Positions 1 to 64,000 of a stretch of 64,000 bases of DNA are shown piece by piece. Each line of letters begins with the position of its first letter. The first letter of the stretch is position 1. A program made the position numbers and the translations under genes. The notes beneath the pieces are model-generated. The model saw nothing but the letters and a program-made list of their open reading frames with translations, searched no databases and was not told where the DNA came from. This DNA comes from an uncultured Clostridia bacterium (GTDB taxonomy: Bacteria > Bacillota > Clostridia > Christensenellales > UBA1242). The stretch covers positions 1 to 64,000 of the forward strand of contig CALWFB010000003.1 in the NCBI GenBank assembly GCA_944377485.1. Direction: 5' to 3'.

Positions 1-433
1 CAAGCGCTACGCGGTAGTTATATGGGGGGTGTAGGCGGGTGTCGGGTCCACAAGCGATAAGAATAGTTTTAAGACGTGTTACTGTGTGGGGTGCGGGTGG
101 AAGAATGATAGCAGTCACGTTTATATCAAAGTCCTTTTTAAAAATTTTCAATAAAAACAAATTTATTTTATTAGCATTTTTATTCCATAGATTTTTAATT
201 CTATCTAAATTTTCATTAGCACTTTTTAAATAATCATTAAAAAAATTTTGCTGTTGAAGCTCTAAAATAATGTTATTGTCAATATCTTTTGACTTTATAT
301 TTTTCATTAAATTAGAATAAGAAGGTTTGTATTTATACCATAAATAATTAGCAAATGATTTAGGCATTACACTTTTAGATATCATAATTCTTGCCATTAA
401 ATAGTCATTATTTTTAAATTTAATTTTCAGCAT
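1..433 (-). CDS. Partial hypothetical protein (C-terminus beyond the left edge)
   Basis: An open frame starts at 433 (preceded by AAAGGA) and stays open to base 1, giving 144 codons. A -10-like TATAAT lies at 485-490 on this strand. The protein starts MLKIKFKNNDYLMARIMISK and is Lys/Asn-rich and helical. I do not recognise the family. The last 30 or so visible residues are encoded by the GC-rich first 100 bases and read as Pro/Thr/His-rich, unlike the rest, so this part may be a contig-end artefact. Confidence 0.6.
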   Translation of the reverse strand, partial: MLKIKFKNNDYLMARIMISKSVMPKSFANYLWYKYKPSYSNLMKNIKSKDIDNNIILELQQQNFFNDYLKSANENLDRIKNLWNKNANKINLFLLKIFKKDFDINVTAIILPPAPHTVTRLKTILIACGPDTRLHPPYNYRVAL

Positions 434-605
434 TTCTTTTCCTTTTAAATCTTAAATATTATATACATAAAACTTCACATAAAAATTATACCATAAATAA
501 AACACACTAAAAATAATCAAGTAATTTATTATGCAGATTTTATAAAACGAAGATAATGAAGTATAAAATCGAATAAAATTTAATACCTTAAACTTTTTTT
601 ATTTC
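434..605. other. Intergenic, AT-rich
   Basis: No gene is seen here. The stretch holds the likely upstream region of the partial minus-strand gene and the tail of the flavin-reductase remnant. Confidence 0.5.
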
Positions 606-689
606 TTATTTCAAAAATAATCCGTTTATTTTTTCTGTTTTTGCAGTCAATATATATAGACCATAAGAGATGTTAAACATCGCATTCAT
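606..689 (-). pseudogene. Remnant of a flavin reductase / flavoredoxin N-terminus
   Basis: A good ribosome binding site (AAAGGAGAAAACT) precedes an ATG at 689. The peptide is MNAMFNISYGLYILTAKTEK and a few more residues, then a stop after 27 codons. NISYGLYxLTA followed by a short charged stretch is the typical N-terminus of clostridial flavin reductase-like proteins (about 150-200 residues). Nothing downstream continues the family, so this looks like the start of a gene whose body was deleted. Recognition rests on a short motif. Confidence 0.5.
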
Positions 690-814
690 AGTTTTCTCCT
701 TTTATATGGAATATATTAACACAAATAAAGTTTTAGGGTCAAATGTTTTGTATGTAAAGGAATAAATGCGAATATATCAAAAACTAGAAGTCAATCCATA
801 ATTTTTTAACTAGC

Positions 815-849
815 AAAAAGGATAATGCATTATTAACATTATCCTTTTT
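815..849. terminator. Bidirectional terminator hairpin
   Basis: The arms AAAAAGGATAATG and CATTATCCTTTTT are perfectly complementary (13 bp) around a 9-nt loop. A/T tracts on both sides let it serve the minus-strand gene ending at 908 and leftward traffic. Confidence 0.75.
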
Positions 850-907
850 ATTTTACAACTTTAATTAAAAAATTTGACATAAAGTTTTATTTTTTTGTTT
901 ATCAGAA

Positions 908-1435
908 TTAAGGGTTAGGGGATATATCTGCGGCTTCTTCTTTTGGGCTATAAAATATTACACTTTTTTCTTTTTGAAATTCTTTAATTTTAAATATACA
1001 TTCTCTTACTTTTTTTCTTGATTCGCTTTGATAAGATTCAGCACTTAATAAGATGTTGTCTATATCGCTTAGTTTATTTAATGCTTCCGCATTATCTTTA
1101 TTGTTAACTTCTTTCAAATAGACAGAAAGCATCAATTTATTTAATTTAGCACTTAATTTATCAATATTTTCTGCAATACTTATCATTCTATCTTCATATC
1201 TATCAATATTTACACGAGGTTTTTCAATTTCAGAACGACCGTATGCTTGTCTGATACTATTAGCTAAATATCTTGTTTTAATGATTTCATCAATTGATTC
1301 AATAGAATCACAAAGTCTTTGTGATTTCTCTGCAATCTTTTTAGATTCATCAAGAATTTCTTCTGCTTGTTTCAATAATATATCTAACATTTCGTCAAGT
1401 GACATTGTTAATAATTCATCTTTTATTTCTTTCAT
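908..1435 (-). CDS. Hypothetical coiled-coil protein, 175 aa
   Basis: The start at 1435 has a strong ribosome binding site (AAGGAGAAAAACAA). The protein is soluble, acidic and almost wholly helical, with heptad-like Lys/Glu/Ile/Leu spacing over residues 10-65 and 95-160. It has no signal peptide or membrane segment and ends in a Pro/Glu-rich tail. It is transcribed away from rpsP and ends near the hairpin at 815-849. I do not recognise the family. Confidence 0.7.
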   Translation of the reverse strand: MKEIKDELLTMSLDEMLDILLKQAEEILDESKKIAEKSQRLCDSIESIDEIIKTRYLANSIRQAYGRSEIEKPRVNIDRYEDRMISIAENIDKLSAKLNKLMLSVYLKEVNNKDNAEALNKLSDIDNILLSAESYQSESRKKVRECIFKIKEFQKEKSVIFYSPKEEAADISPNP

Positions 1436-1523
1436 TTGTTTTTCTCCTTACTTTATATTAGATATTTATAACACATTTATTCAAAATAATCAACAATAAA
1501 TATAAAAAAATAATATAAAACTC

Positions 1524-1552
1524 TTTACAAACAAAAATTTATCTGTTATAAT
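1524..1552 (+). promoter_or_regulatory. Promoter of the rpsP operon
   Basis: TTTACA (1524-1529), a 17-bp spacer and TATAAT (1547-1552) form a near-consensus vegetative promoter about 75 nt ahead of rpsP. Confidence 0.8.
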
Positions 1553-1631
1553 GTAAAGTGAAAATACTTTACAGATATGATTATTATTAAATATAAAATA
1601 TTTGTAAGTAAATCTTAAAAAGGAGAGATTT

Positions 1632-1928
1632 ATGGCAGTTAAAATTAGATTAACTCGTTTAGGAGACAAAAAATCACCATTTTACCGTGTCGTTGTTGCA
1701 GATTCAAGAGTAGCAAGAGATGGAAAATACATTGAACAAATTGGTACTTACAATCCACTTGTTGAACCTGACAAACAACTCAACATTAACAAAGAACTTG
1801 CAGAAAAATGGTTAAAGAATGGTGCTCAACCAACCGAAACTACAAAATCAATTCTTCAAAGAGTTGGAGTTTTGGAAGTTAAAGGTAATTCAGTTCCTAA
1901 GACAAATAACAAAAAGAAGAAATCATAA
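1632..1928 (+). CDS. rpsP: 30S ribosomal protein S16
   Basis: S16 binds 16S rRNA and is needed for assembly of the 30S body. The family N-terminus [19 protein letters not shown] is complete, followed by VVADSRxxRDGxxIExIGxYNP, the S16 signature. At 98 aa it is slightly longer than usual because of a Lys/Asn-rich tail (KTNNKKKKS). AAAAAGGAGAGATTT precedes the ATG. It is the first gene of rpsP-khpA-rimM-trmD, the standard Firmicutes order. Confidence 0.98.
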
Positions 1929-1943
1929 GCATAGGAGAAAATT

Positions 1944-2180
1944 ATGTTAGAAATGTTAGAGTATATCGTCAAAAATATGGTATCTAATCCTAATGCGGTT
2001 GAAATTACAGAAGAAAGCAAGGGCAAGACAAAGATATTTAAAGTTTTAGTAATGAAAAAGGACTTAGGAAGTGTTATAGGTAGAAATGGTGCGATTGCAA
2101 ATGCTATTCGTACTGTTGTGAAAAGCGCTGGAAATGCAAAAGAAAAACTTGTCATAAAATTTGACGGAAAAGAGAATTAA
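1944..2180 (+). CDS. khpA: KH-domain RNA-binding protein KhpA (YlqC)
   Basis: This small (78 aa) single KH-domain protein binds RNA and in other Firmicutes works with KhpB/EloR in cell elongation control. The KH core VIGRNGAIANAIRTVVKSA (GxxG as GRNG) spans about residues 45-65. The start has a ribosome binding site, ATAGGAGAAAATT. It lies 15 nt after rpsP and before rimM, its normal place. Confidence 0.95.
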   Translation: MLEMLEYIVKNMVSNPNAVEITEESKGKTKIFKVLVMKKDLGSVIGRNGAIANAIRTVVKSAGNAKEKLVIKFDGKEN

Positions 2181-2195
2181 TATATCTAAGGTAAT

Positions 2196-2699
2196 ATGAA
2201 TAACAAATTGTTAGAGATTGGGAAAATTGTACGACCTCACGGCATTAAAGGAGCAGTTAAAGTTATTGCTTATCTAGATGACGTGAATTTTTCTATTTTC
2301 AAAAAAATTTATATTGGCAACAAATTAGAAATTGCAAATATAAAAAAAGTTATGCATTTAAACAAAGATGCTTATTCACTTGCAATTGACATTATACCAG
2401 ATATTGAAACGGCAGAAAAATATAGAAATCAATCAATATATATTGATAGAACAGAGTATAAAGAATTTAAGGATAAAATTTATTTATCTGATTTAATCGG
2501 GGTTTCAGTTTTAGATGAAAATAACAAAAAAATAGGTGAATTAGTAGATTTTGATGATTTTGGTGCAAGTGTCATTTTACAAATTAAAACAGGAGCGGTC
2601 ACTTATTCATTACCATTTGTTGAAGATATAATATATTTTGATGAAACATTGAATGCATTTGTCACAACTAATGAAAAATTTGAGGATTTTAAAGTATGA
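2196..2699 (+). CDS. rimM: Ribosome maturation factor RimM
   Basis: RimM binds S19 and assists maturation of the 30S head. The N-terminal beta-barrel opens with EIGKIVRPHGIKGAVKVI, the family signature (about residues 6-23). The C-terminal PRC-barrel domain includes LIGVSVLDENNKKIGELVDF and SLPFVEDIIYFDE. The length of 167 aa is normal. It overlaps trmD by 4 nt (ATGA), so the two are translationally coupled. Confidence 0.97.
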   Translation: MNNKLLEIGKIVRPHGIKGAVKVIAYLDDVNFSIFKKIYIGNKLEIANIKKVMHLNKDAYSLAIDIIPDIETAEKYRNQSIYIDRTEYKEFKDKIYLSDLIGVSVLDENNKKIGELVDFDDFGASVILQIKTGAVTYSLPFVEDIIYFDETLNAFVTTNEKFEDFKV

Positions 2700-3358
2700 A
2701 AATAGATATTTTAACATTATTTCCTGAAATGTTTTCACCATTGAAAGAGAGTATTATTAAACGAGCAGTAGAAAATAAAAAGGTTGAAATTAATATTATT
2801 AATATACGTTCTTTTGCTAGTGCGCCACATTACAAATGTGATGATGAACCTTTTGGTGGTGGTGCTGGCATGGTGATGATGTGTGAGCCAATATTTAAGG
2901 CAATAGAATCAATCAATACCCCTGATTCTAAAATTATATACTTGTCACCACGTGGCAAAGTATTCAATCAAAAAATGGCACAGGATTATTCAAAACTTAA
3001 CCACATAATTTTATTGTGCGGTCATTATGAAGGGATTGACCAACGAATTATTGATTATTTTAATATAGAAGAGATTTCAATAGGTGATTATATACTGACA
3101 GGTGGAGAATTACCCGCTATGGTTCTAGCAGATAGCGTAATACGCTTAATTCCAGGAGTGTTGAGCGATGATAGCACAGTGGAAGAAAGTTTTAGTAATA
3201 ATCTCTTAGAATACAATCAATACACTCGACCTGCCGTTTATAGGGATATGGCAGTTCCAGATATTTTGCTTAGCGGTAATCATAAAAAAATTGAAGAGTT
3301 TAGACACAATCAGTCGTTAGAAATTACCCAAAAAAATCGACCAGATTTATTAAAGTAA
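2696..3358 (+). CDS. trmD: tRNA (guanine-N1)-methyltransferase TrmD
   Basis: TrmD makes m1G37 in tRNAs using S-adenosylmethionine, which prevents +1 frameshifting. The N-terminus MKIDILTLFPEMFSPLKESI and the trefoil-knot SAM site (LLCGHYEGIDQRI and SIGDYILTGGELPAM) are intact. At 220 aa it is slightly shorter than the usual 230-250 because the C-terminal domain is short. It is the last gene of the rpsP operon; a weak hairpin follows. Confidence 0.97.
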   Translation: MKIDILTLFPEMFSPLKESIIKRAVENKKVEINIINIRSFASAPHYKCDDEPFGGGAGMVMMCEPIFKAIESINTPDSKIIYLSPRGKVFNQKMAQDYSKLNHIILLCGHYEGIDQRIIDYFNIEEISIGDYILTGGELPAMVLADSVIRLIPGVLSDDSTVEESFSNNLLEYNQYTRPAVYRDMAVPDILLSGNHKKIEEFRHNQSLEITQKNRPDLLK

Positions 3359-3378
3359 ATAAAATTAAAAAATTACAG

Positions 3379-3405
3379 AATAAACATTGAGTTTATTTTG
3401 TTTTT
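3379..3405 (+). terminator. Weak terminator after trmD
   Basis: AATAAAC and GTTTATT form a 7-bp stem around a 5-nt loop, followed by TTGTTTTTTT. The T-run overlaps the spacer of the rbgA promoter. Confidence 0.5.
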
Positions 3406-3415
3406 TTGTTATAAT
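3387..3415 (+). promoter_or_regulatory. Promoter giving a leaderless rbgA mRNA
   Basis: TTGAGT (3387-3392), 17 bp, TATAAT (3410-3415). The rbgA ATG is at 3422, only 6 nt after the -10 box, so transcription should start at or within a base or two of the start codon. Confidence 0.75.
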
Positions 3416-3421
3416 AAAACT

Positions 3422-4264
3422 ATGATTAATTGGTTCCCAGGACATATGAATAAAACATTAAAGCAAATGCAACAAGACAGCAAAATTTGCGATTGTTTCA
3501 TTTATATATTAGATTCTAGATGCCCCAAATCTTGTATCAATCCTGAATTTGTAAAGGTAATAGGTAATAAACCAATTATTTTTGTTTTGAATAAGTCAGA
3601 TTTGGTACAAAATTCAGATTTAGACAAATTTAAAAAATATTTTAATCAACAAGGATATAATTGTATAAGTTTAAACGCTACGATTTCAGGTAGTAGTAAA
3701 ATTATTATTAATACTATTAAAAGTGTATTTAAAGATAGGTTGGAAAAAAATAAAGAAAAAAATGTAAATTTTATAATTAGAGCGATGATATTAGGTATAC
3801 CGAACTCTGGAAAATCTACAATAGTAAACAATTTATGTGGCAAAGCCAGGGCGACCACGGGCAATAGAGCAGGGGTGACTAGAAATAAACAATGGGTAAA
3901 ATTAGATAATTATATTGAAGTTATGGATACACCTGGTGTTTTATTACCAAACTTTGAAAATGAAGAATATGCGTACAATTTGGCAATTACAGGTGCGGTT
4001 AAAGATGAAATCTTAAATCTATATGATATTGCCAGTGCGTTGATTGATAGATTGAAAAAATTAAATCTTATAGATGTATTAAATTCAAAATATGGAGTAG
4101 ATATTAATAATTCTACACTAAATATAGAGATAATCAAAGCAATAGGTAAAAAACGTGGTTGCATTTTAAAAGGTGGCGACATAGATTTTGACAGGACAGC
4201 AAAATTATTATTGACAGATTTTAGGGCTGGTAAATTAGGTAAGATTTGCTTGGAGATATTATGA
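3422..4264 (+). CDS. rbgA: Ribosome biogenesis GTPase RbgA (YlqF)
   Basis: RbgA is a circularly permuted GTPase needed for late 50S assembly. The G motifs come in permuted order: NKSD (G4, residues 57-60), GIPNSGKS (G1, about 125-132), then DTPG (G3, about 169-172), followed by the C-terminal ANTAR-like domain. I start it at MINWFPGHMNKT because family members begin (M)xxxWFPGHMxKA; an upstream in-frame ATG would precede the -10 box. There is no Shine-Dalgarno sequence. The end overlaps rnhB (ATGA). Confidence 0.95.
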   Translation: MINWFPGHMNKTLKQMQQDSKICDCFIYILDSRCPKSCINPEFVKVIGNKPIIFVLNKSDLVQNSDLDKFKKYFNQQGYNCISLNATISGSSKIIINTIKSVFKDRLEKNKEKNVNFIIRAMILGIPNSGKSTIVNNLCGKARATTGNRAGVTRNKQWVKLDNYIEVMDTPGVLLPNFENEEYAYNLAITGAVKDEILNLYDIASALIDRLKKLNLIDVLNSKYGVDINNSTLNIEIIKAIGKKRGCILKGGDIDFDRTAKLLLTDFRAGKLGKICLEIL

Positions 4265-4917
4265 TTAATACAAAAGTTTTATTTGATTATGACAAATCTT
4301 TTTTATCAAAAGATACAAAGTACATTGCAGGGATGGATGAGGTTGGTTGTGGTCCGCTGGCAGGACCTGTTGTCACGGCATGTGTAATCATGCCCTATGA
4401 TGAAAATTCGATGATAGATGGAGTCTTCGACAGTAAAAAAGTTAGCAAGAAAAATAGAGAAAAGTTATATGCACTAATTTGTGAAAGGGCAATAGCATAT
4501 TCAATATCGGTAGTAGATGTGAATGTTATCGATAATATTAATATATTGAATGCAACTAAAAAAGCAATGGAAGATTCTTATTTAAAATTGAAAAAAAAAC
4601 CAGATATTCTACTTATTGATGCTGTCAAATTAGGTGTTGCAAAAATCGAAAAATCTATTATCAAAGGTGATGCGACCAGTTATGCAATTGCATGTGCATC
4701 AATAATTGCTAAGGTGTATCGTGATAAATTGATGCAAGTTTACGCAAAAGTTTACCCTGAATATGATTTTGAAAATAATGTAGGATATGGAACAAAAAAG
4801 CATGTAGAAGCTATAAAAAAATATGGTGTGACACCTATTCATAGACTTAGTTTTTTGAAAAACATTATTGGAGAAGACGAATGCAAAAGAATATTTATGG
4901 AAAGAGAAGTGAAATAA
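4261..4917 (+). CDS. rnhB: Ribonuclease HII
   Basis: This enzyme cuts RNA in RNA/DNA hybrids, notably at single misincorporated ribonucleotides. Catalytic motifs are visible: GMDEVGCGPLAGPVV (D and E), DSKKVSKKNRE, DAVKLG and the AIACASIIAKVYRD segment. The start at 4261 is preferred over one 15 nt upstream because TTGGAG lies 5 nt before it and it overlaps the rbgA stop codon. Length 218 aa. Its end overlaps yraN by 37 nt. Confidence 0.96.
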   Translation: MINTKVLFDYDKSFLSKDTKYIAGMDEVGCGPLAGPVVTACVIMPYDENSMIDGVFDSKKVSKKNREKLYALICERAIAYSISVVDVNVIDNINILNATKKAMEDSYLKLKKKPDILLIDAVKLGVAKIEKSIIKGDATSYAIACASIIAKVYRDKLMQVYAKVYPEYDFENNVGYGTKKHVEAIKKYGVTPIHRLSFLKNIIGEDECKRIFMEREVK

Positions 4918-5231
4918 TAGCACAAAATTATTTAAAGAAACAGGGATATAAAATAATCGATACAAATTATTCAACTAAACTTGGAGAAATTGATATTATT
5001 GCAAAAGACAAGAATGGTTATATAGTTTTTATCGAAGTAAAATCAAGAATGAGCAAAAAACTTGGAGACCCATTTGAAGCAATCAACGCAGTAAAACAGC
5101 AAAAGATTAAAAATGTTGCTACAATGTATTTGAAATCTCACAATATGTTAGATGTAAATTGTAGATTTGATGCTATCGCAATACTAGGTGAGAATGATGA
5201 TGAAATTAGACATATTATAGATGCTTTTTAG
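4881..5231 (+). CDS. yraN: YraN family nuclease-fold protein (UPF0102)
   Basis: This is a small protein with a predicted Holliday-junction-resolvase-type fold. The signature is complete: GKRSEIIAQNYLKKQGYKIIDTN, then GEIDIIAKD and IVFIEVKSR (catalytic-like D and ExK). Its cellular role is not settled. GGAGAAGACGA precedes the ATG, inside the end of rnhB. At 116 aa it is normal length. The hairpin at 5219-5241 overlaps its stop codon. Confidence 0.92.
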   Translation: MQKNIYGKRSEIIAQNYLKKQGYKIIDTNYSTKLGEIDIIAKDKNGYIVFIEVKSRMSKKLGDPFEAINAVKQQKIKNVATMYLKSHNMLDVNCRFDAIAILGENDDEIRHIIDAF

Positions 5232-5241
5232 CATCTTTTTA
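5219..5241 (+). terminator. Terminator after yraN
   Basis: AGATGC and GCATCT form a stem around TTTTTA, followed by five T. It overlaps the yraN stop codon. Confidence 0.7.
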
Positions 5242-5290
5242 TTTGAAAGATTGAGTTATTTATGTTTGGATATAATCAATATTAAAGTAA

Positions 5291-5319
5291 TTGATTTTAT
5301 ATATTTATTATGCTATTAT
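5291..5319 (+). promoter_or_regulatory. Promoter of the 237-aa hypothetical gene
   Basis: TTGATT (5291-5296), 17 bp, TATTAT (5314-5319), 27 nt ahead of the next start codon. Confidence 0.6.
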
Positions 5320-5345
5320 ATATAACGTAAAATTTTGGAGTAATT

Positions 5346-6059
5346 ATGGCAAGTTTAATTAATAAAAACACAAAAAAAATTTTAGAGTTAAAAAGAAAAT
5401 TAGAAGAATTAAAAGATAATTGTGGTGAAAATAGTTTCGAATATATCAAATTTTTCAATGATAATTTTGATTTAATTTTGAATTTACCTATTGAACAAAT
5501 CTATTATTATTCAAGAGAAAATCATTCAAATTTTACAAAAGAAAATATAGAAAAATTAAAAAATAAACTACTTTCAATTAAAATTTCATCTTATGAATCT
5601 GCTTATACGCTTTTAAATTTTATATTAAATGTATTTAGTGTTTCAGAGGAAGAAAGAATTGAAAATTATTTGTTGCATGGTCAAATTTCTGTTGTGGAAT
5701 TAGATAATCAACATCTAAATGTAAAACATGTCCCATACAATATTAATACTGATGATTTAGACAACATCATTATTATGTCAAAGCAAGCAGATATTTGTTA
5801 TCAATATGCTAAGGAAATTCAAAATCGTGATTTGCCAAAATTAGAATTAATACCTAAATTAGGGAAAATCGTTATAGATAGCAAAAAACAAGATACGAAT
5901 ATGAAATTTGCAATCAATATTTTTGGGGCAGATGTCGAAGCACATAAAAATGTTATAACAGATGAAAATATCAAAATTATTATTGATGAACAAGTTGCAT
6001 TAAATGATTCTAAACTTGCAGGAGATGAAATTTTTAATGAAGAAAATATAAATCAATAA
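5346..6059 (+). CDS. Hypothetical protein, 237 aa
   Basis: The start has TTTTGGAGTAATT in front. The protein is soluble with no signal peptide. Residues 1-110 are Lys/Glu-rich helices; residues 150 to the end are mixed alpha/beta with an acidic tail. It stands alone between yraN and rplS with its own promoter and no obvious terminator. I do not recognise the family, and it is not part of the conserved ribosomal gene order, so it is probably lineage-specific. Confidence 0.7.
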   Translation: MASLINKNTKKILELKRKLEELKDNCGENSFEYIKFFNDNFDLILNLPIEQIYYYSRENHSNFTKENIEKLKNKLLSIKISSYESAYTLLNFILNVFSVSEEERIENYLLHGQISVVELDNQHLNVKHVPYNINTDDLDNIIIMSKQADICYQYAKEIQNRDLPKLELIPKLGKIVIDSKKQDTNMKFAINIFGADVEAHKNVITDENIKIIIDEQVALNDSKLAGDEIFNEENINQ

Positions 6060-6074
6060 ATTTTGAAAAAATAC

Positions 6075-6149
6075 TTGCAAATTATTTTAATATATGTTAA
6101 TATAATAAAACGTTGACGGTCCGCTGTATTCCAATTATAAGAACGTCAA
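6075..6149 (+). promoter_or_regulatory. rplS promoter and structured 5' leader (L19 leader-like)
   Basis: TTGCAA (6075-6080), 17 bp and TAATAT (6098-6103) form the promoter. The transcript would begin with a short leader closed by TTGACG (6113-6118) and CGTCAA (6144-6149), just before the AAGGAGG ribosome binding site. Short autoregulatory leaders ahead of rplS are known in low-GC Gram-positives. Position and shape fit; I cannot run a covariance search. Confidence 0.6.
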
Positions 6150-6162
6150 GAAGGAGGTAAGT

Positions 6163-6504
6163 ATGACTATTATCGACCAAATCGAGAAAGAGCAATTACG
6201 TAGCGACATTACTTCTTTTAATATTGGAGACACCGTACGAGTTATGGTTAAAGTCAAAGAAGGAGACAAAGAACGTATTCAAGCATACGAAGGCGTAGTA
6301 ATTGCAAAGAAAGGAAAGGGTATTAGAGAAACTTTTACCGTTAGACGTGTGTCATTCGGTATTGGTGTTGAACGTACATTCCCTATCAATAGTCCACGTA
6401 TTGATAAAATCATTGTGGTTAGAAAGGGTAAAGTTAGACGTGCAAAAATCTATTACATTCGTGACCTTTCAGGTAAAGCGGCGAAAGTTAAAGAAATCAA
6501 ATAA
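6163..6504 (+). CDS. rplS: 50S ribosomal protein L19
   Basis: L19 lies at the 30S-50S interface. Family motifs [33 protein letters not shown] and [14 protein letters not shown] are complete, and the length of 113 aa is standard. The ribosome binding site (AAGGAGGTAAGT) is the strongest in the region. In many Firmicutes rplS directly follows trmD; here it sits downstream of rbgA-rnhB-yraN with its own promoter and leader. Confidence 0.98.
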
Positions 6505-6524
6505 GGCAGTAATGCCTTTTTTCT
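6503..6524 (+). terminator. Terminator after rplS
   Basis: AAGGCA and TGCCTT form a stem with a GTAA loop, followed by a T-run. Confidence 0.8.
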
Positions 6525-6575
6525 TTTTTTAATTTATATTTTAAACTAATTAGTTTTGACTTTATTGTAAATATT

Positions 6576-6589
6576 CAAACATTTGTTCG
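6576..6589 (+). promoter_or_regulatory. LexA (SOS) box upstream of comM-dprA
   Basis: CAAACATTTGTTCG is an imperfect palindrome of the Firmicutes SOS-box type (CGAAC-N4-GTTyG, read on the other strand). The same 14 bases overlap the lexA promoter at 44897-44910. It lies 9 nt upstream of a TTGACA (6599-6604) that would drive comM. Confidence 0.75.
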
Positions 6590-6646
6590 ATAAATTGCTT
6601 GACAAAATTTTTCATTATATGCTATTCTCAAATCAAAGAGGAATTG

Positions 6647-8179
6647 ATGTTAGCAAAAATTTTATCATTTGGTTTAAATGGAATAAATGGATACCCAGTA
6701 GAAATTCAACTTGATGTTAATGCTGGTTTGCCAGGTTATGATGTTGTGGGGTTGGCAGATACTGCAATCAAAGAAAGTAAATCACGAGTAAAAGCAGCAA
6801 TAAAAAATAGTGCTTTTAATTATCCTATCAATAAAATAATTATTAATTTAGCACCTGCTGATACCAAAAAAGAAGGAAGTATGTACGATTTGCCAATCGC
6901 ACTTGGTATTTTGGTTGCAGAAGAGATTATTACAAATAAATCATTAGAGAATTATGTAGTATTAGGAGAATTATCTCTTAATGGTGAAATTCGAAAATTG
7001 AATGGAATTTTGCCTATGCTAATTAGCGCTAAACAAATGGGCTTTAATAAATTTATTATTCCAAAAGAAAACGCTATGGAGGCTTCGTTTATTGATAAAA
7101 TTGAAGTTTATCCAGTAGAAACTTTAAAACAAGTTGTTTCGTTTTTGAAAGGTGAAATTGTCATTGAGAAAAACAACTGCAAAACTTTTGAATCTGCATT
7201 AAAAGAACATGATTACAAACATGATTTTGCATATGTAAAAGGTCAAGCAAGTGCTAAGAGAGCAATGGAAATAGCAGCGGCAGGTGGTCATAATATTATT
7301 TTAATAGGTCCACCAGGAGCAGGTAAAACTATGCTTGCTAAATGTTTTCCATCAATTTTGCCTGATTTGACATTTGAAGAAAGTTTAGAGGTGACCAAAA
7401 TTCATAGTGTGGCGGGAATTCTGGACTCGAAACAAGGAATTGTCGTAGAAAGACCATTTAGAAGCCCACACCATACTGCAACACTTATTGCGTTAACAGG
7501 TGGAGGGCAAAAGGCAAAACCTGGTGAAATCAGTCTTGCACATAATGGAGTATTATTTCTTGATGAGATGCCAGAGTATGCTAGAAATACTATTGAAACT
7601 TTGCGTCAACCAATGGAAGATGGATATATTACAGTTGCCCGTAATGCTTTGACAGTTCAATATCCTGCCAATTTTATTTTGGTAGCAAGTATGAATCCAT
7701 GTCCATGCGGATACTATGGTAGTACAACAAATCAGTGTAAATGTACCGCCACCGCTATACATAATTATTTATCTAAAATTAGTGGCCCATTAATGGATAG
7801 AATTGATTTACATATTGAAGTAGATAGCATAAATTATGAAGAATTATCTCATTATGAATTAGAAGAATCAAGTAGTGAAATTAAAAAGAGAGTAAATAAG
7901 GCTAGGGAAATACAATTAAACAGATTTAAAGATAGTCAAATATATTCGAATGCAAAGATGAATGAAAAGGAATTCAAAAAATATTGTGCCTTGGATAAAG
8001 ATTGTACGGATTTATTAGAAATTGCTTTCAAGAGATTTAATTTGACCGCTCGTGCATATAATAGAATTTTGAAAGTTGCACGTACAATCGCTGACCTTGA
8101 TGGTAAAGAAAATATTGAGAAAAAACATCTAATGGAAGCTATACAATATAGAACCTTGGATAAGAAATATACGGTGTAA
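6647..8179 (+). CDS. comM: ComM/YifB family Mg-chelatase-like AAA+ ATPase
   Basis: ComM-type proteins are hexameric helicases; in naturally competent bacteria they drive branch migration during integration of transforming DNA. The N-terminal domain MLAKILSFGLNGINGYPVEI is family-typical. Walker A is GPPGAGKT (about residues 221-228), Walker B is FLDEMPE, and CPCGYYG marks the zinc-like Mg-chelatase region. I start it at 6647 because AAAGAGGAATTG precedes it; the open frame extends 48 nt upstream but lacks a ribosome binding site. It is followed by dprA 1 nt later. Confidence 0.93.
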   Translation: MLAKILSFGLNGINGYPVEIQLDVNAGLPGYDVVGLADTAIKESKSRVKAAIKNSAFNYPINKIIINLAPADTKKEGSMYDLPIALGILVAEEIITNKSLENYVVLGELSLNGEIRKLNGILPMLISAKQMGFNKFIIPKENAMEASFIDKIEVYPVETLKQVVSFLKGEIVIEKNNCKTFESALKEHDYKHDFAYVKGQASAKRAMEIAAAGGHNIILIGPPGAGKTMLAKCFPSILPDLTFEESLEVTKIHSVAGILDSKQGIVVERPFRSPHHTATLIALTGGGQKAKPGEISLAHNGVLFLDEMPEYARNTIETLRQPMEDGYITVARNALTVQYPANFILVASMNPCPCGYYGSTTNQCKCTATAIHNYLSKISGPLMDRIDLHIEVDSINYEELSHYELEESSSEIKKRVNKAREIQLNRFKDSQIYSNAKMNEKEFKKYCALDKDCTDLLEIAFKRFNLTARAYNRILKVARTIADLDGKENIEKKHLMEAIQYRTLDKKYTV

Positions 8180-8180
8180 A

Positions 8181-9263
8181 ATGACAGTTGATGATAGAAA
8201 TATAATATGGTTAGATTTATTTGAATTTTTAACATATCAAAAGAAAATTAAAATATTAAAGATATTTGATAAAGGTAAAGATATCAAGTCAGCTTTTTTA
8301 TCTAATAGATATATTAGAGATGTATTGACAAAAACAGAAATTAGTAAAATGGCTAATTTATTAGATAATCAAATATTAGATAGATATATTCAAAAATTTC
8401 AATCTGATAATATAATAATGATTACAATTAATGATGATAGATATCCAAAATTGTTAAAAGAGATTGATTCTCCTCCATTGTGTTTATATTGTAAGGGCAA
8501 TGTTCAGTTATTAAATACATTGTCTATTGCAGTCGTTGGTACAAGAAGACCAACAGATTATGGCATCGTGACAACAAAACAATTTGTAAAAGAATTGTCA
8601 AAATATGATATTACTATTATCTCAGGACTAGCAGTTGGCATTGATACGATTGCACACAAGACTGCTCTTGAAAATCAGGGTAAGACAATAGCTGTTTTGG
8701 CAGGTGGGCTATATCATATATATCCAGCAGTTAATCAAGCCCTGGCTAGAACAATATCTGAAAACAACCTAATTTTAAGCGAAAATAGTCCTAATATTGC
8801 TCCATTAGGATATTATTTTCCTATTCGTAATAGGATAATTGCTGGTTTATCCAATGCTGTATTAATTCCAGAAGCGGGATTAAATAGTGGTTCAATGCAT
8901 ACAAAAAAATTTGCATCAGATTTTCATAGGGAAATTTTTGCAATTCCAGGTAAGATTAATTCAGAGATGTCGAAAGGTCCTAATGAGATTATCAAGCGTT
9001 TAGATGGAATAATTACTCTTTCGCCAGATGATATATTGGATGCACTACATGTCAATAAAAAGAATAATGATAAAAATTTCGTAATTCAACTTGACATAGA
9101 GCAACAAAGTGTATTAAATTATATCCAGACCGAAAAAAAGACATTCCAAGAAATAGCTGATTATACCAAGATACCTGCGAGTGAATTAAATTCTATTTTA
9201 TTAGAGCTTGAAATGAATGGTTTAGTCACAAAATTAGCCAATAATAGCTATATCAAGTCTTAG
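8181..9263 (+). CDS. dprA: DNA processing protein DprA
   Basis: DprA loads RecA onto incoming single-stranded DNA during transformation. The Rossmann core is visible as VVGTRRPTDYG, SGLAVGIDTIAHK, and AVLAGGLYHIYPA, RNRIIAGLSNAVLIPEAG, GSMHTKKFA. The C-terminal winged helix is about residues 295-358. At 360 aa it is normal. It forms an operon with comM, and both are probably under the LexA box at 6576. Its place before topA is conserved in Firmicutes. Confidence 0.96.
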   Translation: MTVDDRNIIWLDLFEFLTYQKKIKILKIFDKGKDIKSAFLSNRYIRDVLTKTEISKMANLLDNQILDRYIQKFQSDNIIMITINDDRYPKLLKEIDSPPLCLYCKGNVQLLNTLSIAVVGTRRPTDYGIVTTKQFVKELSKYDITIISGLAVGIDTIAHKTALENQGKTIAVLAGGLYHIYPAVNQALARTISENNLILSENSPNIAPLGYYFPIRNRIIAGLSNAVLIPEAGLNSGSMHTKKFASDFHREIFAIPGKINSEMSKGPNEIIKRLDGIITLSPDDILDALHVNKKNNDKNFVIQLDIEQQSVLNYIQTEKKTFQEIADYTKIPASELNSILLELEMNGLVTKLANNSYIKS

Positions 9264-9273
9264 TGGAGGGAAG

Positions 9274-9924
9274 ATGAAGAAAATTGTTGTATTTGATTTT
9301 GACGGTACGTTAACTATAACTGATAAGGGTTCTAATTCATGGGCTAATGTTTGGGAATATCTTAATGCGTTAGATGAAGATGCTTATTTGTATAACAAAT
9401 ATATAAATGGAGAATTTGATTATAGAGGTTGGTTAAATAGATGTATTGATGCTTATAAAAAATATAGATTGAATAAATCAGCGATGTCTTATTTGGCAGG
9501 CAAAATTAAATTGATTGATGATGTTGAACAAGTCTTTAAATTATTTCACGACAAAAATATAAAAATTTATATTATGTCGCAAGGAGTAAAAAATCTTATT
9601 GATATTGTTTTGAAAAATGTATTAAAATACATTACAGATATTGAAGGTGTAGAATTGTTATTTGATGAAAATAATATAGTGTGTTCTGCTAGTTATAGAA
9701 TTGAAGATAAACAACATTATATTGAAAATATCATGAAACAAGAAAATTGTAATCCCAAAGATATTTTATTTATCGGTAATGGAAAAAATGATGAAACTGT
9801 TTATAAGACAGGTGTAGAAACTTTATGCTTAAATGCGGACGATGCAGATTATACCAATAAAACATTTTGGAACAATGCGATTGAAACAAATACATTGTCC
9901 GACATATTGAAATATGTATTATAA
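9274..9924 (+). CDS. HAD-superfamily phosphatase, phosphoserine phosphatase-like
   Basis: HAD motifs are in order: VFDFDGTLT (motif I, nucleophile Asp in residues 6-14), MSQG (motif II), a Lys-rich stretch, and IGNGKNDE (motif IV). The small alpha-helical cap suggests a subfamily IB enzyme such as a PSPase-like or pyrimidine/phospho-sugar phosphatase; the substrate cannot be read from sequence. GTGGAGGGAAG precedes the start. It follows dprA by 10 nt, so it is likely co-transcribed. Confidence 0.8.
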   Translation: MKKIVVFDFDGTLTITDKGSNSWANVWEYLNALDEDAYLYNKYINGEFDYRGWLNRCIDAYKKYRLNKSAMSYLAGKIKLIDDVEQVFKLFHDKNIKIYIMSQGVKNLIDIVLKNVLKYITDIEGVELLFDENNIVCSASYRIEDKQHYIENIMKQENCNPKDILFIGNGKNDETVYKTGVETLCLNADDADYTNKTFWNNAIETNTLSDILKYVL

Positions 9925-10008
9925 ATTATGTAATCATTTTATATTAAAAAATTGTATAATAGTTATACAAAAATTAAATGACAAATAAATTAAAAAATAA
10001 GGAGCTAT

Positions 10009-12087
10009 ATGAAAATTGTCTTTATAGAAGGACCAGGTAAGCGTGATACAATTAAAAAGTATCTCGGCGCAGAATATTTAGTATATCCCACAAAGGGACA
10101 CATTAGAGATTTGCCAGCCAAGAGTTTTGCAATTGATATAGACCACGGATATGAACCAACTTATGAAATCATACCAGAAAAAAAAGCATTAGTTGAAGAT
10201 TTGAAAAAACGAGCGCAAAATGCAGAAGCAATATATTTAGCTACCGACCCAGATAGAGAGGGGGAAGCAATTGCTTGGCATTTGGCGACTATTTTAAATC
10301 TAGATAAAGATGCATTGGTTAGAACAGCATTTAATGAAATTAGTAAAAAGGCAATTCAAGAGAGTATATCAAATCCAAAACCAATAAATTACGATTTGGT
10401 TAACGCACAACAAGGTAGACGAGTTTTAGATAGAATAATGGGATATAAATTAAGTCCATTATTGTCACAAAAAATTCATGGCAAATTAAGTGCTGGGCGT
10501 GTCCAATCTGTCACACTAAAACTAGTTGTGGACAGAGAAAAGGCAATCAAATCTTTTGTTCCAGTAGAATATTGGAATGTGGTAGCGGAACTGAGAAAAA
10601 ATGAGCAAAAATTCAAGGCAGATTTAATTCAATTTCAGGATAAAAAATTAGAAATCCCAAACAAAGAAGCAGTAGATAAAATTCTTACTAATATCGAAAA
10701 TGCTGAATACAAAGTATCATCAGTAAAAAGACAGGTGACATATTCAAAACCGCCAGCTCCATATATAACAAGTAGTTTACAACAAGACGCATTGTCAAAA
10801 TTGAAAATGACTTTAAATGCATATACAAAATGCGTTCAATCTTTGTATGAAGGTATTATGATACAGGGAGAAGGAAAGACCGCATTAGTCACTTATATAA
10901 GAACGGACTCTACACGAGTTAGTCTAGATGCTCAATTTATGGCGAAAGATTATATATTAAATAATTATGGAGAGAAGTATGCTCCGAAGAAATTTAATGA
11001 ATATTCATCAAAAGAAAATGCCCAAGATGCACACGAAGCCATTAGACCAATAAATTTAAAATACACTCCTGAATATTTAAAAGGTAAAATAGATGAACAA
11101 TATTTAAAACTCTATACAATGATTTTCAAGAGATTTATTGCTAGTCAAATGACGTTTGCTCAATATGATAGTTTAACTGTCGATATCCTTGCAAACGAGT
11201 ATAAATTTAGAGCAAGTGGGAAGGCTTTAATATTTGATGGTTATACAAAAGTTTTGAAAATTCAAGATGAAGAAAAAAATGGAATTAATATTCCAGATTT
11301 AGAAGAGAATGAAATTGTAATCAAAGATAAAATTGTGACAGAACAAAAATTCACTCGTCCACCAAATAGATTTACAGAATCCACACTAATTAAAGAGATG
11401 GAAGTTCAGGGCATAGGTAGACCAGCAACATATGCATCTACTATTATGACTTTATTTAATAGAAATTATATAAAGACTGAGAAAAAAGCACTTGTACCGA
11501 CTGAGTTAGGTATCCAAGTGACCGAATATTTAGAAGAATATTTTAAAAATGAAATGGATATAAAATTTACTGCCGATATGGAAAAACAACTAGATGATGT
11601 TGAATTGGGTAAAGTGAAATGGCAAAATATTGTTGATAATTTTTATAAAGATTTTAGTAAACAATTAGATTATGCTAGTCAACAAGCAGGAATTACTCTA
11701 CAAAAATCCGAACCAATTCCTAGTGATATTAAGTGTGATAAGTGCGGTGCAATGATGGTTTATAGAGATGGAAAATTTGGTAAATTTTTAGCATGTTCAA
11801 ATTTCCCTCAATGCAAAAACACAAAAAATATCAATCAAGTAAAATTTGATATTAAAGAGACGGGTATATGTCCAAAATGTGGCGGAACAGTTGAAGCAAA
11901 ATATAGTAAGCGAGGCAAATTATTCTTTGGTTGTTCTAATTATCCAAAGTGTGATTATGCATCTTGGGATTTACCAATTAACGAAAAATGTCCAAAATGT
12001 AATAGCGGATTGTTTAAAAAGTTTAATAAGAATGGTACAACAACAATTTTATGCAACAATAAAGGATGTACTTATGTTAAAGATTAA
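10009..12087 (+). CDS. topA: DNA topoisomerase I
   Basis: This type IA topoisomerase relaxes negative supercoils. The TOPRIM domain includes IEGPGK and DPDREGEAIAWHL; the active-site tyrosine is in VTYIRTDSTR (about residue 296). Three C-terminal zinc ribbons are visible (CDKCGAMM...CSNFPQC, CPKCGG...CSNYPKC, CPKCNSG...CNNKGC). Length 692 aa. A TATAAT at 9955-9960 is a likely -10 box, and AAGGAGCTAT precedes the start. It overlaps trmFO by 14 nt. Confidence 0.97.
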   Translation: MKIVFIEGPGKRDTIKKYLGAEYLVYPTKGHIRDLPAKSFAIDIDHGYEPTYEIIPEKKALVEDLKKRAQNAEAIYLATDPDREGEAIAWHLATILNLDKDALVRTAFNEISKKAIQESISNPKPINYDLVNAQQGRRVLDRIMGYKLSPLLSQKIHGKLSAGRVQSVTLKLVVDREKAIKSFVPVEYWNVVAELRKNEQKFKADLIQFQDKKLEIPNKEAVDKILTNIENAEYKVSSVKRQVTYSKPPAPYITSSLQQDALSKLKMTLNAYTKCVQSLYEGIMIQGEGKTALVTYIRTDSTRVSLDAQFMAKDYILNNYGEKYAPKKFNEYSSKENAQDAHEAIRPINLKYTPEYLKGKIDEQYLKLYTMIFKRFIASQMTFAQYDSLTVDILANEYKFRASGKALIFDGYTKVLKIQDEEKNGINIPDLEENEIVIKDKIVTEQKFTRPPNRFTESTLIKEMEVQGIGRPATYASTIMTLFNRNYIKTEKKALVPTELGIQVTEYLEEYFKNEMDIKFTADMEKQLDDVELGKVKWQNIVDNFYKDFSKQLDYASQQAGITLQKSEPIPSDIKCDKCGAMMVYRDGKFGKFLACSNFPQCKNTKNINQVKFDIKETGICPKCGGTVEAKYSKRGKLFFGCSNYPKCDYASWDLPINEKCPKCNSGLFKKFNKNGTTTILCNNKGCTYVKD

Positions 12088-13384
12088 TGTCATAGGTGCA
12101 GGATTGGCGGGTTCTGAGGCAGCGTTATATTTGGCTAAAATGGGATATAAAGTCAATCTATATGAGATGAAAGATAAGAAAATGTCGCCTGCTCATCATT
12201 CAAAAAATTTCGCAGAAATAGTTTGTAGCAACTCACTTAAAAGTGATGATGAAAATACTGCATCTGGTGTATTAAAAAGAGAACTTACACTATTAGGCAG
12301 TACATTAATTGATGTTGCTTATCAAAACAGAGTGCCAGCGGGTCAAGCTTTGGCAGTAGACAGAGATGCGTTTTCAAGTGAGATTACACGACTTATAAAA
12401 GAAAATGAGAATATTAAAATTTATTCAGAAGAGGTATCAGGGTTTGAAAAAAATGCAATAACAATTCTTGCTACTGGGCCATTGACCTCGGACAAGATGA
12501 TTGAAGCTATAAAATCAAAGATTGGACAAGACTTTTTGTATTTTTATGATGCAGCTTCTCCTATAATAACTGCCGATTCTATTAATATGGATAATGCATT
12601 TTATGGTGCTAGATATGGAAAAGGCGAAGAGGATTATATTAATTGCCCAATGGACAAGGACGAATATCTTAAATTTTATAATGAACTTATAAACGCAAAT
12701 ACGGTTGTATTACACGAGTTTGAGAAAAAAAACTTATTTGAAAGTTGTATGCCGATAGAAATTTTGGCTAAACGTGGTGTTGATGCAATACGCTTCGGTC
12801 CATTAAAGCCAGTTGGCTTAACAAATCCGCATAAAAAAGACAAACCATATGCCGTTGTTCAGTTGAGAAAAGAAAACAAATATGGTACAATATATAATAT
12901 AGTCGGATTTCAAACTAACCTGACATTTCCTGAACAAAAGCGTGTATTCAGACTAATACCTGCACTTAAAGATGCCGAGTTTATGCGCTATGGTGTGATG
13001 CATACTAATAATTATATTAATTTCCCAAATTGTCTTGATAAGTATTCTAGACTGAAAGTTGATAATAATATATTTGTAGCAGGACAACTAAGTGGAGTTG
13101 AAGGTTATGTTGAAAGTATCGCTAGTGGGCTGTACTGCGCTATAAATGCAATTCGTATGATTGAAGGCAAAAAATTAATTTCATTTAGTGCAAATACAAT
13201 CATTGGTGGACTATATAATTATTTAGTTAATGCTAAGGCTGATAATTTCCAGCCAATAAATGCGAATTTTGGAATTCTTAATCCCATTGATATTAAAGAC
13301 AAGAAAGAACGATATAAGGCATTTAGAGTACGTGCATTAAATGAAATAAAATATAAATCAGATTTATTGAAAGATGAGGAGTAA
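12074..13384 (+). CDS. trmFO: Methylenetetrahydrofolate-tRNA-(uracil-5-)-methyltransferase TrmFO
   Basis: TrmFO makes m5U54 in tRNA using methylene-THF and FAD. The N-terminal FAD-binding loop is INVIGAGLAGSEAALYLA, followed by YEMKxxKxSPAHHS and FAEIVCSNSLK, the family signatures. I start it at 12074, where AAAGGATGTACTT precedes the ATG; the open frame runs much further upstream inside topA but only as read-through. Length 436 aa, as expected. It overlaps topA by 14 nt and is followed by hslV after 2 nt. Confidence 0.96.
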   Translation: MLKINVIGAGLAGSEAALYLAKMGYKVNLYEMKDKKMSPAHHSKNFAEIVCSNSLKSDDENTASGVLKRELTLLGSTLIDVAYQNRVPAGQALAVDRDAFSSEITRLIKENENIKIYSEEVSGFEKNAITILATGPLTSDKMIEAIKSKIGQDFLYFYDAASPIITADSINMDNAFYGARYGKGEEDYINCPMDKDEYLKFYNELINANTVVLHEFEKKNLFESCMPIEILAKRGVDAIRFGPLKPVGLTNPHKKDKPYAVVQLRKENKYGTIYNIVGFQTNLTFPEQKRVFRLIPALKDAEFMRYGVMHTNNYINFPNCLDKYSRLKVDNNIFVAGQLSGVEGYVESIASGLYCAINAIRMIEGKKLISFSANTIIGGLYNYLVNAKADNFQPINANFGILNPIDIKDKKERYKAFRVRALNEIKYKSDLLKDEE

Positions 13385-13386
13385 AA

Positions 13387-13920
13387 ATGGAACAATTTAG
13401 AGGAACAACTATTGTAGCAGTAAAAAAAGATGGGAAAACCGTTGTCGCCGGCGATGGCCAAGTGACAATGGGACAATCTGTAATTTTAAAAGGTAGTGCA
13501 CATAAAGTTCGTAGACTTTTTGATGGTAAGGTCGTTGTTGGTTTTGCTGGTGGGACAGCAGATGCTTTTGCCATGTGTGAAGAATTTGAAAAAATGTTAA
13601 ATAAATATAGCGGTAGCTTAATGAGAAGTGCAGTAGAATATGCAAAGAATATCAGGAATGGTGCACGCTCAAATGCAGAAGCGATGATGATAGTTGCGGA
13701 CAAGGATACATTATTTATTTTAACAAGTGTCGGTGATGTTATTGAACCAGACGATGGTATATGTGCTATTGGTAGTGGTGGAAATTACGCATTGGCAGCA
13801 GCAAAAGCATTATTGAAAAATACAAAGTTAGATGCAAAATCAATCGCTACTAAAGCTATGGAAATAGCATCAGATATTTGCGTATTTACAAATTCAAATT
13901 ATGTTATAGAAGAGGTGTAA
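13387..13920 (+). CDS. hslV: ATP-dependent protease subunit HslV (ClpQ)
   Basis: HslV is the proteolytic core of the HslUV protease. The start is MEQFRGTTIVAVKKDG: processing before the first Thr of TTIVAV would expose the N-terminal threonine nucleophile. VAGDGQVTMGQ and GFAGGTADAF are family motifs. Length 177 aa. It sits directly after trmFO. In Bacillus and many relatives xerC lies between them; here it is absent. Confidence 0.97.
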   Translation: MEQFRGTTIVAVKKDGKTVVAGDGQVTMGQSVILKGSAHKVRRLFDGKVVVGFAGGTADAFAMCEEFEKMLNKYSGSLMRSAVEYAKNIRNGARSNAEAMMIVADKDTLFILTSVGDVIEPDDGICAIGSGGNYALAAAKALLKNTKLDAKSIATKAMEIASDICVFTNSNYVIEEV

Positions 13921-13921
13921 T

Positions 13922-15229
13922 ATGATGACATGTAAAGAGATAGTAAAAAATTTGGACACTTACATTATTGGACAAGCAAAAGCCAAACGTGCAGTTGCAA
14001 TTGCTTTGAGAAACAGATATCGAAGAAGCAAACTTCCTAAAGAATTGAAAGAAGAGATTACACCTAAAAATATCATTTTGAAAGGACCAACTGGTGTTGG
14101 TAAAACTGAAATTGCACGTAGACTAGCAAAACTAGTCAATGCTCCATTTGTGAAAGTTGAAGCAACTAAATACACCGAAGTTGGTTATGTTGGAAGAGAT
14201 GTTGAAAGCATGGTCAGAGATTTGGTTGAAGCAGCAGTTAGAATTGTTAAAGATGAACAAACTGCTAAAATCAAAGATAAGGCTAGTATAATAGTAGATA
14301 AGAAAATTACAGATATCTTATATCCTTTGAAAAAAGCTAATAAAGCTGACGATGTAGATACAGAAAAATTTAGAGAAAAATTTTATGAAGATTATAATAA
14401 AGGTCTGTTTGATAAAGATGTCATTGATATAGACGTAAAAGAACAACCTAAACAGATAAATCTTTTAGATGGTGGCGGTGGAGAAATTAATATTGGTCAA
14501 ATTATGGGTGGCATGTTTAAAGGTCCACGTAAGATGAAAAAAATGACTGTTGAGAGAGCAAAAGAAATTTTACTCGAAGAAGAATGCGAAAAATTAATTG
14601 ACCCAGATTCGTTAAATAAAGAAGCAATTTTTAGAGCAGAACAAGAAGGTATTATCTTTATTGATGAAATTGATAAGATAGCTGCGAAGAAAAATAATGG
14701 TCAAGATGTGTCACGTGAAGGCGTACAACGTGATATTTTGCCTATTGTTGAAGGAAGTGTTGTAAATACTAAATATGGGGTAGTTCATACAGATTATATA
14801 CTATTTATTGCAGCAGGAGCTTTCCATATTTCAAGTGTAAGTGATTTAATTCCTGAATTGCAAGGTCGTTTTCCAATACAGGTTGAATTAGACAGTTTAG
14901 ACAAGGAAGATTTCAAGAAAATTTTAACTATACCACAAAATGCTATTACTACTCAATATCAAGAATTATTAAAAGTAGATAATGTTGAATTAGAATTCAC
15001 AGAAGACGCTATCGATGCAATTGCGGAATTGGCAAAAGATGAGAATGAAACCAATGAAAATATAGGTGCTAGAAGATTACAAACAATAATGGAATTATTA
15101 TTAGAAGACATTTCATTTAATGCCAGTGAAGAAAATCCAATGGTTAAAGTAAAAATTGATAAGCCTTTTGTGCTAAATAGTATGAAAGAATTAATTCACA
15201 CACATGATTTCAAAAAATATGTTTTATAA
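13922..15229 (+). CDS. hslU: ATP-dependent unfoldase HslU (ClpY)
   Basis: HslU is the AAA+ partner of HslV. LDTYIIGQAKAKRAVAIALR is the typical N-terminus, Walker A is GPTGVGKT, Walker B is IIFIDEIDKI, with an inserted I-domain between. GAGGTGTAAT precedes two adjacent Met codons; either could be used. Length 435 aa. Its last codons overlap the following tcdA-like gene. Confidence 0.97.
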   Translation: MMTCKEIVKNLDTYIIGQAKAKRAVAIALRNRYRRSKLPKELKEEITPKNIILKGPTGVGKTEIARRLAKLVNAPFVKVEATKYTEVGYVGRDVESMVRDLVEAAVRIVKDEQTAKIKDKASIIVDKKITDILYPLKKANKADDVDTEKFREKFYEDYNKGLFDKDVIDIDVKEQPKQINLLDGGGGEINIGQIMGGMFKGPRKMKKMTVERAKEILLEEECEKLIDPDSLNKEAIFRAEQEGIIFIDEIDKIAAKKNNGQDVSREGVQRDILPIVEGSVVNTKYGVVHTDYILFIAAGAFHISSVSDLIPELQGRFPIQVELDSLDKEDFKKILTIPQNAITTQYQELLKVDNVELEFTEDAIDAIAELAKDENETNENIGARRLQTIMELLLEDISFNASEENPMVKVKIDKPFVLNSMKELIHTHDFKKYVL

Positions 15230-15929
15230 AGATATAAACAAAAATGATTATAATTATCTTGATAGGTTTGTTCAGGTGCTAAATGATGAGCAAATGAACA
15301 AACTTTTTTCTGCTAAAATAATTATTTTTGGAGTGGGAGGAGTAGGCAGTGCCTTGGCTCAATTTTTAGTTCGTTCAGGAATTCAAAATTTAGATATAGT
15401 AGACTTTGACAGAATAGATATCACTAATCTAAATCGACAGTTATTATCATTTCAGTCAAACGTTGGAAAAATGAAAGTTGAGGTTATGAAAAAACAATTA
15501 CTAGATATCAATCCAAAGTTAAATATAAATATTTTTCCAATTAAATTAAGTCAAGATAACATCAATATTTTTAATTTTGATGATTATGATATAGTTTTAG
15601 ATTGTATTGATGATATTAATGCTAAAAAGCTTTTGATAAAAACAGTTTGTTTAAAGAAAAAATATATTTTATCCGCAATGGGTGCAGGTAAAAGATATAT
15701 AGATTCACCACAATTTGAAGTGGTCGATATAACTAAAACATCATATGACCCAATTGCAAAAATAATTAGAAAATTTTGTGTGCAAGAAGGTATAAATAAA
15801 CTTGATGTTTGTTATACTAAACAAAAGCCATGTGATTTTGATTGCCAAAACATTTTAAGTGTGGTATACTATCCAGTAAATATGGCAACTGTGATTTGTG
15901 CTAAAATAATTAACATACTGATTGAATAA
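15219..15929 (+). CDS. tcdA: tRNA threonylcarbamoyladenosine dehydratase-like protein (TcdA/ThiF family)
   Basis: TcdA cyclises t6A37 of tRNA to ct6A using ATP. The E1-like nucleotide site is IIIFGVGGVGSALAQFLVRSG, followed by DFDRIDITNLNRQ and LDCIDDINAKKLLI. The segment DITKTSYDPIAKIIRK resembles TcdA (DLAKTxxDPLAxKLR) more than MoeB/ThiF. Two starts are possible (15204 or 15219); neither has a Shine-Dalgarno sequence, and translation may be coupled to hslU, which it overlaps by 11 nt. Length 236 aa from 15219. Confidence 0.82.
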   Translation: MFYKDINKNDYNYLDRFVQVLNDEQMNKLFSAKIIIFGVGGVGSALAQFLVRSGIQNLDIVDFDRIDITNLNRQLLSFQSNVGKMKVEVMKKQLLDINPKLNINIFPIKLSQDNINIFNFDDYDIVLDCIDDINAKKLLIKTVCLKKKYILSAMGAGKRYIDSPQFEVVDITKTSYDPIAKIIRKFCVQEGINKLDVCYTKQKPCDFDCQNILSVVYYPVNMATVICAKIINILIE

Positions 15930-16028
15930 TAGATATATATATATATTTCAATATAAAAATAGAATGTATTCAATGCGTATGTGTTTAATCTTATTTTATA
16001 ATAATTTTATAATAAGGAGTATTAAAAT

Positions 16029-16355
16029 ATGGAAAGCATTAATGAAAATAATTTTGATGATATTATCAATGGTGAAGACATGACTTTAATTGATTTCTCT
16101 GCAACTTGGTGTATGCCATGTAGAATGCTAAAACCTATATTGGAAAGAGTGGAAGACAAATTTGATGATGTCTACTTTTATAATTTAGATATTGATGAAA
16201 GCGAAGAAATTGCAAAACGTTATAGAGTTTTTAGTGTACCAACATTAGTTTGTTTTAGAGCAGGGAAAAAATTAGATAGTATGGTTGGATTAAATTCATA
16301 TGATGATGTTGTTGGGTTTGTTAAAAGATGTAAGGAAATGAAAATTGAGGAATAG
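16029..16355 (+). CDS. trxA: Thioredoxin
   Basis: A thiol-disulfide reductase of 108 aa. The active site is ATWCMPCRM, so the CxxC pair is kept but the usual Gly is Met (CMPC rather than CGPC), which would shift the redox potential. The cis-Pro loop is VFSVPTLV. ATAAGGAGTATTAAAAT precedes the start. It is monocistronic and ends at a clear terminator. Confidence 0.95.
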   Translation: MESINENNFDDIINGEDMTLIDFSATWCMPCRMLKPILERVEDKFDDVYFYNLDIDESEEIAKRYRVFSVPTLVCFRAGKKLDSMVGLNSYDDVVGFVKRCKEMKIEE

Positions 16356-16378
16356 TGCATTAGCACTTCCTTTTTTTA
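16348..16378 (+). terminator. Terminator after trxA
   Basis: AGGAA-AGTGC pairs with GCACTTCCT around ATTA, with one bulge, followed by seven T. Confidence 0.8.
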
Positions 16379-16416
16379 TGAAATCGTATTTTTTTAATAT
16401 TTAAAACCCTTTGCTA

Positions 16417-16445
16417 TTGACAAATTTTGCATATTGTGTTAAATT
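16417..16445 (+). promoter_or_regulatory. Promoter of the cysteine desulfurase/NifU-like pair
   Basis: TTGACA (16417-16422), 17 bp, TAAATT (16440-16445), 17 nt ahead of the start codon. Confidence 0.65.
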
Positions 16446-16462
16446 TTTAATGGAGATTAGTT

Positions 16463-17656
16463 ATGGAAAAAATTTATTTAGACAACGCAGCTACAACTCC
16501 ACTAGGAGCAGAAGCTTTGAATGCTATGATGCCGGCATTAAACGAAGTATATGGAAATACTTCTTCTATACATTCTTTCGGTAGAATGGCTGCTGATTTG
16601 GTGGACCAAAGCAGAGATAAGATAGCTGAATCTATTAATGCTAAATCAAACGAAATTTATTTCACTGCTAGCGGAAGTGAAGCAAATTCTTGGGCAATTA
16701 TTGGTCTTGCAACCGCTAATAGATTACACGGCAATCATATTATAACTAGTAAAATTGAACATCAATCGACTTTGAATGCCTGCAAATATCTTGAACAAAA
16801 CGGTTATGAAGTGACATATTTGAATGTCGATAAAAATGGATTTGTTCGATTTACAGAATTATTGGCAGCAATCAAATCTAATACAATTTTGGTCTCAATA
16901 ATGGCGGCAAACAATGAACTTGGTACTATTCAAAACTTAAAGGCAATTGCTCAAACAGTTCACGAAAAGGGCGCAATTTTTCATACTGATGCTGTTCAGT
17001 TATACGGAAACATGGACATTGATGTACAAGATATTGGAATTGATGCAATGACTATTTCTGCTCACAAAATTTATGGGCCAAAAGGTGTTGGTTGTCTATA
17101 CTTGTCAAATAAGTTTAGAATTGACAATTTAATATATGGTGGCAATCAAGAACGTGGTAAACGTGGTGGTACAACAAATACTGCTGGTATATTAGGTTTT
17201 GCTAAGGCGAGCGAAATTGCTATACGTGATATGCGTGCAAATAATCATAAAATTAGATTATTAAGTGAATATTTTATTACTCAATTAGTTAATTCAGTTG
17301 AAAATATAGTTATCAATGCCAATGTTAGGCAAAAACTTCCTCAAATTATTTCTGTCACATTTGTTGGAGTTGATGGTGAAAGTTTACTCACTAAATTAGA
17401 TATGGCAGGTATCGCTGTATCAACTGGCAGTGCGTGCACTAGCAATAGTTTAACAGTTTCTCATGTTATGACTGCTATTGGATTATCTAACGATGATGCT
17501 CGTAGTACGATTAGATTCAGTTTAGGGAAAAATAATTCTTATGAAGAATTAGATGTGGTTGTCGCTAATGTTAAACGTTGCGTTGAAGAACTCCGTGCTT
17601 ATTCGTCAACATATGGTATGAAGACGAGAAAGAGAAAGGGGGACAAAAATGTATAG
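16463..17656 (+). CDS. Cysteine desulfurase (NifS/IscS family)
   Basis: This PLP enzyme takes sulfur from cysteine for Fe-S clusters. MEKIYLDNAATTPLGAEALNAM is the family N-terminus, the PLP lysine is in SAHKIYGPKGVG, and STGSACTS carries the catalytic loop cysteine. ATGGAGATTAGTT precedes the start. Length 397 aa including a basic tail. It overlaps the NifU-like gene by 8 nt, the normal arrangement of a sulfur donor next to its scaffold. Confidence 0.93.
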   Translation: MEKIYLDNAATTPLGAEALNAMMPALNEVYGNTSSIHSFGRMAADLVDQSRDKIAESINAKSNEIYFTASGSEANSWAIIGLATANRLHGNHIITSKIEHQSTLNACKYLEQNGYEVTYLNVDKNGFVRFTELLAAIKSNTILVSIMAANNELGTIQNLKAIAQTVHEKGAIFHTDAVQLYGNMDIDVQDIGIDAMTISAHKIYGPKGVGCLYLSNKFRIDNLIYGGNQERGKRGGTTNTAGILGFAKASEIAIRDMRANNHKIRLLSEYFITQLVNSVENIVINANVRQKLPQIISVTFVGVDGESLLTKLDMAGIAVSTGSACTSNSLTVSHVMTAIGLSNDDARSTIRFSLGKNNSYEELDVVVANVKRCVEELRAYSSTYGMKTRKRKGDKNV

Positions 17657-18017
17657 TAATGTTGTATTAAATTTATTTAACAATCCAAAAAATGCTGGAA
17701 GAATTTCAAAACCAGATGGAATTGCCGACCTATTTAATTCTGATAAAACAGCACATATCGAATTCTCACTTAGAATAGATGCTGGCATGATTATTGAATG
17801 TAAATTTAGAGCACAAGCTAATCCTTATATCGTAGCGATTTGTTCTACAATGACTGAAATGGTACAAAATAAAATGGTTGAGATGTTGTTCCTTGACCCT
17901 TATACTATTATGTCAACCTTAGGAGATGAACAGCCAATTGATATTAATTTTTGTATTGATTGTATGAAGTTAGCTGTTCAAGATTATAAAGAAAAACTGG
18001 AAAAGAAAAATAAATAA
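17649..18017 (+). CDS. NifU/IscU-like protein with apparently incomplete ligand cysteines
   Basis: The fold and context are NifU-like: FNNPKNAGRISKPDGIAD at the start, KFRAQANPYIVAICSTMTEMV in the middle, and FCIDCMKLAVQDY near the end. Compared by eye with IscU/NifU, the first ligand cysteine (ACGDVM in the family) appears replaced, and the GCGSA cysteine reads QANPY; only the last site (CID or DCM) keeps Cys, plus one displaced Cys at ICST. It may act as a carrier or partner rather than a normal Fe-S scaffold. Length 122 aa. Confidence 0.75.
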   Translation: MYSNVVLNLFNNPKNAGRISKPDGIADLFNSDKTAHIEFSLRIDAGMIIECKFRAQANPYIVAICSTMTEMVQNKMVEMLFLDPYTIMSTLGDEQPIDINFCIDCMKLAVQDYKEKLEKKNK

Positions 18018-18113
18018 TTTTACATATTTTTTATTGGAAAATTTTAACAAATCATAATAATTAATTTCTACATAATTTCACAAATTTTGCAAAGACTACG
18101 GTAGGAGGGAATT

Positions 18114-18293
18114 ATGAAGGAGTTAATTATCGGTATGGGTATAGGATTTGTAATCGGAGCTATCGTTTGTAAAACAAATAAACCTATTTCTGATACTGTT
18201 GAAAAAGGTGTAGAAAAAGGCAAAGAAATTATTGAAGACATAAAAGAAGAAGTAAAAACTCAAACAAATAAATCAAAAAATAAAAATCAATAA
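18114..18293 (+). CDS. Small YtxH-like membrane-anchored protein, 59 aa
   Basis: A strong ribosome binding site (TAGGAGGGAATT) precedes MKELIIGMGIGFVIGAIVCK: an N-terminal glycine-rich membrane segment (residues 4-19), followed by a charged amphipathic helix (EKGVEKGKEIIEDIKEEVK). This layout is that of YtxH-type small proteins of unknown function. It ends just before a terminator, with the IS200 element beyond it. Confidence 0.75.
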   Translation: MKELIIGMGIGFVIGAIVCKTNKPISDTVEKGVEKGKEIIEDIKEEVKTQTNKSKNKNQ

Positions 18294-18298
18294 CAATT

Positions 18299-18325
18299 AA
18301 AATCACGTTTGATAGACGTGATTTT
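18299..18325 (+). terminator. Terminator after the YtxH-like gene
   Basis: AAAATCACGT and ACGTGATTTT form a stem around a 7-nt loop with a T-run. The IS200 element begins about 16 bp downstream. Confidence 0.8.
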
Positions 18326-18386
18326 TTATTGTAAATGAAAACCCCCAGATAGTCTGGGGGTTCGGTTGAGGTTTACCGATGGACAG

Positions 18387-18453
18387 ATTTCTCCTTTTAT
18401 GTTAAGATTAACTTGTAGCCCGCAAAGCAACAAGTAAACATAAAAGGAGAAAT
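18387..18453 (+). promoter_or_regulatory. RBS-sequestering inverted repeat of IS200 tnpA
   Basis: ATTTCTCCTTTTATGTT (18387-18403) is perfectly complementary over 17 bp to AACATAAAAGGAGAAAT (18437-18453), which contains the tnpA ribosome binding site. An inner ACTTGT/ACAAGT pair extends the stem. Translational repression of tnpA by such a hairpin is known for IS200. Confidence 0.8.
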
Positions 18454-18454
18454 A

Positions 18455-18913
18455 ATGTCAAAAGAAACCAATCTTAGTTTAGCACATACGACTTGGAATT
18501 GCAAGTACCATGTCGTTTTTGCTCCAAAATATAGAAGAAAGGTGTTTTTCCATCAGAAGAGACTAGAAGTAGGAGCAATTCTAAGGAGTTTGTGCGAATG
18601 GAAAAATGTAATCATACATGAGGCAGAAGTCTGCCCAGACCATGTACACATGTTAATTTCAATTCCACCAAAGTTAAGTGTAAGCGGTTTTATGGGATAC
18701 TTAAAAGGAAAGAGTAGCGTACTAATATACCAAAAATATGCAAATATGAAATTTAAATATAGGAATAGAGAGTTTTGGTGTAGAGGGTATTACGTAGATA
18801 CCGTAGGTAAAAATAGAAGGGCGATAGCCGAATATATAGCAAATCAACTAAAGGAAGATAGAGAGATGGAACAAATGACGATACAAGAGATAACAGACCC
18901 ATTTAAAAAGTAG
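18455..18913 (+). CDS. tnpA: IS200 transposase TnpA (Y1 HUH)
   Basis: This single-strand transposase of 152 aa is full length. The HUH motif is HVH in CPDHVHMLIS, and the catalytic tyrosine is in FWCRGYYVDTVGKN. CKYHVVFAPKYRRKVF is the family N-terminus. It appears intact, so the element may be active. The gene begins inside a repressive hairpin, so expression should be low. Confidence 0.95.
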   Translation: MSKETNLSLAHTTWNCKYHVVFAPKYRRKVFFHQKRLEVGAILRSLCEWKNVIIHEAEVCPDHVHMLISIPPKLSVSGFMGYLKGKSSVLIYQKYANMKFKYRNREFWCRGYYVDTVGKNRRAIAEYIANQLKEDREMEQMTIQEITDPFKK

Positions 18914-19150
18914 AAGATTTGCGACAAAGCAGAAATGCGAAGCATAACCGAACAAGATTTCTTGTGGGCTACGAAAGGAGGGTTTTACCCTCAAATGAAA
19001 AACCACCAGGTTCACTGGTGGATTTTTATTATATAAACAGAACAAAAAAACCATCAATAATTTTGACGGTTTTTAGATTCGTATGATTATAGAATTAATA
19101 AAATTCTAAACCCATATAATAAGTTATTAAAATAATTATGAATGTATTAT

Positions 19151-19226
19151 TGGAGCTACTGGGCGGACTCGAACCGCCGACCTGCTGATTACGAATCAGC
19201 TGCTCTACCAACTGAGCCACAATAGC
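19151..19226 (-). tRNA. tRNA-Thr (CGT)
   Basis: A 76-nt cloverleaf on the minus strand. The anticodon loop TTCGTAA gives CGT. The acceptor stem GCTATTG/CAGTAGC pairs with one G-T wobble, and CCA is encoded. It stands alone between the IS200 element and the PLD-fold gene. Confidence 0.95.
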
Positions 19227-19358
19227 AAAAAGTTAAATTAATATAAATTTAGTACTTGAATATAATAGCACATAATTTTGATTTTTACAATAATTTTAGG
19301 TAATTTTTTTATTTTTAAATAGTTGCAAATATGAAATCTTTTTGATATTATTATATTA

Positions 19359-20699
19359 ATGTTAGCACTAAAAATTGTTTCAATTGTCTTTTTAATACTT
19401 TCTTATATCATTATGACTTCAATAATGATAATTTTTGAACGAGATAAACCTAGAAATTTAATCATTTGGACAATTGTATTTCTATTCACAAGCATTATAG
19501 GATATTGCATATATATCATTTCAAGGTCAATTTTTTATAAAAAGAAAAAATCTTTAATTACAAAACAACAAGAAGATGATGTTTATCTTACACTAATTAA
19601 TAATGAAATCATAAACAACGATGTCAGTACGAATGAAGAATTGTACCAGTTTAATAAGATGGCATATAATGCAAAACTGACAGTAAATAATACATATAAA
19701 ATTTTTGAACAATATATTGAATTAAAATCTGATTTGATTAATGAAATCAAAAATGCTGAAAATTATATAATATTTGAAGTGACAAAAGTAAATAAAAATG
19801 ATTTCATCGATATAATGCAAGCTTTAATAGAAAAAGCGAGAGAGGGTATCAAAATTAAATTTATTTACGATAGTTTAATTAATAGAAAACTTCTAAAACA
19901 AATGAAAGAAAATAAAATTAAAGTTCACAGATTTAGTAAGCACAATACAATGGGCAGAGTTTATGCTAACAAAAGAAATTTAATATCAATAGATGGCAAG
20001 GTTTGTTATATTTGTAATTTAGATGTAAAAAGTAATCAATTGTCTAACAAGTATGATATTGCCGATACATTTATCAAATTTTATGGAGATGTTGTTCAAG
20101 AAATGGATATATCAGCACATCAAGATGCTGTTTTTGCTGGCAACAAATTTATTGACTATGTTCATTCGGAACATGAAAAGTCATATAACAATACAAAAAT
20201 GATGTATGTTGCAAATGAGTATAGTTCAGATATTGAATTATTAATTATCAATGCTATTTGTTTAGCAAAAGAGTCAATTCAATTACAATTAGAAGAATTT
20301 ATTCCAACTGAAAGCATTTTATCATTACTTCGTTTTGCAATAAATTCAAATATAGAAGTTAAATTAATGGTTCCTATAAAAACTAATATGCATAGCAAAT
20401 ATTATGCATCTCGTGCATACGCAAAGGAATTAGCTTTAATGGGAGCAAAAGTATATTTATATGATGGCTTTATTAGATTCAATGCTATCACTATTGATTC
20501 AAAATTTGTTTTATATGGTTCTTATATATTAGATAGAGAACATCTTAATACAGGTGTACAAAACATTGTTATTATGGAAGATAATTCAATAGCTAGTTAT
20601 TTTAATACCAAATTTATTGAAGATGTCGATAATAGTTATAGAATTAATAATGCAAAATACATGTTATTACGTGAAAAGTTTTTCAAAAATTTTGTTTAA
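19359..20699 (+). CDS. Cardiolipin synthase-like PLD-fold protein with both HKD motifs degenerate
   Basis: The layout is that of cardiolipin synthase: two N-terminal membrane helices (residues 1-25 and 33-55, with FERDKPRNLIIW between), then two PLD-like domains. The catalytic HxKxxxxD motifs are broken in both halves. The first reads ANKRNLISIDGKV and the second FIRFNAITIDSKF, so the His and Lys are replaced each time while the Asp and the fold-defining residues remain. It is probably catalytically dead. The mRNA is probably leaderless: TTGCAA (19323-19328), 17 bp, TATTAT (19346-19351), ATG at 19359, and no ribosome binding site. Length 446 aa. Confidence 0.82.
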   Translation: MLALKIVSIVFLILSYIIMTSIMIIFERDKPRNLIIWTIVFLFTSIIGYCIYIISRSIFYKKKKSLITKQQEDDVYLTLINNEIINNDVSTNEELYQFNKMAYNAKLTVNNTYKIFEQYIELKSDLINEIKNAENYIIFEVTKVNKNDFIDIMQALIEKAREGIKIKFIYDSLINRKLLKQMKENKIKVHRFSKHNTMGRVYANKRNLISIDGKVCYICNLDVKSNQLSNKYDIADTFIKFYGDVVQEMDISAHQDAVFAGNKFIDYVHSEHEKSYNNTKMMYVANEYSSDIELLIINAICLAKESIQLQLEEFIPTESILSLLRFAINSNIEVKLMVPIKTNMHSKYYASRAYAKELALMGAKVYLYDGFIRFNAITIDSKFVLYGSYILDREHLNTGVQNIVIMEDNSIASYFNTKFIEDVDNSYRINNAKYMLLREKFFKNFV

Positions 20700-20711
20700 T
20701 AGGGAGAAACT

Positions 20712-21548
20712 ATGGTATTTGGTGTGGCAGGTATGCCAACAAATTATAAAGGTAAATTGAATGGATTATTTCCTTGGCTGACAGAAAAGGGGCTAAATGG
20801 TATAGAAATTCAATGCACATATGGTTTTAAAATGTCAGATGATAATAAAAAATTATATAGAGAAAGGGCTAAAAATGGATTTTTCTTATCCATTCATGCA
20901 CCATATTATATTAATTTGGGTAGTTTAAATAATCAAGTTGTGGGTCGAAGCAAATCAAATATGAAAGAAGGCATTGAACTCGCAAAATCAATAGGAGCAA
21001 ATAGAATTATATTTCATCCAGGTGGTGGACATGAAAATACAGAGAATGGTAGAAAGATAGCAATAAAACAAATAATTGACGCCATCAATGAATTTACAAG
21101 TGAAATAGATATGGGAGATGTTAGGTTATATCCTGAAATAGGAGGGAAAATCGCCAGTCTCGGTTCGCTAGATGAAATAATTGAGATATGTAAAAAATGT
21201 AAATATTGTTATCCTTGTATTGATATAGCTCATTTACATGCACGTGAAATTGGCAGCATTACATCAAAAGAAATTTTAAAATCAAAACTACAAAAAATAA
21301 AAGATGAAATTCCAGATAAATTTAAGGAAATACATTTTCATGCTTATACAATTAATTATGGTGATAAGGGAGAAATTAAACATCTTTATTTTGGTGATAA
21401 AATGCCAGATGGAAGTGAAGGGTTGCCAAATCTTGATGACTTTATATCTGTTATTAAAGAAATGAATATTGTCCCATGGATAATTAGTGAAGCATTAGAC
21501 AGTCAAGAGTTAGGTGCAAAATACATGCACGACTTATATGTAAAATAA
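20712..21548 (+). CDS. Endonuclease IV-like TIM-barrel protein (AP endonuclease family 2)
   Basis: The TIM-barrel metal-site motifs resemble endonuclease IV, which repairs abasic sites: LSIHAPYYINL, IIFHPGG, YPEIGGK, CIDIAHLHAR (DxxH), IHFHAY, and a late Glu in IISEAL. The strand that normally gives Asp and His (DRHxxIG) reads GEIKHLYFGD, so metal binding may differ; it could be a sugar isomerase-like relative. AGGGAGAAACT precedes the start. Length 278 aa. It is followed by an RluA-type gene after 1 nt. Confidence 0.8.
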   Translation: MVFGVAGMPTNYKGKLNGLFPWLTEKGLNGIEIQCTYGFKMSDDNKKLYRERAKNGFFLSIHAPYYINLGSLNNQVVGRSKSNMKEGIELAKSIGANRIIFHPGGGHENTENGRKIAIKQIIDAINEFTSEIDMGDVRLYPEIGGKIASLGSLDEIIEICKKCKYCYPCIDIAHLHAREIGSITSKEILKSKLQKIKDEIPDKFKEIHFHAYTINYGDKGEIKHLYFGDKMPDGSEGLPNLDDFISVIKEMNIVPWIISEALDSQELGAKYMHDLYVK

Positions 21549-21549
21549 T

Positions 21550-22380
21550 ATGCAAAAGATTGAATTTACTATTGAAAGTCAGAAAAAATTATCAAAAGCA
21601 GTGATAGATGAACTGCCTTTTCTTTCTCAATTTCAAATAAAAAAAATAATAGAAAATAAAGATATAAAAGTTAATTCCAATAGAATAAAGGAAGATTTAG
21701 ACCTAAAAAATGGTGACCAAGTGGTCGTCTATTATAAAACAAGCGAACAAAAAGAATGGTATACTCAAATATATTCAGATAATAATGTTTTAATAGTTAA
21801 CAAACGAGCAGGAATTGAAGTTGTTAGTGAAAATGATAGAGATTTAATATCTATTCTTAAAAAAAAATTTTTAAATATTTATCCTGTTCATAGAATTGAC
21901 AGAAACACGGAAGGGCTAGTCATATTTGCTCTCAATCCCATGGCAGAGAAGGAATTATTACAAGCTTTTAAAACACGTAAAGGTATAATCAAAAAATATG
22001 CCCTTTTAGTACATGGTAGAGTAGATATTAGTAAAATTAAACGAACTGTGTATTTGAAAAAAATGACTAATTTATCTAAGGTTTGGATTAGCGAGGTAAA
22101 AACAACAGGATTTGAACCAATAATAACAGAATTTGAATTGATTGAATATATTGGAGAAGATAGCCTTTTATCTGCATCATTAATTACTGGTAAAACTCAT
22201 CAAATTAGAGCACATATCGCTTATTTTGGTTATCCGATTGTTGGCGATAATAAATATGGAAAGGATAACGAAAAACAAATGCATTTAACAGCAAATTATT
22301 TGGCATTTAATTTTAATAAAAATTCAAAATTATATTACTTAAATAAGAAAAATTTTGAAATAATTCCTACATGGTTATAA
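21550..22380 (+). CDS. RluA-family pseudouridine synthase
   Basis: An rRNA or tRNA uridine isomerase. The N-terminal S4-like domain (residues 1-70) is followed by the catalytic motif PVHRIDRNTEGLVIFA, with the Asp nucleophile. GKTHQIRAHIAYFGYPIVGD is the second family signature. Length 276 aa. Which uridine it modifies cannot be told from sequence. It starts 1 nt after the previous stop, without a clear ribosome binding site, so translation is probably coupled. Confidence 0.9.
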   Translation: MQKIEFTIESQKKLSKAVIDELPFLSQFQIKKIIENKDIKVNSNRIKEDLDLKNGDQVVVYYKTSEQKEWYTQIYSDNNVLIVNKRAGIEVVSENDRDLISILKKKFLNIYPVHRIDRNTEGLVIFALNPMAEKELLQAFKTRKGIIKKYALLVHGRVDISKIKRTVYLKKMTNLSKVWISEVKTTGFEPIITEFELIEYIGEDSLLSASLITGKTHQIRAHIAYFGYPIVGDNKYGKDNEKQMHLTANYLAFNFNKNSKLYYLNKKNFEIIPTWL

Positions 22381-22408
22381 AAATTTTACAAAAAATAAGC
22401 AAAATTTA

Positions 22409-22437
22409 TTGACATTTAATTAATCTTATAGTAAAAT
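22409..22437 (+). promoter_or_regulatory. Promoter of the tRNA cluster
   Basis: TTGACA (22409-22414), 17 bp, TAAAAT (22432-22437), 20 nt ahead of tRNA-Pro. Confidence 0.75.
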
Positions 22438-22456
22438 TTAATCATACCGTGTGTAT

Positions 22457-22532
22457 CGGGGTGTAGCGCAGTTGGTAGCGCACGTGATTTGGGATCATGG
22501 GGCCGGGGGTTCGAGTCCCTTCACCCCGACCA
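22457..22532 (+). tRNA. tRNA-Pro (TGG)
   Basis: A 76-nt cloverleaf. The loop TTTGGGA gives anticodon TGG. The acceptor CGGGGTG pairs with CACCCCG; CCA is encoded. Confidence 0.96.
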
Positions 22533-22538
22533 CGTTGG

Positions 22539-22615
22539 GGGCCTTTAGCTCAGTTGGTTAGAGCAACCGGCTCATAACCGGTCGGTCCGCGGTTCAAGTC
22601 CGTGAAGGCCCACCA
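22539..22615 (+). tRNA. tRNA with CAT anticodon (elongator Met, or Ile2)
   Basis: A 77-nt cloverleaf. The loop CTCATAA gives CAT. The acceptor GGGCCTT pairs fully with AAGGCCC, so it is not an initiator tRNA. Elongator Met and lysidine-modified Ile cannot be separated by eye. CCA is encoded. Confidence 0.9.
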
Positions 22616-22645
22616 GCCGTTTATGGCACTTCTTCTATATTTATT

Positions 22646-22722
22646 GGCCCGGTAGCTCAGTTGGTTAGAGCGCCAGCCTGTCACGCTGGAGGTCGTGGGT
22701 TCAAACCCCATTCGGGTCGCCA
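22646..22722 (+). tRNA. tRNA-Asp (GTC)
   Basis: A 77-nt cloverleaf. The loop CTGTCAC gives GTC. The acceptor GGCCCGG pairs with TCGGGTC with two wobbles; CCA is encoded. Confidence 0.96.
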
Positions 22723-22747
22723 TTAATTACAATGTTGGAGGTTCAAT

Positions 22748-23116
22748 ATGAAAAATACATTCAAAATTGTTTTAAATTCATGGTGGGGTTTACATCAGCC
22801 TGGAAAAAAAGAAATTTTATTTAGCACTTTATATCCAGCAGATAATGATGTCATTTTGACAAAAACTTTAAAACTTGAAGATAAAGAACCTGAACAGACC
22901 ACTTGGGAATTAACACCTGACGAGATAGATGAATTGAAAAACTTTGTGATTAAAGAAAAATTATTTAAAAAATATAAAGATCAAGTATTATTTGATGCTG
23001 GGTTTAATGTAGAGTTGGAATTAAATGGTAAGTTTGTAAAAATTGTCAATAATGTTGATATCTATGACAAAATTTACAATAAATTGGCTCAATTCGTTGG
23101 TTCTAGAATTTTATAA
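22748..23116 (+). CDS. Hypothetical protein inside the tRNA cluster, 122 aa
   Basis: GTTGGAGGTTCAAT precedes the start. The protein is soluble, with an N-terminal beta segment (KIVLNSWWGLHQPG) and a helical LTPDEIDELKNFV stretch. I do not recognise the family. It lies between tRNA-Asp and tRNA-Phe in the same direction and may share their transcript, which is unusual for a coding gene in a tRNA operon. Confidence 0.7.
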   Translation: MKNTFKIVLNSWWGLHQPGKKEILFSTLYPADNDVILTKTLKLEDKEPEQTTWELTPDEIDELKNFVIKEKLFKKYKDQVLFDAGFNVELELNGKFVKIVNNVDIYDKIYNKLAQFVGSRIL

Positions 23117-23134
23117 TTCTATACCAACGCATTT

Positions 23135-23210
23135 GCCTCGATAGCTCAGTCGGTAGAGCAAAGGACTGAAAATCCTTGTGTCACTGGTTCGATTCCGGTT
23201 CGAGGCACCA
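23135..23210 (+). tRNA. tRNA-Phe (GAA)
   Basis: A 76-nt cloverleaf. The loop CTGAAAA gives GAA. The acceptor GCCTCGA pairs with TCGAGGC; CCA is encoded. Its last 18 bases are repeated 60 bp downstream. Confidence 0.96.
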
Positions 23211-23252
23211 AAGGGCTTGGAAAGGAATCAGAACAATCGCAAGATTTTCTGC

Positions 23253-23270
23253 TTCCGGTTCGAGGCACCA
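23253..23270 (+). repeat. Duplicated 3' end of tRNA-Phe
   Basis: TTCCGGTTCGAGGCACCA is identical to the tRNA-Phe 3' end at 23193-23210. The 60-bp period and the intact tRNA copy look like an attachment-site scar or a small duplication. Confidence 0.85.
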
Positions 23271-23282
23271 ATCTTCATATAT

Positions 23283-23357
23283 GCTAGTGTGGCTCAACGG
23301 TAGAGCAGCTGACTTGTAATCAGCAGGTTGGGGGTTCGATTCCCTTCACTAGCTCCA
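23283..23357 (+). tRNA. tRNA-Thr (TGT)
   Basis: A 75-nt cloverleaf. The loop CTTGTAA gives TGT. The acceptor GCTAGTG pairs with CACTAGC; CCA is encoded. Confidence 0.96.
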
Positions 23358-23359
23358 TT

Positions 23360-23444
23360 GGGAAGATTGCAGAGCGGCCAAATGCAACGGACTGTAAATC
23401 CGTCGACTTCGTCTTCGGTGGTTCGAATCCACCTCTTCCCACCA
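23360..23444 (+). tRNA. tRNA-Tyr (GTA)
   Basis: An 85-nt class II tRNA with a long variable arm. The loop CTGTAAA gives GTA. The acceptor GGGAAGA pairs with TCTTCCC; CCA is encoded. Confidence 0.96.
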
Positions 23445-23450
23445 CGGATA

Positions 23451-23474
23451 AACACCTATTATAGGTGTTTTTTT
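23451..23474 (+). terminator. Terminator of the tRNA cluster
   Basis: AACACCTA and TAGGTGTT form an 8-bp stem with a TTA loop, followed by a T-run. Confidence 0.85.
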
Positions 23475-23608
23475 TAATTAGTAATTTAATATCTAAAAAA
23501 TAATATAAAATTTATGCTTAAATATTCTTAAATCAACATATTCTTACTTTTGTGTCGTTCAGTTTTAGATAATTATATTGTACAATAAGTCTGTACAAGG
23601 AGGTAGAA

Positions 23609-23785
23609 ATGAACACAGATAAATTTTATGCTGAACAAATTGCTAATGAGTATACGCCAAAGGAAACATCAAAAATAAAGGCACTTAAAAAGTTGGATAA
23701 AAAGGCTAAGATGCCAACTAATGTGTTTGCTTATACATTTGGCATAATGTTTACATTAATTTTACAATTAATTTCGACAAAATAA
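23609..23785 (+). CDS. Small membrane protein, possibly a shortened family member, 58 aa
   Basis: CAAGGAGGTAGAA precedes the start. The N-terminus (AEQIANEYTPKETSKIKALKKLDKKAK) followed by FAYTFGIMFTLILQLI resembles small Firmicutes membrane proteins sometimes annotated as dihydropteridine reductase, a label I do not trust. Those are usually 85-100 aa with two or more membrane helices; here the protein stops after the first helix. It may be truncated or a natural short form. A terminator follows at 23892. Confidence 0.55.
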   Translation: MNTDKFYAEQIANEYTPKETSKIKALKKLDKKAKMPTNVFAYTFGIMFTLILQLISTK

Positions 23786-23891
23786 ATTAACTTTTTAGTA
23801 AATCAAATAGGATTTTTATTTAAAGATGTTAAAATCATTTTTTTATTCATTTTCTATATTATAAAATTATAATGTGCTTTAATTCAGCACT

Positions 23892-23932
23892 AAAAAGGTC
23901 GTGCCTAATTCTGTCATCTATACGACCTTTTT
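23892..23932 (+). terminator. Terminator hairpin
   Basis: AAAAAGGTCGT and ACGACCTTTTT are complementary over 11 bp around a 19-nt loop. Confidence 0.75.
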
Positions 23933-23957
23933 ATTTTGGCTTATTTTATATTTGATA

Positions 23958-23985
23958 TTGACATTTTTTAATTATATGTTATCAT
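23958..23985 (+). promoter_or_regulatory. Promoter of the zinc-ribbon gene
   Basis: TTGACA (23958-23963), 16 bp, TATCAT (23980-23985), 20 nt before the start codon. Confidence 0.65.
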
Positions 23986-24005
23986 ATTAACAAGAAGGAG
24001 AGATT

Positions 24006-24257
24006 ATGGGAAGTATTTTAATAGCTAGAATGATACGCAAAAAAGTGACTGATGAATTGACTGAAATAAAGGAAGAAAAATTTGAACTTCCAACTGAATG
24101 CACATGTCCTGAATGCCAAAAAATTATGAATTATTCCAATAATAGTTCAAAGTATGTTTGCACTAATTGTGATAATATAATGAGCATTGATGAATTTATC
24201 GATTATCAAAAACATATTAGTTTAATAAATAAAAACAAATCTAATATTGAAAAATAA
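24006..24257 (+). CDS. Small zinc-ribbon protein, 83 aa
   Basis: AGAAGGAGAGATT precedes the start. Residues 33-56 form a CPEC...CTNC zinc ribbon after a basic helical N-terminus; the remainder is charged. It is monocistronic, with promoter and terminator close by. No family recognised; a role in nucleic-acid or protein binding is only a guess. Confidence 0.7.
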   Translation: MGSILIARMIRKKVTDELTEIKEEKFELPTECTCPECQKIMNYSNNSSKYVCTNCDNIMSIDEFIDYQKHISLINKNKSNIEK

Positions 24258-24290
24258 TTCGTGAAGTTCAAAATAATTTATTATAATGGC

Positions 24291-24319
24291 AATACTATAA
24301 TTAAATAGTATTGTTTTTT
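24291..24319 (+). terminator. Terminator after the zinc-ribbon gene
   Basis: AATACTA and TAGTATT pair around an 8-nt loop, followed by GTTTTTT. Confidence 0.7.
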
Positions 24320-24331
24320 ATTTTAGTTTTC

Positions 24332-24360
24332 TTTACATAAAATTATTATTGTGATATAAT
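24332..24360 (+). promoter_or_regulatory. Promoter of aspS-asnS
   Basis: TTTACA (24332-24337), 17 bp, TATAAT (24355-24360), 25 nt before aspS. Confidence 0.75.
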
Positions 24361-24385
24361 ATAAATCGTAATTTGGAGATTAAAG

Positions 24386-25663
24386 ATGAAGATAAAAGAA
24401 ATAGTACCAGGTAAGGTTGAATTTCAGGGATTTATTGAAAATCTTAGAGATAAAAAAAATATGCAATTCGTAGTAATCCGTGATTTGTCAGGAAAGATAC
24501 AAATTACTGTCATTAAATCAGAAAAACCAGAAATTGCAGAGATTTTTTCACATGCAACACTTGAAAGTACTGTAAAAGTTGTAGGTACAGCAATTGCTAA
24601 TGAATATGTTAAATTAGGAGGCATCGAAGTAATTCCAGACACAGTTGAAATAACATCAAGGGCAGAAGCAATGCCTATAAGTGATGATAGTTCTATTGAC
24701 CAGCGTATGGATTACCGTTGGATTGATTTAAGACAAGAGAAAAATCAACTTATGTTTCAAGTACAGACTTTAATCACACAGTCAATGAGAGAATATTTAT
24801 TAAATCATGATTTCATGGAAATTCATACTCCTAAATTGATTGGTTCAGCAAGCGAAAGTGGTTCAGAAGTCTTTGAAGTAAAATATTTTAATAGAAAAGC
24901 ATACTTAGCTCAAAGCCCACAATTCTATAAACAAATGGCTATGGCTAGCGGATTCGAAAGAGTATTTGAGGTTGCACCATGTTTTAGAGCAGAAAAGTCA
25001 CATACTAAAAAACATGCAACAGAATTCACAAGTTTTGATGTCGAATTTTCTTACATTGAATCATTTCAGGATGTTATGAATTTAGAAGCTGAGATGTTGA
25101 CTTATGCTTTACAAAAGACAAAAGATAAATATGGAGATAAAATCCAAGAATTATTTGGTGTAGAGATTAATGTACCTAAACTCCCATTCCCTCAAATGAA
25201 ATTGAAGGATATTTATGATGAACTTGAAAAAAGATATAATTTTACTGTTCCAGAAGAAGAAAAGACTGATTTGACAACAGAAGCTGAAAGATTATGTGAA
25301 AAGTTGGCAAAAGATAAATTTGACCATGAATATTTATTTGTGACTGATTATCCACCAGACAAACGAGCATTTTATCATATGAGAAAAAATGGTATATTGC
25401 AAGGATATGACCTAATTTGGAAGGGTATTGAAATAACATCTGGCGCTCAGCGTGAACATAGATATGAAGAGATAAAGAAAAATGCAGAGGAAAAAGGTTT
25501 AGGAGAAGATGTAAAATATTATCTTGAATTCTTTAAATATGGTATACCACCTCATGGCGGTTTTGCAATTGGAATTGATAGATTAACAATGTTGCTTTTA
25601 AATGTTCCAACTATAAAAGATAGTATGTTCTTGTTCCGTGGACCAGACAGATTGACACCATAA
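24386..25663 (+). CDS. aspS: Aspartyl-tRNA synthetase, archaeal/eukaryotic type
   Basis: A class IIb synthetase of 425 aa. It lacks the GAD insertion of normal bacterial AspRS (about 590 aa) and matches the short archaeal-type form. Motif 2 is FRAEKSHTKKHATEFTSFDVEFS; motif 3 is GGFAIGIDRLTMLLL. Such enzymes may be discriminating or also charge tRNA-Asn; the OB-fold (residues 1-100) does not settle it by eye. TTTGGAGATTAAAG precedes the start. asnS follows after 19 nt. Confidence 0.93.
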   Translation: MKIKEIVPGKVEFQGFIENLRDKKNMQFVVIRDLSGKIQITVIKSEKPEIAEIFSHATLESTVKVVGTAIANEYVKLGGIEVIPDTVEITSRAEAMPISDDSSIDQRMDYRWIDLRQEKNQLMFQVQTLITQSMREYLLNHDFMEIHTPKLIGSASESGSEVFEVKYFNRKAYLAQSPQFYKQMAMASGFERVFEVAPCFRAEKSHTKKHATEFTSFDVEFSYIESFQDVMNLEAEMLTYALQKTKDKYGDKIQELFGVEINVPKLPFPQMKLKDIYDELEKRYNFTVPEEEKTDLTTEAERLCEKLAKDKFDHEYLFVTDYPPDKRAFYHMRKNGILQGYDLIWKGIEITSGAQREHRYEEIKKNAEEKGLGEDVKYYLEFFKYGIPPHGGFAIGIDRLTMLLLNVPTIKDSMFLFRGPDRLTP

Positions 25664-25682
25664 TGATTAAAAAGGGTAATGT

Positions 25683-27065
25683 ATGATAAAAACTGATATT
25701 AGTGATTTACATAAAGATATAGATAATTATAAAGATAAAGAAATTATAATAGCAGGTTGGGTAAAAAGTTGCCGAGGTAATGGCAATTTTGGATTTTTAA
25801 ATCTTAACGATGGTACATCTTTTAAGGGTGTTCAAATCGTATTCAGTAGAGATAAAATTTTAAATTATGATTCAGTCGAAAAATTGAATACAGGTTCTGC
25901 TATAATGTGCAAAGGGTATATAGTTCTCACGCCTGAAAATAAACAACCATTTGAAATAAATGCAACAGAGATTACTATAATAAGTGCAACAGATAATGAA
26001 TATCCTCTTCAAAAGAAAAAACATTCCCTTGAATTTCTACGTGAAATAGCTTATTTGAGACCAAGAACAAATTTATTTAATGCAGTATTTAGAGTTAGAA
26101 GTGAATTAGCTTTCTTATTACATGAATTTTTTAATAAAAAGGGTTTTGTATATGTTCATACACCAATAATCACTTCATCCGATTGCGAAGGTGGCAGTGA
26201 ATTATTTAGAGTGACAACACAAAATATTTATGATGAATTTAAAAAATTTGAACCTAAAAATGAATTGTTTGGAAAGAAAACTTATTTAACTCCGACAGGA
26301 CAGTTAGAAGGCGAGGCATGTGCAGCTGCATTCGGCAAAATATATACATTTGGTCCAACATTTAGAGCAGAAAATAGCAATACAAATAGACATCTAAATG
26401 AATTTTGGCATTTAGAACCAGAAGTGTCTTTTATGGACTTAGAAGGCTTAATGGAACTCGAAGAAGAAATGATGAAATATATTATATCAGGCATAATGAA
26501 AAAGTGTCCTGATGAAATGAATTTCTTCAATACCTTTGTTGATAAAGAATTATTTAATAGATTGAATAATGTTATTGATAATGACTTTGCACGAATTACT
26601 TATACTGAGGCAATAGAATTATTGAAAAAAAATAATAATAATTTTGTCTATCCAGTTGAATGGGGAACAGATATTCAAACTGAACATGAAAGATATCTAT
26701 CCGAAGTAATTTTCAAGCGCCCTGTATTTGTGACTGACTATCCAAAAGACATGAAAGCTTTTTATATGAAAATTAATGATGACAACAAGACTGTAAGAGG
26801 TTGTGATTTGCTTTTCCCTGGAATTGGAGAAGTGACAGGCGGAAGCGAAAGAGAAACAGATTATAAAAAATTACAAACAATAATGAAAGAAAAACATTTA
26901 AAAGAAGAAGATTATTGGTGGTATATGAATTTAAGAAAATTCGGTTCAGTTCAGCATAGTGGCTTTGGTTTAGGTTTCGAACGAATTTTAATGTATATTA
27001 CAGGTATAACTAATATTCGTGACGTAATTTTATTTCCACGCACTCCAAATAATTGTGAATATTAA
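25683..27065 (+). CDS. asnS: Asparaginyl-tRNA synthetase
   Basis: A class IIb synthetase of 460 aa that charges tRNA-Asn directly. The OB-fold has VKSCRGNGNFGFLNLNDGTS; motif 2 is FRAENSNTNRHLNEFWHLEPE and motif 3 is GFGLGFERILMYITG, both AsnRS-like. It shares a transcript with the archaeal-type aspS. Its presence means the cell does not need the AspRS/GatCAB indirect route for Asn. Confidence 0.96.
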   Translation: MIKTDISDLHKDIDNYKDKEIIIAGWVKSCRGNGNFGFLNLNDGTSFKGVQIVFSRDKILNYDSVEKLNTGSAIMCKGYIVLTPENKQPFEINATEITIISATDNEYPLQKKKHSLEFLREIAYLRPRTNLFNAVFRVRSELAFLLHEFFNKKGFVYVHTPIITSSDCEGGSELFRVTTQNIYDEFKKFEPKNELFGKKTYLTPTGQLEGEACAAAFGKIYTFGPTFRAENSNTNRHLNEFWHLEPEVSFMDLEGLMELEEEMMKYIISGIMKKCPDEMNFFNTFVDKELFNRLNNVIDNDFARITYTEAIELLKKNNNNFVYPVEWGTDIQTEHERYLSEVIFKRPVFVTDYPKDMKAFYMKINDDNKTVRGCDLLFPGIGEVTGGSERETDYKKLQTIMKEKHLKEEDYWWYMNLRKFGSVQHSGFGLGFERILMYITGITNIRDVILFPRTPNNCEY

Positions 27066-27103
27066 AATAAATATTTAAAAATGAATTTTAAAAAATTTAT
27101 TAT

Positions 27104-27130
27104 AAATTGCTTTAATTAGCAATTTTTTTA
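27104..27130 (+). terminator. Terminator after asnS
   Basis: AAATTGCT and AGCAATTT pair around a 6-nt loop with a T-run. Confidence 0.75.
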
Positions 27131-27208
27131 TTTTCAATTTAATAAATAAATTTTGAAAATCACAAAAAAATATTTGATATAAAAAAATTTATTTGTTATT
27201 ATACTTTT

Positions 27209-28246
27209 ATGTTAAAGAATTGTGAAAATTGTGGTGGGCATTTACATTTTAGCCCAAAAGATAAGGGTAATGTATGTGAAAATTGTGGTTCAGTTTTTCC
27301 TGTTCCATATAATTATAGTTTTAATAAAAAAACATTCGATGAACATACAATAGAACCAACAAAAGATGAATTGGCAAATTCATTGCGAAGTTTCAAGTGT
27401 AAGTCATGTGGTGCTAATGTGATGCTTACAAAATTTCAAATGCAGACAGTTTGTCCATATTGCGGTAATACATCTATTGTTAAATCAAAATCTAAGAATC
27501 TATTATATATTGATTCTATTTTACCTTTTACATTTGGAAAGGCTGATGCTTTAAAGAAATTTAAATCGACTGTAAATAAGAAGTTTTATGCTAATAAAAA
27601 AATATTTAAAAATATTAAAGATAAAGATATTTCAGGAGTATATGTCAATGCATTTGTTTTTGATATGAGCACATCCTCAAGATATTATGGCGTATTCAGT
27701 TATGTAGACTCATATAGAGATAGAGAAGGAAATACTAAACAACGTACTGTTTACAAAAATGTTAGTGGTTTCTTTAATAAAACATATAAAAATATAACTG
27801 TTGAAGCCAATTCTAATATTGAACAAGATGAATTGCGTTCGATTATGCCATTTGAATATGGTTCAGCTGTTGAATTTAAAAAAGAGTTTATGTACGGATA
27901 TATGCTAGAATATAAAGACAAAATGTTCAATTCATGTGTTTCGACTGCTGAGACAATAATTAAAGAAGATATAAAACAACAATTATTAAAAAAACATGGC
28001 TGTACTAAAATTGAACAATTAAGTTTAGATATTGAATATCCTGACAGAAGATATAACTATTGTTTACTACCTGTATACTTTGTCAATACAACAGTTAAAG
28101 ATAAAAGATATAAAGTTGTAATGAATGGACAAACAGGAAAAGTTGGTAGATTGCCAAAAGATAAATTAAGAGTATTCTTGACTATATTCTTTATATGTTT
28201 GTTAATTGTAGGAATTATCCTATTGATTATGTATTTTTCTAAATAA
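27209..28246 (+). CDS. Membrane-anchored protein with N-terminal zinc ribbons, 345 aa
   Basis: Two zinc ribbons are visible: CENCGG...CENCGS (residues 5-27) and CKSCGA...CPYCGN (about residues 65-88). A large middle domain follows, with a tail-anchored membrane helix (FLTIFFICLLIVGIILLIMYF, near 322-342). This is the layout of TFIIB-type zinc-ribbon proteins of unknown role in Firmicutes. The mRNA looks leaderless: TTGATA (27174-27179), 17 bp, TATTAT (27197-27202), ATG at 27209, and no ribosome binding site. Confidence 0.78.
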   Translation: MLKNCENCGGHLHFSPKDKGNVCENCGSVFPVPYNYSFNKKTFDEHTIEPTKDELANSLRSFKCKSCGANVMLTKFQMQTVCPYCGNTSIVKSKSKNLLYIDSILPFTFGKADALKKFKSTVNKKFYANKKIFKNIKDKDISGVYVNAFVFDMSTSSRYYGVFSYVDSYRDREGNTKQRTVYKNVSGFFNKTYKNITVEANSNIEQDELRSIMPFEYGSAVEFKKEFMYGYMLEYKDKMFNSCVSTAETIIKEDIKQQLLKKHGCTKIEQLSLDIEYPDRRYNYCLLPVYFVNTTVKDKRYKVVMNGQTGKVGRLPKDKLRVFLTIFFICLLIVGIILLIMYFSK

Positions 28247-28262
28247 TAAAAAATCAATTTAT

Positions 28263-28290
28263 AAGAAAGCAATTTTTGCTTTCTTTTTTA
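28263..28290 (+). terminator. Terminator after the zinc-ribbon membrane protein
   Basis: AAGAAAGCAA and TTGCTTTCTT form a perfect 10-bp stem with a TTT loop and a T-run. Confidence 0.85.
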
Positions 28291-28454
28291 TTTATAAAAT
28301 TATGCTCACAATTATTAATAAAAATATTTTTTAAATTTATATAATTGTATTTATTTCAAACTCTACAATCTTCAACAAAAAAATAAGTAAATTCAACAAT
28401 ACTTATTATTTTTTTTAATTTATGTTTTGTTAGAATGCAAATAAGGAGTGAGTT

Positions 28455-28766
28455 ATGCAAATAAAATCTCGTATTGTAAATAAAACACTATATATTTTGC
28501 TATCAGGTGAACTAGATGAATATACTGCCAGTAGTGTACGAAAAAATTTGGACACATTATTGGATACTCAAAAGGGGTTTGTGCAAATTGTTATAGATTT
28601 ATCAGAACTAACATTTATGGATAGCACGGGTGTTGGCGTATTGATAGGACGATACAAGAAGATGAGAGAGTGTAATAAACCTATATTTATTACAAATCCA
28701 AGTAGAAATGCAGAAAGAATTTTTAAGATGTCTGGCTTGTATGACATAATGCCAAAAATTGTTTAA
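28455..28766 (+). CDS. spoIIAA: Anti-sigma F factor antagonist SpoIIAA
   Basis: SpoIIAA frees sigma F from SpoIIAB in the forespore. The STAS domain carries the phospho-serine site FMDSTGVGVLIGRYK (about residue 58). Length 103 aa versus about 117 in Bacillus. AATAAGGAGTGAGTT precedes the start. GAAT at 28433-28436 could be part of a sigma-H -10 element, but no clear -35 is seen. It begins the tricistronic spoIIA operon. Confidence 0.95.
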   Translation: MQIKSRIVNKTLYILLSGELDEYTASSVRKNLDTLLDTQKGFVQIVIDLSELTFMDSTGVGVLIGRYKKMRECNKPIFITNPSRNAERIFKMSGLYDIMPKIV

Positions 28767-28784
28767 AAAGAAAGGGGATTTAAA

Positions 28785-29216
28785 ATGAAAAATAGTATGG
28801 AAATAAAATTCAAAGCAATAGCAGAAAATGAATCATTTGCTAGAAATGTTGTGGCAAGTTTTATTTTGCCACTAAACCCAAGTATAAGTGAATTAGAAGA
28901 TATAAAGACAGCAGTAAATGAAGCTGTCACAAATGTCATAGTACATGCTTATCCTGAAAAAACAGGCTATGTGACGATGAAAATAATTACTCATGATAAT
29001 AAAGTAAATATAAGTATATCAGATAATGGAATAGGAATTCAGGATATTGAACGAGCCCTAACACCTTTTTATACAAGTAAACCAAACCAAGAACGAAGCG
29101 GAATGGGATTTACTGTGATGGAAAGTTTTATGGATAAGTTAGAAGTAAGAAATAATAAAGAAGGTGTGACCGTAAATATGGAAAAAGAGATAGAACAAGC
29201 TGTAGTGGGGATTTAA
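28785..29216 (+). CDS. spoIIAB: Anti-sigma F factor / serine kinase SpoIIAB
   Basis: SpoIIAB binds sigma F and phosphorylates SpoIIAA. The GHKL ATP site is visible: NEAVTNVIVHAYP (N box), SDNGIGI (G1), and RSGMGFTVMESFMD (G2). Length 143 aa is normal. GAAAGGGGATTTAAA precedes the start. It directly precedes sigF. Confidence 0.96.
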   Translation: MKNSMEIKFKAIAENESFARNVVASFILPLNPSISELEDIKTAVNEAVTNVIVHAYPEKTGYVTMKIITHDNKVNISISDNGIGIQDIERALTPFYTSKPNQERSGMGFTVMESFMDKLEVRNNKEGVTVNMEKEIEQAVVGI

Positions 29217-29942
29217 ATGCTGACTAATGAACAAACTTTTGACTTGTTAAACCAAGCAAAAAATGGTGATGATTTAGCAAAAGAAAAACTCATAACATTA
29301 AATTCTCCACTGATTAAAAGTGTTATAAAAAGATATCTAAACAAAGGAATAGAATATGATGATTTGTATCAATTAGGAGCATTAGGTTTTGTAAAAGCGA
29401 TTAATAATTATGATGCAAATTTTAATGTGAAATTTACTACTTATGCTGTACCTATGATAGCAGGTGAAATAAAAAGATTTTTACGAGATGATGGCAGTGT
29501 AAAAGTATCTAGAAGTATAAAACATACCGCCATTTTAATAAAAAATTTCATTTATGAATACAACAAAAAATATGGAGATAATCCAACTCTTGAACAATTG
29601 TCTAATGAATTCAAAATGGATACAAGTGAAATTGTATTTGCTATGGAGGCTAACACGACTCCATTATCGTTAAATGAAAAATTCAATGAAGATGAAGATT
29701 CTACAACAATTCTTGATAAATTATCTGATAATTTCAATGTCGATGGGTTTTTAGATAAATTGACCATACGAGATATGATTGAAAATCTATCTGCACGTGA
29801 AAAACAAGTTATAATTATGCGATATTATTTAGACAAGACACAGAGTGAAATAGCAAAAGAACTTGGTGTTAGCCAAGTTCAAGTTAGTAGAATAGAAAAT
29901 AAGGTATTAAAAGAAATGAAAGACAATATAAAAACTATTTAA
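29217..29942 (+). CDS. sigF: RNA polymerase sigma-F factor
   Basis: The first forespore-specific sigma factor. Region 2 reads YDDLYQLGALGFVKAINNYD...FTTYAVPMIAGEIKRFLRD and region 4.2 is TQSEIAKELGVSQVQVSRIE. Length 241 aa. It starts immediately after spoIIAB. Its stop codon overlaps the stop of the convergent lipoprotein gene by 8 nt. Confidence 0.96.
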   Translation: MLTNEQTFDLLNQAKNGDDLAKEKLITLNSPLIKSVIKRYLNKGIEYDDLYQLGALGFVKAINNYDANFNVKFTTYAVPMIAGEIKRFLRDDGSVKVSRSIKHTAILIKNFIYEYNKKYGDNPTLEQLSNEFKMDTSEIVFAMEANTTPLSLNEKFNEDEDSTTILDKLSDNFNVDGFLDKLTIRDMIENLSAREKQVIIMRYYLDKTQSEIAKELGVSQVQVSRIENKVLKEMKDNIKTI

Positions 29943-31854
29943 TTTCATCTATATCATTGACATTAGTAATTTTATTATATTTATGAATTGGATTTTCATA
30001 ATGACCTTCTTTTTTAGGATTAGAAAATTTTGCAAAGAAATTCGATACTGAATTCTTAAATTTGTTGAATTTTGCTTTTAATGTTGGCGTATTAGAGTCT
30101 TTATACGTATCAATATTCTTGCTTAATTTTTTCTTTTTGGTAGTTTTATCAGTTTTTCTAGTAGTGTCTGGATTATCCATATTTTGTGTTGTATTATCAT
30201 TATTTACACTTTCCTTAGTATTGTTTTCATTATTCAAATTATTATAATTGTTCATGTTATTATAATTCATTCCATTTGGATTGTTGTACATGTAATTGTT
30301 CATATAAGGATTTCCTCCTCTTCCATACATGAATTCATTATCCAATAAAGCAGTGTTGAAGAAGGTATCGGTATTTCTAAAATTATTGCCATAAGTATCT
30401 ATGTTTGAATTGAAATTATTATTTCTATAGGTGTCTACATTGTTTTTTCTAGCTTTATTTTGTCTTATTTGGTTATTTGTTTCGGTATTTGCAGTTCTAT
30501 TATTTAATTGTGTAATATTGCTATTTTGAGGTGTTGTATTATTTTTATTAGTTGTATTATTTTGATTGTTTGTTTCGCTATTTGTATCATTTAGAGAATC
30601 GTTAACTTTATCTTCATCTTCAATTTCATTTTCTGAATTGTTAGTATTTTCTACTATTTGACCATTTTCATTAATTAAATAATCTTTGATTATTGGTTCT
30701 TCATTGTTTCTTTTGAAACCATACAATATTCTTCCTTTGTTGTTTGGAGCAAGCTTTGAGCTCATATCAAATAAATTATTAATCATATTTAATGATTGTA
30801 AACCATTTTCTAACAATTCATTTCCATTTATTAAATTGTCTAATACAATTAAGTATTTTAATGATAGGGCATCTAAATCATTGTCACTATTTCCTGTAAT
30901 AGTTGTCAAATCTGACAAGTTTAAAGATAATTCTGTTGTAATGCTAGATAGTCTACGTGCTAAATTTTTCAATTGTTCCGATTGTTCCGTAATAAATATT
31001 TTTTGCTCTGTTGTCAATTCAATTTCTTTTGATTGTACTTTTGTTATCAAATTTTGAGTTTCAATTATTGCGTTAATAATATCTTCTTTTAATTCACAAA
31101 ATTCATCACATGAGTCTTCTATATCATTAGAGAGAGAATATAGGGTAGAGATTTTTTCACTTTCTATATTTTCATCATTTATTTCAGTATCATTTACTGC
31201 ATTGTTTATTGTTGAATTTTTAGCTTCTGAATCATTTTCAACAATGTTAGATAAATTCAATTTTGTATTATTATTATTTAATTGATTGAGCATATTATCT
31301 ACATTTTGTTTTCTTATTTCTCTATCTTCACTCAAATTTTCAATTGTTTTATTTTTTTCTTCATTTTTAATTGTTTTTTCGATTGGTGTAATCATTTTTG
31401 TGTTTTTGTTTTCTTTATTTTCAATAATTTCTGAATTTTTTGTTTCATTATTCATTTTTTGATTGGTAATTATTGAAGATGCATCAGCTTTATTTGATAT
31501 ATCATTTTTAAAATCTTTATCTAAATGTGAAACATTATTGGCAATTTCATTATTGCTGTTGTTTTCTGCTTTTTTTATGTCCTTATCTAAATTTTTATTA
31601 TCATTTGAATCTTTTTGTGGTTCTGCATTTACCAATGTTGCATTTAATGGTGCAGATACTGCCAATTCATATTTCCCTAATGCAATTTTTGATAATGATT
31701 CACTTTCATTTTTAGTATAATCATCTACACAATTTTGAAAGCTACTAACATTTTCTAATAATTCATTTGGATTGAGTTTGGTGGGTGCATTACTACAACC
31801 TGTTAACATAACACCGGCACTTATTATTGATATAATTGGTATAATTTTTTTCAT
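29935..31854 (-). CDS. Asn-rich lipoprotein, 639 aa
   Basis: A lipoprotein signal (MKKIIPIISIISAGVMLTGC) ends in a good lipobox, with Cys at position 20. Residues 80-230 are Asn/Lys/Glu-rich and low in complexity. A helical, possibly coiled-coil section covers about 235-370. A long Asn/Thr/Tyr-rich tail follows with short repeats (NNYNNLNNENN, DTYRNNNFNSNIDTYGN). TTAGCAAAGGAGAAATT precedes the start. It sits convergent to sigF, between two sporulation operons; a spore-surface role is a guess from place only. Confidence 0.8.
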   Translation of the reverse strand: MKKIIPIISIISAGVMLTGCSNAPTKLNPNELLENVSSFQNCVDDYTKNESESLSKIALGKYELAVSAPLNATLVNAEPQKDSNDNKNLDKDIKKAENNSNNEIANNVSHLDKDFKNDISNKADASSIITNQKMNNETKNSEIIENKENKNTKMITPIEKTIKNEEKNKTIENLSEDREIRKQNVDNMLNQLNNNNTKLNLSNIVENDSEAKNSTINNAVNDTEINDENIESEKISTLYSLSNDIEDSCDEFCELKEDIINAIIETQNLITKVQSKEIELTTEQKIFITEQSEQLKNLARRLSSITTELSLNLSDLTTITGNSDNDLDALSLKYLIVLDNLINGNELLENGLQSLNMINNLFDMSSKLAPNNKGRILYGFKRNNEEPIIKDYLINENGQIVENTNNSENEIEDEDKVNDSLNDTNSETNNQNNTTNKNNTTPQNSNITQLNNRTANTETNNQIRQNKARKNNVDTYRNNNFNSNIDTYGNNFRNTDTFFNTALLDNEFMYGRGGNPYMNNYMYNNPNGMNYNNMNNYNNLNNENNTKESVNNDNTTQNMDNPDTTRKTDKTTKKKKLSKNIDTYKDSNTPTLKAKFNKFKNSVSNFFAKFSNPKKEGHYENPIHKYNKITNVNDIDEIK

Positions 31855-31992
31855 AATTTCTCCTTTGCTACCATTAGTATGTATAATTTTATTTTAATTA
31901 TTTAAAATTTTAAATTTTTTTTGCAATTTTGAATCTTTTTTAATGTTTACAATTTAATTTAATGTTAATAATCAATCTATTAGGAGAAAATT

Positions 31993-32439
31993 ATGGATAA
32001 AGATAAAAGAAATATTAATTATAATATTTACGTTGAATCAAAAGTTCCAAAGACTAGAGCATGGCCATCATTAATTAAAGCCTTTATCTTGGGTGGAACA
32101 ATCTGTGCAATTGGACAAGGATTATTTGATATGTATACCCATTTTTTTCCTAGTCTAAGTGAAAGTGAAGTCAGTACATGTATGCTTATGACAATCATAT
32201 TTATTACATGTCTTCTCACAGGTATAGGTGTTTACGATGTTATAGGTGCGTGGGGCGGTGCTGGTTCAGTGATACCCATCACTGGATTCTCAAACTCAAT
32301 ATCAAGTCCAGCCATTGAATTCAAAAAAGAAGGAATAATTTACGGTATATGCGTAAAAATGTTCACTATTGCAGGGCCTGTTATTGTATGTGGAGTTGTT
32401 GGCTCTATCATATGCGGATTTATTGGTTATTTTATGTAA
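31993..32439 (+). CDS. spoVAC: Stage V sporulation protein AC
   Basis: SpoVAC is a membrane channel subunit that moves dipicolinic acid into the forespore and out on germination. It has several hydrophobic helices: ALIKAFILGGTICAIGQGLFD (about residues 27-45), the CMLMTIIFITCLLTGIGVYD section, and GAGSVIPITGFSNSISSPAIEFKKEG, a strong family signature. Length 148 aa. ATTAGGAGAAAATT precedes the start. spoVAD follows after 21 nt. Confidence 0.96.
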   Translation: MDKDKRNINYNIYVESKVPKTRAWPSLIKAFILGGTICAIGQGLFDMYTHFFPSLSESEVSTCMLMTIIFITCLLTGIGVYDVIGAWGGAGSVIPITGFSNSISSPAIEFKKEGIIYGICVKMFTIAGPVIVCGVVGSIICGFIGYFM

Positions 32440-32460
32440 TGACAAGTTTAAGGAGAATTT

Positions 32461-33579
32461 ATGCAAACATACAAACTTAAAAATAAAGTCTATATTTTAG
32501 ATGGATTTAGTATGGTAGGTCCCTTGGAGGGAAAAGGCCCATTAAAAGACTATTTTGACTATGTAATTCAAGATGACACACTAAAAGAAAAAACCTTTGA
32601 AAAATCTGAACGTAAATTATTATACGACCTAATTATTAATGCCGTTGATAAAGCGAGATTAAAAATCAGTGATATAGATTTTTTCATAGGTGGTGATTTA
32701 TTAAATCAAATAGTCAGTTCATCATATACTGCAAGAGAGTTAAATTTACCTTTTATAGGACTATATTCTGCATGTGCAAACATGACGGAATCACTTGCCA
32801 TAAGTAGCATATTTGTAGATAATAAAATTGCTGACAATATCGTTTCTGCTACTTGTACTCATTTTAGTAGTGCAGAGCGTCAATACAGATTTCCACTCGA
32901 ACTTGGAAATCAACGTCCTCCAACAGCTCAGTGGACAATCACTGGTGGCGGAGCCTGTATAGTTTCAAAAACCCCTAGCAAAATAAGAATTGAGGCTGTC
33001 ACATTTGGCAAAGTGATTGATTATGGAATCTCTGACGTAAATAATATGGGTGCAGCGATGGCACCTGCTGCATGTGATACTATCAAAACTCATTTGGAAA
33101 ATACAAAGCATAAAGTTTCTGATTACGATATGATTTTAACTGGTGATTTAGGCAAATTGGGAAGTGAGATATTAATTGATTTAATGGAACATGAAAATAT
33201 AATTTTAGGTCAAAATTATTCAGATTGTGGCTGTATGATTTATGATAAAACTGAACGTGTTTTCATGGGAGGAAGTGGAGCTGGTTGTAGTGCAAGCGTG
33301 CTTAATTCATATGTTTTATACAAAATGAAAAAGGGAGATTTTAAACGAGTTCTTATGGTTTCTACCGGTGCCTTGATGAGTACTACAACTTCTCAGCAGG
33401 GAGATACAATTCCTGGAATTGCTCATGCTGTAGAGTTGGTTTATGAATCTAATTCAACAGAAAAAGAAAATAAAACTAATTCAAACAAAGCAAATAATGG
33501 AAATAAAAAAACAAGTAAATCAGTATCCAATTCAAGTAAACATAGAAAAACATCTACAATTAAAAGGAGACTAGCATGA
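32461..33579 (+). CDS. spoVAD: Stage V sporulation protein AD, with a basic low-complexity tail
   Basis: SpoVAD has a thiolase fold and binds dipicolinic acid. The family core runs from VYILDGFSMVGPLEGKGPL to TSQQGDTIPGIAHAVELVYE. At 372 aa it is longer than the usual about 338: residues 331-372 form an added Lys/Asn/Ser/Thr-rich tail ending KTSTIKRRLA. No signal peptide or membrane segment. TAAGGAGAATTT precedes the start. It overlaps spoVAE by 4 nt. Confidence 0.95.
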   Translation: MQTYKLKNKVYILDGFSMVGPLEGKGPLKDYFDYVIQDDTLKEKTFEKSERKLLYDLIINAVDKARLKISDIDFFIGGDLLNQIVSSSYTARELNLPFIGLYSACANMTESLAISSIFVDNKIADNIVSATCTHFSSAERQYRFPLELGNQRPPTAQWTITGGGACIVSKTPSKIRIEAVTFGKVIDYGISDVNNMGAAMAPAACDTIKTHLENTKHKVSDYDMILTGDLGKLGSEILIDLMEHENIILGQNYSDCGCMIYDKTERVFMGGSGAGCSASVLNSYVLYKMKKGDFKRVLMVSTGALMSTTTSQQGDTIPGIAHAVELVYESNSTEKENKTNSNKANNGNKKTSKSVSNSSKHRKTSTIKRRLA

Positions 33580-33953
33580 TAAATATATGGGATTATGTCA
33601 TATCATTTTTGGTTGGTGGTTTTATTTGTTTCTTAGCTCAAATTCTCGTGATTCGCACCAAAATTACAACAGCTAGAATATTAGTATTATTTTTAATTAT
33701 AGGTATGATACTAGAATTATTTAATATTTATGCTCCTTTCAAAGAATTTGCAAAAGCAGGTGCCACCGTACCTATAATTGGTTTTGGTGCCAGTCTTGCA
33801 AGAGGTGCAATCATGGCTGCTAAGGAAGATGGAATAATTGGAATTTTTACAGGAGGATTGACCGCATCAGCAGGCGGAATAGCAATGGCGATATTTGCTT
33901 CGTTTATATTTGCTTTAATTTTTAACAGTAAAACTAAACGTGGAGGACACTGA
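33576..33953 (+). CDS. spoVAE: Stage V sporulation protein AE (AEb type)
   Basis: A small membrane subunit of the SpoVA channel. Hydrophobic helices cover residues 5-25, 34-53 and about 90-118, with GATVPIIGFGASLARGAIMAAKEDG as the family signature. Length 125 aa. It overlaps spoVAD by 4 nt (ATGA) and ends the operon. Confidence 0.93.
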   Translation: MINIWDYVISFLVGGFICFLAQILVIRTKITTARILVLFLIIGMILELFNIYAPFKEFAKAGATVPIIGFGASLARGAIMAAKEDGIIGIFTGGLTASAGGIAMAIFASFIFALIFNSKTKRGGH

Positions 33954-34060
33954 CATAATTAATTTATTTTTAATATTTAATTATTCTACATTTATAAAAT
34001 AATTTGAATATTTATGACGAAAATAATATAAAGAAAGTTTTAGTCTAATAAATATATATT

Positions 34061-34711
34061 ATGAAAAGAACTATTCACAAAAAGAATTTTTGGATAAAAT
34101 TATTCATATTTATATTTATAACTATTATTTTATTATATTATTTTTTTGTTGTTAGTCCTGTTATAAAAACATATACCTCAGCTAGAACTCGTGCAGTCAC
34201 CGAAGAAGCAATAAACAGAGCCGTAAGTAATGTTATTAATCAATCATTAAAATATGATTCTTTGATTGATATAAGTTATACTTCTAATGGAGAAATTTCA
34301 TCTTTTACTGCTAACCAATTTGAAATCAATAGCATATCTCGTGAAATAGTTGAACAAGCCCAATTAGAAATGAGTTATTTGGGCAATGATGGTTTAGATA
34401 TAAATATAGGTACGTTCACAGGTATTCCGTTTTTAATAGGAAGAGGACCAATTATAAATTTAAAATTGACTCCAATAGGTGCAGTTAGTAGCAACTTTGA
34501 AAGTTTGTTTGAATCAGTAGGAATTAATATGACGAAACATACCTTATATTTATATATTAATGTTCATGTCAATATTGTATTACCAATTAAATCATATGAT
34601 ATATATACTTCAAACCAAGTATTGCTAGCAGAAAGTATAATTGTAGGGAAAGTGCCAGAAGTCTATTTGAATGGGTCGTTAATTGGAAAATCTCTTAATC
34701 TCGTACCGTAA
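34061..34711 (+). CDS. yunB: Sporulation protein YunB
   Basis: YunB is a membrane-anchored protein needed for efficient sporulation in Bacillus. There is one N-terminal membrane helix (residues 12-32), then SPVIKTYTSARTRAVTEEAINRAVSNVI, the family opening, and IGTFTGIPFLIGRGPIINLKLTPIG near the middle. Length 216 aa. No Shine-Dalgarno is seen before the ATG; a sporulation promoter giving a short leader is possible but I cannot place it. Confidence 0.92.
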   Translation: MKRTIHKKNFWIKLFIFIFITIILLYYFFVVSPVIKTYTSARTRAVTEEAINRAVSNVINQSLKYDSLIDISYTSNGEISSFTANQFEINSISREIVEQAQLEMSYLGNDGLDINIGTFTGIPFLIGRGPIINLKLTPIGAVSSNFESLFESVGINMTKHTLYLYINVHVNIVLPIKSYDIYTSNQVLLAESIIVGKVPEVYLNGSLIGKSLNLVP

Positions 34712-34758
34712 TGTATAAATGGATTGTAAAATTATCAAACATGTGTTATAATAATCAT

Positions 34759-35865
34759 ATGTTATATTTTGATAATGCTTCAACAACTAGAATAAGCAAA
34801 AAATCACTTGAAAGTTATATAAAAGCAAGTGGAGATTATTTCAACCCAAGTTCACTATATCAACCATCAGTTGATGTAAAAAAACAAATTGAAGATTGTA
34901 GAGAATATTTTTTAAAGAAGTTTAATGCAAAACCAAAATCTACATTCATTTTTACAGGTTCTGCAACAGAGAGCAATAATGCAGTACTTAATGCCATGAT
35001 TACAAGAAAGGATAAAAAATATTTAATTAGTAGTGGAGAACATAGTTCAGTATATGAAACTGCTAAAAAATTAAAGGAAAATGGTTATAACATTATATTT
35101 ATTCCTCTTAATAAAAATGGCAGTGTAGATATAGATAAATTAATAGAATATGTTGATGAAAATGTTGCATTTATTTCAATCATACATGTTAGCAACGAAA
35201 CAGGTGCAATAAACGATATAGAAAGCATTGTAAAAAGAGTTAAACAAATTAATCCTAATATCAGCATTCATTCAGATGGAGTTCAAGCAGTTGGCAAGCT
35301 CAATATTGATTTAACGAAATTAGGAGTCGATTTTTATACTATTTCAGCACACAAAATACATGGACCAAAGGGAATAGGCGGACTGTTTATTTCTAACGTA
35401 AATAAATTTAAACCATTTATTTTAGGTGGCGGACAAGAAATGAACTTACGTTCAGGAACAGAAAACACACCAGCCATTTTAGCATTTAAAACTGCATTAG
35501 AAAACATAGAACAAATTGATTATTCAAAACATAAAAAAGCAATATTAGATAATATAAATGTTGATTATTACTTGGTATCTGATGATTCATGTGTTGATAA
35601 TATAATTTCAATTTGTTTTAAAGGTTTGCGAGGTGAAACAATTGAACATATTATGGAAACAAAAGGATATTTAATTGGTACAGGCTCTGCATGTAATAGC
35701 AAAGCTGGACACAATAGGGTATTATCTACTATTGTAAAACCGGATTATCTACAAGGTGCCATTAGAATTAGTTTTGATTCTGAGATTTCTGTTGAAAATT
35801 GTGTTGAAATGGCAAAATCAATTAATGCAACAATTAAAGAATTAAAAAAGAGGTTAAACAAATGA
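34759..35865 (+). CDS. Cysteine desulfurase (NifS family), partner of ThiI
   Basis: A PLP enzyme giving persulfide sulfur. MLYFDNASTTRISKKSLESY is the start, SAHKIHGPKGIGGLF has the PLP lysine, and GTGSACNSKAG has the loop cysteine. The pairing with thiI mirrors nifZ-thiI of Bacillus, where the desulfurase serves s4U8 in tRNA. I start it at 34759, not 48 nt upstream, because TTGTAA (34724-34729), 17 bp, TATAAT (34747-34752) would start the mRNA at the ATG: a leaderless gene. Length 368 aa. Confidence 0.92.
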   Translation: MLYFDNASTTRISKKSLESYIKASGDYFNPSSLYQPSVDVKKQIEDCREYFLKKFNAKPKSTFIFTGSATESNNAVLNAMITRKDKKYLISSGEHSSVYETAKKLKENGYNIIFIPLNKNGSVDIDKLIEYVDENVAFISIIHVSNETGAINDIESIVKRVKQINPNISIHSDGVQAVGKLNIDLTKLGVDFYTISAHKIHGPKGIGGLFISNVNKFKPFILGGGQEMNLRSGTENTPAILAFKTALENIEQIDYSKHKKAILDNINVDYYLVSDDSCVDNIISICFKGLRGETIEHIMETKGYLIGTGSACNSKAGHNRVLSTIVKPDYLQGAIRISFDSEISVENCVEMAKSINATIKELKKRLNK

Positions 35866-37013
35866 ACAAAGTAATATTAATTAGATTCAATGAAATCCAT
35901 TTAAAAGGTGGAAATAAAAAATATTTTGTAAAATTATTATATAATAATATTAAAAATGCATTAAAAAATTCAATTTGTAAAATTGAATCAATACAAAATA
36001 GATTTATAATTAGAGATTATGAAGACGAAAATTCAATAATAGAGAAGTTAAAATGTGTGTTTGGAATACATTCAATATCAAAAGCAATAGAAGTTAAAAA
36101 TGATGTCAATGATATTTTAAATTACGTTTCTACTTTGAAAATAAATACAACTTTTAAATGTGATGTCAATCGTGCAGATAAATCTTTTCCAATCAAATCC
36201 AATGAATTTGAGGCAGATTTAGGTGAAATTATATTAAAAAATAATGAAGATGCGAAAGTCGATATTCATAGTCCAAACATAACTGTGCATATTGATATAC
36301 GAGAAAATGGTTATACCTTTATTTTCTATGATATAATTTATACATACTCAGGATTGCCATTAGATGAAAATAGAAATGGGCTACTATTATTAAGTGGGGG
36401 AATAGATAGTCCTGTTGCAGGCTTTTGCATGGCAAAAAGAGGATTAAGACAAGATATATTGCATTTTGATAGTTTCCCTTATACTAGTCCACAAGCAAAA
36501 GAAAAAGTTATAACTCTTGCAAAAAAAATTAAACCATATATAGGTTCTAGATATATGTATATATGTAGTATGACAAAATTACAAGAAGAATTTCATGTAA
36601 ATTGCAAAACCGAATATGCTATCAATTTATTAAGACGTTCAATGATAAGAATTGCTAATGAATTGTGTGATAGATATAAATATAAAACTATTATAACAGG
36701 TGAAAGTTTAGGTCAAGTAGCAAGTCAAACTATTGAAAGTTTAACCACCACAAATGCCGTGGCAAAATATCCTGTTCTTAGACCATTGATAAGTTTTAAT
36801 AAAGATGAAATTATCAAAATTGCAAAAGAGATAGATACATATGACACCAGTATTTTACCATACGAAGATTGCTGTACAGTATTTTTGCCTAGAAATCCAA
36901 TTATTAAACCTAGAATTAAAGATGCAGAGAATGAAGAAGAAAAAATAGATTTGAAGAATTTAATCAATCTTGTATTAAATAATATGGAGATTATCGATTT
37001 AGATAAAGAATGA
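35862..37013 (+). CDS. thiI: tRNA 4-thiouridine synthase ThiI
   Basis: ThiI adenylates U8 of tRNA and inserts sulfur. A ferredoxin-like domain and THUMP domain cover about residues 1-160; the PP-loop is LLLLSGGIDSPVAGFCMAKRG (near 175). ITGESLGQVASQT is a second conserved motif. At 383 aa it lacks the rhodanese domain of the E. coli form, as in Bacillus. It overlaps the desulfurase by 4 nt. Confidence 0.95.
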   Translation: MNKVILIRFNEIHLKGGNKKYFVKLLYNNIKNALKNSICKIESIQNRFIIRDYEDENSIIEKLKCVFGIHSISKAIEVKNDVNDILNYVSTLKINTTFKCDVNRADKSFPIKSNEFEADLGEIILKNNEDAKVDIHSPNITVHIDIRENGYTFIFYDIIYTYSGLPLDENRNGLLLLSGGIDSPVAGFCMAKRGLRQDILHFDSFPYTSPQAKEKVITLAKKIKPYIGSRYMYICSMTKLQEEFHVNCKTEYAINLLRRSMIRIANELCDRYKYKTIITGESLGQVASQTIESLTTTNAVAKYPVLRPLISFNKDEIIKIAKEIDTYDTSILPYEDCCTVFLPRNPIIKPRIKDAENEEEKIDLKNLINLVLNNMEIIDLDKE

Positions 37014-37018
37014 ACTTT

Positions 37019-37053
37019 AAAATAAAATACACTAAATATGGTGTATTTTATTT
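37019..37053 (+). terminator. Terminator after thiI
   Basis: AAAATAAAATACACTA and TGGTGTATTTTATTT pair over about 14 bp around a short loop. Confidence 0.75.
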
Positions 37054-37135
37054 ATAATTTACACAATTAATATTTTAATTATTGTTTTAAATGTTTTTAT
37101 TAATTCTATTAAAGTTCATTTTAAACCCTTACTAC

Positions 37136-37164
37136 TTGACTTAGAAATATAAATATAGTATAAT
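37136..37164 (+). promoter_or_regulatory. Promoter of rny
   Basis: TTGACT (37136-37141), 17 bp, TATAAT (37159-37164), 38 nt before the start codon. Confidence 0.8.
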
Positions 37165-37201
37165 TGTATTGTCGCAGTAGCGATATGAAAGGTAGGTAAA
37201 A

Positions 37202-38797
37202 ATGAACATAGTAAATTTAAGTTTGCTATGTAGCGTAAGTAATAGCTTGGCAACTATTTTATCTATTGTACTATTTTTGGTCGGTATAGGTGCTGGTATT
37301 GGTATTTATGCCGTGGTTATGAATAAAAAATCTAAATCGGCTAAAAAAAATGCAGATAAAATATTAGAAGATGCTTATGCTCAGGCAGATAAAATCAAAA
37401 AAGAGCAAGTTGAACAAACTAATAAAGAAATTGGAATATTAAAATCAACTTTCGAACAAGAAAATAAAGAACGTAGAGAAGAAGCTAAACGTAGTGAAGA
37501 ACGTCTTTATGCTCGTGAAGAATTATTGACAAAACGTGAAACTGCTCTTGATAAAAAGACAGAAGAACTTGAACAAGCAAAAGAAAAAGTTCACAATCAA
37601 ATTGAGGCTCTTGCCAGCAAAGAGAATGCATTAGATGAGATGCAAGAGAATATTATCAAAGAATTAGAAAAAGTCAGTCAAATGACAAAAGAAGAAGCTA
37701 AACAGGTAATCATTGATAGATATACAGATGAAGCTAAAATTGATGCTATAAAATTAGCAAAAGATATAGAAGATAAAGCTCGTGATGAGGCTGAAAAAAA
37801 AGCTAGAAACATTATTACATTGGCAATTCAAAAATGTGCAGCAGACCATACCAGTGAGGTGACAACTAGTACTGTCACATTACCTAATGAAGAAATGAAG
37901 GGCAGAATTATTGGTCGTGAGGGTAGAAATATACGTGCATTAGAAGCAGCCACTGGAATTGATTTCATTGTAGATGATACACCAGAAGCAATCACACTTT
38001 CAGGATTTGACCCAGTTAGACGTGAAGTTGCAAGAATAGCACTTGAAAAATTAATAATGGACGGACGAATCCACCCTGCAAGAATTGAAGAATTGGTACA
38101 AAAAGCTCAAAAAGATGTTGATGAAACCATAAAAGAAGCAGGTGAAAATGCTTGTTTTGATGCAGATATTCATAATATTCATCCTGAGATTGTTAAAGTA
38201 TTAGGTAGGTTAAAATATCGTACAAGCTATGGTCAAAATGTCTTAAACCATTCATTAGAAGTATCATATATAGCTGGAATGTTGGCTGCCGAAGTTGGGG
38301 CAAATGAAAAAGTAGCTAGAAGAGCTGGACTATTGCATGATATAGGTAAAGCTGTTGACCATGAAGTTGAGGGTACTCATGTAAGCATTGGTGTTGAACT
38401 TGCCAGAAAATATAAAGAAAGCGAGGCTGTAATCCATTGTATTGAAGCACATCATAATGATGTTGAACCTAAAACTCTTGAAGCTGTTTTAGTTCAAGCA
38501 GCAGATGCTATTTCAAGTGCGAGACCAGGAGCTAGAAGAGAATCAATCGAAAATTATATTAAGCGTTTACAAGACTTGGAAGAAATAGCTAATTCATTTA
38601 GTGGAGTAGAGAAAACTTATGCTATTCAAGCCGGACGTGAAATACGTGTTATGGTAAAACCTGAACAAATTTCAGATGAAGAAGCACAAGTACTTGCTCA
38701 TGATATAGCTAAAACAATTGAAGCTAAACTTGAATATCCAGGTCATATTAAAGTAAATGTAATCAGAGAATCTCGATTTACAGACACTGCAAAATAA
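37202..38797 (+). CDS. rny: Ribonuclease Y
   Basis: RNase Y is the membrane-bound endonuclease that starts mRNA decay in Firmicutes. It has an N-terminal membrane helix (residues 16-39), a long coiled coil (about 45-200), a KH domain with [15 protein letters not shown], and an HD domain with [11 protein letters not shown] and [13 protein letters not shown]. Length 531 aa is normal. GAAAGGTAGGTAAAA precedes the start. It is monocistronic. Confidence 0.97.
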
Positions 38798-38810
38798 ATA
38801 AACTTTAATT

Positions 38811-38841
38811 AAAAAATAGTCTTATTGAAAGGCTATTTTTT
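38811..38841 (+). terminator. Terminator after rny
   Basis: AAAAAATAG and CTATTTTTT pair around an imperfect loop, followed by TCTTG. Confidence 0.65.
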
Positions 38842-38886
38842 CTTGTTTTATTTATTACTTTATTTAAACTATATTTATAAAATAAA

Positions 38887-38914
38887 AAATATTGCCAACA
38901 TTTTAGCAATATTT
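38887..38914. terminator. Hairpin between rny and the convergent 147-aa gene
   Basis: AAATATTGC and GCAATATTT form a 9-bp stem with T/A runs on both sides, so it can terminate either strand. Confidence 0.7.
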
Positions 38915-38925
38915 TTTATTAATAT

Positions 38926-39369
38926 CTAATCTTCCGAACTTAAATTTTGATATTTTTTTGCGATATATTTTTCAATTTCTTCTTGTTGTTTTTTAGTTTT
39001 TTCTTGTTTTCTTTCGCTAGTTAGTGCATATTTATGTGCACGAATAATAGATTTATCAACACATTTTTTAAAATGTTTTGCTTGAATAAGGTTATCAAAA
39101 AATCCACCTTTACATAATTTAACAAATCTAATTTGTTCGTAGGCTTTTATTTCATCAACAAGTTTCTTATCTTTTAAATATTCTAGATAAGGAAATTGAG
39201 AATATTTTAAATCGCGTGAATCTAATAATGAATATGGTTCCGTTATTAATCTAGTACTACCATGAGTGAGTTTTGCATATGTATACCTTATGTGTTGTTT
39301 TGCTCTATTATTGTCCATCTCTTCGCTTTTTTCTTTGTAATATCTTACAACAAAATCATAATTGCTCAT
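38926..39369 (-). CDS. Hypothetical charged helical protein, 147 aa
   Basis: TATAGGAGTTAAAA precedes the start. The protein is soluble and highly charged (Lys/Glu/Arg), with a long C-terminal helix of Lys/Gln/Glu (residues 112-140). It has no signal peptide. I do not recognise the family. It is convergent with rny. Confidence 0.65.
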   Translation of the reverse strand: MSNYDFVVRYYKEKSEEMDNNRAKQHIRYTYAKLTHGSTRLITEPYSLLDSRDLKYSQFPYLEYLKDKKLVDEIKAYEQIRFVKLCKGGFFDNLIQAKHFKKCVDKSIIRAHKYALTSERKQEKTKKQQEEIEKYIAKKYQNLSSED

Positions 39370-39451
39370 TTTTAACTCCTATATCTATAATATCAAATAA
39401 AGTTTTCTATGTCAATATCCAAAATAAAATCTAATAAAATGTTGTCTTTTC

Positions 39452-39480
39452 TTGACAATGAATTTTAAGTATTGTATAAT
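39452..39480 (+). promoter_or_regulatory. Promoter of tRNA-Trp
   Basis: TTGACA (39452-39457), 17 bp, TATAAT (39475-39480), 9 nt before the tRNA. Confidence 0.85.
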
Positions 39481-39489
39481 AAAAAGGAT

Positions 39490-39564
39490 AGGGGAGTGGC
39501 TCAATGGTAGAGTAGCGGTCTCCAAAACCGTCGGTTGCGTGTTCGAATCGCGTCTCCCCTGCCA
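39490..39564 (+). tRNA. tRNA-Trp (CCA)
   Basis: A 75-nt cloverleaf. The loop CTCCAAA gives anticodon CCA. The acceptor AGGGGAG pairs with CTCCCCT; CCA is encoded. Confidence 0.97.
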
Positions 39565-39611
39565 AATTTATAAATTTATAATGTTTTTATTTGAAGTATT
39601 CAAATCTATTA

Positions 39612-39653
39612 TATCCTTATTTATTTGACAAATAAGGATTGTTTTTTTATAAT
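39612..39653 (+). promoter_or_regulatory. Overlapping tRNA-Trp terminator and leaderless rnhA promoter
   Basis: ATCCTTATTT (39613-39622) and AAATAAGGAT (about 39630-39639) form a hairpin followed by TGTTTTTTT, a terminator for tRNA-Trp. In the same bases TTGACA (39625-39630), 17 bp, TATAAT (39648-39653) is a near-consensus promoter whose start falls on the rnhA ATG (39661). Confidence 0.75.
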
Positions 39654-39660
39654 AATGATT

Positions 39661-40101
39661 ATGAAAAAGGTGACTATTTATACAGATGGTGCGTGTAGTG
39701 GCAATCCTGGCGATGGAGGTTGGGGTGCAATCTTGTTTTATAAGGATATAAAAAAAGAGATAAGTGGCTATCAAGAGAATACAACTAACAATCAAATGGA
39801 ATTGACCGCTGCAATTAAGGCATTAGATATGATTAAAGAACCTTGTGAAATCGATTTATATAGTGATAGTGCTTATTTGATAAATGCATTTCAAGAGAAT
39901 TGGATTACAAAGTGGCAATTAAACGGTTTTAGAACTAGTAATAAAAAACCAATACAAAATTTAGAACTATGGCAACAATTAATTGAACTAAACAATATGC
40001 ATAAAATTAAATGGATAAAAGTAAAAGGACATGCTGATAATATCAATAACAACAGATGTGATGAATTAGCAACTTCTGAAATAGCTAAGCATAAAAAATA
40101 G
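39661..40101 (+). CDS. rnhA: Ribonuclease HI
   Basis: RNase HI degrades RNA in RNA/DNA hybrids. The catalytic D-E-D-D set is visible: YTDGACSGNPGDGGWG, QMELTAAIKAL, YSDSAYLINAF, and GHADNINNNRCDELA. I start it at MKKVTIYTDG (39661), since the -10 box ends 7 nt before it and upstream ATGs would lie in the promoter. There is no ribosome binding site. Length 146 aa. With rnhB at 4.3 kb the cell has both RNase H types. Confidence 0.95.
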   Translation: MKKVTIYTDGACSGNPGDGGWGAILFYKDIKKEISGYQENTTNNQMELTAAIKALDMIKEPCEIDLYSDSAYLINAFQENWITKWQLNGFRTSNKKPIQNLELWQQLIELNNMHKIKWIKVKGHADNINNNRCDELATSEIAKHKK

Positions 40102-40127
40102 GTATGATAGTCATGCCTATTTTTATT
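40098..40127. terminator. Terminator between rnhA and the convergent ABC permease
   Basis: ATAGGTATGA and TCATGCCTAT pair with one mismatch around TAG, followed by five T. Confidence 0.75.
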
Positions 40128-40135
40128 TATTCAAA

Positions 40136-41890
40136 TTATAATTCTTTCTTTTTAAATAGAAGAGAACCTATTAAATTTGTAATACCAATAAATAATATGA
40201 TAACGCAAATAGTTAAACCAATGTTTGTCCCTGCATATACTTTTGCTCCTAATAACATATTCAAGAAATTATCTGCTATTGCATAATTTGAACTTCCAAA
40301 CAGTGAATATAGAGTAATATGTGAGAAAGGATAGAATGCAAGCCAACTGTTAATGCCACCAGCAAATACCGGTAATAAAGTATTTATGAGATATAGAACT
40401 AGCATAATTGTGACTGCAAATAAATCAGATTTAAATAGACATGATAGCAACATAGCAATTGATGCATATACTGTTAACTCTAAGAACATGCTAATCAAAT
40501 ATATTAATATCATGACAATAGGGTGCATTGTTATGGCTGTTGTTCCGTTAAATATAGTTAGTATTGTCAATGATTCAAATCCATAAACAGCACCTCCAAC
40601 GCATAGAGCAATTATGGCTGAGAATATAATCATAATTGCAGACATTAGTAGAATTGCTAACAATTTACCAAAAAACAATTTTGTTCTATTCACTGGTCTA
40701 ATAGCTAGGTAGCGCATAGAACCCTCTTTAATTTCACCCGCAATAGCGTGACAAGCTGTCATCACAGCATATACTATTATAATAAATGAAAATAATTTTA
40801 GTATAAAATATGCATAATCATAAGCATTCGTTTCATGGTTAGATGTCACACCAATAGTTAAAGGGTGAGCATAATCATCTTCTGTTTTATTATTTTCAAA
40901 TAAATAAGTATATCTTATCAATGAAGAATTTGAATTATATTCTGATTCATTACTCAAATACATTAAATCTAGTTGTTCATTTGTACTGACTTCTGAGAAT
41001 GCATTTGTTAATAATTCGTATTCAACTAAATTAGTGAATGTTCGTGCAGTATTTATATATAAATTGATTAAATCTAACATTTGAGCTTTTGAACTTAAAC
41101 TTTGGTTTATATCGGTATCTGCCTGTGCAGAATCTCTCAATGAATATATTTCATTTAAAATATCAGTCATGCGTTCATTGATAGTATAATATCTTGTTCC
41201 TTCTTCGTTTTCAGTATACAAATTTACAAAATTATCTGTTAGAGTAGGGTATTTAAAATTCTGTATTGAACCAGTAAAATTATTCTTATAATTATCTTCA
41301 TAATCTTTACAGATATCTGCTATTTGAGAGCGATTTGTCTCAGATACAGTCACATCAAAAATTCTATACGTATTTTCATATGCTTGTTCATATCTGTTAT
41401 AATTGCTATTGGTAGTCAATATTGTGTATGCACCATTTTGAGCATTATTTATTCCATCATTAATTGCTTCATTTAGTTTATCAAGACTTTGTAAAAGAGC
41501 GGTTTTATTTAAATTTATGTTCGCAGTACTTGATGAATCGTATGCACAATTTCGATATGCTGAAAAATTATTTTCGAATTCATCATAAAGGTTTTTGATA
41601 TATTCTTTGTAGTTTGTCCCACTAACTGTATAAAGATTAATAGAATTAGTAGCACTAGTAATTGAGTTGTCAGTTTCAATTTTCAAACCAGAACTAACTC
41701 CATTTCCGTAAAACTCATTATAAACATCAATAACAGTTTCACCTTGTATTTCAATAGCTGTATCTTCATAAATGGTAGGGCGGTATATAAAAACACCTAA
41801 AATTAATATTACAGCTAATAAAATCGCCAGAATATATATTCCTGGCTTTGATACCATTTTTTTTATTTCAGCAGAAACAACTTTAAACAT
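40136..41890 (-). CDS. ABC-2 type transporter permease, 584 aa
   Basis: The membrane part of an ABC exporter. One N-terminal membrane helix (residues 15-37) is followed by a large extracellular domain (about 40-340) rich in Asn, Ser and Tyr, then five or six more helices in the C-terminal 230 residues. The motif HAIAGEIKEGSMRYLAIRPVNRTKLFFGK is typical of ABC-2 permeases. It lies 7 nt after its ATPase and after the PadR-like regulator. The substrate is unknown; peptides or lipids are common for this class. Confidence 0.85.
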   Translation of the reverse strand: MFKVVSAEIKKMVSKPGIYILAILLAVILILGVFIYRPTIYEDTAIEIQGETVIDVYNEFYGNGVSSGLKIETDNSITSATNSINLYTVSGTNYKEYIKNLYDEFENNFSAYRNCAYDSSSTANINLNKTALLQSLDKLNEAINDGINNAQNGAYTILTTNSNYNRYEQAYENTYRIFDVTVSETNRSQIADICKDYEDNYKNNFTGSIQNFKYPTLTDNFVNLYTENEEGTRYYTINERMTDILNEIYSLRDSAQADTDINQSLSSKAQMLDLINLYINTARTFTNLVEYELLTNAFSEVSTNEQLDLMYLSNESEYNSNSSLIRYTYLFENNKTEDDYAHPLTIGVTSNHETNAYDYAYFILKLFSFIIIVYAVMTACHAIAGEIKEGSMRYLAIRPVNRTKLFFGKLLAILLMSAIMIIFSAIIALCVGGAVYGFESLTILTIFNGTTAITMHPIVMILIYLISMFLELTVYASIAMLLSCLFKSDLFAVTIMLVLYLINTLLPVFAGGINSWLAFYPFSHITLYSLFGSSNYAIADNFLNMLLGAKVYAGTNIGLTICVIILFIGITNLIGSLLFKKKEL

Positions 41891-41897
41891 ATCTCTC

Positions 41898-42830
41898 CTA
41901 TATTATACTTGATGATGGCCGTTCACTATTAAGCAACTCAAAATATAATTCTTCCAAAGATTTTTGAATCTTCTTTAAACCATAAATTTTAACTTTTTTA
42001 TATGTTAAATAAGAAATTACTACTGCAATATTTGCTTCTTTTAAAGGTAAAATAACAGAATTTCCAACTACTTTTGATGCAATTTTATATTTCTTTTTCA
42101 ACAATAACGCAGCATAATTGGGGTAATTGCACAATAACTGAATTCGTTGCTTTGACTCAACAATGCTGCTAATTTCTTTCATTGTTTTATATTCAATTAT
42201 CTTGCCATTATTAATTAATCCTATTACATCACAAGTGTGTTCTAATTCTGCAAGATTATGACTAGATATTATAATAGCCATTTTTTCTTTTTCTGCTAGA
42301 ACTTTTAGAATATTACGCATTTCTACTATTCCATTAGGGTCTAAACCATTAGTAGGTTCATCTAAAATTAATAATTTTGGTTTATTTAATAATGCCTGGG
42401 CTATTCCTAACCTTTGTTTCATTCCTAACGAGTATGTTGATAATTTATCATTTATTCGATTTTCCATTCCTACTAATTTAACAATTTCAGGAATGCGTTT
42501 AAGTGCTTGTTTACCATAAAAACCTGCAAAAAGTTTAAGATTTTTTAATCCAGATAGATAAGGGTAGAGTTGAGGGATTTCAACCACTGCTCCTACATTT
42601 GAAATCGCCTGTTGAAAATTACGTTCAATACTATAACCACATATTTTAATGCTACCGCTAGTAATTGGTGTAAGTCCAGTAATCATACGAATAGTAGTAG
42701 ATTTACCTGCACCATTTGGTCCAACAAAACCAAAAATCTGACCAGGGTAAAGAGAAAAGGTGACATTGTTTACGACCTTTTTTGTTCCATAAGTTTTTGT
42801 TAAACCATTTACACTCAATACAGGTATCAT
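41898..42830 (-). CDS. ABC transporter ATP-binding protein, 310 aa
   Basis: The ATPase of the same exporter. Walker A is GPNGAGKSTT (about residues 38-47), the signature is YSLGMKQRLGIAQALL, Walker B is LLILDEPTNGLDPNG, and the switch histidine is in ISSHNL. The C-terminal 90 residues form the extra domain common in bacteriocin- and antibiotic-export ATPases. ATAGGAGAATTA precedes the start. Confidence 0.93.
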   Translation of the reverse strand: MIPVLSVNGLTKTYGTKKVVNNVTFSLYPGQIFGFVGPNGAGKSTTIRMITGLTPITSGSIKICGYSIERNFQQAISNVGAVVEIPQLYPYLSGLKNLKLFAGFYGKQALKRIPEIVKLVGMENRINDKLSTYSLGMKQRLGIAQALLNKPKLLILDEPTNGLDPNGIVEMRNILKVLAEKEKMAIIISSHNLAELEHTCDVIGLINNGKIIEYKTMKEISSIVESKQRIQLLCNYPNYAALLLKKKYKIASKVVGNSVILPLKEANIAVVISYLTYKKVKIYGLKKIQKSLEELYFELLNSERPSSSII

Positions 42831-42838
42831 TAATTCTC

Positions 42839-44161
42839 CTATTTTTTATTTTTTTTCATAAAGATATAAGCAAACAAAATATCCGCAAATATTACAGTAG
42901 AAAGTATGATTGGTGCATACAAATTAGCAAAATTTGTTATACTAAACATCTTTTGAATGCTATTATTACCTATGTTAATATTTACTATAATGCAAACAAC
43001 AATAATAAATAATTCAATTGCAAGAGAAATATATAACTGTTTCTTTAAATCGGGTTCATATTTATTATTTTGTAGATATAATCTAAATCTTTCATAAAAA
43101 CAAGCATAAATTGAAGGGTAAAAAATTAGTACACCTAATGCAATTAAGAAAAAGACGTAATATAATGCACTTACATTTGTTTGAAAATTGACTACAATAG
43201 AGCAAATAATCGTCATAACTAAAAGATATAAACTTGTAGATAAAACTCTATTTTTCATACCCTTTGCAGTTTTTTTAGAGTAAATATAATTAGGATTAGT
43301 TTTAAAATCAATATAGTCAACATATTTAATTTTCTTATAAGGTTCGTCATTGACATATGTATTATTTTCATCAATATTAAGAGATAAATCTAAATCATCG
43401 CTTTCTGTTTGTTTTGAATTAGTGTTTGATTCGATATTATTAAATTGCATTTTGTATTCATCAGTGATAATCGTGGATTGCTTTTCTGTAAATTTAGACA
43501 CATCTTTGTTTTCTGCAAATTTTTCTTCTGTATTGATTTTGTCACTTTTTAAAATTTCGGTATTTGATTGATTAATTTCTAATTCTGTTGAATTGTCTAT
43601 ACTATTATTTTCAAATACTTCATGTGAGGGTAGAATATTTTCTTGTAAATCTAGCTTTTTGTTTTCTGTCAATTCGTGAACCTTTTCTGATTGAATACTG
43701 TTTTCCTCTTCACTTTGAGAATCTGGAATTATGCTATCCATTATAGAAACAGACCTATAATTATCATTATTTGTTTTTAAATTTTCAGATGATGTTATTG
43801 ATGAAGTATTAAAACTAGTATCACTTTCATCATAATCAGATGAAAAAGACAATTGATTATCAGTATCTGCATCAATTATATTTTCAATTAATTTTTCATA
43901 ATCTGGTAGGGTAGCAACCTGCATTTTACCATTTTCTGTAATTTTATAATAATGACGCTTGCCACCAATATCACTATCTTGCCAGTACGAAGAAATAAAT
44001 TTAGATTTCTCTAATTTTTTCAAAATTGTATATAGAGTGGGTTGTTTTATTATGATTTTTCCTTTTGATTTTGTTTCAATGGATTTAGTCAATTCAAAAC
44101 CATATTTATCACACTCATTTAATTCTAATAAAATCAATGGAATTAAATCTGCGGTTTTCAT
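42839..44161 (-). CDS. PadR-like regulator fused to a membrane domain, 440 aa
   Basis: Residues 1-90 form a PadR winged helix: DLIPLILLELNECDKYGFEL, then QPTLYTILKKLEKSKFI and GGKRHYYKITENGK. A long acidic Ser/Asn/Glu-rich linker follows (about 95-290), then a basic patch (SKKTAKGMKNR) and four membrane helices to the end. PadR proteins are normally about 110-180 aa and soluble. It starts at 44161, where AAGGGGTATT precedes the ATG. It heads the operon padR-ATPase-permease and probably represses it. Confidence 0.82.
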   Translation of the reverse strand: MKTADLIPLILLELNECDKYGFELTKSIETKSKGKIIIKQPTLYTILKKLEKSKFISSYWQDSDIGGKRHYYKITENGKMQVATLPDYEKLIENIIDADTDNQLSFSSDYDESDTSFNTSSITSSENLKTNNDNYRSVSIMDSIIPDSQSEEENSIQSEKVHELTENKKLDLQENILPSHEVFENNSIDNSTELEINQSNTEILKSDKINTEEKFAENKDVSKFTEKQSTIITDEYKMQFNNIESNTNSKQTESDDLDLSLNIDENNTYVNDEPYKKIKYVDYIDFKTNPNYIYSKKTAKGMKNRVLSTSLYLLVMTIICSIVVNFQTNVSALYYVFFLIALGVLIFYPSIYACFYERFRLYLQNNKYEPDLKKQLYISLAIELFIIVVCIIVNINIGNNSIQKMFSITNFANLYAPIILSTVIFADILFAYIFMKKNKK

Positions 44162-44190
44162 AATACCCCTTATCAAAATAAATTTATATT

Positions 44191-44219
44191 ATTATATAGT
44201 AAAAATAGTATTTAGTCAA
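44191..44219 (-). promoter_or_regulatory. Promoter of the PadR-like/ABC operon
   Basis: On the minus strand TTGACT (44214-44219), 17 bp, TATAAT (44191-44196). Autoregulation by the PadR protein here is plausible; no clear palindrome is seen. Confidence 0.75.
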
Positions 44220-44220
44220 T

Positions 44221-44255
44221 AAAAATAAAAAATTTATGCCAAAACGAGCATAAAT
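44221..44255 (-). terminator. Terminator after lexA
   Basis: ATTTATGC and GCATAAAT pair around an 8-nt loop; on the minus strand a T-rich run follows. Confidence 0.75.
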
Positions 44256-44263
44256 CTTTTACA

Positions 44264-44848
44264 TTAAAATTTATTTCTAATCAAACCAATGACCTTACCT
44301 AAAATTTCTACATGGTTAGTAATAATAGGGCGCATAAAAGAATTTTCTGGTTGTAAACGAAAATATCCATTTTCTTTATAATAACGCTTAACAGTAGCTT
44401 CATTATCAATTAAGCATGCAACAATTTCTCCATTATTGGCAACGGATTGTTTCGATATCACCACATAATCCCCGTTATAAATTCCAATATTTATCATACT
44501 GTCACCTTTTACTTTTAATATAAACATATTGGAACCAGAAAATAAATTTTCAGAAACTATCACTTTATCAAGCAATGTTTCTTCTGCCAAAATTGGTTGA
44601 CCAGCAGCTATAACTCCAACAACCGGTAGGGTAATGTTATTAATTGTTTTATCTACTAATTCAATAGCTCGATTTTTATTAACAGAACGGGTAATTTTGC
44701 CCATCTTTTCTAATTTTTTTAGATGATAAACAGCACTAGAAGTTGAATCTAAATTTAACTTATCGCAAATTTCACGTATAGTAGGAGGATATTTTTTATC
44801 CTCTAAATAAGATACTATGAAATTATATGTTTCTATTGTTTTATCCAT
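44264..44848 (-). CDS. lexA: SOS repressor LexA
   Basis: LexA represses DNA-repair genes and cleaves itself with RecA. The winged helix covers residues 1-65 (PPTIREICDKLNLDSTSSAVYHLKKLEK). The cleavage site is VIAAGQP (Ala-Gly). The catalytic Ser is in GDSMINIGIYNGDYVV and the Lys in ATVKRYYKE. Length 194 aa. Its promoter contains a LexA box, so it is self-regulated. It is monocistronic. Confidence 0.96.
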   Translation of the reverse strand: MDKTIETYNFIVSYLEDKKYPPTIREICDKLNLDSTSSAVYHLKKLEKMGKITRSVNKNRAIELVDKTINNITLPVVGVIAAGQPILAEETLLDKVIVSENLFSGSNMFILKVKGDSMINIGIYNGDYVVISKQSVANNGEIVACLIDNEATVKRYYKENGYFRLQPENSFMRPIITNHVEILGKVIGLIRNKF

Positions 44849-44870
44849 AAAATATTATTACTCCAAACAT

Positions 44871-44910
44871 AGAATAACAAAGATTTTTGAATTTGTCAAA
44901 CATTTGTTCG
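44871..44910 (-). promoter_or_regulatory. lexA promoter with overlapping LexA box
   Basis: On the minus strand TTGACA (44894-44899), 17 bp, TATTCT (44871-44876). The SOS box CGAACAAATGTTTG (44897-44910) runs into the -35, so LexA binding should block RNA polymerase. The box is identical to that at 6576-6589. Confidence 0.85.
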
Positions 44911-45043
44911 ATATTTTTTATAATTTAACGATAATTTAATTAAATTATAAATAAACAATTTTTAATTTTTATAAAGTAATAAATCAAAGTATAATATATC
45001 ATTATAAAGAGTGTAATAATATTAAATTACACAATATATAGTA

Positions 45044-46090
45044 TTATTCTTCTTTGAGCTTAACTTTGCCTGCAACAGAACGCCTTATGTCATCGCTAAT
45101 AGCCGCATAATGTTTTTTAGTAGTATTTACATCTTTATGACCTAAAACTTCTGCTACAATATATATGTCTTTTGTTTGATTATATAAATTTGTACCATAC
45201 GTTGAACGCAATTTATGTGGTGTAATATTTTTTAATGGGGTAGCGACTTTGGCATATTTTTTGACTAAATATTCCATTGCTCGAACTCCCATACGCTTAC
45301 CTTGACTAGATATAAACAAGGCTTGTTCTTCTTTCGGCAAATTCAAACTTTCTCGATATTGCAAATAATCTTTTAAAATATCAGCAGTTTCCTCGCCAAA
45401 ATAGAGTATAACTTGATTGCCTCCTTTTCGAGTGACACGAAATGAATTTAAATTAAAATTAATGTCATCTATATTTAGTCCAACACATTCACTAACACGT
45501 ATCCCAGTGGTTAAAAACAATGAAAGAATAGCATTATCACGAACTTTAAACTTTTCATTGTATTTTTTTTGATGTTCAGGGAATCCAGATAAGGTATCAC
45601 ACGAATATAATAATTCTGCGGTTTCTTGTGCTTCTAAACGTACAATAGGTTTGTCATGAAGCTTGGGAGAAGCTACTTTTGATGCAACGTTAGCTTTTAT
45701 CATATCTTTATTAAATAAATATTTAAAGAATGCTCTTAAACTTGACAATTTACGCAATTTCCCACGTTCACCATTTGTTATGACTGTTCCATTATCTTTA
45801 TCATAATATGATAAATATGCCATGTATCGCTCAATTAAATGTGAATCAATATTGTCAATATCATTTAATGTTATGTCTATAATTTTTTTATTAAAACAAA
45901 TGGTTTCATATGTTGTTAAATAATTAAAAAAAGTCTTTAAATCAATTGCATAATTTATTCGAGTGAGTGGGGTAGTAGTATCCTGAATACCTATGAAAAA
46001 AATACTGCAAAATGCTGGTAATTCAGTTAGCATTTCATTTAATTTGCGCATATTGTTTCTGTTTCTATCAAGATAATAATTATTTGACAT
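45044..46090 (-). CDS. Tyrosine recombinase, probable single-type Xer (XerS/XerH-like)
   Basis: The catalytic residues are complete: R in TGIRVSECVGL, K in TRKGGNQ, HxxR in TPHKLRSTYG, H in LGHKDV, and Y in TTKKHYAAIS. At 348 aa it is longer than XerC/XerD (about 300) and close to XerS and XerH, which act alone on dif. The start at 46090 is chosen because AAAGGA lies 9 nt before it; the ATG 9 nt upstream touches that site. It lies 4.1 kb from the palindromic dif-like site and is the only tyrosine recombinase here, so it is the likely agent of the prophage's insertion. The exact Xer subtype is inferred. Confidence 0.85.
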   Translation of the reverse strand: MSNNYYLDRNRNNMRKLNEMLTELPAFCSIFFIGIQDTTTPLTRINYAIDLKTFFNYLTTYETICFNKKIIDITLNDIDNIDSHLIERYMAYLSYYDKDNGTVITNGERGKLRKLSSLRAFFKYLFNKDMIKANVASKVASPKLHDKPIVRLEAQETAELLYSCDTLSGFPEHQKKYNEKFKVRDNAILSLFLTTGIRVSECVGLNIDDINFNLNSFRVTRKGGNQVILYFGEETADILKDYLQYRESLNLPKEEQALFISSQGKRMGVRAMEYLVKKYAKVATPLKNITPHKLRSTYGTNLYNQTKDIYIVAEVLGHKDVNTTKKHYAAISDDIRRSVAGKVKLKEE

Positions 46091-46119
46091 AAATAACATT
46101 CCTTTTATTTTACAAATAT

Positions 46120-46146
46120 ATTATATCATATCTTTGCGTAAAAAAC
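46120..46146 (-). promoter_or_regulatory. xer promoter region with a dif-arm-like half-site
   Basis: TATAAT on the minus strand lies at 46120-46125. The spacer upstream holds TATCTTTGCGTAAAA (plus strand 46129-46143), which matches the dif arm TATCTTTTCGCAAAA at 13 of 15 positions. A recombinase bound here would cover its own promoter. The surrounding 19 bases (46128-46146) recur inverted at 49747-49765. Confidence 0.5.
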
Positions 46147-46187
46147 TAATGTTTTTGTATATTTTTTTGTTTTTTGATAAAAATAAT

Positions 46188-46216
46188 TTGACATAATAAT
46201 TAAATTCATATATAAT
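46188..46216 (+). promoter_or_regulatory. Promoter of the serS T-box leader
   Basis: TTGACA (46188-46193), 17 bp, TATAAT (46211-46216). Confidence 0.85.
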
Positions 46217-46221
46217 TCTCA

Positions 46222-46440
46222 TAGTTAAATATATCGACGATAGGGACTAGTATATAACGAATGTGCGAGAGAGTTTGCGGTTGGTGAAAGCAAATCACGG
46301 AAATTATATATGTCTACCCCTTAGATACCTGGTAATGCGGGGCTGATTGCATAGCACAATTTGCAAAAAAGAGTGGGGCGCTTTAAGCGTCAAATAGAGT
46401 GGCACAGTGGTAAATATCACCTCTAAATTGGGTGATTTTT
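46222..46440 (+). ncRNA. T-box riboswitch of serS
   Basis: A long structured leader ahead of serS. The T-box core AGAGTGGCACAGTGG is at 46396-46410, and a terminator (ATCACC/GGTGAT plus a T-run) follows at 46416-46444. A stem I-like fold begins near 46240 with an AGAGAG bulge. A TCT near 46313 is a possible Ser specifier, but I cannot fix it by eye. Uncharged tRNA-Ser should favour read-through into serS. Confidence 0.88.
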
Positions 46441-46460
46441 TTTGTTTAAAAGGAGAAATT

Positions 46461-47747
46461 ATGATAGATATTAATTTAATTAGAACTAATCCAGAAAAAG
46501 TTAAAGAAAACATAAAAAAGAAATTTCAAAATCATAAACTTTACTTAGTTGATGAAGTTATTGAAATGGATTCAAAAATTCGTTTATTAAAGCAAGAAGG
46601 TGATGAATTACGTTCTAAGCGTAATATTCTTTCTCAACAAATTGGTATGCTTATGAAAGATAAGAAAATAGATGAAGCGAATAAAATAAAAAAACAAGTT
46701 GTTGAAAATAATGAACGTATTGATGTTATAGAAAAAGAAGTGTCTGAACTTGATAGTAAAATCAAGCAAGCAATGATGAGCATACCAAACATTATAGCAG
46801 ATGATGTACCTATTGGTGAAGATGACAGATTTAATGTACAAGAAAAAACGTTCTTAGAACCAAAAGTCCCGGATTTTGATATTCCTTATCATACTGATAT
46901 ATTAGAAAAATTAGATGGCATTGATATAGATAGCGCTAGACGAACTTCTGGACAGGGATTCTATTATCTTACTGGTGACATTGCAAGGTTGCACAGTGCC
47001 ATTTTAGCTTATGCACGTGATTTCATGATAAACAAAGGTTTTACCTATGTAATACCTCCATTCATGATACGAAGCGATGTGGTAAAAGGTGTCATGAGTT
47101 TTGAAGAAATGGACAATATGATGTATAAAATTGAAGGTGAGGATTTGTATTTAATCGGAACTAGCGAACATTCAATGATAGGTCGTTTTATGAATACGAT
47201 TATACCAGAAGAAAAATTGCCAATTACATTGACATCTTATAGTCCATGTTTTAGAAAAGAAAAAGGTGCACATGGAATTGAAGAAAGGGGAATATATAGA
47301 ATACATCAATTTGAAAAACAAGAAATGATAGTTATATGTAAGCCAGAAGAAAGTGAAAGTTGGTACAATAAAATGTGGAATTATTCAGTTGAACTATTTG
47401 TATCAATGGGAATTCCTGTTAGGGCTCTAGTATGTTGTTCAGGAGATTTGGCTGACTTAAAATATAGAAGTCTGGACGTAGAAGCTTGGAGTCCAAGACA
47501 GAAAAAATATTTCGAAGTTTGTTCTTGTAGTAATCTGACAGATGCGCAAGCTAGAAGATTAGGCATCAGATATAAAACAGATAAGGGCAATAAATTTGCT
47601 CATACATTGAATAATACTGTTGTAGCACCTCCTAGAATGCTAATTGCATTTGTTGAAAATCATCTTCAAAAAGACGGTTCAGTTACAATTCCAGAAGTTT
47701 TGTGGCAATATATGGGAGGTACTAAAATCATTAAACCAAAGAAGTAA
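46461..47747 (+). CDS. serS: Seryl-tRNA synthetase
   Basis: A class II synthetase of 428 aa. The N-terminal coiled coil (residues 25-110) binds the tRNA long arm. Motif 2 is FRKEKGAHGIEERGIYRIHQFEKQE, and motif 3 is NNTVVAPPRMLIAFVENH. I start it at MIDINLIRTNPEKV (46461), with AAAAGGAGAAATT before it; the upstream open frame lies in the T-box terminator. Confidence 0.97.
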   Translation: MIDINLIRTNPEKVKENIKKKFQNHKLYLVDEVIEMDSKIRLLKQEGDELRSKRNILSQQIGMLMKDKKIDEANKIKKQVVENNERIDVIEKEVSELDSKIKQAMMSIPNIIADDVPIGEDDRFNVQEKTFLEPKVPDFDIPYHTDILEKLDGIDIDSARRTSGQGFYYLTGDIARLHSAILAYARDFMINKGFTYVIPPFMIRSDVVKGVMSFEEMDNMMYKIEGEDLYLIGTSEHSMIGRFMNTIIPEEKLPITLTSYSPCFRKEKGAHGIEERGIYRIHQFEKQEMIVICKPEESESWYNKMWNYSVELFVSMGIPVRALVCCSGDLADLKYRSLDVEAWSPRQKKYFEVCSCSNLTDAQARRLGIRYKTDKGNKFAHTLNNTVVAPPRMLIAFVENHLQKDGSVTIPEVLWQYMGGTKIIKPKK

Positions 47748-48055
47748 AATATTGCTTAGTAACTAAATATTTTGATAATATGGAATAACGTTTCTTATCT
47801 GCTACGAGCATTATTATTAGGTCATAATCCATTTGACCTAATTTTTTATTGCCATATTGACATTAGAGAATATCTGTGATATACTCCGTGTAATAAATAA
47901 GGGTATGTAATTTAATGGATGAAGTTATTAAAAGACATTGATAAAACAGATTTTAATAATATACGAAGATATGGTAACGGTACCTTTCAACTTTAAAAAA
48001 TTAAAAAAATTAATATCCTATTAATCATAATATAATAAATTGCAATTAGGAGTAT
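47748..48055 (+). other. Intergenic after serS: terminator, promoter and untranslated leader
   Basis: A terminator (TTAGGTCA/TGACCTAA with a T-run) lies at 47817-47848. A promoter, TTGACA (47857-47862), 17 bp, TATACT (47880-47885), would give a leader of about 165 nt for the next gene. A 25-codon ATG frame (47919-47996) lacks a ribosome binding site and is not called. Confidence 0.65.
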
Positions 48056-49135
48056 ATGATGATAAACATTGATAAAATTGTAAAACTTTATAGAAAAGAT
48101 GGCATAACGAATAATCTAATCAAATTATTAAAAATTGATAAATCTGATGCCTTAAACTTTAAACTTTTAAATCAGCTTCCAGATGATGTGAAAAACAATA
48201 TTTTTAAAACTCTAAAATATTATCTCCTCCAACATTTATATGATAACTATCTTGATGATGAATCCATCAAATTTTACAAAAATTTGAACAAATCACAAAT
48301 AGATTATTTAATTGAGCAAATTGGTAGTCCAATTCATAAATATGGCGAAAGCAAATCTAAATTAATTGAGAATATAAAAATCATTAATAATTTAGATAAT
48401 GAGCAATTGTCACGATTATATAATATTATTTGTCAAGGACGTCGTCAAGAGCCTCTTGGATACATATTGGAATATTATCCTTTATCAGATTTCAGCATTA
48501 AACAGATAAGCGAATTTGATAACATTTGTTTTGAAGATATAAATAATTGTATTCATATAATGATCTATTTAATGCGAAAAAATATATACTCAGCATATAA
48601 TAAAGAGTTGGAAATGAACGAAGGTATAGATACAATCTATAAAAAAATTGCTTCGCATTTTAGTTACAAAATGATTGCAAGTTTAAAAAAATATGAAAAC
48701 GAAAATTCATATTTGATAACTATATCATCTGAAGTCATTAAAATTTTATCTAAATATGTAAAAGAAAATCAAATTGAAATTTGTTATAATGATTCTATCA
48801 ATGTTAATGATTATTTGAGCATATTATATTTATTAAAAACTAATGCTAACTTAGATAGGAAAAAAGCTTACTCTGTTATTTTAACAAACTGTAATTCGTG
48901 TGAAATAGCGACATATTTAAAACTTTTAAAAACTTCAGATTTATCTGAATCAGAATTTTATGGGCTAGTTAGACAGGCTGGAAAAAAATATAATGGGGCA
49001 AGTAGAGATATAATAGCTCAAATCGACAGATTCAACTTGCCCGAAAAGTCAATTAAACAATTGTATATAGATATGTTTATCAACCTTGATACCGCAACTG
49101 AACGTGCACGCGAAAGTATGCTTGATTTTGATTGA
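48056..49135 (+). CDS. Hypothetical helical protein, 359 aa
   Basis: ATTAGGAGTATATG precedes a double Met start. The protein is soluble, Lys/Asn/Ile-rich and almost all helical, without signal or membrane segments. A small motif is repeated in style (LNKSQIDYLIEQIG and LDNEQLSRLYNII), as in helical-repeat proteins. I do not recognise the family. It has its own promoter and is the last host gene before the gene-free stretch left of the dif-like site. Confidence 0.65.
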   Translation: MMINIDKIVKLYRKDGITNNLIKLLKIDKSDALNFKLLNQLPDDVKNNIFKTLKYYLLQHLYDNYLDDESIKFYKNLNKSQIDYLIEQIGSPIHKYGESKSKLIENIKIINNLDNEQLSRLYNIICQGRRQEPLGYILEYYPLSDFSIKQISEFDNICFEDINNCIHIMIYLMRKNIYSAYNKELEMNEGIDTIYKKIASHFSYKMIASLKKYENENSYLITISSEVIKILSKYVKENQIEICYNDSINVNDYLSILYLLKTNANLDRKKAYSVILTNCNSCEIATYLKLLKTSDLSESEFYGLVRQAGKKYNGASRDIIAQIDRFNLPEKSIKQLYIDMFINLDTATERARESMLDFD

Positions 49136-49746
49136 TAAAAGATATCTAGATAACTTATTTTTTTAAAATTAATGTGGATTTATAAATTCTCAAATTTACA
49201 GTTCATTATATAATAAAAACTATAAATAATATCAATTTAGAAATATATCAAGACCTACTTATTCGTCAAGAAAAAACGATAATTAATATTAACATTCTAT
49301 TTAGAAACCAAGTTCAATATTCTATTATTTGTTTTGCTTTCTTTTTATAGAGATTGTATATCTTGTAGGTTTTATTTTTCCGTATGAATTAAATATTCTT
49401 GTCTTAAAAAAATATCCATTAGACTATAAATATCAGAATTGGATAATTTTAGAGATGTTCAAAGCCTCTGCTAGATAAAAAGGATAAAAATACAATAAAC
49501 AAATTTAATTTGCCTATTAATACATATAAGATATAAATTGAGAGATAGGGTAGAGTAAAATAATACAAATTCAATCATCCAATAGCTAGAAAACTATGAA
49601 TTAGACAAAAATAATAGAATAATAAGTGATGGATCTGTTTAATTGCAATGATTTCAAAAATAAAAGGATTTAAAGTTTAAATTTAATATTAGAAATCTAG
49701 CATCATCTATAGCATTAGATTTTTTTTAAATTTTTCAATTGAAATG

Positions 49747-49765
49747 GTTTTTTACGCAAAGATAT
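49747..49765 (-). repeat. Inverted copy of the 19-bp sequence upstream of xer
   Basis: GTTTTTTACGCAAAGATAT is the exact reverse complement of 46128-46146. It includes TTTTACGCAAAGATA, a 13/15 match to the dif right arm. No partner arm lies at the correct 6-bp spacing, so it is a half-site. Confidence 0.6.
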
Positions 49766-50086
49766 CAATTTTGATAAAATAGCAAAATTGACAGATAATC
49801 TATATCTTAGACAAATAAGTTAGATATAACGACAAGCAAGACAAAGTAGAATAAATATGAAATATGATCCTATAGGAATTATTTAAAAATATCTATTGAT
49901 TAATATAGAAAATAATTTTAGCAATGCCAGAATGCGCTGAGACGAATTCTAGATTAAAAAGATGAATAATAGGTCATTAATAATATCAGAAATTATCGCT
50001 TATTTACATCAAACGAAATTTTAATTAAAACACTGGATTTTATATTTAAATTTAAATTGTGTATATAAATCATAAACACAACAATA

Positions 50087-50174
50087 TGTGGATAACTAAA
50101 CAAATGATATGTCATAATATGTCATATATATGATTATAAAATCGTATCGGTGGATAAATTATATGATTTCCACA
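50087..50174. promoter_or_regulatory. Cluster of DnaA-box-like sequences
   Basis: TGTGGATAA (50087-50095) is a perfect DnaA box on the minus strand. GGTGGATAA (50149-50157) has one mismatch and ATTTCCACA (50166-50174) two. No dnaA or other origin genes are nearby. Confidence 0.4.
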
Positions 50175-50196
50175 AGATTTTTTTCAATTTTTTGTC

Positions 50197-50232
50197 TATC
50201 TTTTCGCAAAAGAAGTGTTTTGCGAAAAGATA
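50197..50232. other. Palindromic dif-like Xer recombination site
   Basis: Arms TATCTTTTCGCAAAA and TTTTGCGAAAAGATA are perfect 15-bp inverted copies around the 6-bp centre GAAGTG (50212-50217). The core 11-6-11 layout (50201-50228) is that of dif, with inner halves GCAAAA-N6-TTTTGC comparable to GCATAA-N6-TTATGT of E. coli dif. The prophage repeat starts exactly at the centre. After insertion this copy is the complete one. Confidence 0.8.
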
Positions 50233-50277
50233 TGAATATAAATTTGCACACTTCCCTACATTCTTCCACATAGATAC
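50212..50277 (+). repeat. Left attachment repeat of the prophage
   Basis: 66 bp shared with 55551-55616; the only difference is A at 50235 versus G at 55574. It consists of the 6-bp Xer centre, the right arm TTTTGCGAAAA and 49 more bases ending in CATAGATAC. The VP4 stop codon begins at the next base. Confidence 0.95.
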
Positions 50278-51357
50278 CTAATCTTTTAATCCTCGCTTTA
50301 AAGACTTTACTTGCGCCATCTTATTACGCTCTTTCACAGCTAAATACTCGCTCTCATTTAAGTCAGTACGCATCAACTGCTCTTTCATTGACTCTTTAGC
50401 TCGCTCTGCCCTACGGACTTTAATGTCTTTCATAACAAAAGGATTAACATTTTCTAAATCGTACATTTTATCAAAATATCTAGGGGGCTTTATTGTTCGA
50501 ACTTTGCCACGAACCGACAATACAATCTCGTCTGTCGCATAAAACTCATGCTTATTCTCATCGTAATACTTCCAGGCTATGCCAGGCATACGTGACATAC
50601 GAGTGAACTCAGGCACAAGACCTGACACTAAATTGCCACACAAGTCAACAAGTCCCTTTGTTGTACCTTTCTGCTTCTTGACAACATATCGGGCAACGTA
50701 AGCACAACTATTCCATGTCAACTCACCTAACGAACAAATGCCTTTCTTCCAAATCTTATTTTGCAAGATATCGCTATGATAGATTTTTTCATGTTGGTCC
50801 GTTGTAAACCAATACTGCAAATCCGGTAATGGTGGCAAGTTAAATGCTAAGATGTGAAAATGAGGTCTTCCACCAATGCTACCATATTCACCACAAGCAT
50901 AAAACCGAATACCTGTCCAATTATAATGATATTCATAATAATCACGTAGTGCATCCATGAATTTCTTTAAATCGTCCGGAACTAAGGACGGCCACATAAA
51001 GATTTCGCCGGTTTCTACGTTTATGCATTCTTTGAGCGGTGGCAAATGCTCCGGGTCATATGTTAAGGTTATAAATGCATTATGCTTATACTGTTGGGCC
51101 TCCAACATGCATCTATCTGCCCATGTACGAGAATAATCTAGCCTACAACCTATACACTGTCCGCAAGGTACAGGAAACCAGTCAGTAATCCATTGATCCT
51201 GCCATACTTTCTTATATGAACGCTTAACTCCGTTTCTAACATATTGATATGGAGCATGTATACGTTCTACGTTAGGGCCACATATTTTATACTTAGGCTT
51301 AAAGTTATCAGTCAAAAGACCGGTATCAAATGCACGCAATGGGTGATAACATGACAT
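50278..51357 (-). CDS. Microvirus replication initiation protein VP4
   Basis: VP4 nicks the origin and starts rolling-circle replication. The HUH motif is RPHFHILAFNLP (about residues 152-163), the catalytic Tyr region is SCAYVARYVVKKQKG, and VPCGQCIGCRLDYSRTWADRC is the gokushovirus N-terminal signature. Length 359 aa, slightly long. TGGAGTAAATCAA precedes the start. Its stop codon abuts the left attachment repeat. Confidence 0.96.
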   Translation of the reverse strand: MSCYHPLRAFDTGLLTDNFKPKYKICGPNVERIHAPYQYVRNGVKRSYKKVWQDQWITDWFPVPCGQCIGCRLDYSRTWADRCMLEAQQYKHNAFITLTYDPEHLPPLKECINVETGEIFMWPSLVPDDLKKFMDALRDYYEYHYNWTGIRFYACGEYGSIGGRPHFHILAFNLPPLPDLQYWFTTDQHEKIYHSDILQNKIWKKGICSLGELTWNSCAYVARYVVKKQKGTTKGLVDLCGNLVSGLVPEFTRMSRMPGIAWKYYDENKHEFYATDEIVLSVRGKVRTIKPPRYFDKMYDLENVNPFVMKDIKVRRAERAKESMKEQLMRTDLNESEYLAVKERNKMAQVKSLKRGLKD

Positions 51358-51636
51358 TTGATTTACTCCATTTTTTATATTTTTTGGGGTAATTTTTAGA
51401 AAATTCCCCCAGTCAGCACAATTACATCAAGAAACGTAATTGTGCTGACTGCTCACCTGCTCTGCAGTTTCGCAAAAAATTGAGGTGTTTTTTATTATAA
51501 AAATGACATTAATAAGCCCCGGGAAGAAGTCTCTTCCCGAAGCCCTGTAAATTATATCGCTATCGCTTTGTCAAGGGGTGAACATAAACCGCTGTCGCTA
51601 TTTATCCTTCCCCTTTTCCTTGACATTCGCTCTCGC
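51358..51636. other. Prophage intergenic region, candidate origin
   Basis: This 279-bp stretch between VP2 and VP4 has a perfect 16-bp stem (CAGTCAGCACAATTAC at 51410-51425 with 51436-51451), a perfect 8-bp stem (CGGGAAGA/TCTTCCCG, 51520-51539), an 8-bp outer pair (TGTCAAGG 51569, CCTTGACA 51618), and three copies of CGCTNTCGCT (51558, 51590, 51628). GTTTCGCAAAA (51467-51477) resembles a dif arm. Stems and iteron-like repeats near rep suggest a replication origin; this is not proven. Confidence 0.55.
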
Positions 51637-52032
51637 TTATTTTAAATGTTTAACTAGTTTTTCAGCTGTACCAATTAATCGACCACTAGCATCATAAATT
51701 TGTTGAGTAGTCTCTCTATCGATATTACGATTGTTCGTTAAACTTGCAGCTGAATGAATAATATCTGAAATTCCAGACAATACACTAGAATTTAAAGATG
51801 CAGCACTACTAATTGGATTACCTGCACTACTACCAACACTTGAACCACCAGCAGAAAGCATAGGATTTAAGCCTGCATTTTTCATATCTTCAACTTCAAT
51901 TTGATGTGCACTACTCTTTCCTGTTATTCTATTCCATTTATCACCAATCCAATCGGCAGCAGAAGTTATTCCATCATTAATCATTTCACCAGCATTCTTT
52001 AATCCTGTTTTAATATCATTCCATAAACCCAT
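51637..52032 (-). CDS. Microvirus minor protein VP2 (DNA pilot protein), short form
   Basis: VP2 delivers DNA through the host envelope. The family motif is VEDMKNAGLNPMLSAGGSS (about residues 47-65), followed by the small-residue-rich region and a helical tail. At 131 aa it is about half the usual 230-300. I start it at ATG 52032, 5 nt after AGGAG, not at the GTG 6 nt upstream that overlaps that site. It lies 8 nt after VP1. Confidence 0.9.
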   Translation of the reverse strand: MGLWNDIKTGLKNAGEMINDGITSAADWIGDKWNRITGKSSAHQIEVEDMKNAGLNPMLSAGGSSVGSSAGNPISSAASLNSSVLSGISDIIHSAASLTNNRNIDRETTQQIYDASGRLIGTAEKLVKHLK

Positions 52033-52040
52033 ACTCACTC

Positions 52041-53684
52041 CTAGTTATGGTCAATAAGGCCTGGAACGCTATAAACTGGCATTGGTCTAACTGATTTGAT
52101 ATTAAAGTAAAAGTCTGCTATAAATTGGTCCTCTACACTTGATTGTACAGCTAACGTACGGTCAATATTAGTTTGTGAAGCTCTAATAAAAGCATCTGAC
52201 AAAACTGGAAGACTCTCATAATAATCAGCATAATGCCAACTATCCAAAGATGTCTGATAATTGCTTCTAAATGCACCACTAACTCTACTAGGCTTGTACC
52301 TATATTCTGCCCAGGGCTCTTGATAACCAAACACTTCGTCATCTTCACTAGTACCTTGTGCATATATCTCTTTGTTAAAGATAGGTTGTTCAGATATATT
52401 TGCTAAGGCTGGCCAATAAAAATCAAAACGTCTTTTTCTAGACCAAAATTTTTCAACGCCTTGTTGATATGTGTTTTCATTTCTAACACAAACAAAACAG
52501 TAAAGATAACCGTGTTCAGTGAATGATTTTGTAAAGCTGTCTGAACTATCGCCAGTCAATGAGTATGCAGCTGTATTACCTTGTGGTGATGTACTATCTG
52601 TCGATGATGTCTGCACAACTTGTGTCACATTGATTGGAATACGCTTTCCGCCTAAGTACTCTGAACGTTGCAAACGACCGTCTGGTGATGATACTCCAAA
52701 GTGAGATTTTAAAATCTCAGTATAACGTGTACCACCTCGTGCATCACGTTCGTAAAGTCTTTGAACTGCAAAGGCCTGTCTAAGTTGAGAAACTGTTGAT
52801 GCTGTTGCTTCTGACAAATCTGCATAAAGATTGTTTGGTACATAAACTTCGTTATTTACAATAGTATTCTGACTATTACGTGCAGTAGATCCTTCATTAT
52901 TAATACCTAAACCTGTTGAAGATGTCACTAACACGTCATCTGAATAACTCCATTTTAATGGCGTTGAACGACCAGCAATTGATCGCACATCTCCTGTATA
53001 GACCTCTGCTCTCTCGCCTAGTGGCAACAATACGTCCGGTCCTTTTTGTGGCTCAGGTAGAGCACTAGTAAAATAGTCATGATATTTAGCAACAGGTAAT
53101 GGCATACCACCGGCTATTGCATCAGACACATAATTAGTGCCGTTAGTACCAGTTGTATCACTATCTCCTAGATCCAAATATGCTGGGGTCTGCAAATTTT
53201 GGTCACGGAACCAATCGTTCCAAACCTTAACAACACCTCTGAAAGGTAAATGATTTTTCGAATAATCACCTGTGAATGTCACATTCGTTGGTAAACCTAA
53301 ATAATCAGCAATAGTACCCTTAATCCAACCGCCATTTGGAGAATTTATTTGAGGTATCTCATACTCTGTTGGCTGTGTCCAAAAGGTATCGTCATTAGAA
53401 CCATTAAATGCTTCCCAGTGCTCCCATAATAGACGAATTGGGACGAAATAGTAGTAAATATCTGCATATAAGTTGTCCATTGTTGGATAAATTGGAGTTG
53501 ACATACGTATAACACTTGACGTACGTACACTAAATGTATCACCAGGTAAAACTTCGTCACATAATATTGGTATAAATTTACCAGCATTAAATGTAGTTTT
53601 ATGTTGAGTCGAACGGTCAAAAACTGAACGTTTAACATCAATTTTGGGAACTTGTGCAAAATGCACCTCTGAATTTCTATTCAT
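52041..53684 (-). CDS. Microvirus major capsid protein VP1
   Basis: The F-type capsid protein of gokushoviruses. It opens [23 protein letters not shown], a family signature, with [51 protein letters not shown] as the beta-barrel start (written here in part) and ends in [16 protein letters not shown]. Length 547 aa is normal. GGAGGTACAACTA precedes the start, inside the end of VP3. Confidence 0.98.
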
Positions 53685-54240
53685 TAGTTGTACCTCCTGT
53701 TGTCACTTGCGGTGACTGTATAGTAGTTTTATTATCAACTACTGGCTGTTGCGTAGTTTTATTATCAACTACTGGCTGTTGCACTGTTGATTGATTGACT
53801 AAATCAGCAGCCTTTTCTTGGGCCTTAAAATATGAATGCCGCTCTGCAAGCTTGCCGGCACTAGCACTGGCTAAAAACTCGCTAAAACTGTGGTTAAACT
53901 CTGCCCTAACATCTAATGGCAAGTTATTAAAATAATTCTCAGCTGTAATGAGTGATTGCTGTGCCTCTGCTAAGGTCTTAGGCATTTCTGTCAAATCTGC
54001 ATAATAACCTTGATGTTTTTGCAATACGCTAACATCACCAGCTGAAAAACGGTCCAAAATGTTATAAATAAGAGTATCATCTTTGCTAGCCTGTATTTTC
54101 TCATAAAGATTAGTTTTGCCGGTTTCTACGACATGGACTTTGCCGTCTTTATCTATCTCTTTGCCATATGTAGGAACTATCTTCTCACATTTGGGCTGAG
54201 CAATAGTTGTCGGTTTGTTTATTCTTGAATAAAACTCCAT
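53677..54240 (-). CDS. Microvirus internal scaffolding protein VP3
   Basis: VP3 assists capsid assembly. Charged and helical, with [22 protein letters not shown] and [19 protein letters not shown], typical of gokushovirus VP3. At 187 aa it is longer than usual; the tail carries two copies of [27 protein letters not shown] precedes the start. It overlaps VP1 by 8 nt. Confidence 0.92.
53723..53782 (-). repeat. Perfect 30-bp tandem repeat in VP3
   Basis: Two identical 30-bp units (53723-53752, 53753-53782) encode [10 protein letters not shown] twice. Perfect identity suggests recent slippage. Confidence 0.9.
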
Positions 54241-54243
54241 ACT

Positions 54244-54498
54244 CTACTCGCTCCTTTTGATTATACAATCAACTGCTCGAACCAAAAACTCTGGCTCAGT
54301 ACCTTCGATTTTACCGGTGCGTTCGTCAAACGTTCCCAGGAACCAAAGTTCTTTGTCTTCTGGAAAATCGTTAACCGCATTTGACTGAACTTCATTTGCT
54401 GCTTTTTTAAATGAACGAATTGCGATATCGTCATTTTGCAAATAAAATGGGCTCATATACCCGGCTTTTGTGTCTTTTATACAATATATATTTAACAT
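54244..54498 (-). CDS. Microvirus non-structural protein VP5
   Basis: A small protein proposed to bind single-stranded DNA. The layout MLNIYCIKDTKAGYMSPFYL, NDDIAIRSFKKAANE, DFPEDKELWFLGTFDERTGKIE matches gokushovirus VP5. Length 84 aa. AGAGGAGAATAAATT precedes the start. It lies 3 nt before VP3. Confidence 0.88.
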   Translation of the reverse strand: MLNIYCIKDTKAGYMSPFYLQNDDIAIRSFKKAANEVQSNAVNDFPEDKELWFLGTFDERTGKIEGTEPEFLVRAVDCIIKRSE

Positions 54499-54501
54499 AA
54501 T

Positions 54502-54669
54502 TTATTCTCCTCTAATTTTTAATTTTTTTAACTCTCGCTCTACGGCGATTTTACTTAAATCACTTTTTAGCTCGTCAAATATGTTATACATTTCAACTAA
54601 GGTAAAGTGCAAACCTTCAAATTTTTTGATTATTTCTAGCTTTAACTCTATTTTTTGAGAGTCTGTCAT
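54502..54669 (-). CDS. Small helical prophage protein, 55 aa
   Basis: The start at 54669 overlaps the J-like gene's stop by 4 nt (ATGA). The sequence is one amphipathic helix, from MTDSQKIELKLEIIKKFEGL to the C-terminal ELKKLKIRGE. It ends 3 nt before VP5 and is tightly packed in the operon, which supports it as real. Function unknown. Confidence 0.75.
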   Translation of the reverse strand: MTDSQKIELKLEIIKKFEGLHFTLVEMYNIFDELKSDLSKIAVERELKKLKIRGE

Positions 54670-54785
54670 AGTCGTATACCACCACGCATTGGCGCAGGGT
54701 CAACGTTAATCTTTTTCCCTTTGCTAGCAGTTCGCTTAAATATCTTTGAGTCTATGCTAGCTCTAGCTTTCTTTCGTTTCGCCAC
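54666..54785 (-). CDS. J-like DNA-packaging basic protein, 39 aa
   Basis: A very basic peptide from a GTG start (54785) with a strong ribosome binding site (GAGGAGGTAGTAA). It begins AKRKKARASIDSKIFKRTAS and ends DPAPMRGGIRL. The C-terminal PMRGGxRL with a Lys/Arg-rich body is typical of the small gokushovirus packaging protein. It overlaps the preceding 78-aa gene by 23 nt. Confidence 0.88.
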   Translation of the reverse strand: MAKRKKARASIDSKIFKRTASKGKKINVDPAPMRGGIRL

Positions 54786-54999
54786 TTACTACCTCCTCAC
54801 TCGATGTTATTTGGACATTTTGAATGCCATTCTTTTTACACTGCTTCTCGACATAAGCAGCATAGAGCTTGTCGGCTTCGGCTTTAATTTCTTCTACCGA
54901 CTTGGTGATTTTAGTCTTGCCTTTGATAAATGCCACGATTGTGGCCAGGATAGACAAAACCACTGGTGCGACTTCAATAATTAGTTCGACAATTTCCAT
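54763..54999 (-). CDS. Prophage membrane protein with an N-terminal helix, 78 aa
   Basis: One membrane helix (IVELIIEVAPVVLSILATIVAFI, residues 3-25) is followed by a charged helix (KITKSVEEIKAEADKLYAAYVEKQ) and a polar tail. It is the first gene of the structural operon, just after the lytic promoter. AAAGGAGTGTTTT precedes the start. Holin-like or envelope-acting roles are possible but not shown. Confidence 0.82.
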   Translation of the reverse strand: MEIVELIIEVAPVVLSILATIVAFIKGKTKITKSVEEIKAEADKLYAAYVEKQCKKNGIQNVQITSSEEVVSGETKES

Positions 55000-55014
55000 A
55001 AAACACTCCTTTTA

Positions 55015-55089
55015 AGAACTTTTAGTTCTAATTAAATCTTAGACTAAAAAATTCTAAAAGTCAAGAATTTTTAGTTCTTATGATAAAAT
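55015..55089. promoter_or_regulatory. Divergent lysogeny-switch region with three operators
   Basis: Three 15-bp operator-like sites: O1 AGAACTTTTAGTTCT (55015-55029, perfect palindrome), O2 AGACTAAAAAATTCT (55041-55055), O3 AGAATTTTTAGTTCT (55064-55078). The minus-strand promoter is TTGACT (55059-55064), 17 bp, TAAGAT (55036-55041): O2 lies in its spacer, O3 touches its -35, O1 covers its start. The plus-strand promoter has -10 TAAAAT (55084-55089), 6 nt before the repressor ATG, with a weak -35 within O3. Confidence 0.8.
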
Positions 55090-55095
55090 TTATTT

Positions 55096-55365
55096 ATGTT
55101 CAAAAATCAATTAAAATTTTATAGAAACCAAATGGGATATACTCAACAACAAGTTGCGGATTATCTTTGCATCTCACAAAGAACATATGCTCATTATGAA
55201 ACCGGAAAACACGAACCAAATATAGATACTATTAAAAAACTATGTATACTATTTAACTGCACGTCTGACGAACTACTAGAAATCGATACTGAAAAAGACA
55301 GACAAAAAGTACAAATCAATAATAGTTTCAATAATAGTAAGAATATAAAGGTTAAAATTAAATAG
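55096..55365 (+). CDS. XRE/CI-family prophage repressor, 89 aa
   Basis: Residues 5-62 form a helix-turn-helix: KFYRNQMGYTQQQVADYLCI, then SQRTYAHYETGKHEPNIDTI, and KKLCILFNCTSDELLEI. There is no self-cleavage domain, so RecA-dependent cleavage is not expected. The mRNA is probably leaderless, like cI of phage lambda from PRM. The three operators lie just upstream. Microviruses are usually lytic; a repressor fits the integrated state. Confidence 0.88.
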   Translation: MFKNQLKFYRNQMGYTQQQVADYLCISQRTYAHYETGKHEPNIDTIKKLCILFNCTSDELLEIDTEKDRQKVQINNSFNNSKNIKVKIK

Positions 55366-55373
55366 GAGGATAT

Positions 55374-55505
55374 ATGACAATTTTCGGATTTATACTAACA
55401 ATACTATTTGCTGTAGCAATGGTTGCAATAATTAAAATTAATAAGAAAATGAATACAATAATCGAACTAATGCAGAAAAAATCAGAAGATAAAAAAGAAG
55501 AGTAG
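55374..55505 (+). CDS. Small single-pass membrane protein downstream of the repressor, 43 aa
   Basis: A good ribosome binding site (AGGAGGATAT) precedes MTIFGFILTILFAVAMVAII, one membrane helix, followed by a charged Lys/Glu tail. It is co-transcribed with the repressor and ends at a terminator. It would be expressed in the lysogen, so a role in superinfection exclusion is possible; this is inference from position. Confidence 0.75.
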   Translation: MTIFGFILTILFAVAMVAIIKINKKMNTIIELMQKKSEDKKEE

Positions 55506-55528
55506 GCACTAACCTACTCTCTTTTTTT
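55499..55528 (+). terminator. Terminator of the repressor transcript
   Basis: AGAGTAGG and CCTACTCT pair around a 6-nt loop, followed by CTTTTTTT. Confidence 0.85.
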
Positions 55529-55550
55529 ACAATACACGTATTTCGAATGT

Positions 55551-55616
55551 GAAGTGTTTTGCGAAAAGATATGGATATAAATTTGCACACTTCCCTACAT
55601 TCTTCCACATAGATAC
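55551..55616 (+). repeat. Right attachment repeat of the prophage
   Basis: The second copy of the 66-bp repeat. The bases to its left (ATTTCGAATGT, 55540-55550) are a poor version of the left dif arm, as expected if they came from the phage attachment site. Confidence 0.95.
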
Positions 55617-55712
55617 TCGTTTGAAATATATGTAATCAATTTCACTCAAATATTAAAATTATTACCAATCTACCCTAACATAACTCGTATGTTCTGCACT
55701 AAAATTTGCAAA

Positions 55713-55744
55713 AAAATCATTTCAGTATTTTTGAAATGATTTTT
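55713..55744. terminator. Terminator at the end of the miaB-mutS operon
   Basis: AAAATCATTTCA and TGAAATGATTTTT pair around a short loop, with A/T runs on both sides. Confidence 0.8.
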
Positions 55745-55762
55745 AATTTTATTTAATTTGTC

Positions 55763-57004
55763 TTAAATGATGATTTGTTTAATAGCATTCATTAAACCAA
55801 TTTTTCCATGCTGATAACTCAAACAACCTTGAAGATATCCTGCGTATGGTTCTCTCATAGGTCCATCACAACTCAACTCTATACTACTACCCTGATTGAA
55901 ACTACCACTTGCCATAATGATTAAATCTTCATAGCCATCCATTTCACCTGCTTCTAAAATTGAATCACTATCAATTGCACTAGATGCTTGAATTGCACGA
56001 GTAAATTTAATCAATTTATCTTTATCATTAAAATGAATGCAACAGACAATATCTGATAATTTCTCGTTATATTTTGGTGTTGTATCATAACCTAGTTTAT
56101 TTAAAACTTTACTAGCCAAAACAACTAATTTCTTTGCCTGGGCTACTATATGTGGAGATAAGAACACTCCTTCAAAGAATAACTTATATCCAGGTTCATA
56201 CGAACCAGTATCGATACCTAATGCAGGGCTTGTAATTTTATAAGAAAATAATTCAATTAAATCTTTTTTCCCTGCTATATAGCCACCTGTTGGAGCAACT
56301 CCCCCGCCCATATTCTTCAATAAAGAACCTATTACTAAGTCTGCCCCAACATCTGTCGGTTCAAACTCTTCTGTAAATTCTCCATAGCAATTATCAACTA
56401 CTATATAAACATTAGAATATGTTCGTATATCTTCTATAATATCTTTTATCTGATTTATATTTAATGCATTTCTTAATGAATATCCCCTTGACCTTTGAAT
56501 ATAAACAATCTTAGGGTTTAATTCTTTAATCTTGTTTCTTATTTTAATATAATCAAATTCTCCATTGATTAAATCGACTTCATGATATTCAATATTATAA
56601 TCTCTAAGAGAACCAACGTTTTTCCCTTCTACCCCATATATGACTTGTTTTAGTGTATCATATGGAGTACCAGAAATGCATAACATTTTATCGTTTGGTC
56701 TAAGTAAAGCAAAAAGAGTTTGGCTAATAGCCTCAGTACCACAACTAATTAATGGACTGACAAAAGCGGATTCAGTGTGAAAAATGTCAGCAAAAACTGC
56801 TGATATTTTTTCTTTTCCTATATCGTTATGCCCATAACCGCTACTGCCTATAAAATGATGAGTTTGAATATGGTTTTCATTAAAAGCGTTTAAAACTTTT
56901 AATTGATTTAAAAACTCTATCCTTTCTATTTCATTAAATTGTTCAACACATTCTTTTTCACAGTCGTTAATTAGTTTTAATATATCTTTATCTATATTAA
57001 TCAT
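55763..57004 (-). CDS. ynbB: Methionine gamma-lyase family protein (YnbB / aluminium resistance type)
   Basis: A PLP-dependent Cys/Met metabolism-type enzyme of 413 aa. THHFIGSSGYGHNDIGKEK, VSPLISCGTEAISQTLFALLRP, and GSLLKNMGGGVAPTGGYIAG (PLP lysine) are family signatures. Its reaction in this subgroup is not established. It overlaps miaA by 8 nt and ends the operon. In Bacillus ynbB lies in the same part of the chromosome. Confidence 0.88.
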   Translation of the reverse strand: MINIDKDILKLINDCEKECVEQFNEIERIEFLNQLKVLNAFNENHIQTHHFIGSSGYGHNDIGKEKISAVFADIFHTESAFVSPLISCGTEAISQTLFALLRPNDKMLCISGTPYDTLKQVIYGVEGKNVGSLRDYNIEYHEVDLINGEFDYIKIRNKIKELNPKIVYIQRSRGYSLRNALNINQIKDIIEDIRTYSNVYIVVDNCYGEFTEEFEPTDVGADLVIGSLLKNMGGGVAPTGGYIAGKKDLIELFSYKITSPALGIDTGSYEPGYKLFFEGVFLSPHIVAQAKKLVVLASKVLNKLGYDTTPKYNEKLSDIVCCIHFNDKDKLIKFTRAIQASSAIDSDSILEAGEMDGYEDLIIMASGSFNQGSSIELSCDGPMREPYAGYLQGCLSYQHGKIGLMNAIKQIII

Positions 57005-57899
57005 TCATAAACTCCTTTATTCTTTCTTCTGCCTCAGATTTCGAGCATAAATCTACACCTTTTATTGTTTTTAAAAATGTCATTTGTCTTTTGCAATAGT
57101 TTCTACTATGTTGCTTAATCAAATTGATGGTATCTAATAAATTTTGTTTTCCTTCAAAATAATCAAACCATTCTTTATACCCTATTGAATTCATAGAATG
57201 TATTTCTCTATTTGCTCCATTTTTAATTAAATCAGCTACTTCATTTTCAAGCCCAGAAGCAATCATTCTATCAACTCTTTTATTTATCTTATCATATATC
57301 TCTTCTCTATTGTCGATAATTGCCAAACACAAAACATCGTATCCGTCTAGAATTTTAGTTTTAGATTCATGTTTGTTTTCAGTTTGATTGTTTAATTCCA
57401 GTTCCAAATACCTAATCACTCTATTTAAATTATTAGGATGAACGGTTTGTGCTTTTTGTGGATTTAATTTATATAATTCATTCCAAACAAATTCTCTACC
57501 CCTTTCCCTTGCAATTTTTTGAAATTTATCTCTAAAATGCATATCTGCCCTAACATTACCTAATGAATATCCTTCTAATAAAGCTTTAATGTATAGACCC
57601 GTTCCTCCAACAATTATAGGTAATTGTCCTTTTGATATTATACCTTTAATCGCATAATCACAATCATGCAAAAATTGACCTACATCGTAATCTTCATTGA
57701 AATCTTTTATATCTATTAAATAGTGTGGAATTTCATTTCTGATTTCAATATTTTCTTTTGCACTGCCAATATTTAATCCCTTATATATTTGAACACTATC
57801 GGCTGAAATAATGGCACCATTATATTTTTTCGCTGTTTTAATTGCAATTTTACTCTTCCCACTGGCTGTCAATCCAGTAATAATTATAATTTTATTCAT
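56997..57899 (-). CDS. miaA: tRNA dimethylallyltransferase MiaA
   Basis: MiaA makes i6A37 in tRNAs that read U-starting codons. The P-loop is GLTASGKSKIA, followed by ISADSVQIYKGLNIGSAK and PIIVGGTGLYIKALLEGYS, all family motifs. Length 300 aa. Its product is the substrate of MiaB, encoded by the first gene of the same operon. One base separates it from mutL. Confidence 0.96.
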   Translation of the reverse strand: MNKIIIITGLTASGKSKIAIKTAKKYNGAIISADSVQIYKGLNIGSAKENIEIRNEIPHYLIDIKDFNEDYDVGQFLHDCDYAIKGIISKGQLPIIVGGTGLYIKALLEGYSLGNVRADMHFRDKFQKIARERGREFVWNELYKLNPQKAQTVHPNNLNRVIRYLELELNNQTENKHESKTKILDGYDVLCLAIIDNREEIYDKINKRVDRMIASGLENEVADLIKNGANREIHSMNSIGYKEWFDYFEGKQNLLDTINLIKQHSRNYCKRQMTFLKTIKGVDLCSKSEAEERIKEFMND

Positions 57900-57900
57900 A

Positions 57901-59847
57901 TTATACTATTCTCTTAAACCATTTTTCAATTTGCGCACGTGTAATCACTGTAATTACAGGTCTACCATGTGGACATAACAATACAGGATTATTTAAGTCT
58001 AAATCTTTTAATAATTCTTTTATTTCCATTTCAGACAATTTCATGCCAGATTTTACACTACTTTTACATGCTTTTTGCATTAAGTAATGGCGTATTTCAT
58101 TATTCATACTAGGTTTTAGATTTTTCATATCATGAATCAAATCATCTACAAAACTTTTCAAATTAATGTCTTTTAATTGCATTGGGACTGAATTTATAAT
58201 TATTTTTTTATCACCAAATGTGTCTATATCAAAGCCAAGTTGTTCTAATTCTGGTTTTAATTGCATAATAAAATCAACTTCAATTTGATTCATTTCTTGC
58301 GTATATGGAATTAATAAATCTTGTATAACTAATTCCCTGTCATTTACCATTTTTGTAAATTTGTCATAATTTAATCGTTCATGCCCAGCATGAAAATCCA
58401 ATAATAGCATTTTATCATTTTTCTCTAATATTAAAAATTCATTAAATAATTCTCCTACAATTTTATAATCTAAAAAATTACCAATATCCTTAAATCCCTC
58501 AGATTTTTGTAGATTTTCTATATCTTTAATATTGTCGTTTGATATTTCATTATTATTTAAGTTTTTATTTTTATCTAAATTAGAAATAGTTTTATTATTT
58601 AAATCTTCACTTAAAACTTTGTTATCTTTTTGAATACTATTATCTATTTGTAAATTTTTTCTAGCCACATCGTCATTTTTTACATCAAAAATTGTCAGTG
58701 GCTTATATGTTGTTTGTCTTAGTTCTACAAAACTTGAATTATTAATACTTTTCCTATTTGGTTCAACAGTAATTTCTTTTAATGAATTAATATCTGTTTT
58801 TATAAGATTTTCAGCGGGTTTTTCTATTTCCTCAATATTAACAGGAGTGTTCTTATTTGGATTTAAAAATTGATAAATAGAAGAACGTATAGCAGTATAA
58901 ACCAAATCATAAATTTTAGACGGATAAGCAAATTTAACGTTCATTTTACTTGGGTGAACATTGACATCAACATCTACTGCAGGCATAGTCAAATTTAATA
59001 CATAAAAAGGAAATTGTCTAGTCATCAAATATTCTTCAAAAGCCATATAGGCAGCTTTTGATACAATTTCATCAACGACATATCTAGAATTAATAATTAG
59101 AGTTTGATATGTTGTATTTGGTTTACTATATCCAACTTTTGATACATAACCTGATAATTTTAAATTACCTATTATTTTTTCTACTGGCATTATATTTTGT
59201 GTAGTTTCTTCACCATATACACAATATATTGCATCTAATAATGATTTCCCAACTGTTTGATAAATTAATTTATTATCAGCTATATATTTAAAAGAAATAT
59301 CTGGGTGTGCCAATATATATCTACTCATTATATTAGTTATAAAATTTTCTTCTTGTTTTGGTTTTTTCAAAAATTTTCTTCTTGCAGGTGTATTGAAAAA
59401 CAAATTGTTAACTTCTATTTTAGTTCCAATATCGCCAGTAGCTGGTGAAATTTCACTAAAAGTCCCACCAAAGACATCTATCGAATAAGCACAATCTGAT
59501 GATTCTGTCTTGGTAATCATGTTCGTCTGGCTCACATTTGAAATACTTGCTAATGCCTCACCTCTAAACCCAAGGGTCATAATAGATTCCAAGTCTTCAA
59601 CATTCTTAATTTTGCTAGTTGCATGTGGCAAAAAGGCTTTTTTAATATCATCATATTCTATACCTTTTCCATTATCTTTTACAATTATTGAATCGATGCC
59701 ACCATTTTTAATTTCAACTGAAATTTTGGTTGCACCTGCATCAAGTGCATTATCTATCAATTCTTTCACAATAGAAAATGGACTCTCTACTACCTCACCG
59801 GCAGAGATTCTATTTATAACCATACTATCTAGAATATTTATTGACAT
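57901..59847 (-). CDS. mutL: DNA mismatch repair protein MutL
   Basis: MutL couples mismatch recognition to strand nicking. The GHKL ATPase motifs are RISAGEVVESP, LIDNALDAGATKI, and TLGFRGEALASIS. The C-terminal endonuclease motif reads DFHAGHERLNYD, against the common DQHAxxERxxYE, so Gln is Phe and the last Glu is Asp; CPHGRPV and the ACKSS segment are kept. The linker (about 330-445) is Asn/Lys-rich. Length 648 aa. Confidence 0.95.
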   Translation of the reverse strand: MSINILDSMVINRISAGEVVESPFSIVKELIDNALDAGATKISVEIKNGGIDSIIVKDNGKGIEYDDIKKAFLPHATSKIKNVEDLESIMTLGFRGEALASISNVSQTNMITKTESSDCAYSIDVFGGTFSEISPATGDIGTKIEVNNLFFNTPARRKFLKKPKQEENFITNIMSRYILAHPDISFKYIADNKLIYQTVGKSLLDAIYCVYGEETTQNIMPVEKIIGNLKLSGYVSKVGYSKPNTTYQTLIINSRYVVDEIVSKAAYMAFEEYLMTRQFPFYVLNLTMPAVDVDVNVHPSKMNVKFAYPSKIYDLVYTAIRSSIYQFLNPNKNTPVNIEEIEKPAENLIKTDINSLKEITVEPNRKSINNSSFVELRQTTYKPLTIFDVKNDDVARKNLQIDNSIQKDNKVLSEDLNNKTISNLDKNKNLNNNEISNDNIKDIENLQKSEGFKDIGNFLDYKIVGELFNEFLILEKNDKMLLLDFHAGHERLNYDKFTKMVNDRELVIQDLLIPYTQEMNQIEVDFIMQLKPELEQLGFDIDTFGDKKIIINSVPMQLKDINLKSFVDDLIHDMKNLKPSMNNEIRHYLMQKACKSSVKSGMKLSEMEIKELLKDLDLNNPVLLCPHGRPVITVITRAQIEKWFKRIV

Positions 59848-59864
59848 ATATTTCTCCTATATGC

Positions 59865-62432
59865 TTATTTCACTAAATCAATTAAATGTGCCAAAGTATC
59901 AAATGCAACCATTGGTGATAGTTTATTTATATCAATTTCACGTAAAGTATTTATAATTTCACTTTCGACTTGAACATTGTCATTCATTTTTTCGCTTTCA
60001 AATTCTTTTATCAATTCTTTTGCCCGATTAATTATTTCGTCTGGAAGACCTGCCAAACTTGCAACTTCAATACCATAACTTCTTGTGGCACTACCTCGCA
60101 TAATTTTACGCAAGAAAACTAATTTCCCACCTATTTCTTTTATTGATATACAAAAATTTTTAACTCCATCATATAAGCCTTCTAATTGCATCAATTCATG
60201 ATAATGTGTAGCAAACAAAGTTTTTGCATTCAATTTTTTTGACAAATATTCAACGACTGCCCAAGCGATTGACAAACCATCAAAAGTTGATGTACCTCTA
60301 CCTACTTCATCAAGAATAATTAAACTATTGTTTGTGCAAAAATTTAAAATATTAGCAACTTCAATCATTTCGACCATGAAAGTAGATTGTCCCACAGCTA
60401 AATCATCGCTGGCACCAATACGAGTAAATATTCTATCTACTATACAAATATCAGCACTCTTTGCAGGTACAAAGCTACCTATATGAGCTAGATATGTAAT
60501 TAATGCCACTTGTCGCATATATGTAGACTTCCCTGCCATATTAGGACCTGTCAGAATAATAGTACGTTGGTCAGAATCATTTAGTTTACAATCATTAGGA
60601 ATAAAATCTGAGTTTTTAATCATCTTTTCAACGACTGGATGACGACCTTCTATAATATTTATCTGTTTTCCGTCAGTTATATTAGGTTTACAATAGTCAT
60701 TATTAACAGCAACGGTACTTAATGAATAAATGCAATCAATTGTAGATATAGTAATCGCTATCTGTTGCAATATGTCCGTGTTTTCTAACAATTGAGATTT
60801 TAATGATGAAAAGATTTTTTCTTCCAATTTTAATGCTTCTTCATGACTGGTTAGAACTTCTTCTTCGAATTTTTTTAATTCTTCCGTAATATATCTTTCA
60901 TTATTAGATACAGTTTGCTTTCGAATATAATTAAATGGAACTAAATCATTATACATTTTGCTAATTTCAATATAATATCCGAAAACCTTGTTATAGCCAA
61001 TTTTTAAATTTTTTATTCCAGTTGCTTCTCTTTCACGTGCTTGCATTTGCAAAATATATTCTTCTGCATTGCTTTTCATATTAAGTAATCTATCAAGAGA
61101 TTCATTAAATCCCTTTTTGATATATCCGCCGTCTTTCATAATTGCTGGTGGATTTTCTTTAATTGTCATAAATATTAGATTTGCGATGTCAGAAGTGTCT
61201 ACTAATTTTTCTGCCAAATTATGTATGTTTTGATTATTAGAACGCAGTAATATTTTTTTTAAATCTGGTGTTTGAGACAAAGATGCTGCAAGAGCTATAC
61301 AATCTTTTGGAGTCAAATTCCCATAAGCTATTTTACCAACAATTCGTTCAATGTCTTGGATTTTTGAAAGCGTATTTTTCAAATCTGCTCTTATTAGTGC
61401 GTCTTGATAAAATACTTCAACCATATCAAGCCTTGTATTTATTTGATTTTTATCTTGAAGAGGTTGTCTAACCCAGTTCCTGAGCATACGTGAACCACCA
61501 TTGGTGCAAGTGTTATCCAATACCCATAACAAACTACCATATTTAGAATTGTCACGCATAGTCGTTTCAATCTCTAAATTTCTTCTAGTATTAGTATCAA
61601 CATACATAAATTGTTCATCACGAATAAGCCTTGGCATTTTCAAATGTTTTAATTCTCTTTTCTGCGTCTCTTTAAAATATTCAAGTAATGCTCCAACTAC
61701 AATAATGCAATTCTTAGAATCAAAATCATATCCTTTTATTGAATCAATATTATATTGTTTTAATAACATCTTTTCTGCATCTGAATAATTAAATGCCCAA
61801 TCATAATATACATTAAATCTAAACTTATCATTAGATTGGACACATAATAAATCATTAGAAATTTCCTTAGTTTCACTATTACAAATTATTTCAGATGGCA
61901 TAACTCTAACAATTTGGTCATTAATATAATTTTTGTAATTACTGCCAGTATATTCTCCTACATTAATTTCTCCTGTGCTTATATCGCTATAAGCATAAGA
62001 TATTGTGTTTTTATTTTTATATATACACATTATATATGAATTGCTGGTTTCATTTAACATTGAACTATCAATGACTGTGCCAGGTGTTATGATGCGTACA
62101 ACATCACGTCTGACCAATTTTTTACCAGGTTCCTCCATCTGTTCGCAAATTGCAACTTTGTAGCCTTTTTCTATTAACTTTTGAGCATAAGATTCATAGG
62201 CATGATATGGAATCCCACACATTGGAGCTCGTTCGTTTGTACCACAATCTTTACCTGTCAATGTTAAATCTAATTCTCTACTTGCAAGAACTGCATCGTC
62301 ATAAAACATTTCATAGAAATCACCCAATCTATAAAATAATATGCAATCTTTGTATTGCTCCTTAGTCGCTAAATATTGAACCATCATAGGAGATAGTTTT
62401 TCTTTTTTATTTTCATTTTTTTGTTTTATCAT
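59865..62432 (-). CDS. mutS: DNA mismatch repair protein MutS
   Basis: MutS recognises mismatches. The N-terminal FYRLGDFYEMFYDDA contains the Phe-x-Glu mismatch reader. Walker A is GPNMAGKSTYMRQ, Walker B is LIILDEVGRGTSTFDGLS, and ATHYHEL follows. Length 855 aa is normal. The start overlaps miaB by 4 nt. It is followed by mutL after 17 nt. Confidence 0.97.
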   Translation of the reverse strand: MIKQKNENKKEKLSPMMVQYLATKEQYKDCILFYRLGDFYEMFYDDAVLASRELDLTLTGKDCGTNERAPMCGIPYHAYESYAQKLIEKGYKVAICEQMEEPGKKLVRRDVVRIITPGTVIDSSMLNETSNSYIMCIYKNKNTISYAYSDISTGEINVGEYTGSNYKNYINDQIVRVMPSEIICNSETKEISNDLLCVQSNDKFRFNVYYDWAFNYSDAEKMLLKQYNIDSIKGYDFDSKNCIIVVGALLEYFKETQKRELKHLKMPRLIRDEQFMYVDTNTRRNLEIETTMRDNSKYGSLLWVLDNTCTNGGSRMLRNWVRQPLQDKNQINTRLDMVEVFYQDALIRADLKNTLSKIQDIERIVGKIAYGNLTPKDCIALAASLSQTPDLKKILLRSNNQNIHNLAEKLVDTSDIANLIFMTIKENPPAIMKDGGYIKKGFNESLDRLLNMKSNAEEYILQMQAREREATGIKNLKIGYNKVFGYYIEISKMYNDLVPFNYIRKQTVSNNERYITEELKKFEEEVLTSHEEALKLEEKIFSSLKSQLLENTDILQQIAITISTIDCIYSLSTVAVNNDYCKPNITDGKQINIIEGRHPVVEKMIKNSDFIPNDCKLNDSDQRTIILTGPNMAGKSTYMRQVALITYLAHIGSFVPAKSADICIVDRIFTRIGASDDLAVGQSTFMVEMIEVANILNFCTNNSLIILDEVGRGTSTFDGLSIAWAVVEYLSKKLNAKTLFATHYHELMQLEGLYDGVKNFCISIKEIGGKLVFLRKIMRGSATRSYGIEVASLAGLPDEIINRAKELIKEFESEKMNDNVQVESEIINTLREIDINKLSPMVAFDTLAHLIDLVK

Positions 62433-63754
62433 TTGATTACTCCTGATAATTTATGATTACGAATGTTTTCAATTTTTACTTTTGCAAAATAATTTTGATT
62501 AACATATTTATAGTTAGGTATATAGACTTCTTTCCCTCCATCTGTTATTCCAACCGCTACTCCATTGATATGTCTAATTAAACAATCATAAGTCTTATTA
62601 AAATATTTTTTGATTTGGTCTTTTTGAATTAATTTTTGTAAACGTAATAATTTATTTAATCTAATATTTTTTTCCTTATCATCAATCTGTCCTTCAAAAG
62701 TTGCCGCAGGTGTACCAGTGCGTTTTGAATACATGAAAGCAAAGACTTGGTCATATTTTACTTTTTTTAGTAGTTTCAAAGTCTGATTAAAGTCCTTTTC
62801 AGTCTCACCTGGAAAACCTACTATAATATCAGTGGACAAAGCAATATTTGGTATTGCATGTTTTAGTTTCTTGATAATTGACATATAATGTTTAATATCA
62901 TAATGTCGATTCATTTTTGCAAGTATTCTACTACTTCCTGATTGTACTGGCAAGTGTAGCGCTTTTGCCACTTTATCTTCTTTTTTCATAACCTTTATTA
63001 AATCGTCACCCAAATCCATAGGATGCGATGTCATAAATTTGATTTTAAAATCTCCTTCAATCGTGCAAAGATATGTCAATAATTCACTAAATGACATCTT
63101 ATCTTTCAAATCTTTGCCATATGAATTGACATTTTGACCCAATAATGTAATGTATTTATAACCTTGGTTTTGAACTAAATCTTTTACTTCGTTATATATA
63201 TCCTGTGCTGTTCTACTCTTTTCTCTACCTCTAACGTATGGAACAATACAATATGTGCAAAATTTATTGCAACCGTAGATAATGTTTACATAAGCATTGA
63301 GTTTATCGTCCCTTATGCAATTATTGTTGTCTAAACTGCCAATAGGTTTTTCAATAATATCATAGATGCGTTCTCTATTGATAGCATATTTCAAAAGATA
63401 TTGGTCCAGCTGATTGACATTATGTGTACCAATTATTATATCAACAAATGGGAGTCGTTCTTTTAATTTGTATTTACCTTCTTTTTGCTGTGGCATACAT
63501 CCGCATAAAATAATTATTTTTTCAGGATTTTTTTCCTTAATTGGTCTTAAAGCCATAACATTATTGTATGCTCTATCCTCCGCACCTTCACGTATACAAC
63601 AAGTATTGAAAACCACAACGTCAGCCGATTCAATATCATCAATTTCATTCATGCCAAGACGTGACAAAACACCACGAATTTTTTCTGATTCGTGTACATT
63701 CATCTGACAACCATATGTGACTACATGATATGTTTTCCCTTGATAACTATTCAT
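62429..63754 (-). CDS. miaB: tRNA-2-methylthio-N6-dimethylallyladenosine synthase MiaB
   Basis: This radical-SAM enzyme adds a methylthio group to i6A37. The N-terminal cluster Cys are in TYGCQMNVHE, FNTCCIREG, and CGCMPQ; the radical-SAM motif is CNKFCTYCIVPYVRGREKSR; a TRAM domain ends the protein. I start it at MNSYQGKTYHVV (63754). On the minus strand TTGAAA (63788-63793), 17 bp, TATAAT (63765-63770) leaves a leader of only about 3-4 nt and no ribosome binding site. It leads the operon miaB-mutS-mutL-miaA-ynbB. Length 441 aa. Confidence 0.95.
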   Translation of the reverse strand: MNSYQGKTYHVVTYGCQMNVHESEKIRGVLSRLGMNEIDDIESADVVVFNTCCIREGAEDRAYNNVMALRPIKEKNPEKIIILCGCMPQQKEGKYKLKERLPFVDIIIGTHNVNQLDQYLLKYAINRERIYDIIEKPIGSLDNNNCIRDDKLNAYVNIIYGCNKFCTYCIVPYVRGREKSRTAQDIYNEVKDLVQNQGYKYITLLGQNVNSYGKDLKDKMSFSELLTYLCTIEGDFKIKFMTSHPMDLGDDLIKVMKKEDKVAKALHLPVQSGSSRILAKMNRHYDIKHYMSIIKKLKHAIPNIALSTDIIVGFPGETEKDFNQTLKLLKKVKYDQVFAFMYSKRTGTPAATFEGQIDDKEKNIRLNKLLRLQKLIQKDQIKKYFNKTYDCLIRHINGVAVGITDGGKEVYIPNYKYVNQNYFAKVKIENIRNHKLSGVIK

Positions 63755-63845
63755 AATAAATATTATTATAATATAATATAAAGGATTTTTCAACTAAAAT
63801 TTACAAAATACTTATTAATTTTCGTATTTTGCAAATAATACGTTG

Positions 63846-64000
63846 ATGGAAAAATTGAAGCATAAAAAAAGTATGAAAATTTTGTTGATTATAGCAATTA
63901 TAATATGTTTTTTGTTTCTAGCTATGGCCATCACAATAACGATTATATACAACAAATATGATTTAGATGTGAATAAATTGACCAATCTAAATAATGGTAT
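63846..64000 (+). CDS. Partial membrane protein, possibly a penicillin-binding protein N-terminus
   Basis: The frame opens at ATG 63846 and runs off the right edge. A basic start (MEKLKHKKSMK) leads into a membrane helix (ILLIIAIIICFLFLAMAITITIIY), then YDLDVNKLTNLNNG. One N-terminal helix followed by a KLxxLNNG segment recalls class A penicillin-binding proteins, but too little is visible to be sure. It is divergent from miaB. No Shine-Dalgarno sequence is seen. Confidence 0.5.
   Translation, partial: MEKLKHKKSMKILLIIAIIICFLFLAMAITITIIYNKYDLDVNKLTNLNNG

Follow-up and report, generated by a model that had tools for sequence, protein, structure and literature searches.

A gokushovirus prophage with a predicted repressor and candidate operators at the probable dif site of a Clostridia chromosome

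Results

Gene content and boundaries of the prophage

The window, a stretch of 64,000 nucleotides from an uncultured Clostridia bacterium (contig CALWFB010000003.1), contains a complete gokushovirus gene set between two copies of a 66-bp direct repeat (50212–50277 and 55551–55616), which are spaced 5,339 bp apart and differ at one position (50235 A, 55574 G). All prophage genes are open, and the gokushovirus genes, which are encoded on the minus strand, are arranged compatibly with the usual circular gokushovirus order. They encode the rolling-circle replication initiator VP4 (50278–51357; PF23343, 1.2e-17; phrog_942, 1.1e-105), the DNA pilot/minor capsid protein VP2 (51637–52038; assigned by gene position and several pilot-protein PHROGs, best 5.8e-13), the major capsid protein VP1 of the Phage_F family (52041–53684; PF02305, 4.4e-172), a Chlamydia-phage-type internal scaffolding protein VP3 (53677–54240; PF09675, 5.4e-33), the nonstructural/DNA-binding protein VP5 (54244–54498; PF20577, 9.8e-24; phrog_1670), and a J-like basic protein with homologues in most relatives (54666–54785; phrog_10695, 5.9e-9). 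The same strand carries a conserved 55-aa ORF (54502–54669; same-place homologues in the related prophages L002, 79%, and L003, 57%) and the first gene of the putative lytic operon, whose 78-aa product has a hydrophobic N-terminal stretch (54763–54999; homologues in L002, L003, L015, and L018). Divergent from these, on the plus strand, is a predicted XRE/HTH_3 repressor gene (55096–55365; PF01381, 3e-17) that was absent from the gene list of the first-pass annotation. It is followed by a co-directional 43-aa ORF with one hydrophobic stretch (55374–55505); a short, similar membrane-type ORF lies at the same place 3′ of the repressor in L002 (5681–5776), and this ORF could encode a superinfection-exclusion peptide.

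Profile searches against Pfam and PHROGs revealed no integrase among the phage ORFs. The G+C content is approximately 35–39% in the prophage versus mostly 23–35% in the remaining window. The first-pass annotation had described open VP1–VP5 and J-like genes between 66-bp direct repeats, in agreement with the repeat check, the ORFs, and the profile matches; the repeats themselves are present, but their reading as boundaries was amended to Xer-type attachment sites enclosing an integrated unit at 50212–55550.

Attachment sites

At the VP4 end, an apparently rebuilt chromosomal dif (50197–50232, TATCTTTTCGCAAAA GAAGTG TTTTGCGAAAAGATA) has perfect 15-bp arms around a 6-bp spacer; its 28-bp core (50201–50228) is a perfect 11-6-11 palindrome, TTTTCGCAAAA-GAAGTG-TTTTGCGAAAA. 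The second attachment site (55540–55616) consists of a degenerate phage half-arm (ATTTCGAATGT), the core GAAGTG, a host arm, and host flank, so that the half-site at 55540–55567 has a single good arm versus the full palindrome at the left end. The same kind of palindrome was found intact and empty in 15 phage-free congeners, in each case beside the same syntenic Met_gamma_lyase gene. The GC-skew of the window contig switches sign near the prophage; genome G181 shows the same switch at its own prophage, and the skew maximum lies at or near the prophage in both genomes, which places the replication terminus there. Because of the palindrome, the GC-skew switch, and the empty syntenic sites in the 15 congeners, the insertion site is very probably the host dif. 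The locus shows the features of Xer-integrated prophages (IMEX): insertion at dif, duplication of core plus arm, and the lack of an own integrase.

DnaA-site-like boxes (TGTGGA/TTATCCAC) occur at fixed distances on either side of dif in nearly all congeners (window 50090–50200; L059–L073), with a GTGGA box at −41/−42 in the congener flank and TGTGGA at +26 on the opposite side in 14 of 15. A 359-aa ORF adjoining the terminus (48056–49135) had no Pfam or NCBIfam match.

The phage-borne attP sequence (50218–50277) comprises the core, one dif arm, and approximately 45 bp beyond the arm. This outer flank is 98% identical to the copy of its own host (55568–55616) and ≤89% identical to those of other hosts. 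Phage and host flanks are also 96% alike in L003, compared with an average flank identity of 62% between host species; L002 is an exception, with a phage flank not matched to its host. Upon integration, the phage copy would become the new dif flank.

The host and its Xer recombinase

The host genome is a MAG of 1.02 Mb with 98.3% completeness. The only PF00589 gene found in it (45044–46099, minus strand) encodes a 351-aa Xer tyrosine recombinase approximately 4 kb from dif, the proposed integration enzyme, although a second recombinase gene could be missing from a MAG of this completeness. The prophage-bearing G181 and G191 likewise have one PF00589 gene each, and most congeners have an Xer orthologue located a few kb away from dif on its contig. 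The best curated model was XerS with 184 bits, below the 267-bit cut-off for equivalogs, and XerC/XerD scored nearly as high. A single Xer gene linked to dif is typical of XerS/difSL-like single-recombinase systems; the site itself has an 11-6-11 layout rather than the 31 bp with 11-bp centre of difSL. An FtsK gamma domain is present. The structure of the att sites and the presence of only one detected recombinase gene lead us to infer integration by the host's XerS-like enzyme. Genes for Spo0A and SpoIVA support the first-pass description of the host as a spore-former, and its family probably comprises spore-forming Clostridia with small genomes.

Related prophages

Phage_F genes were detected in nine of 197 genomes of the host family, distributed over six genera, and in only two of 396 genomes of an order-wide sample, both of this same family. 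Seven same-family loci share one architecture (the window, L002, L003, L014, L015, L017, and L018), in which the VP4 side bears a complete dif-like palindrome and the opposite side a poorer site or a half site; L017 was assessed up to its contig end, and the arms of L014 are imperfect at both ends. At L016, a dif-like palindrome adjoins VP4. The IMG/VR locus L089 is identical to L002 and was not counted as independent. The L017 contig (genome G166) ends within an 86-bp att repeat (11692–11777), as a tandem or a coexisting circle would give. The prophages of G194 initially seemed off-site; the marker order at L086 (G194:C12) and L003 fits an inversion about the terminus that, in this one species, put dif beside rny.

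In the VP1 tree, the window phage groups with phiMH2K and SpV4, a gokushovirus that infects Spiroplasma (support 93/99). Together with same-genus prophages in MAGs named Clostridiales or uncultured Clostridia, this supports the initial assignment to a gokushovirus-type prophage in a Clostridia-like chromosome. The phages with a repressor form one clade in the VP4 tree (100/100) and are left ungrouped by the VP1 tree alone; because of this difference, VP1 may have recombined. Structural gene lengths are conserved across the relatives, and a near relative, PQ007018, is deposited in GenBank as a 5.16-kb circle with repressor and attP. When IMG/VR was scanned for the attP arm as a DNA pattern, six contigs matched, none of which (0/6) had microvirus genes. 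The contig of L092, a gokushovirus from IMG/VR, additionally has a RadA-like gene as well as a further ORF of 127 aa, peptidase-like by eye.

Repressor and candidate operators

The window phage, L002, both copies in L003, and PQ007018, a free circle, carry the divergent XRE gene; the remaining prophages of the family yielded no homologue. The best match of its product was the NCBIfam RstR family with 61 bits, below the curated 80-bit cut-off of NF041951. The XRE gene of PQ006264 (39% identity, without the conserved tail) was kept separate from this group. Repressor scans of IMG/VR retrieved just a few HTH genes. An order-wide genome search returned many, of which the two best after that of the window (L171 and L172) had no microvirus genes alongside.

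Between the repressor and the lytic genes lies a promoter-like sequence (−35 at 55059–55064, −10 at 55036–55041) with one dyad in the −35/−10 spacer and another before the ribosome-binding box. Three candidate operators surround this putative lytic promoter within the predicted immunity region (55014–55079, minus strand): O1 at 55063–55079, O2 at 55040–55056, and O3 at 55014–55030. The O2 and O3 dyads recur at matching places in four phages, each with 23 of 28 paired positions, a value reached by none of 2000 dinucleotide shuffle sets. The underlying alignment was anchored on the ribosome-binding box and devised after inspection of the sequences; two of its phages are of one operator type, and L002 can be fitted only if its spacing is allowed to differ. 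An earlier test on single sequences gave weak or no support in some phages (window, p = 0.03; L002, p = 1). The half-site TAGAAC is found in the window phage and L003b, both of which have the recognition helix SQRTYAHYETGK; the half-sites are ATACC in L003a, ATAGCA in PQ007018, and, with longer spacing, TGATACA/TGTGTCA in L002. Among related phages carrying this module, the operator thus appears to vary with the recognition helix of the repressor.

L003 assembles as two tandem 5.2-kb phage copies, whose alignment of 5,239 columns contains 116 differences. With one exception, near the far att site, these fall between 6,250 and 6,800, the phage end that contains the att half-site, the repressor, and the operators. 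The two repressors agree at 24 of 43 positions in the HTH half and at 47 of 48 in the remainder. We read the copies as probable heteroimmune siblings, although an assembly-graph loop of an integrated copy and a free circle would look alike.

Discussion

In the proposed mechanism, the double-stranded replicative circle would carry one dif half-site and the host-matched flank, and the single XerS-like recombinase of the host would insert the circle into dif, at the terminus of replication. An intact dif module would thereby be restored on the VP4 side, and the host could go on resolving chromosome dimers. Once the phage is integrated, its XRE repressor would occupy operators within and behind the lytic promoter, silence the structural/replication operon, and also block phages of the same operator type; the circle would be released when the recombination at both sites runs in reverse. 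That the phage is repressed, confers immunity, excises, and makes particles, and which enzyme acts on it, is what we infer from sequence, and we consider the account as a whole, a temperate gokushovirus with Xer integration at dif, XRE-repressor lysogeny with immunity, and reversible excision, to be well founded and likely.

A free circle spliced by the assembler into an empty dif through the common att sequence would mimic such a prophage, as the 66-bp att repeat would be common to phage and empty host, and the L017 contig does end inside its repeat. The longest exact run between att copies is, however, 42 bp in the window and 17–39 bp in L002, L014, L015, and L018 (L003 and L017 are left out of this argument), and runs this short would not tangle most assembly graphs at the final k. 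The att copies of the window differ at one base and are therefore not one collapsed path. Assembly error is also unlikely because seven same-family loci, in different genomes and every one at dif, show the same architecture. Misassembly of a free 5.3-kb circle, which the first-pass annotation had named as its refuting case, is hence highly improbable given the short exact runs and the same junctions in four other genomes.

The prophage form alone was seen here, as expected for a dead or domesticated relic that no longer makes virions, but the open genes, the structural gene lengths kept across relatives, and the circular form of PQ007018 render a relic quite improbable. Somewhat less remote, yet still unlikely, is a different regulatory role of the XRE gene, e.g., as a Xer activation factor or an antitoxin-like protein: XRE proteins are diverse, weak matches to HipB-like proteins and the Xer recombination activation factor family were obtained, and repressor-free relatives still integrate at dif. 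The divergent layout, the dyads over the lytic promoter, an operator sequence that tracks the recognition helix, and the confinement of the L003 copy differences to the repressor/operator end argue instead for an immunity repressor.

The first-pass annotation had seen in this lysogen a tie of the group to a Gram-positive host; the novelty of that tie is softened by SpV4 with its Spiroplasma host. It is softened further by the complete microvirus prophages reported from Gram-positive isolates of Erysipelatoclostridium and Mammaliicoccus sciuri (Kirchberger 2022, PMC9239249), which are likewise complete prophages in Firmicutes, in isolates of other lineages; no account of regulation was found in that text, from which the word 'repressor' is absent. 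Integration of enterobacterial gokushoviruses at dif was published with experiments (Kirchberger and Ochman 2020, PMC7062461). Like the window phage, Enterogokushovirus EC6098 lacks an integrase and is bordered by an intact dif at one end and by a degenerate phage dif at the other. It differs in its Gram-negative host, in its need for the two recombinases XerC/XerD where a single one was detected here, and in a 28-bp dif as att, to which the window att adds the host-matched flank of approximately 45 bp; the main text does not contain the word 'repressor'. Integration of the Bacteroidetes microviruses BMV1–7 at dif-like sites, also without integrase, was reported by sequence (Krupovic and Forterre 2011, PMC3091885), with no mention of a repressor; they are not gokushoviruses and lack J/VP8 and VP5, whereas the window phage has VP5 and a J-like protein. 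CTXphi with RstR and other IMEX (see also PMC5357621) resemble what is predicted for the window phage in their small ssDNA genome, use of host Xer, and small XRE repressor, but CTXphi is filamentous with an unrelated capsid, and the window repressor matches the RstR model only below cut-off. XerS/difSL and XerH/difH (PMC5357621) resemble the host system in one recombinase gene near dif and arms of the TTTTC..GAAAA kind; difSL, however, has unequal arms about an 11-bp centre, in contrast to the perfect palindrome with 6-bp centre found here.

Prophages of microviruses, both at dif and in Gram-positives, have thus been published before, whereas the predicted repressor–operator immunity region and the predicted use of a single-recombinase Xer system by a microvirus appear new within the open-licence literature. 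In contrast to the microvirus prophages covered by that literature, the window phage has its own predicted repressor with matching candidate binding sites, which suggests a truly temperate virus with immunity groups. The broader proposition, for which the chances seem to us evenly balanced, is that microviruses include temperate phages with lambda/RstR-like immunity of several cassette-swapped types, and that these exploit a dif-linked single-recombinase Xer system needing a flanking accessory element, carried as a host-specific copy.

Gokushoviruses are common in gut metagenomes, yet for most of them little is known of host or life cycle. The locus ties one of their lineages to a family of Clostridia that have small genomes and probably form spores, and the host-matched dif flank in attP is a sequence tag that may assign hosts to free circles. 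The predicted lysis–lysogeny switch would be very small, and its operator types yield clear superinfection predictions. Finally, the dif module, with one recombinase and a near-perfect palindrome, offers a testable chromosome-dimer system beyond Streptococcus and Lactococcus.
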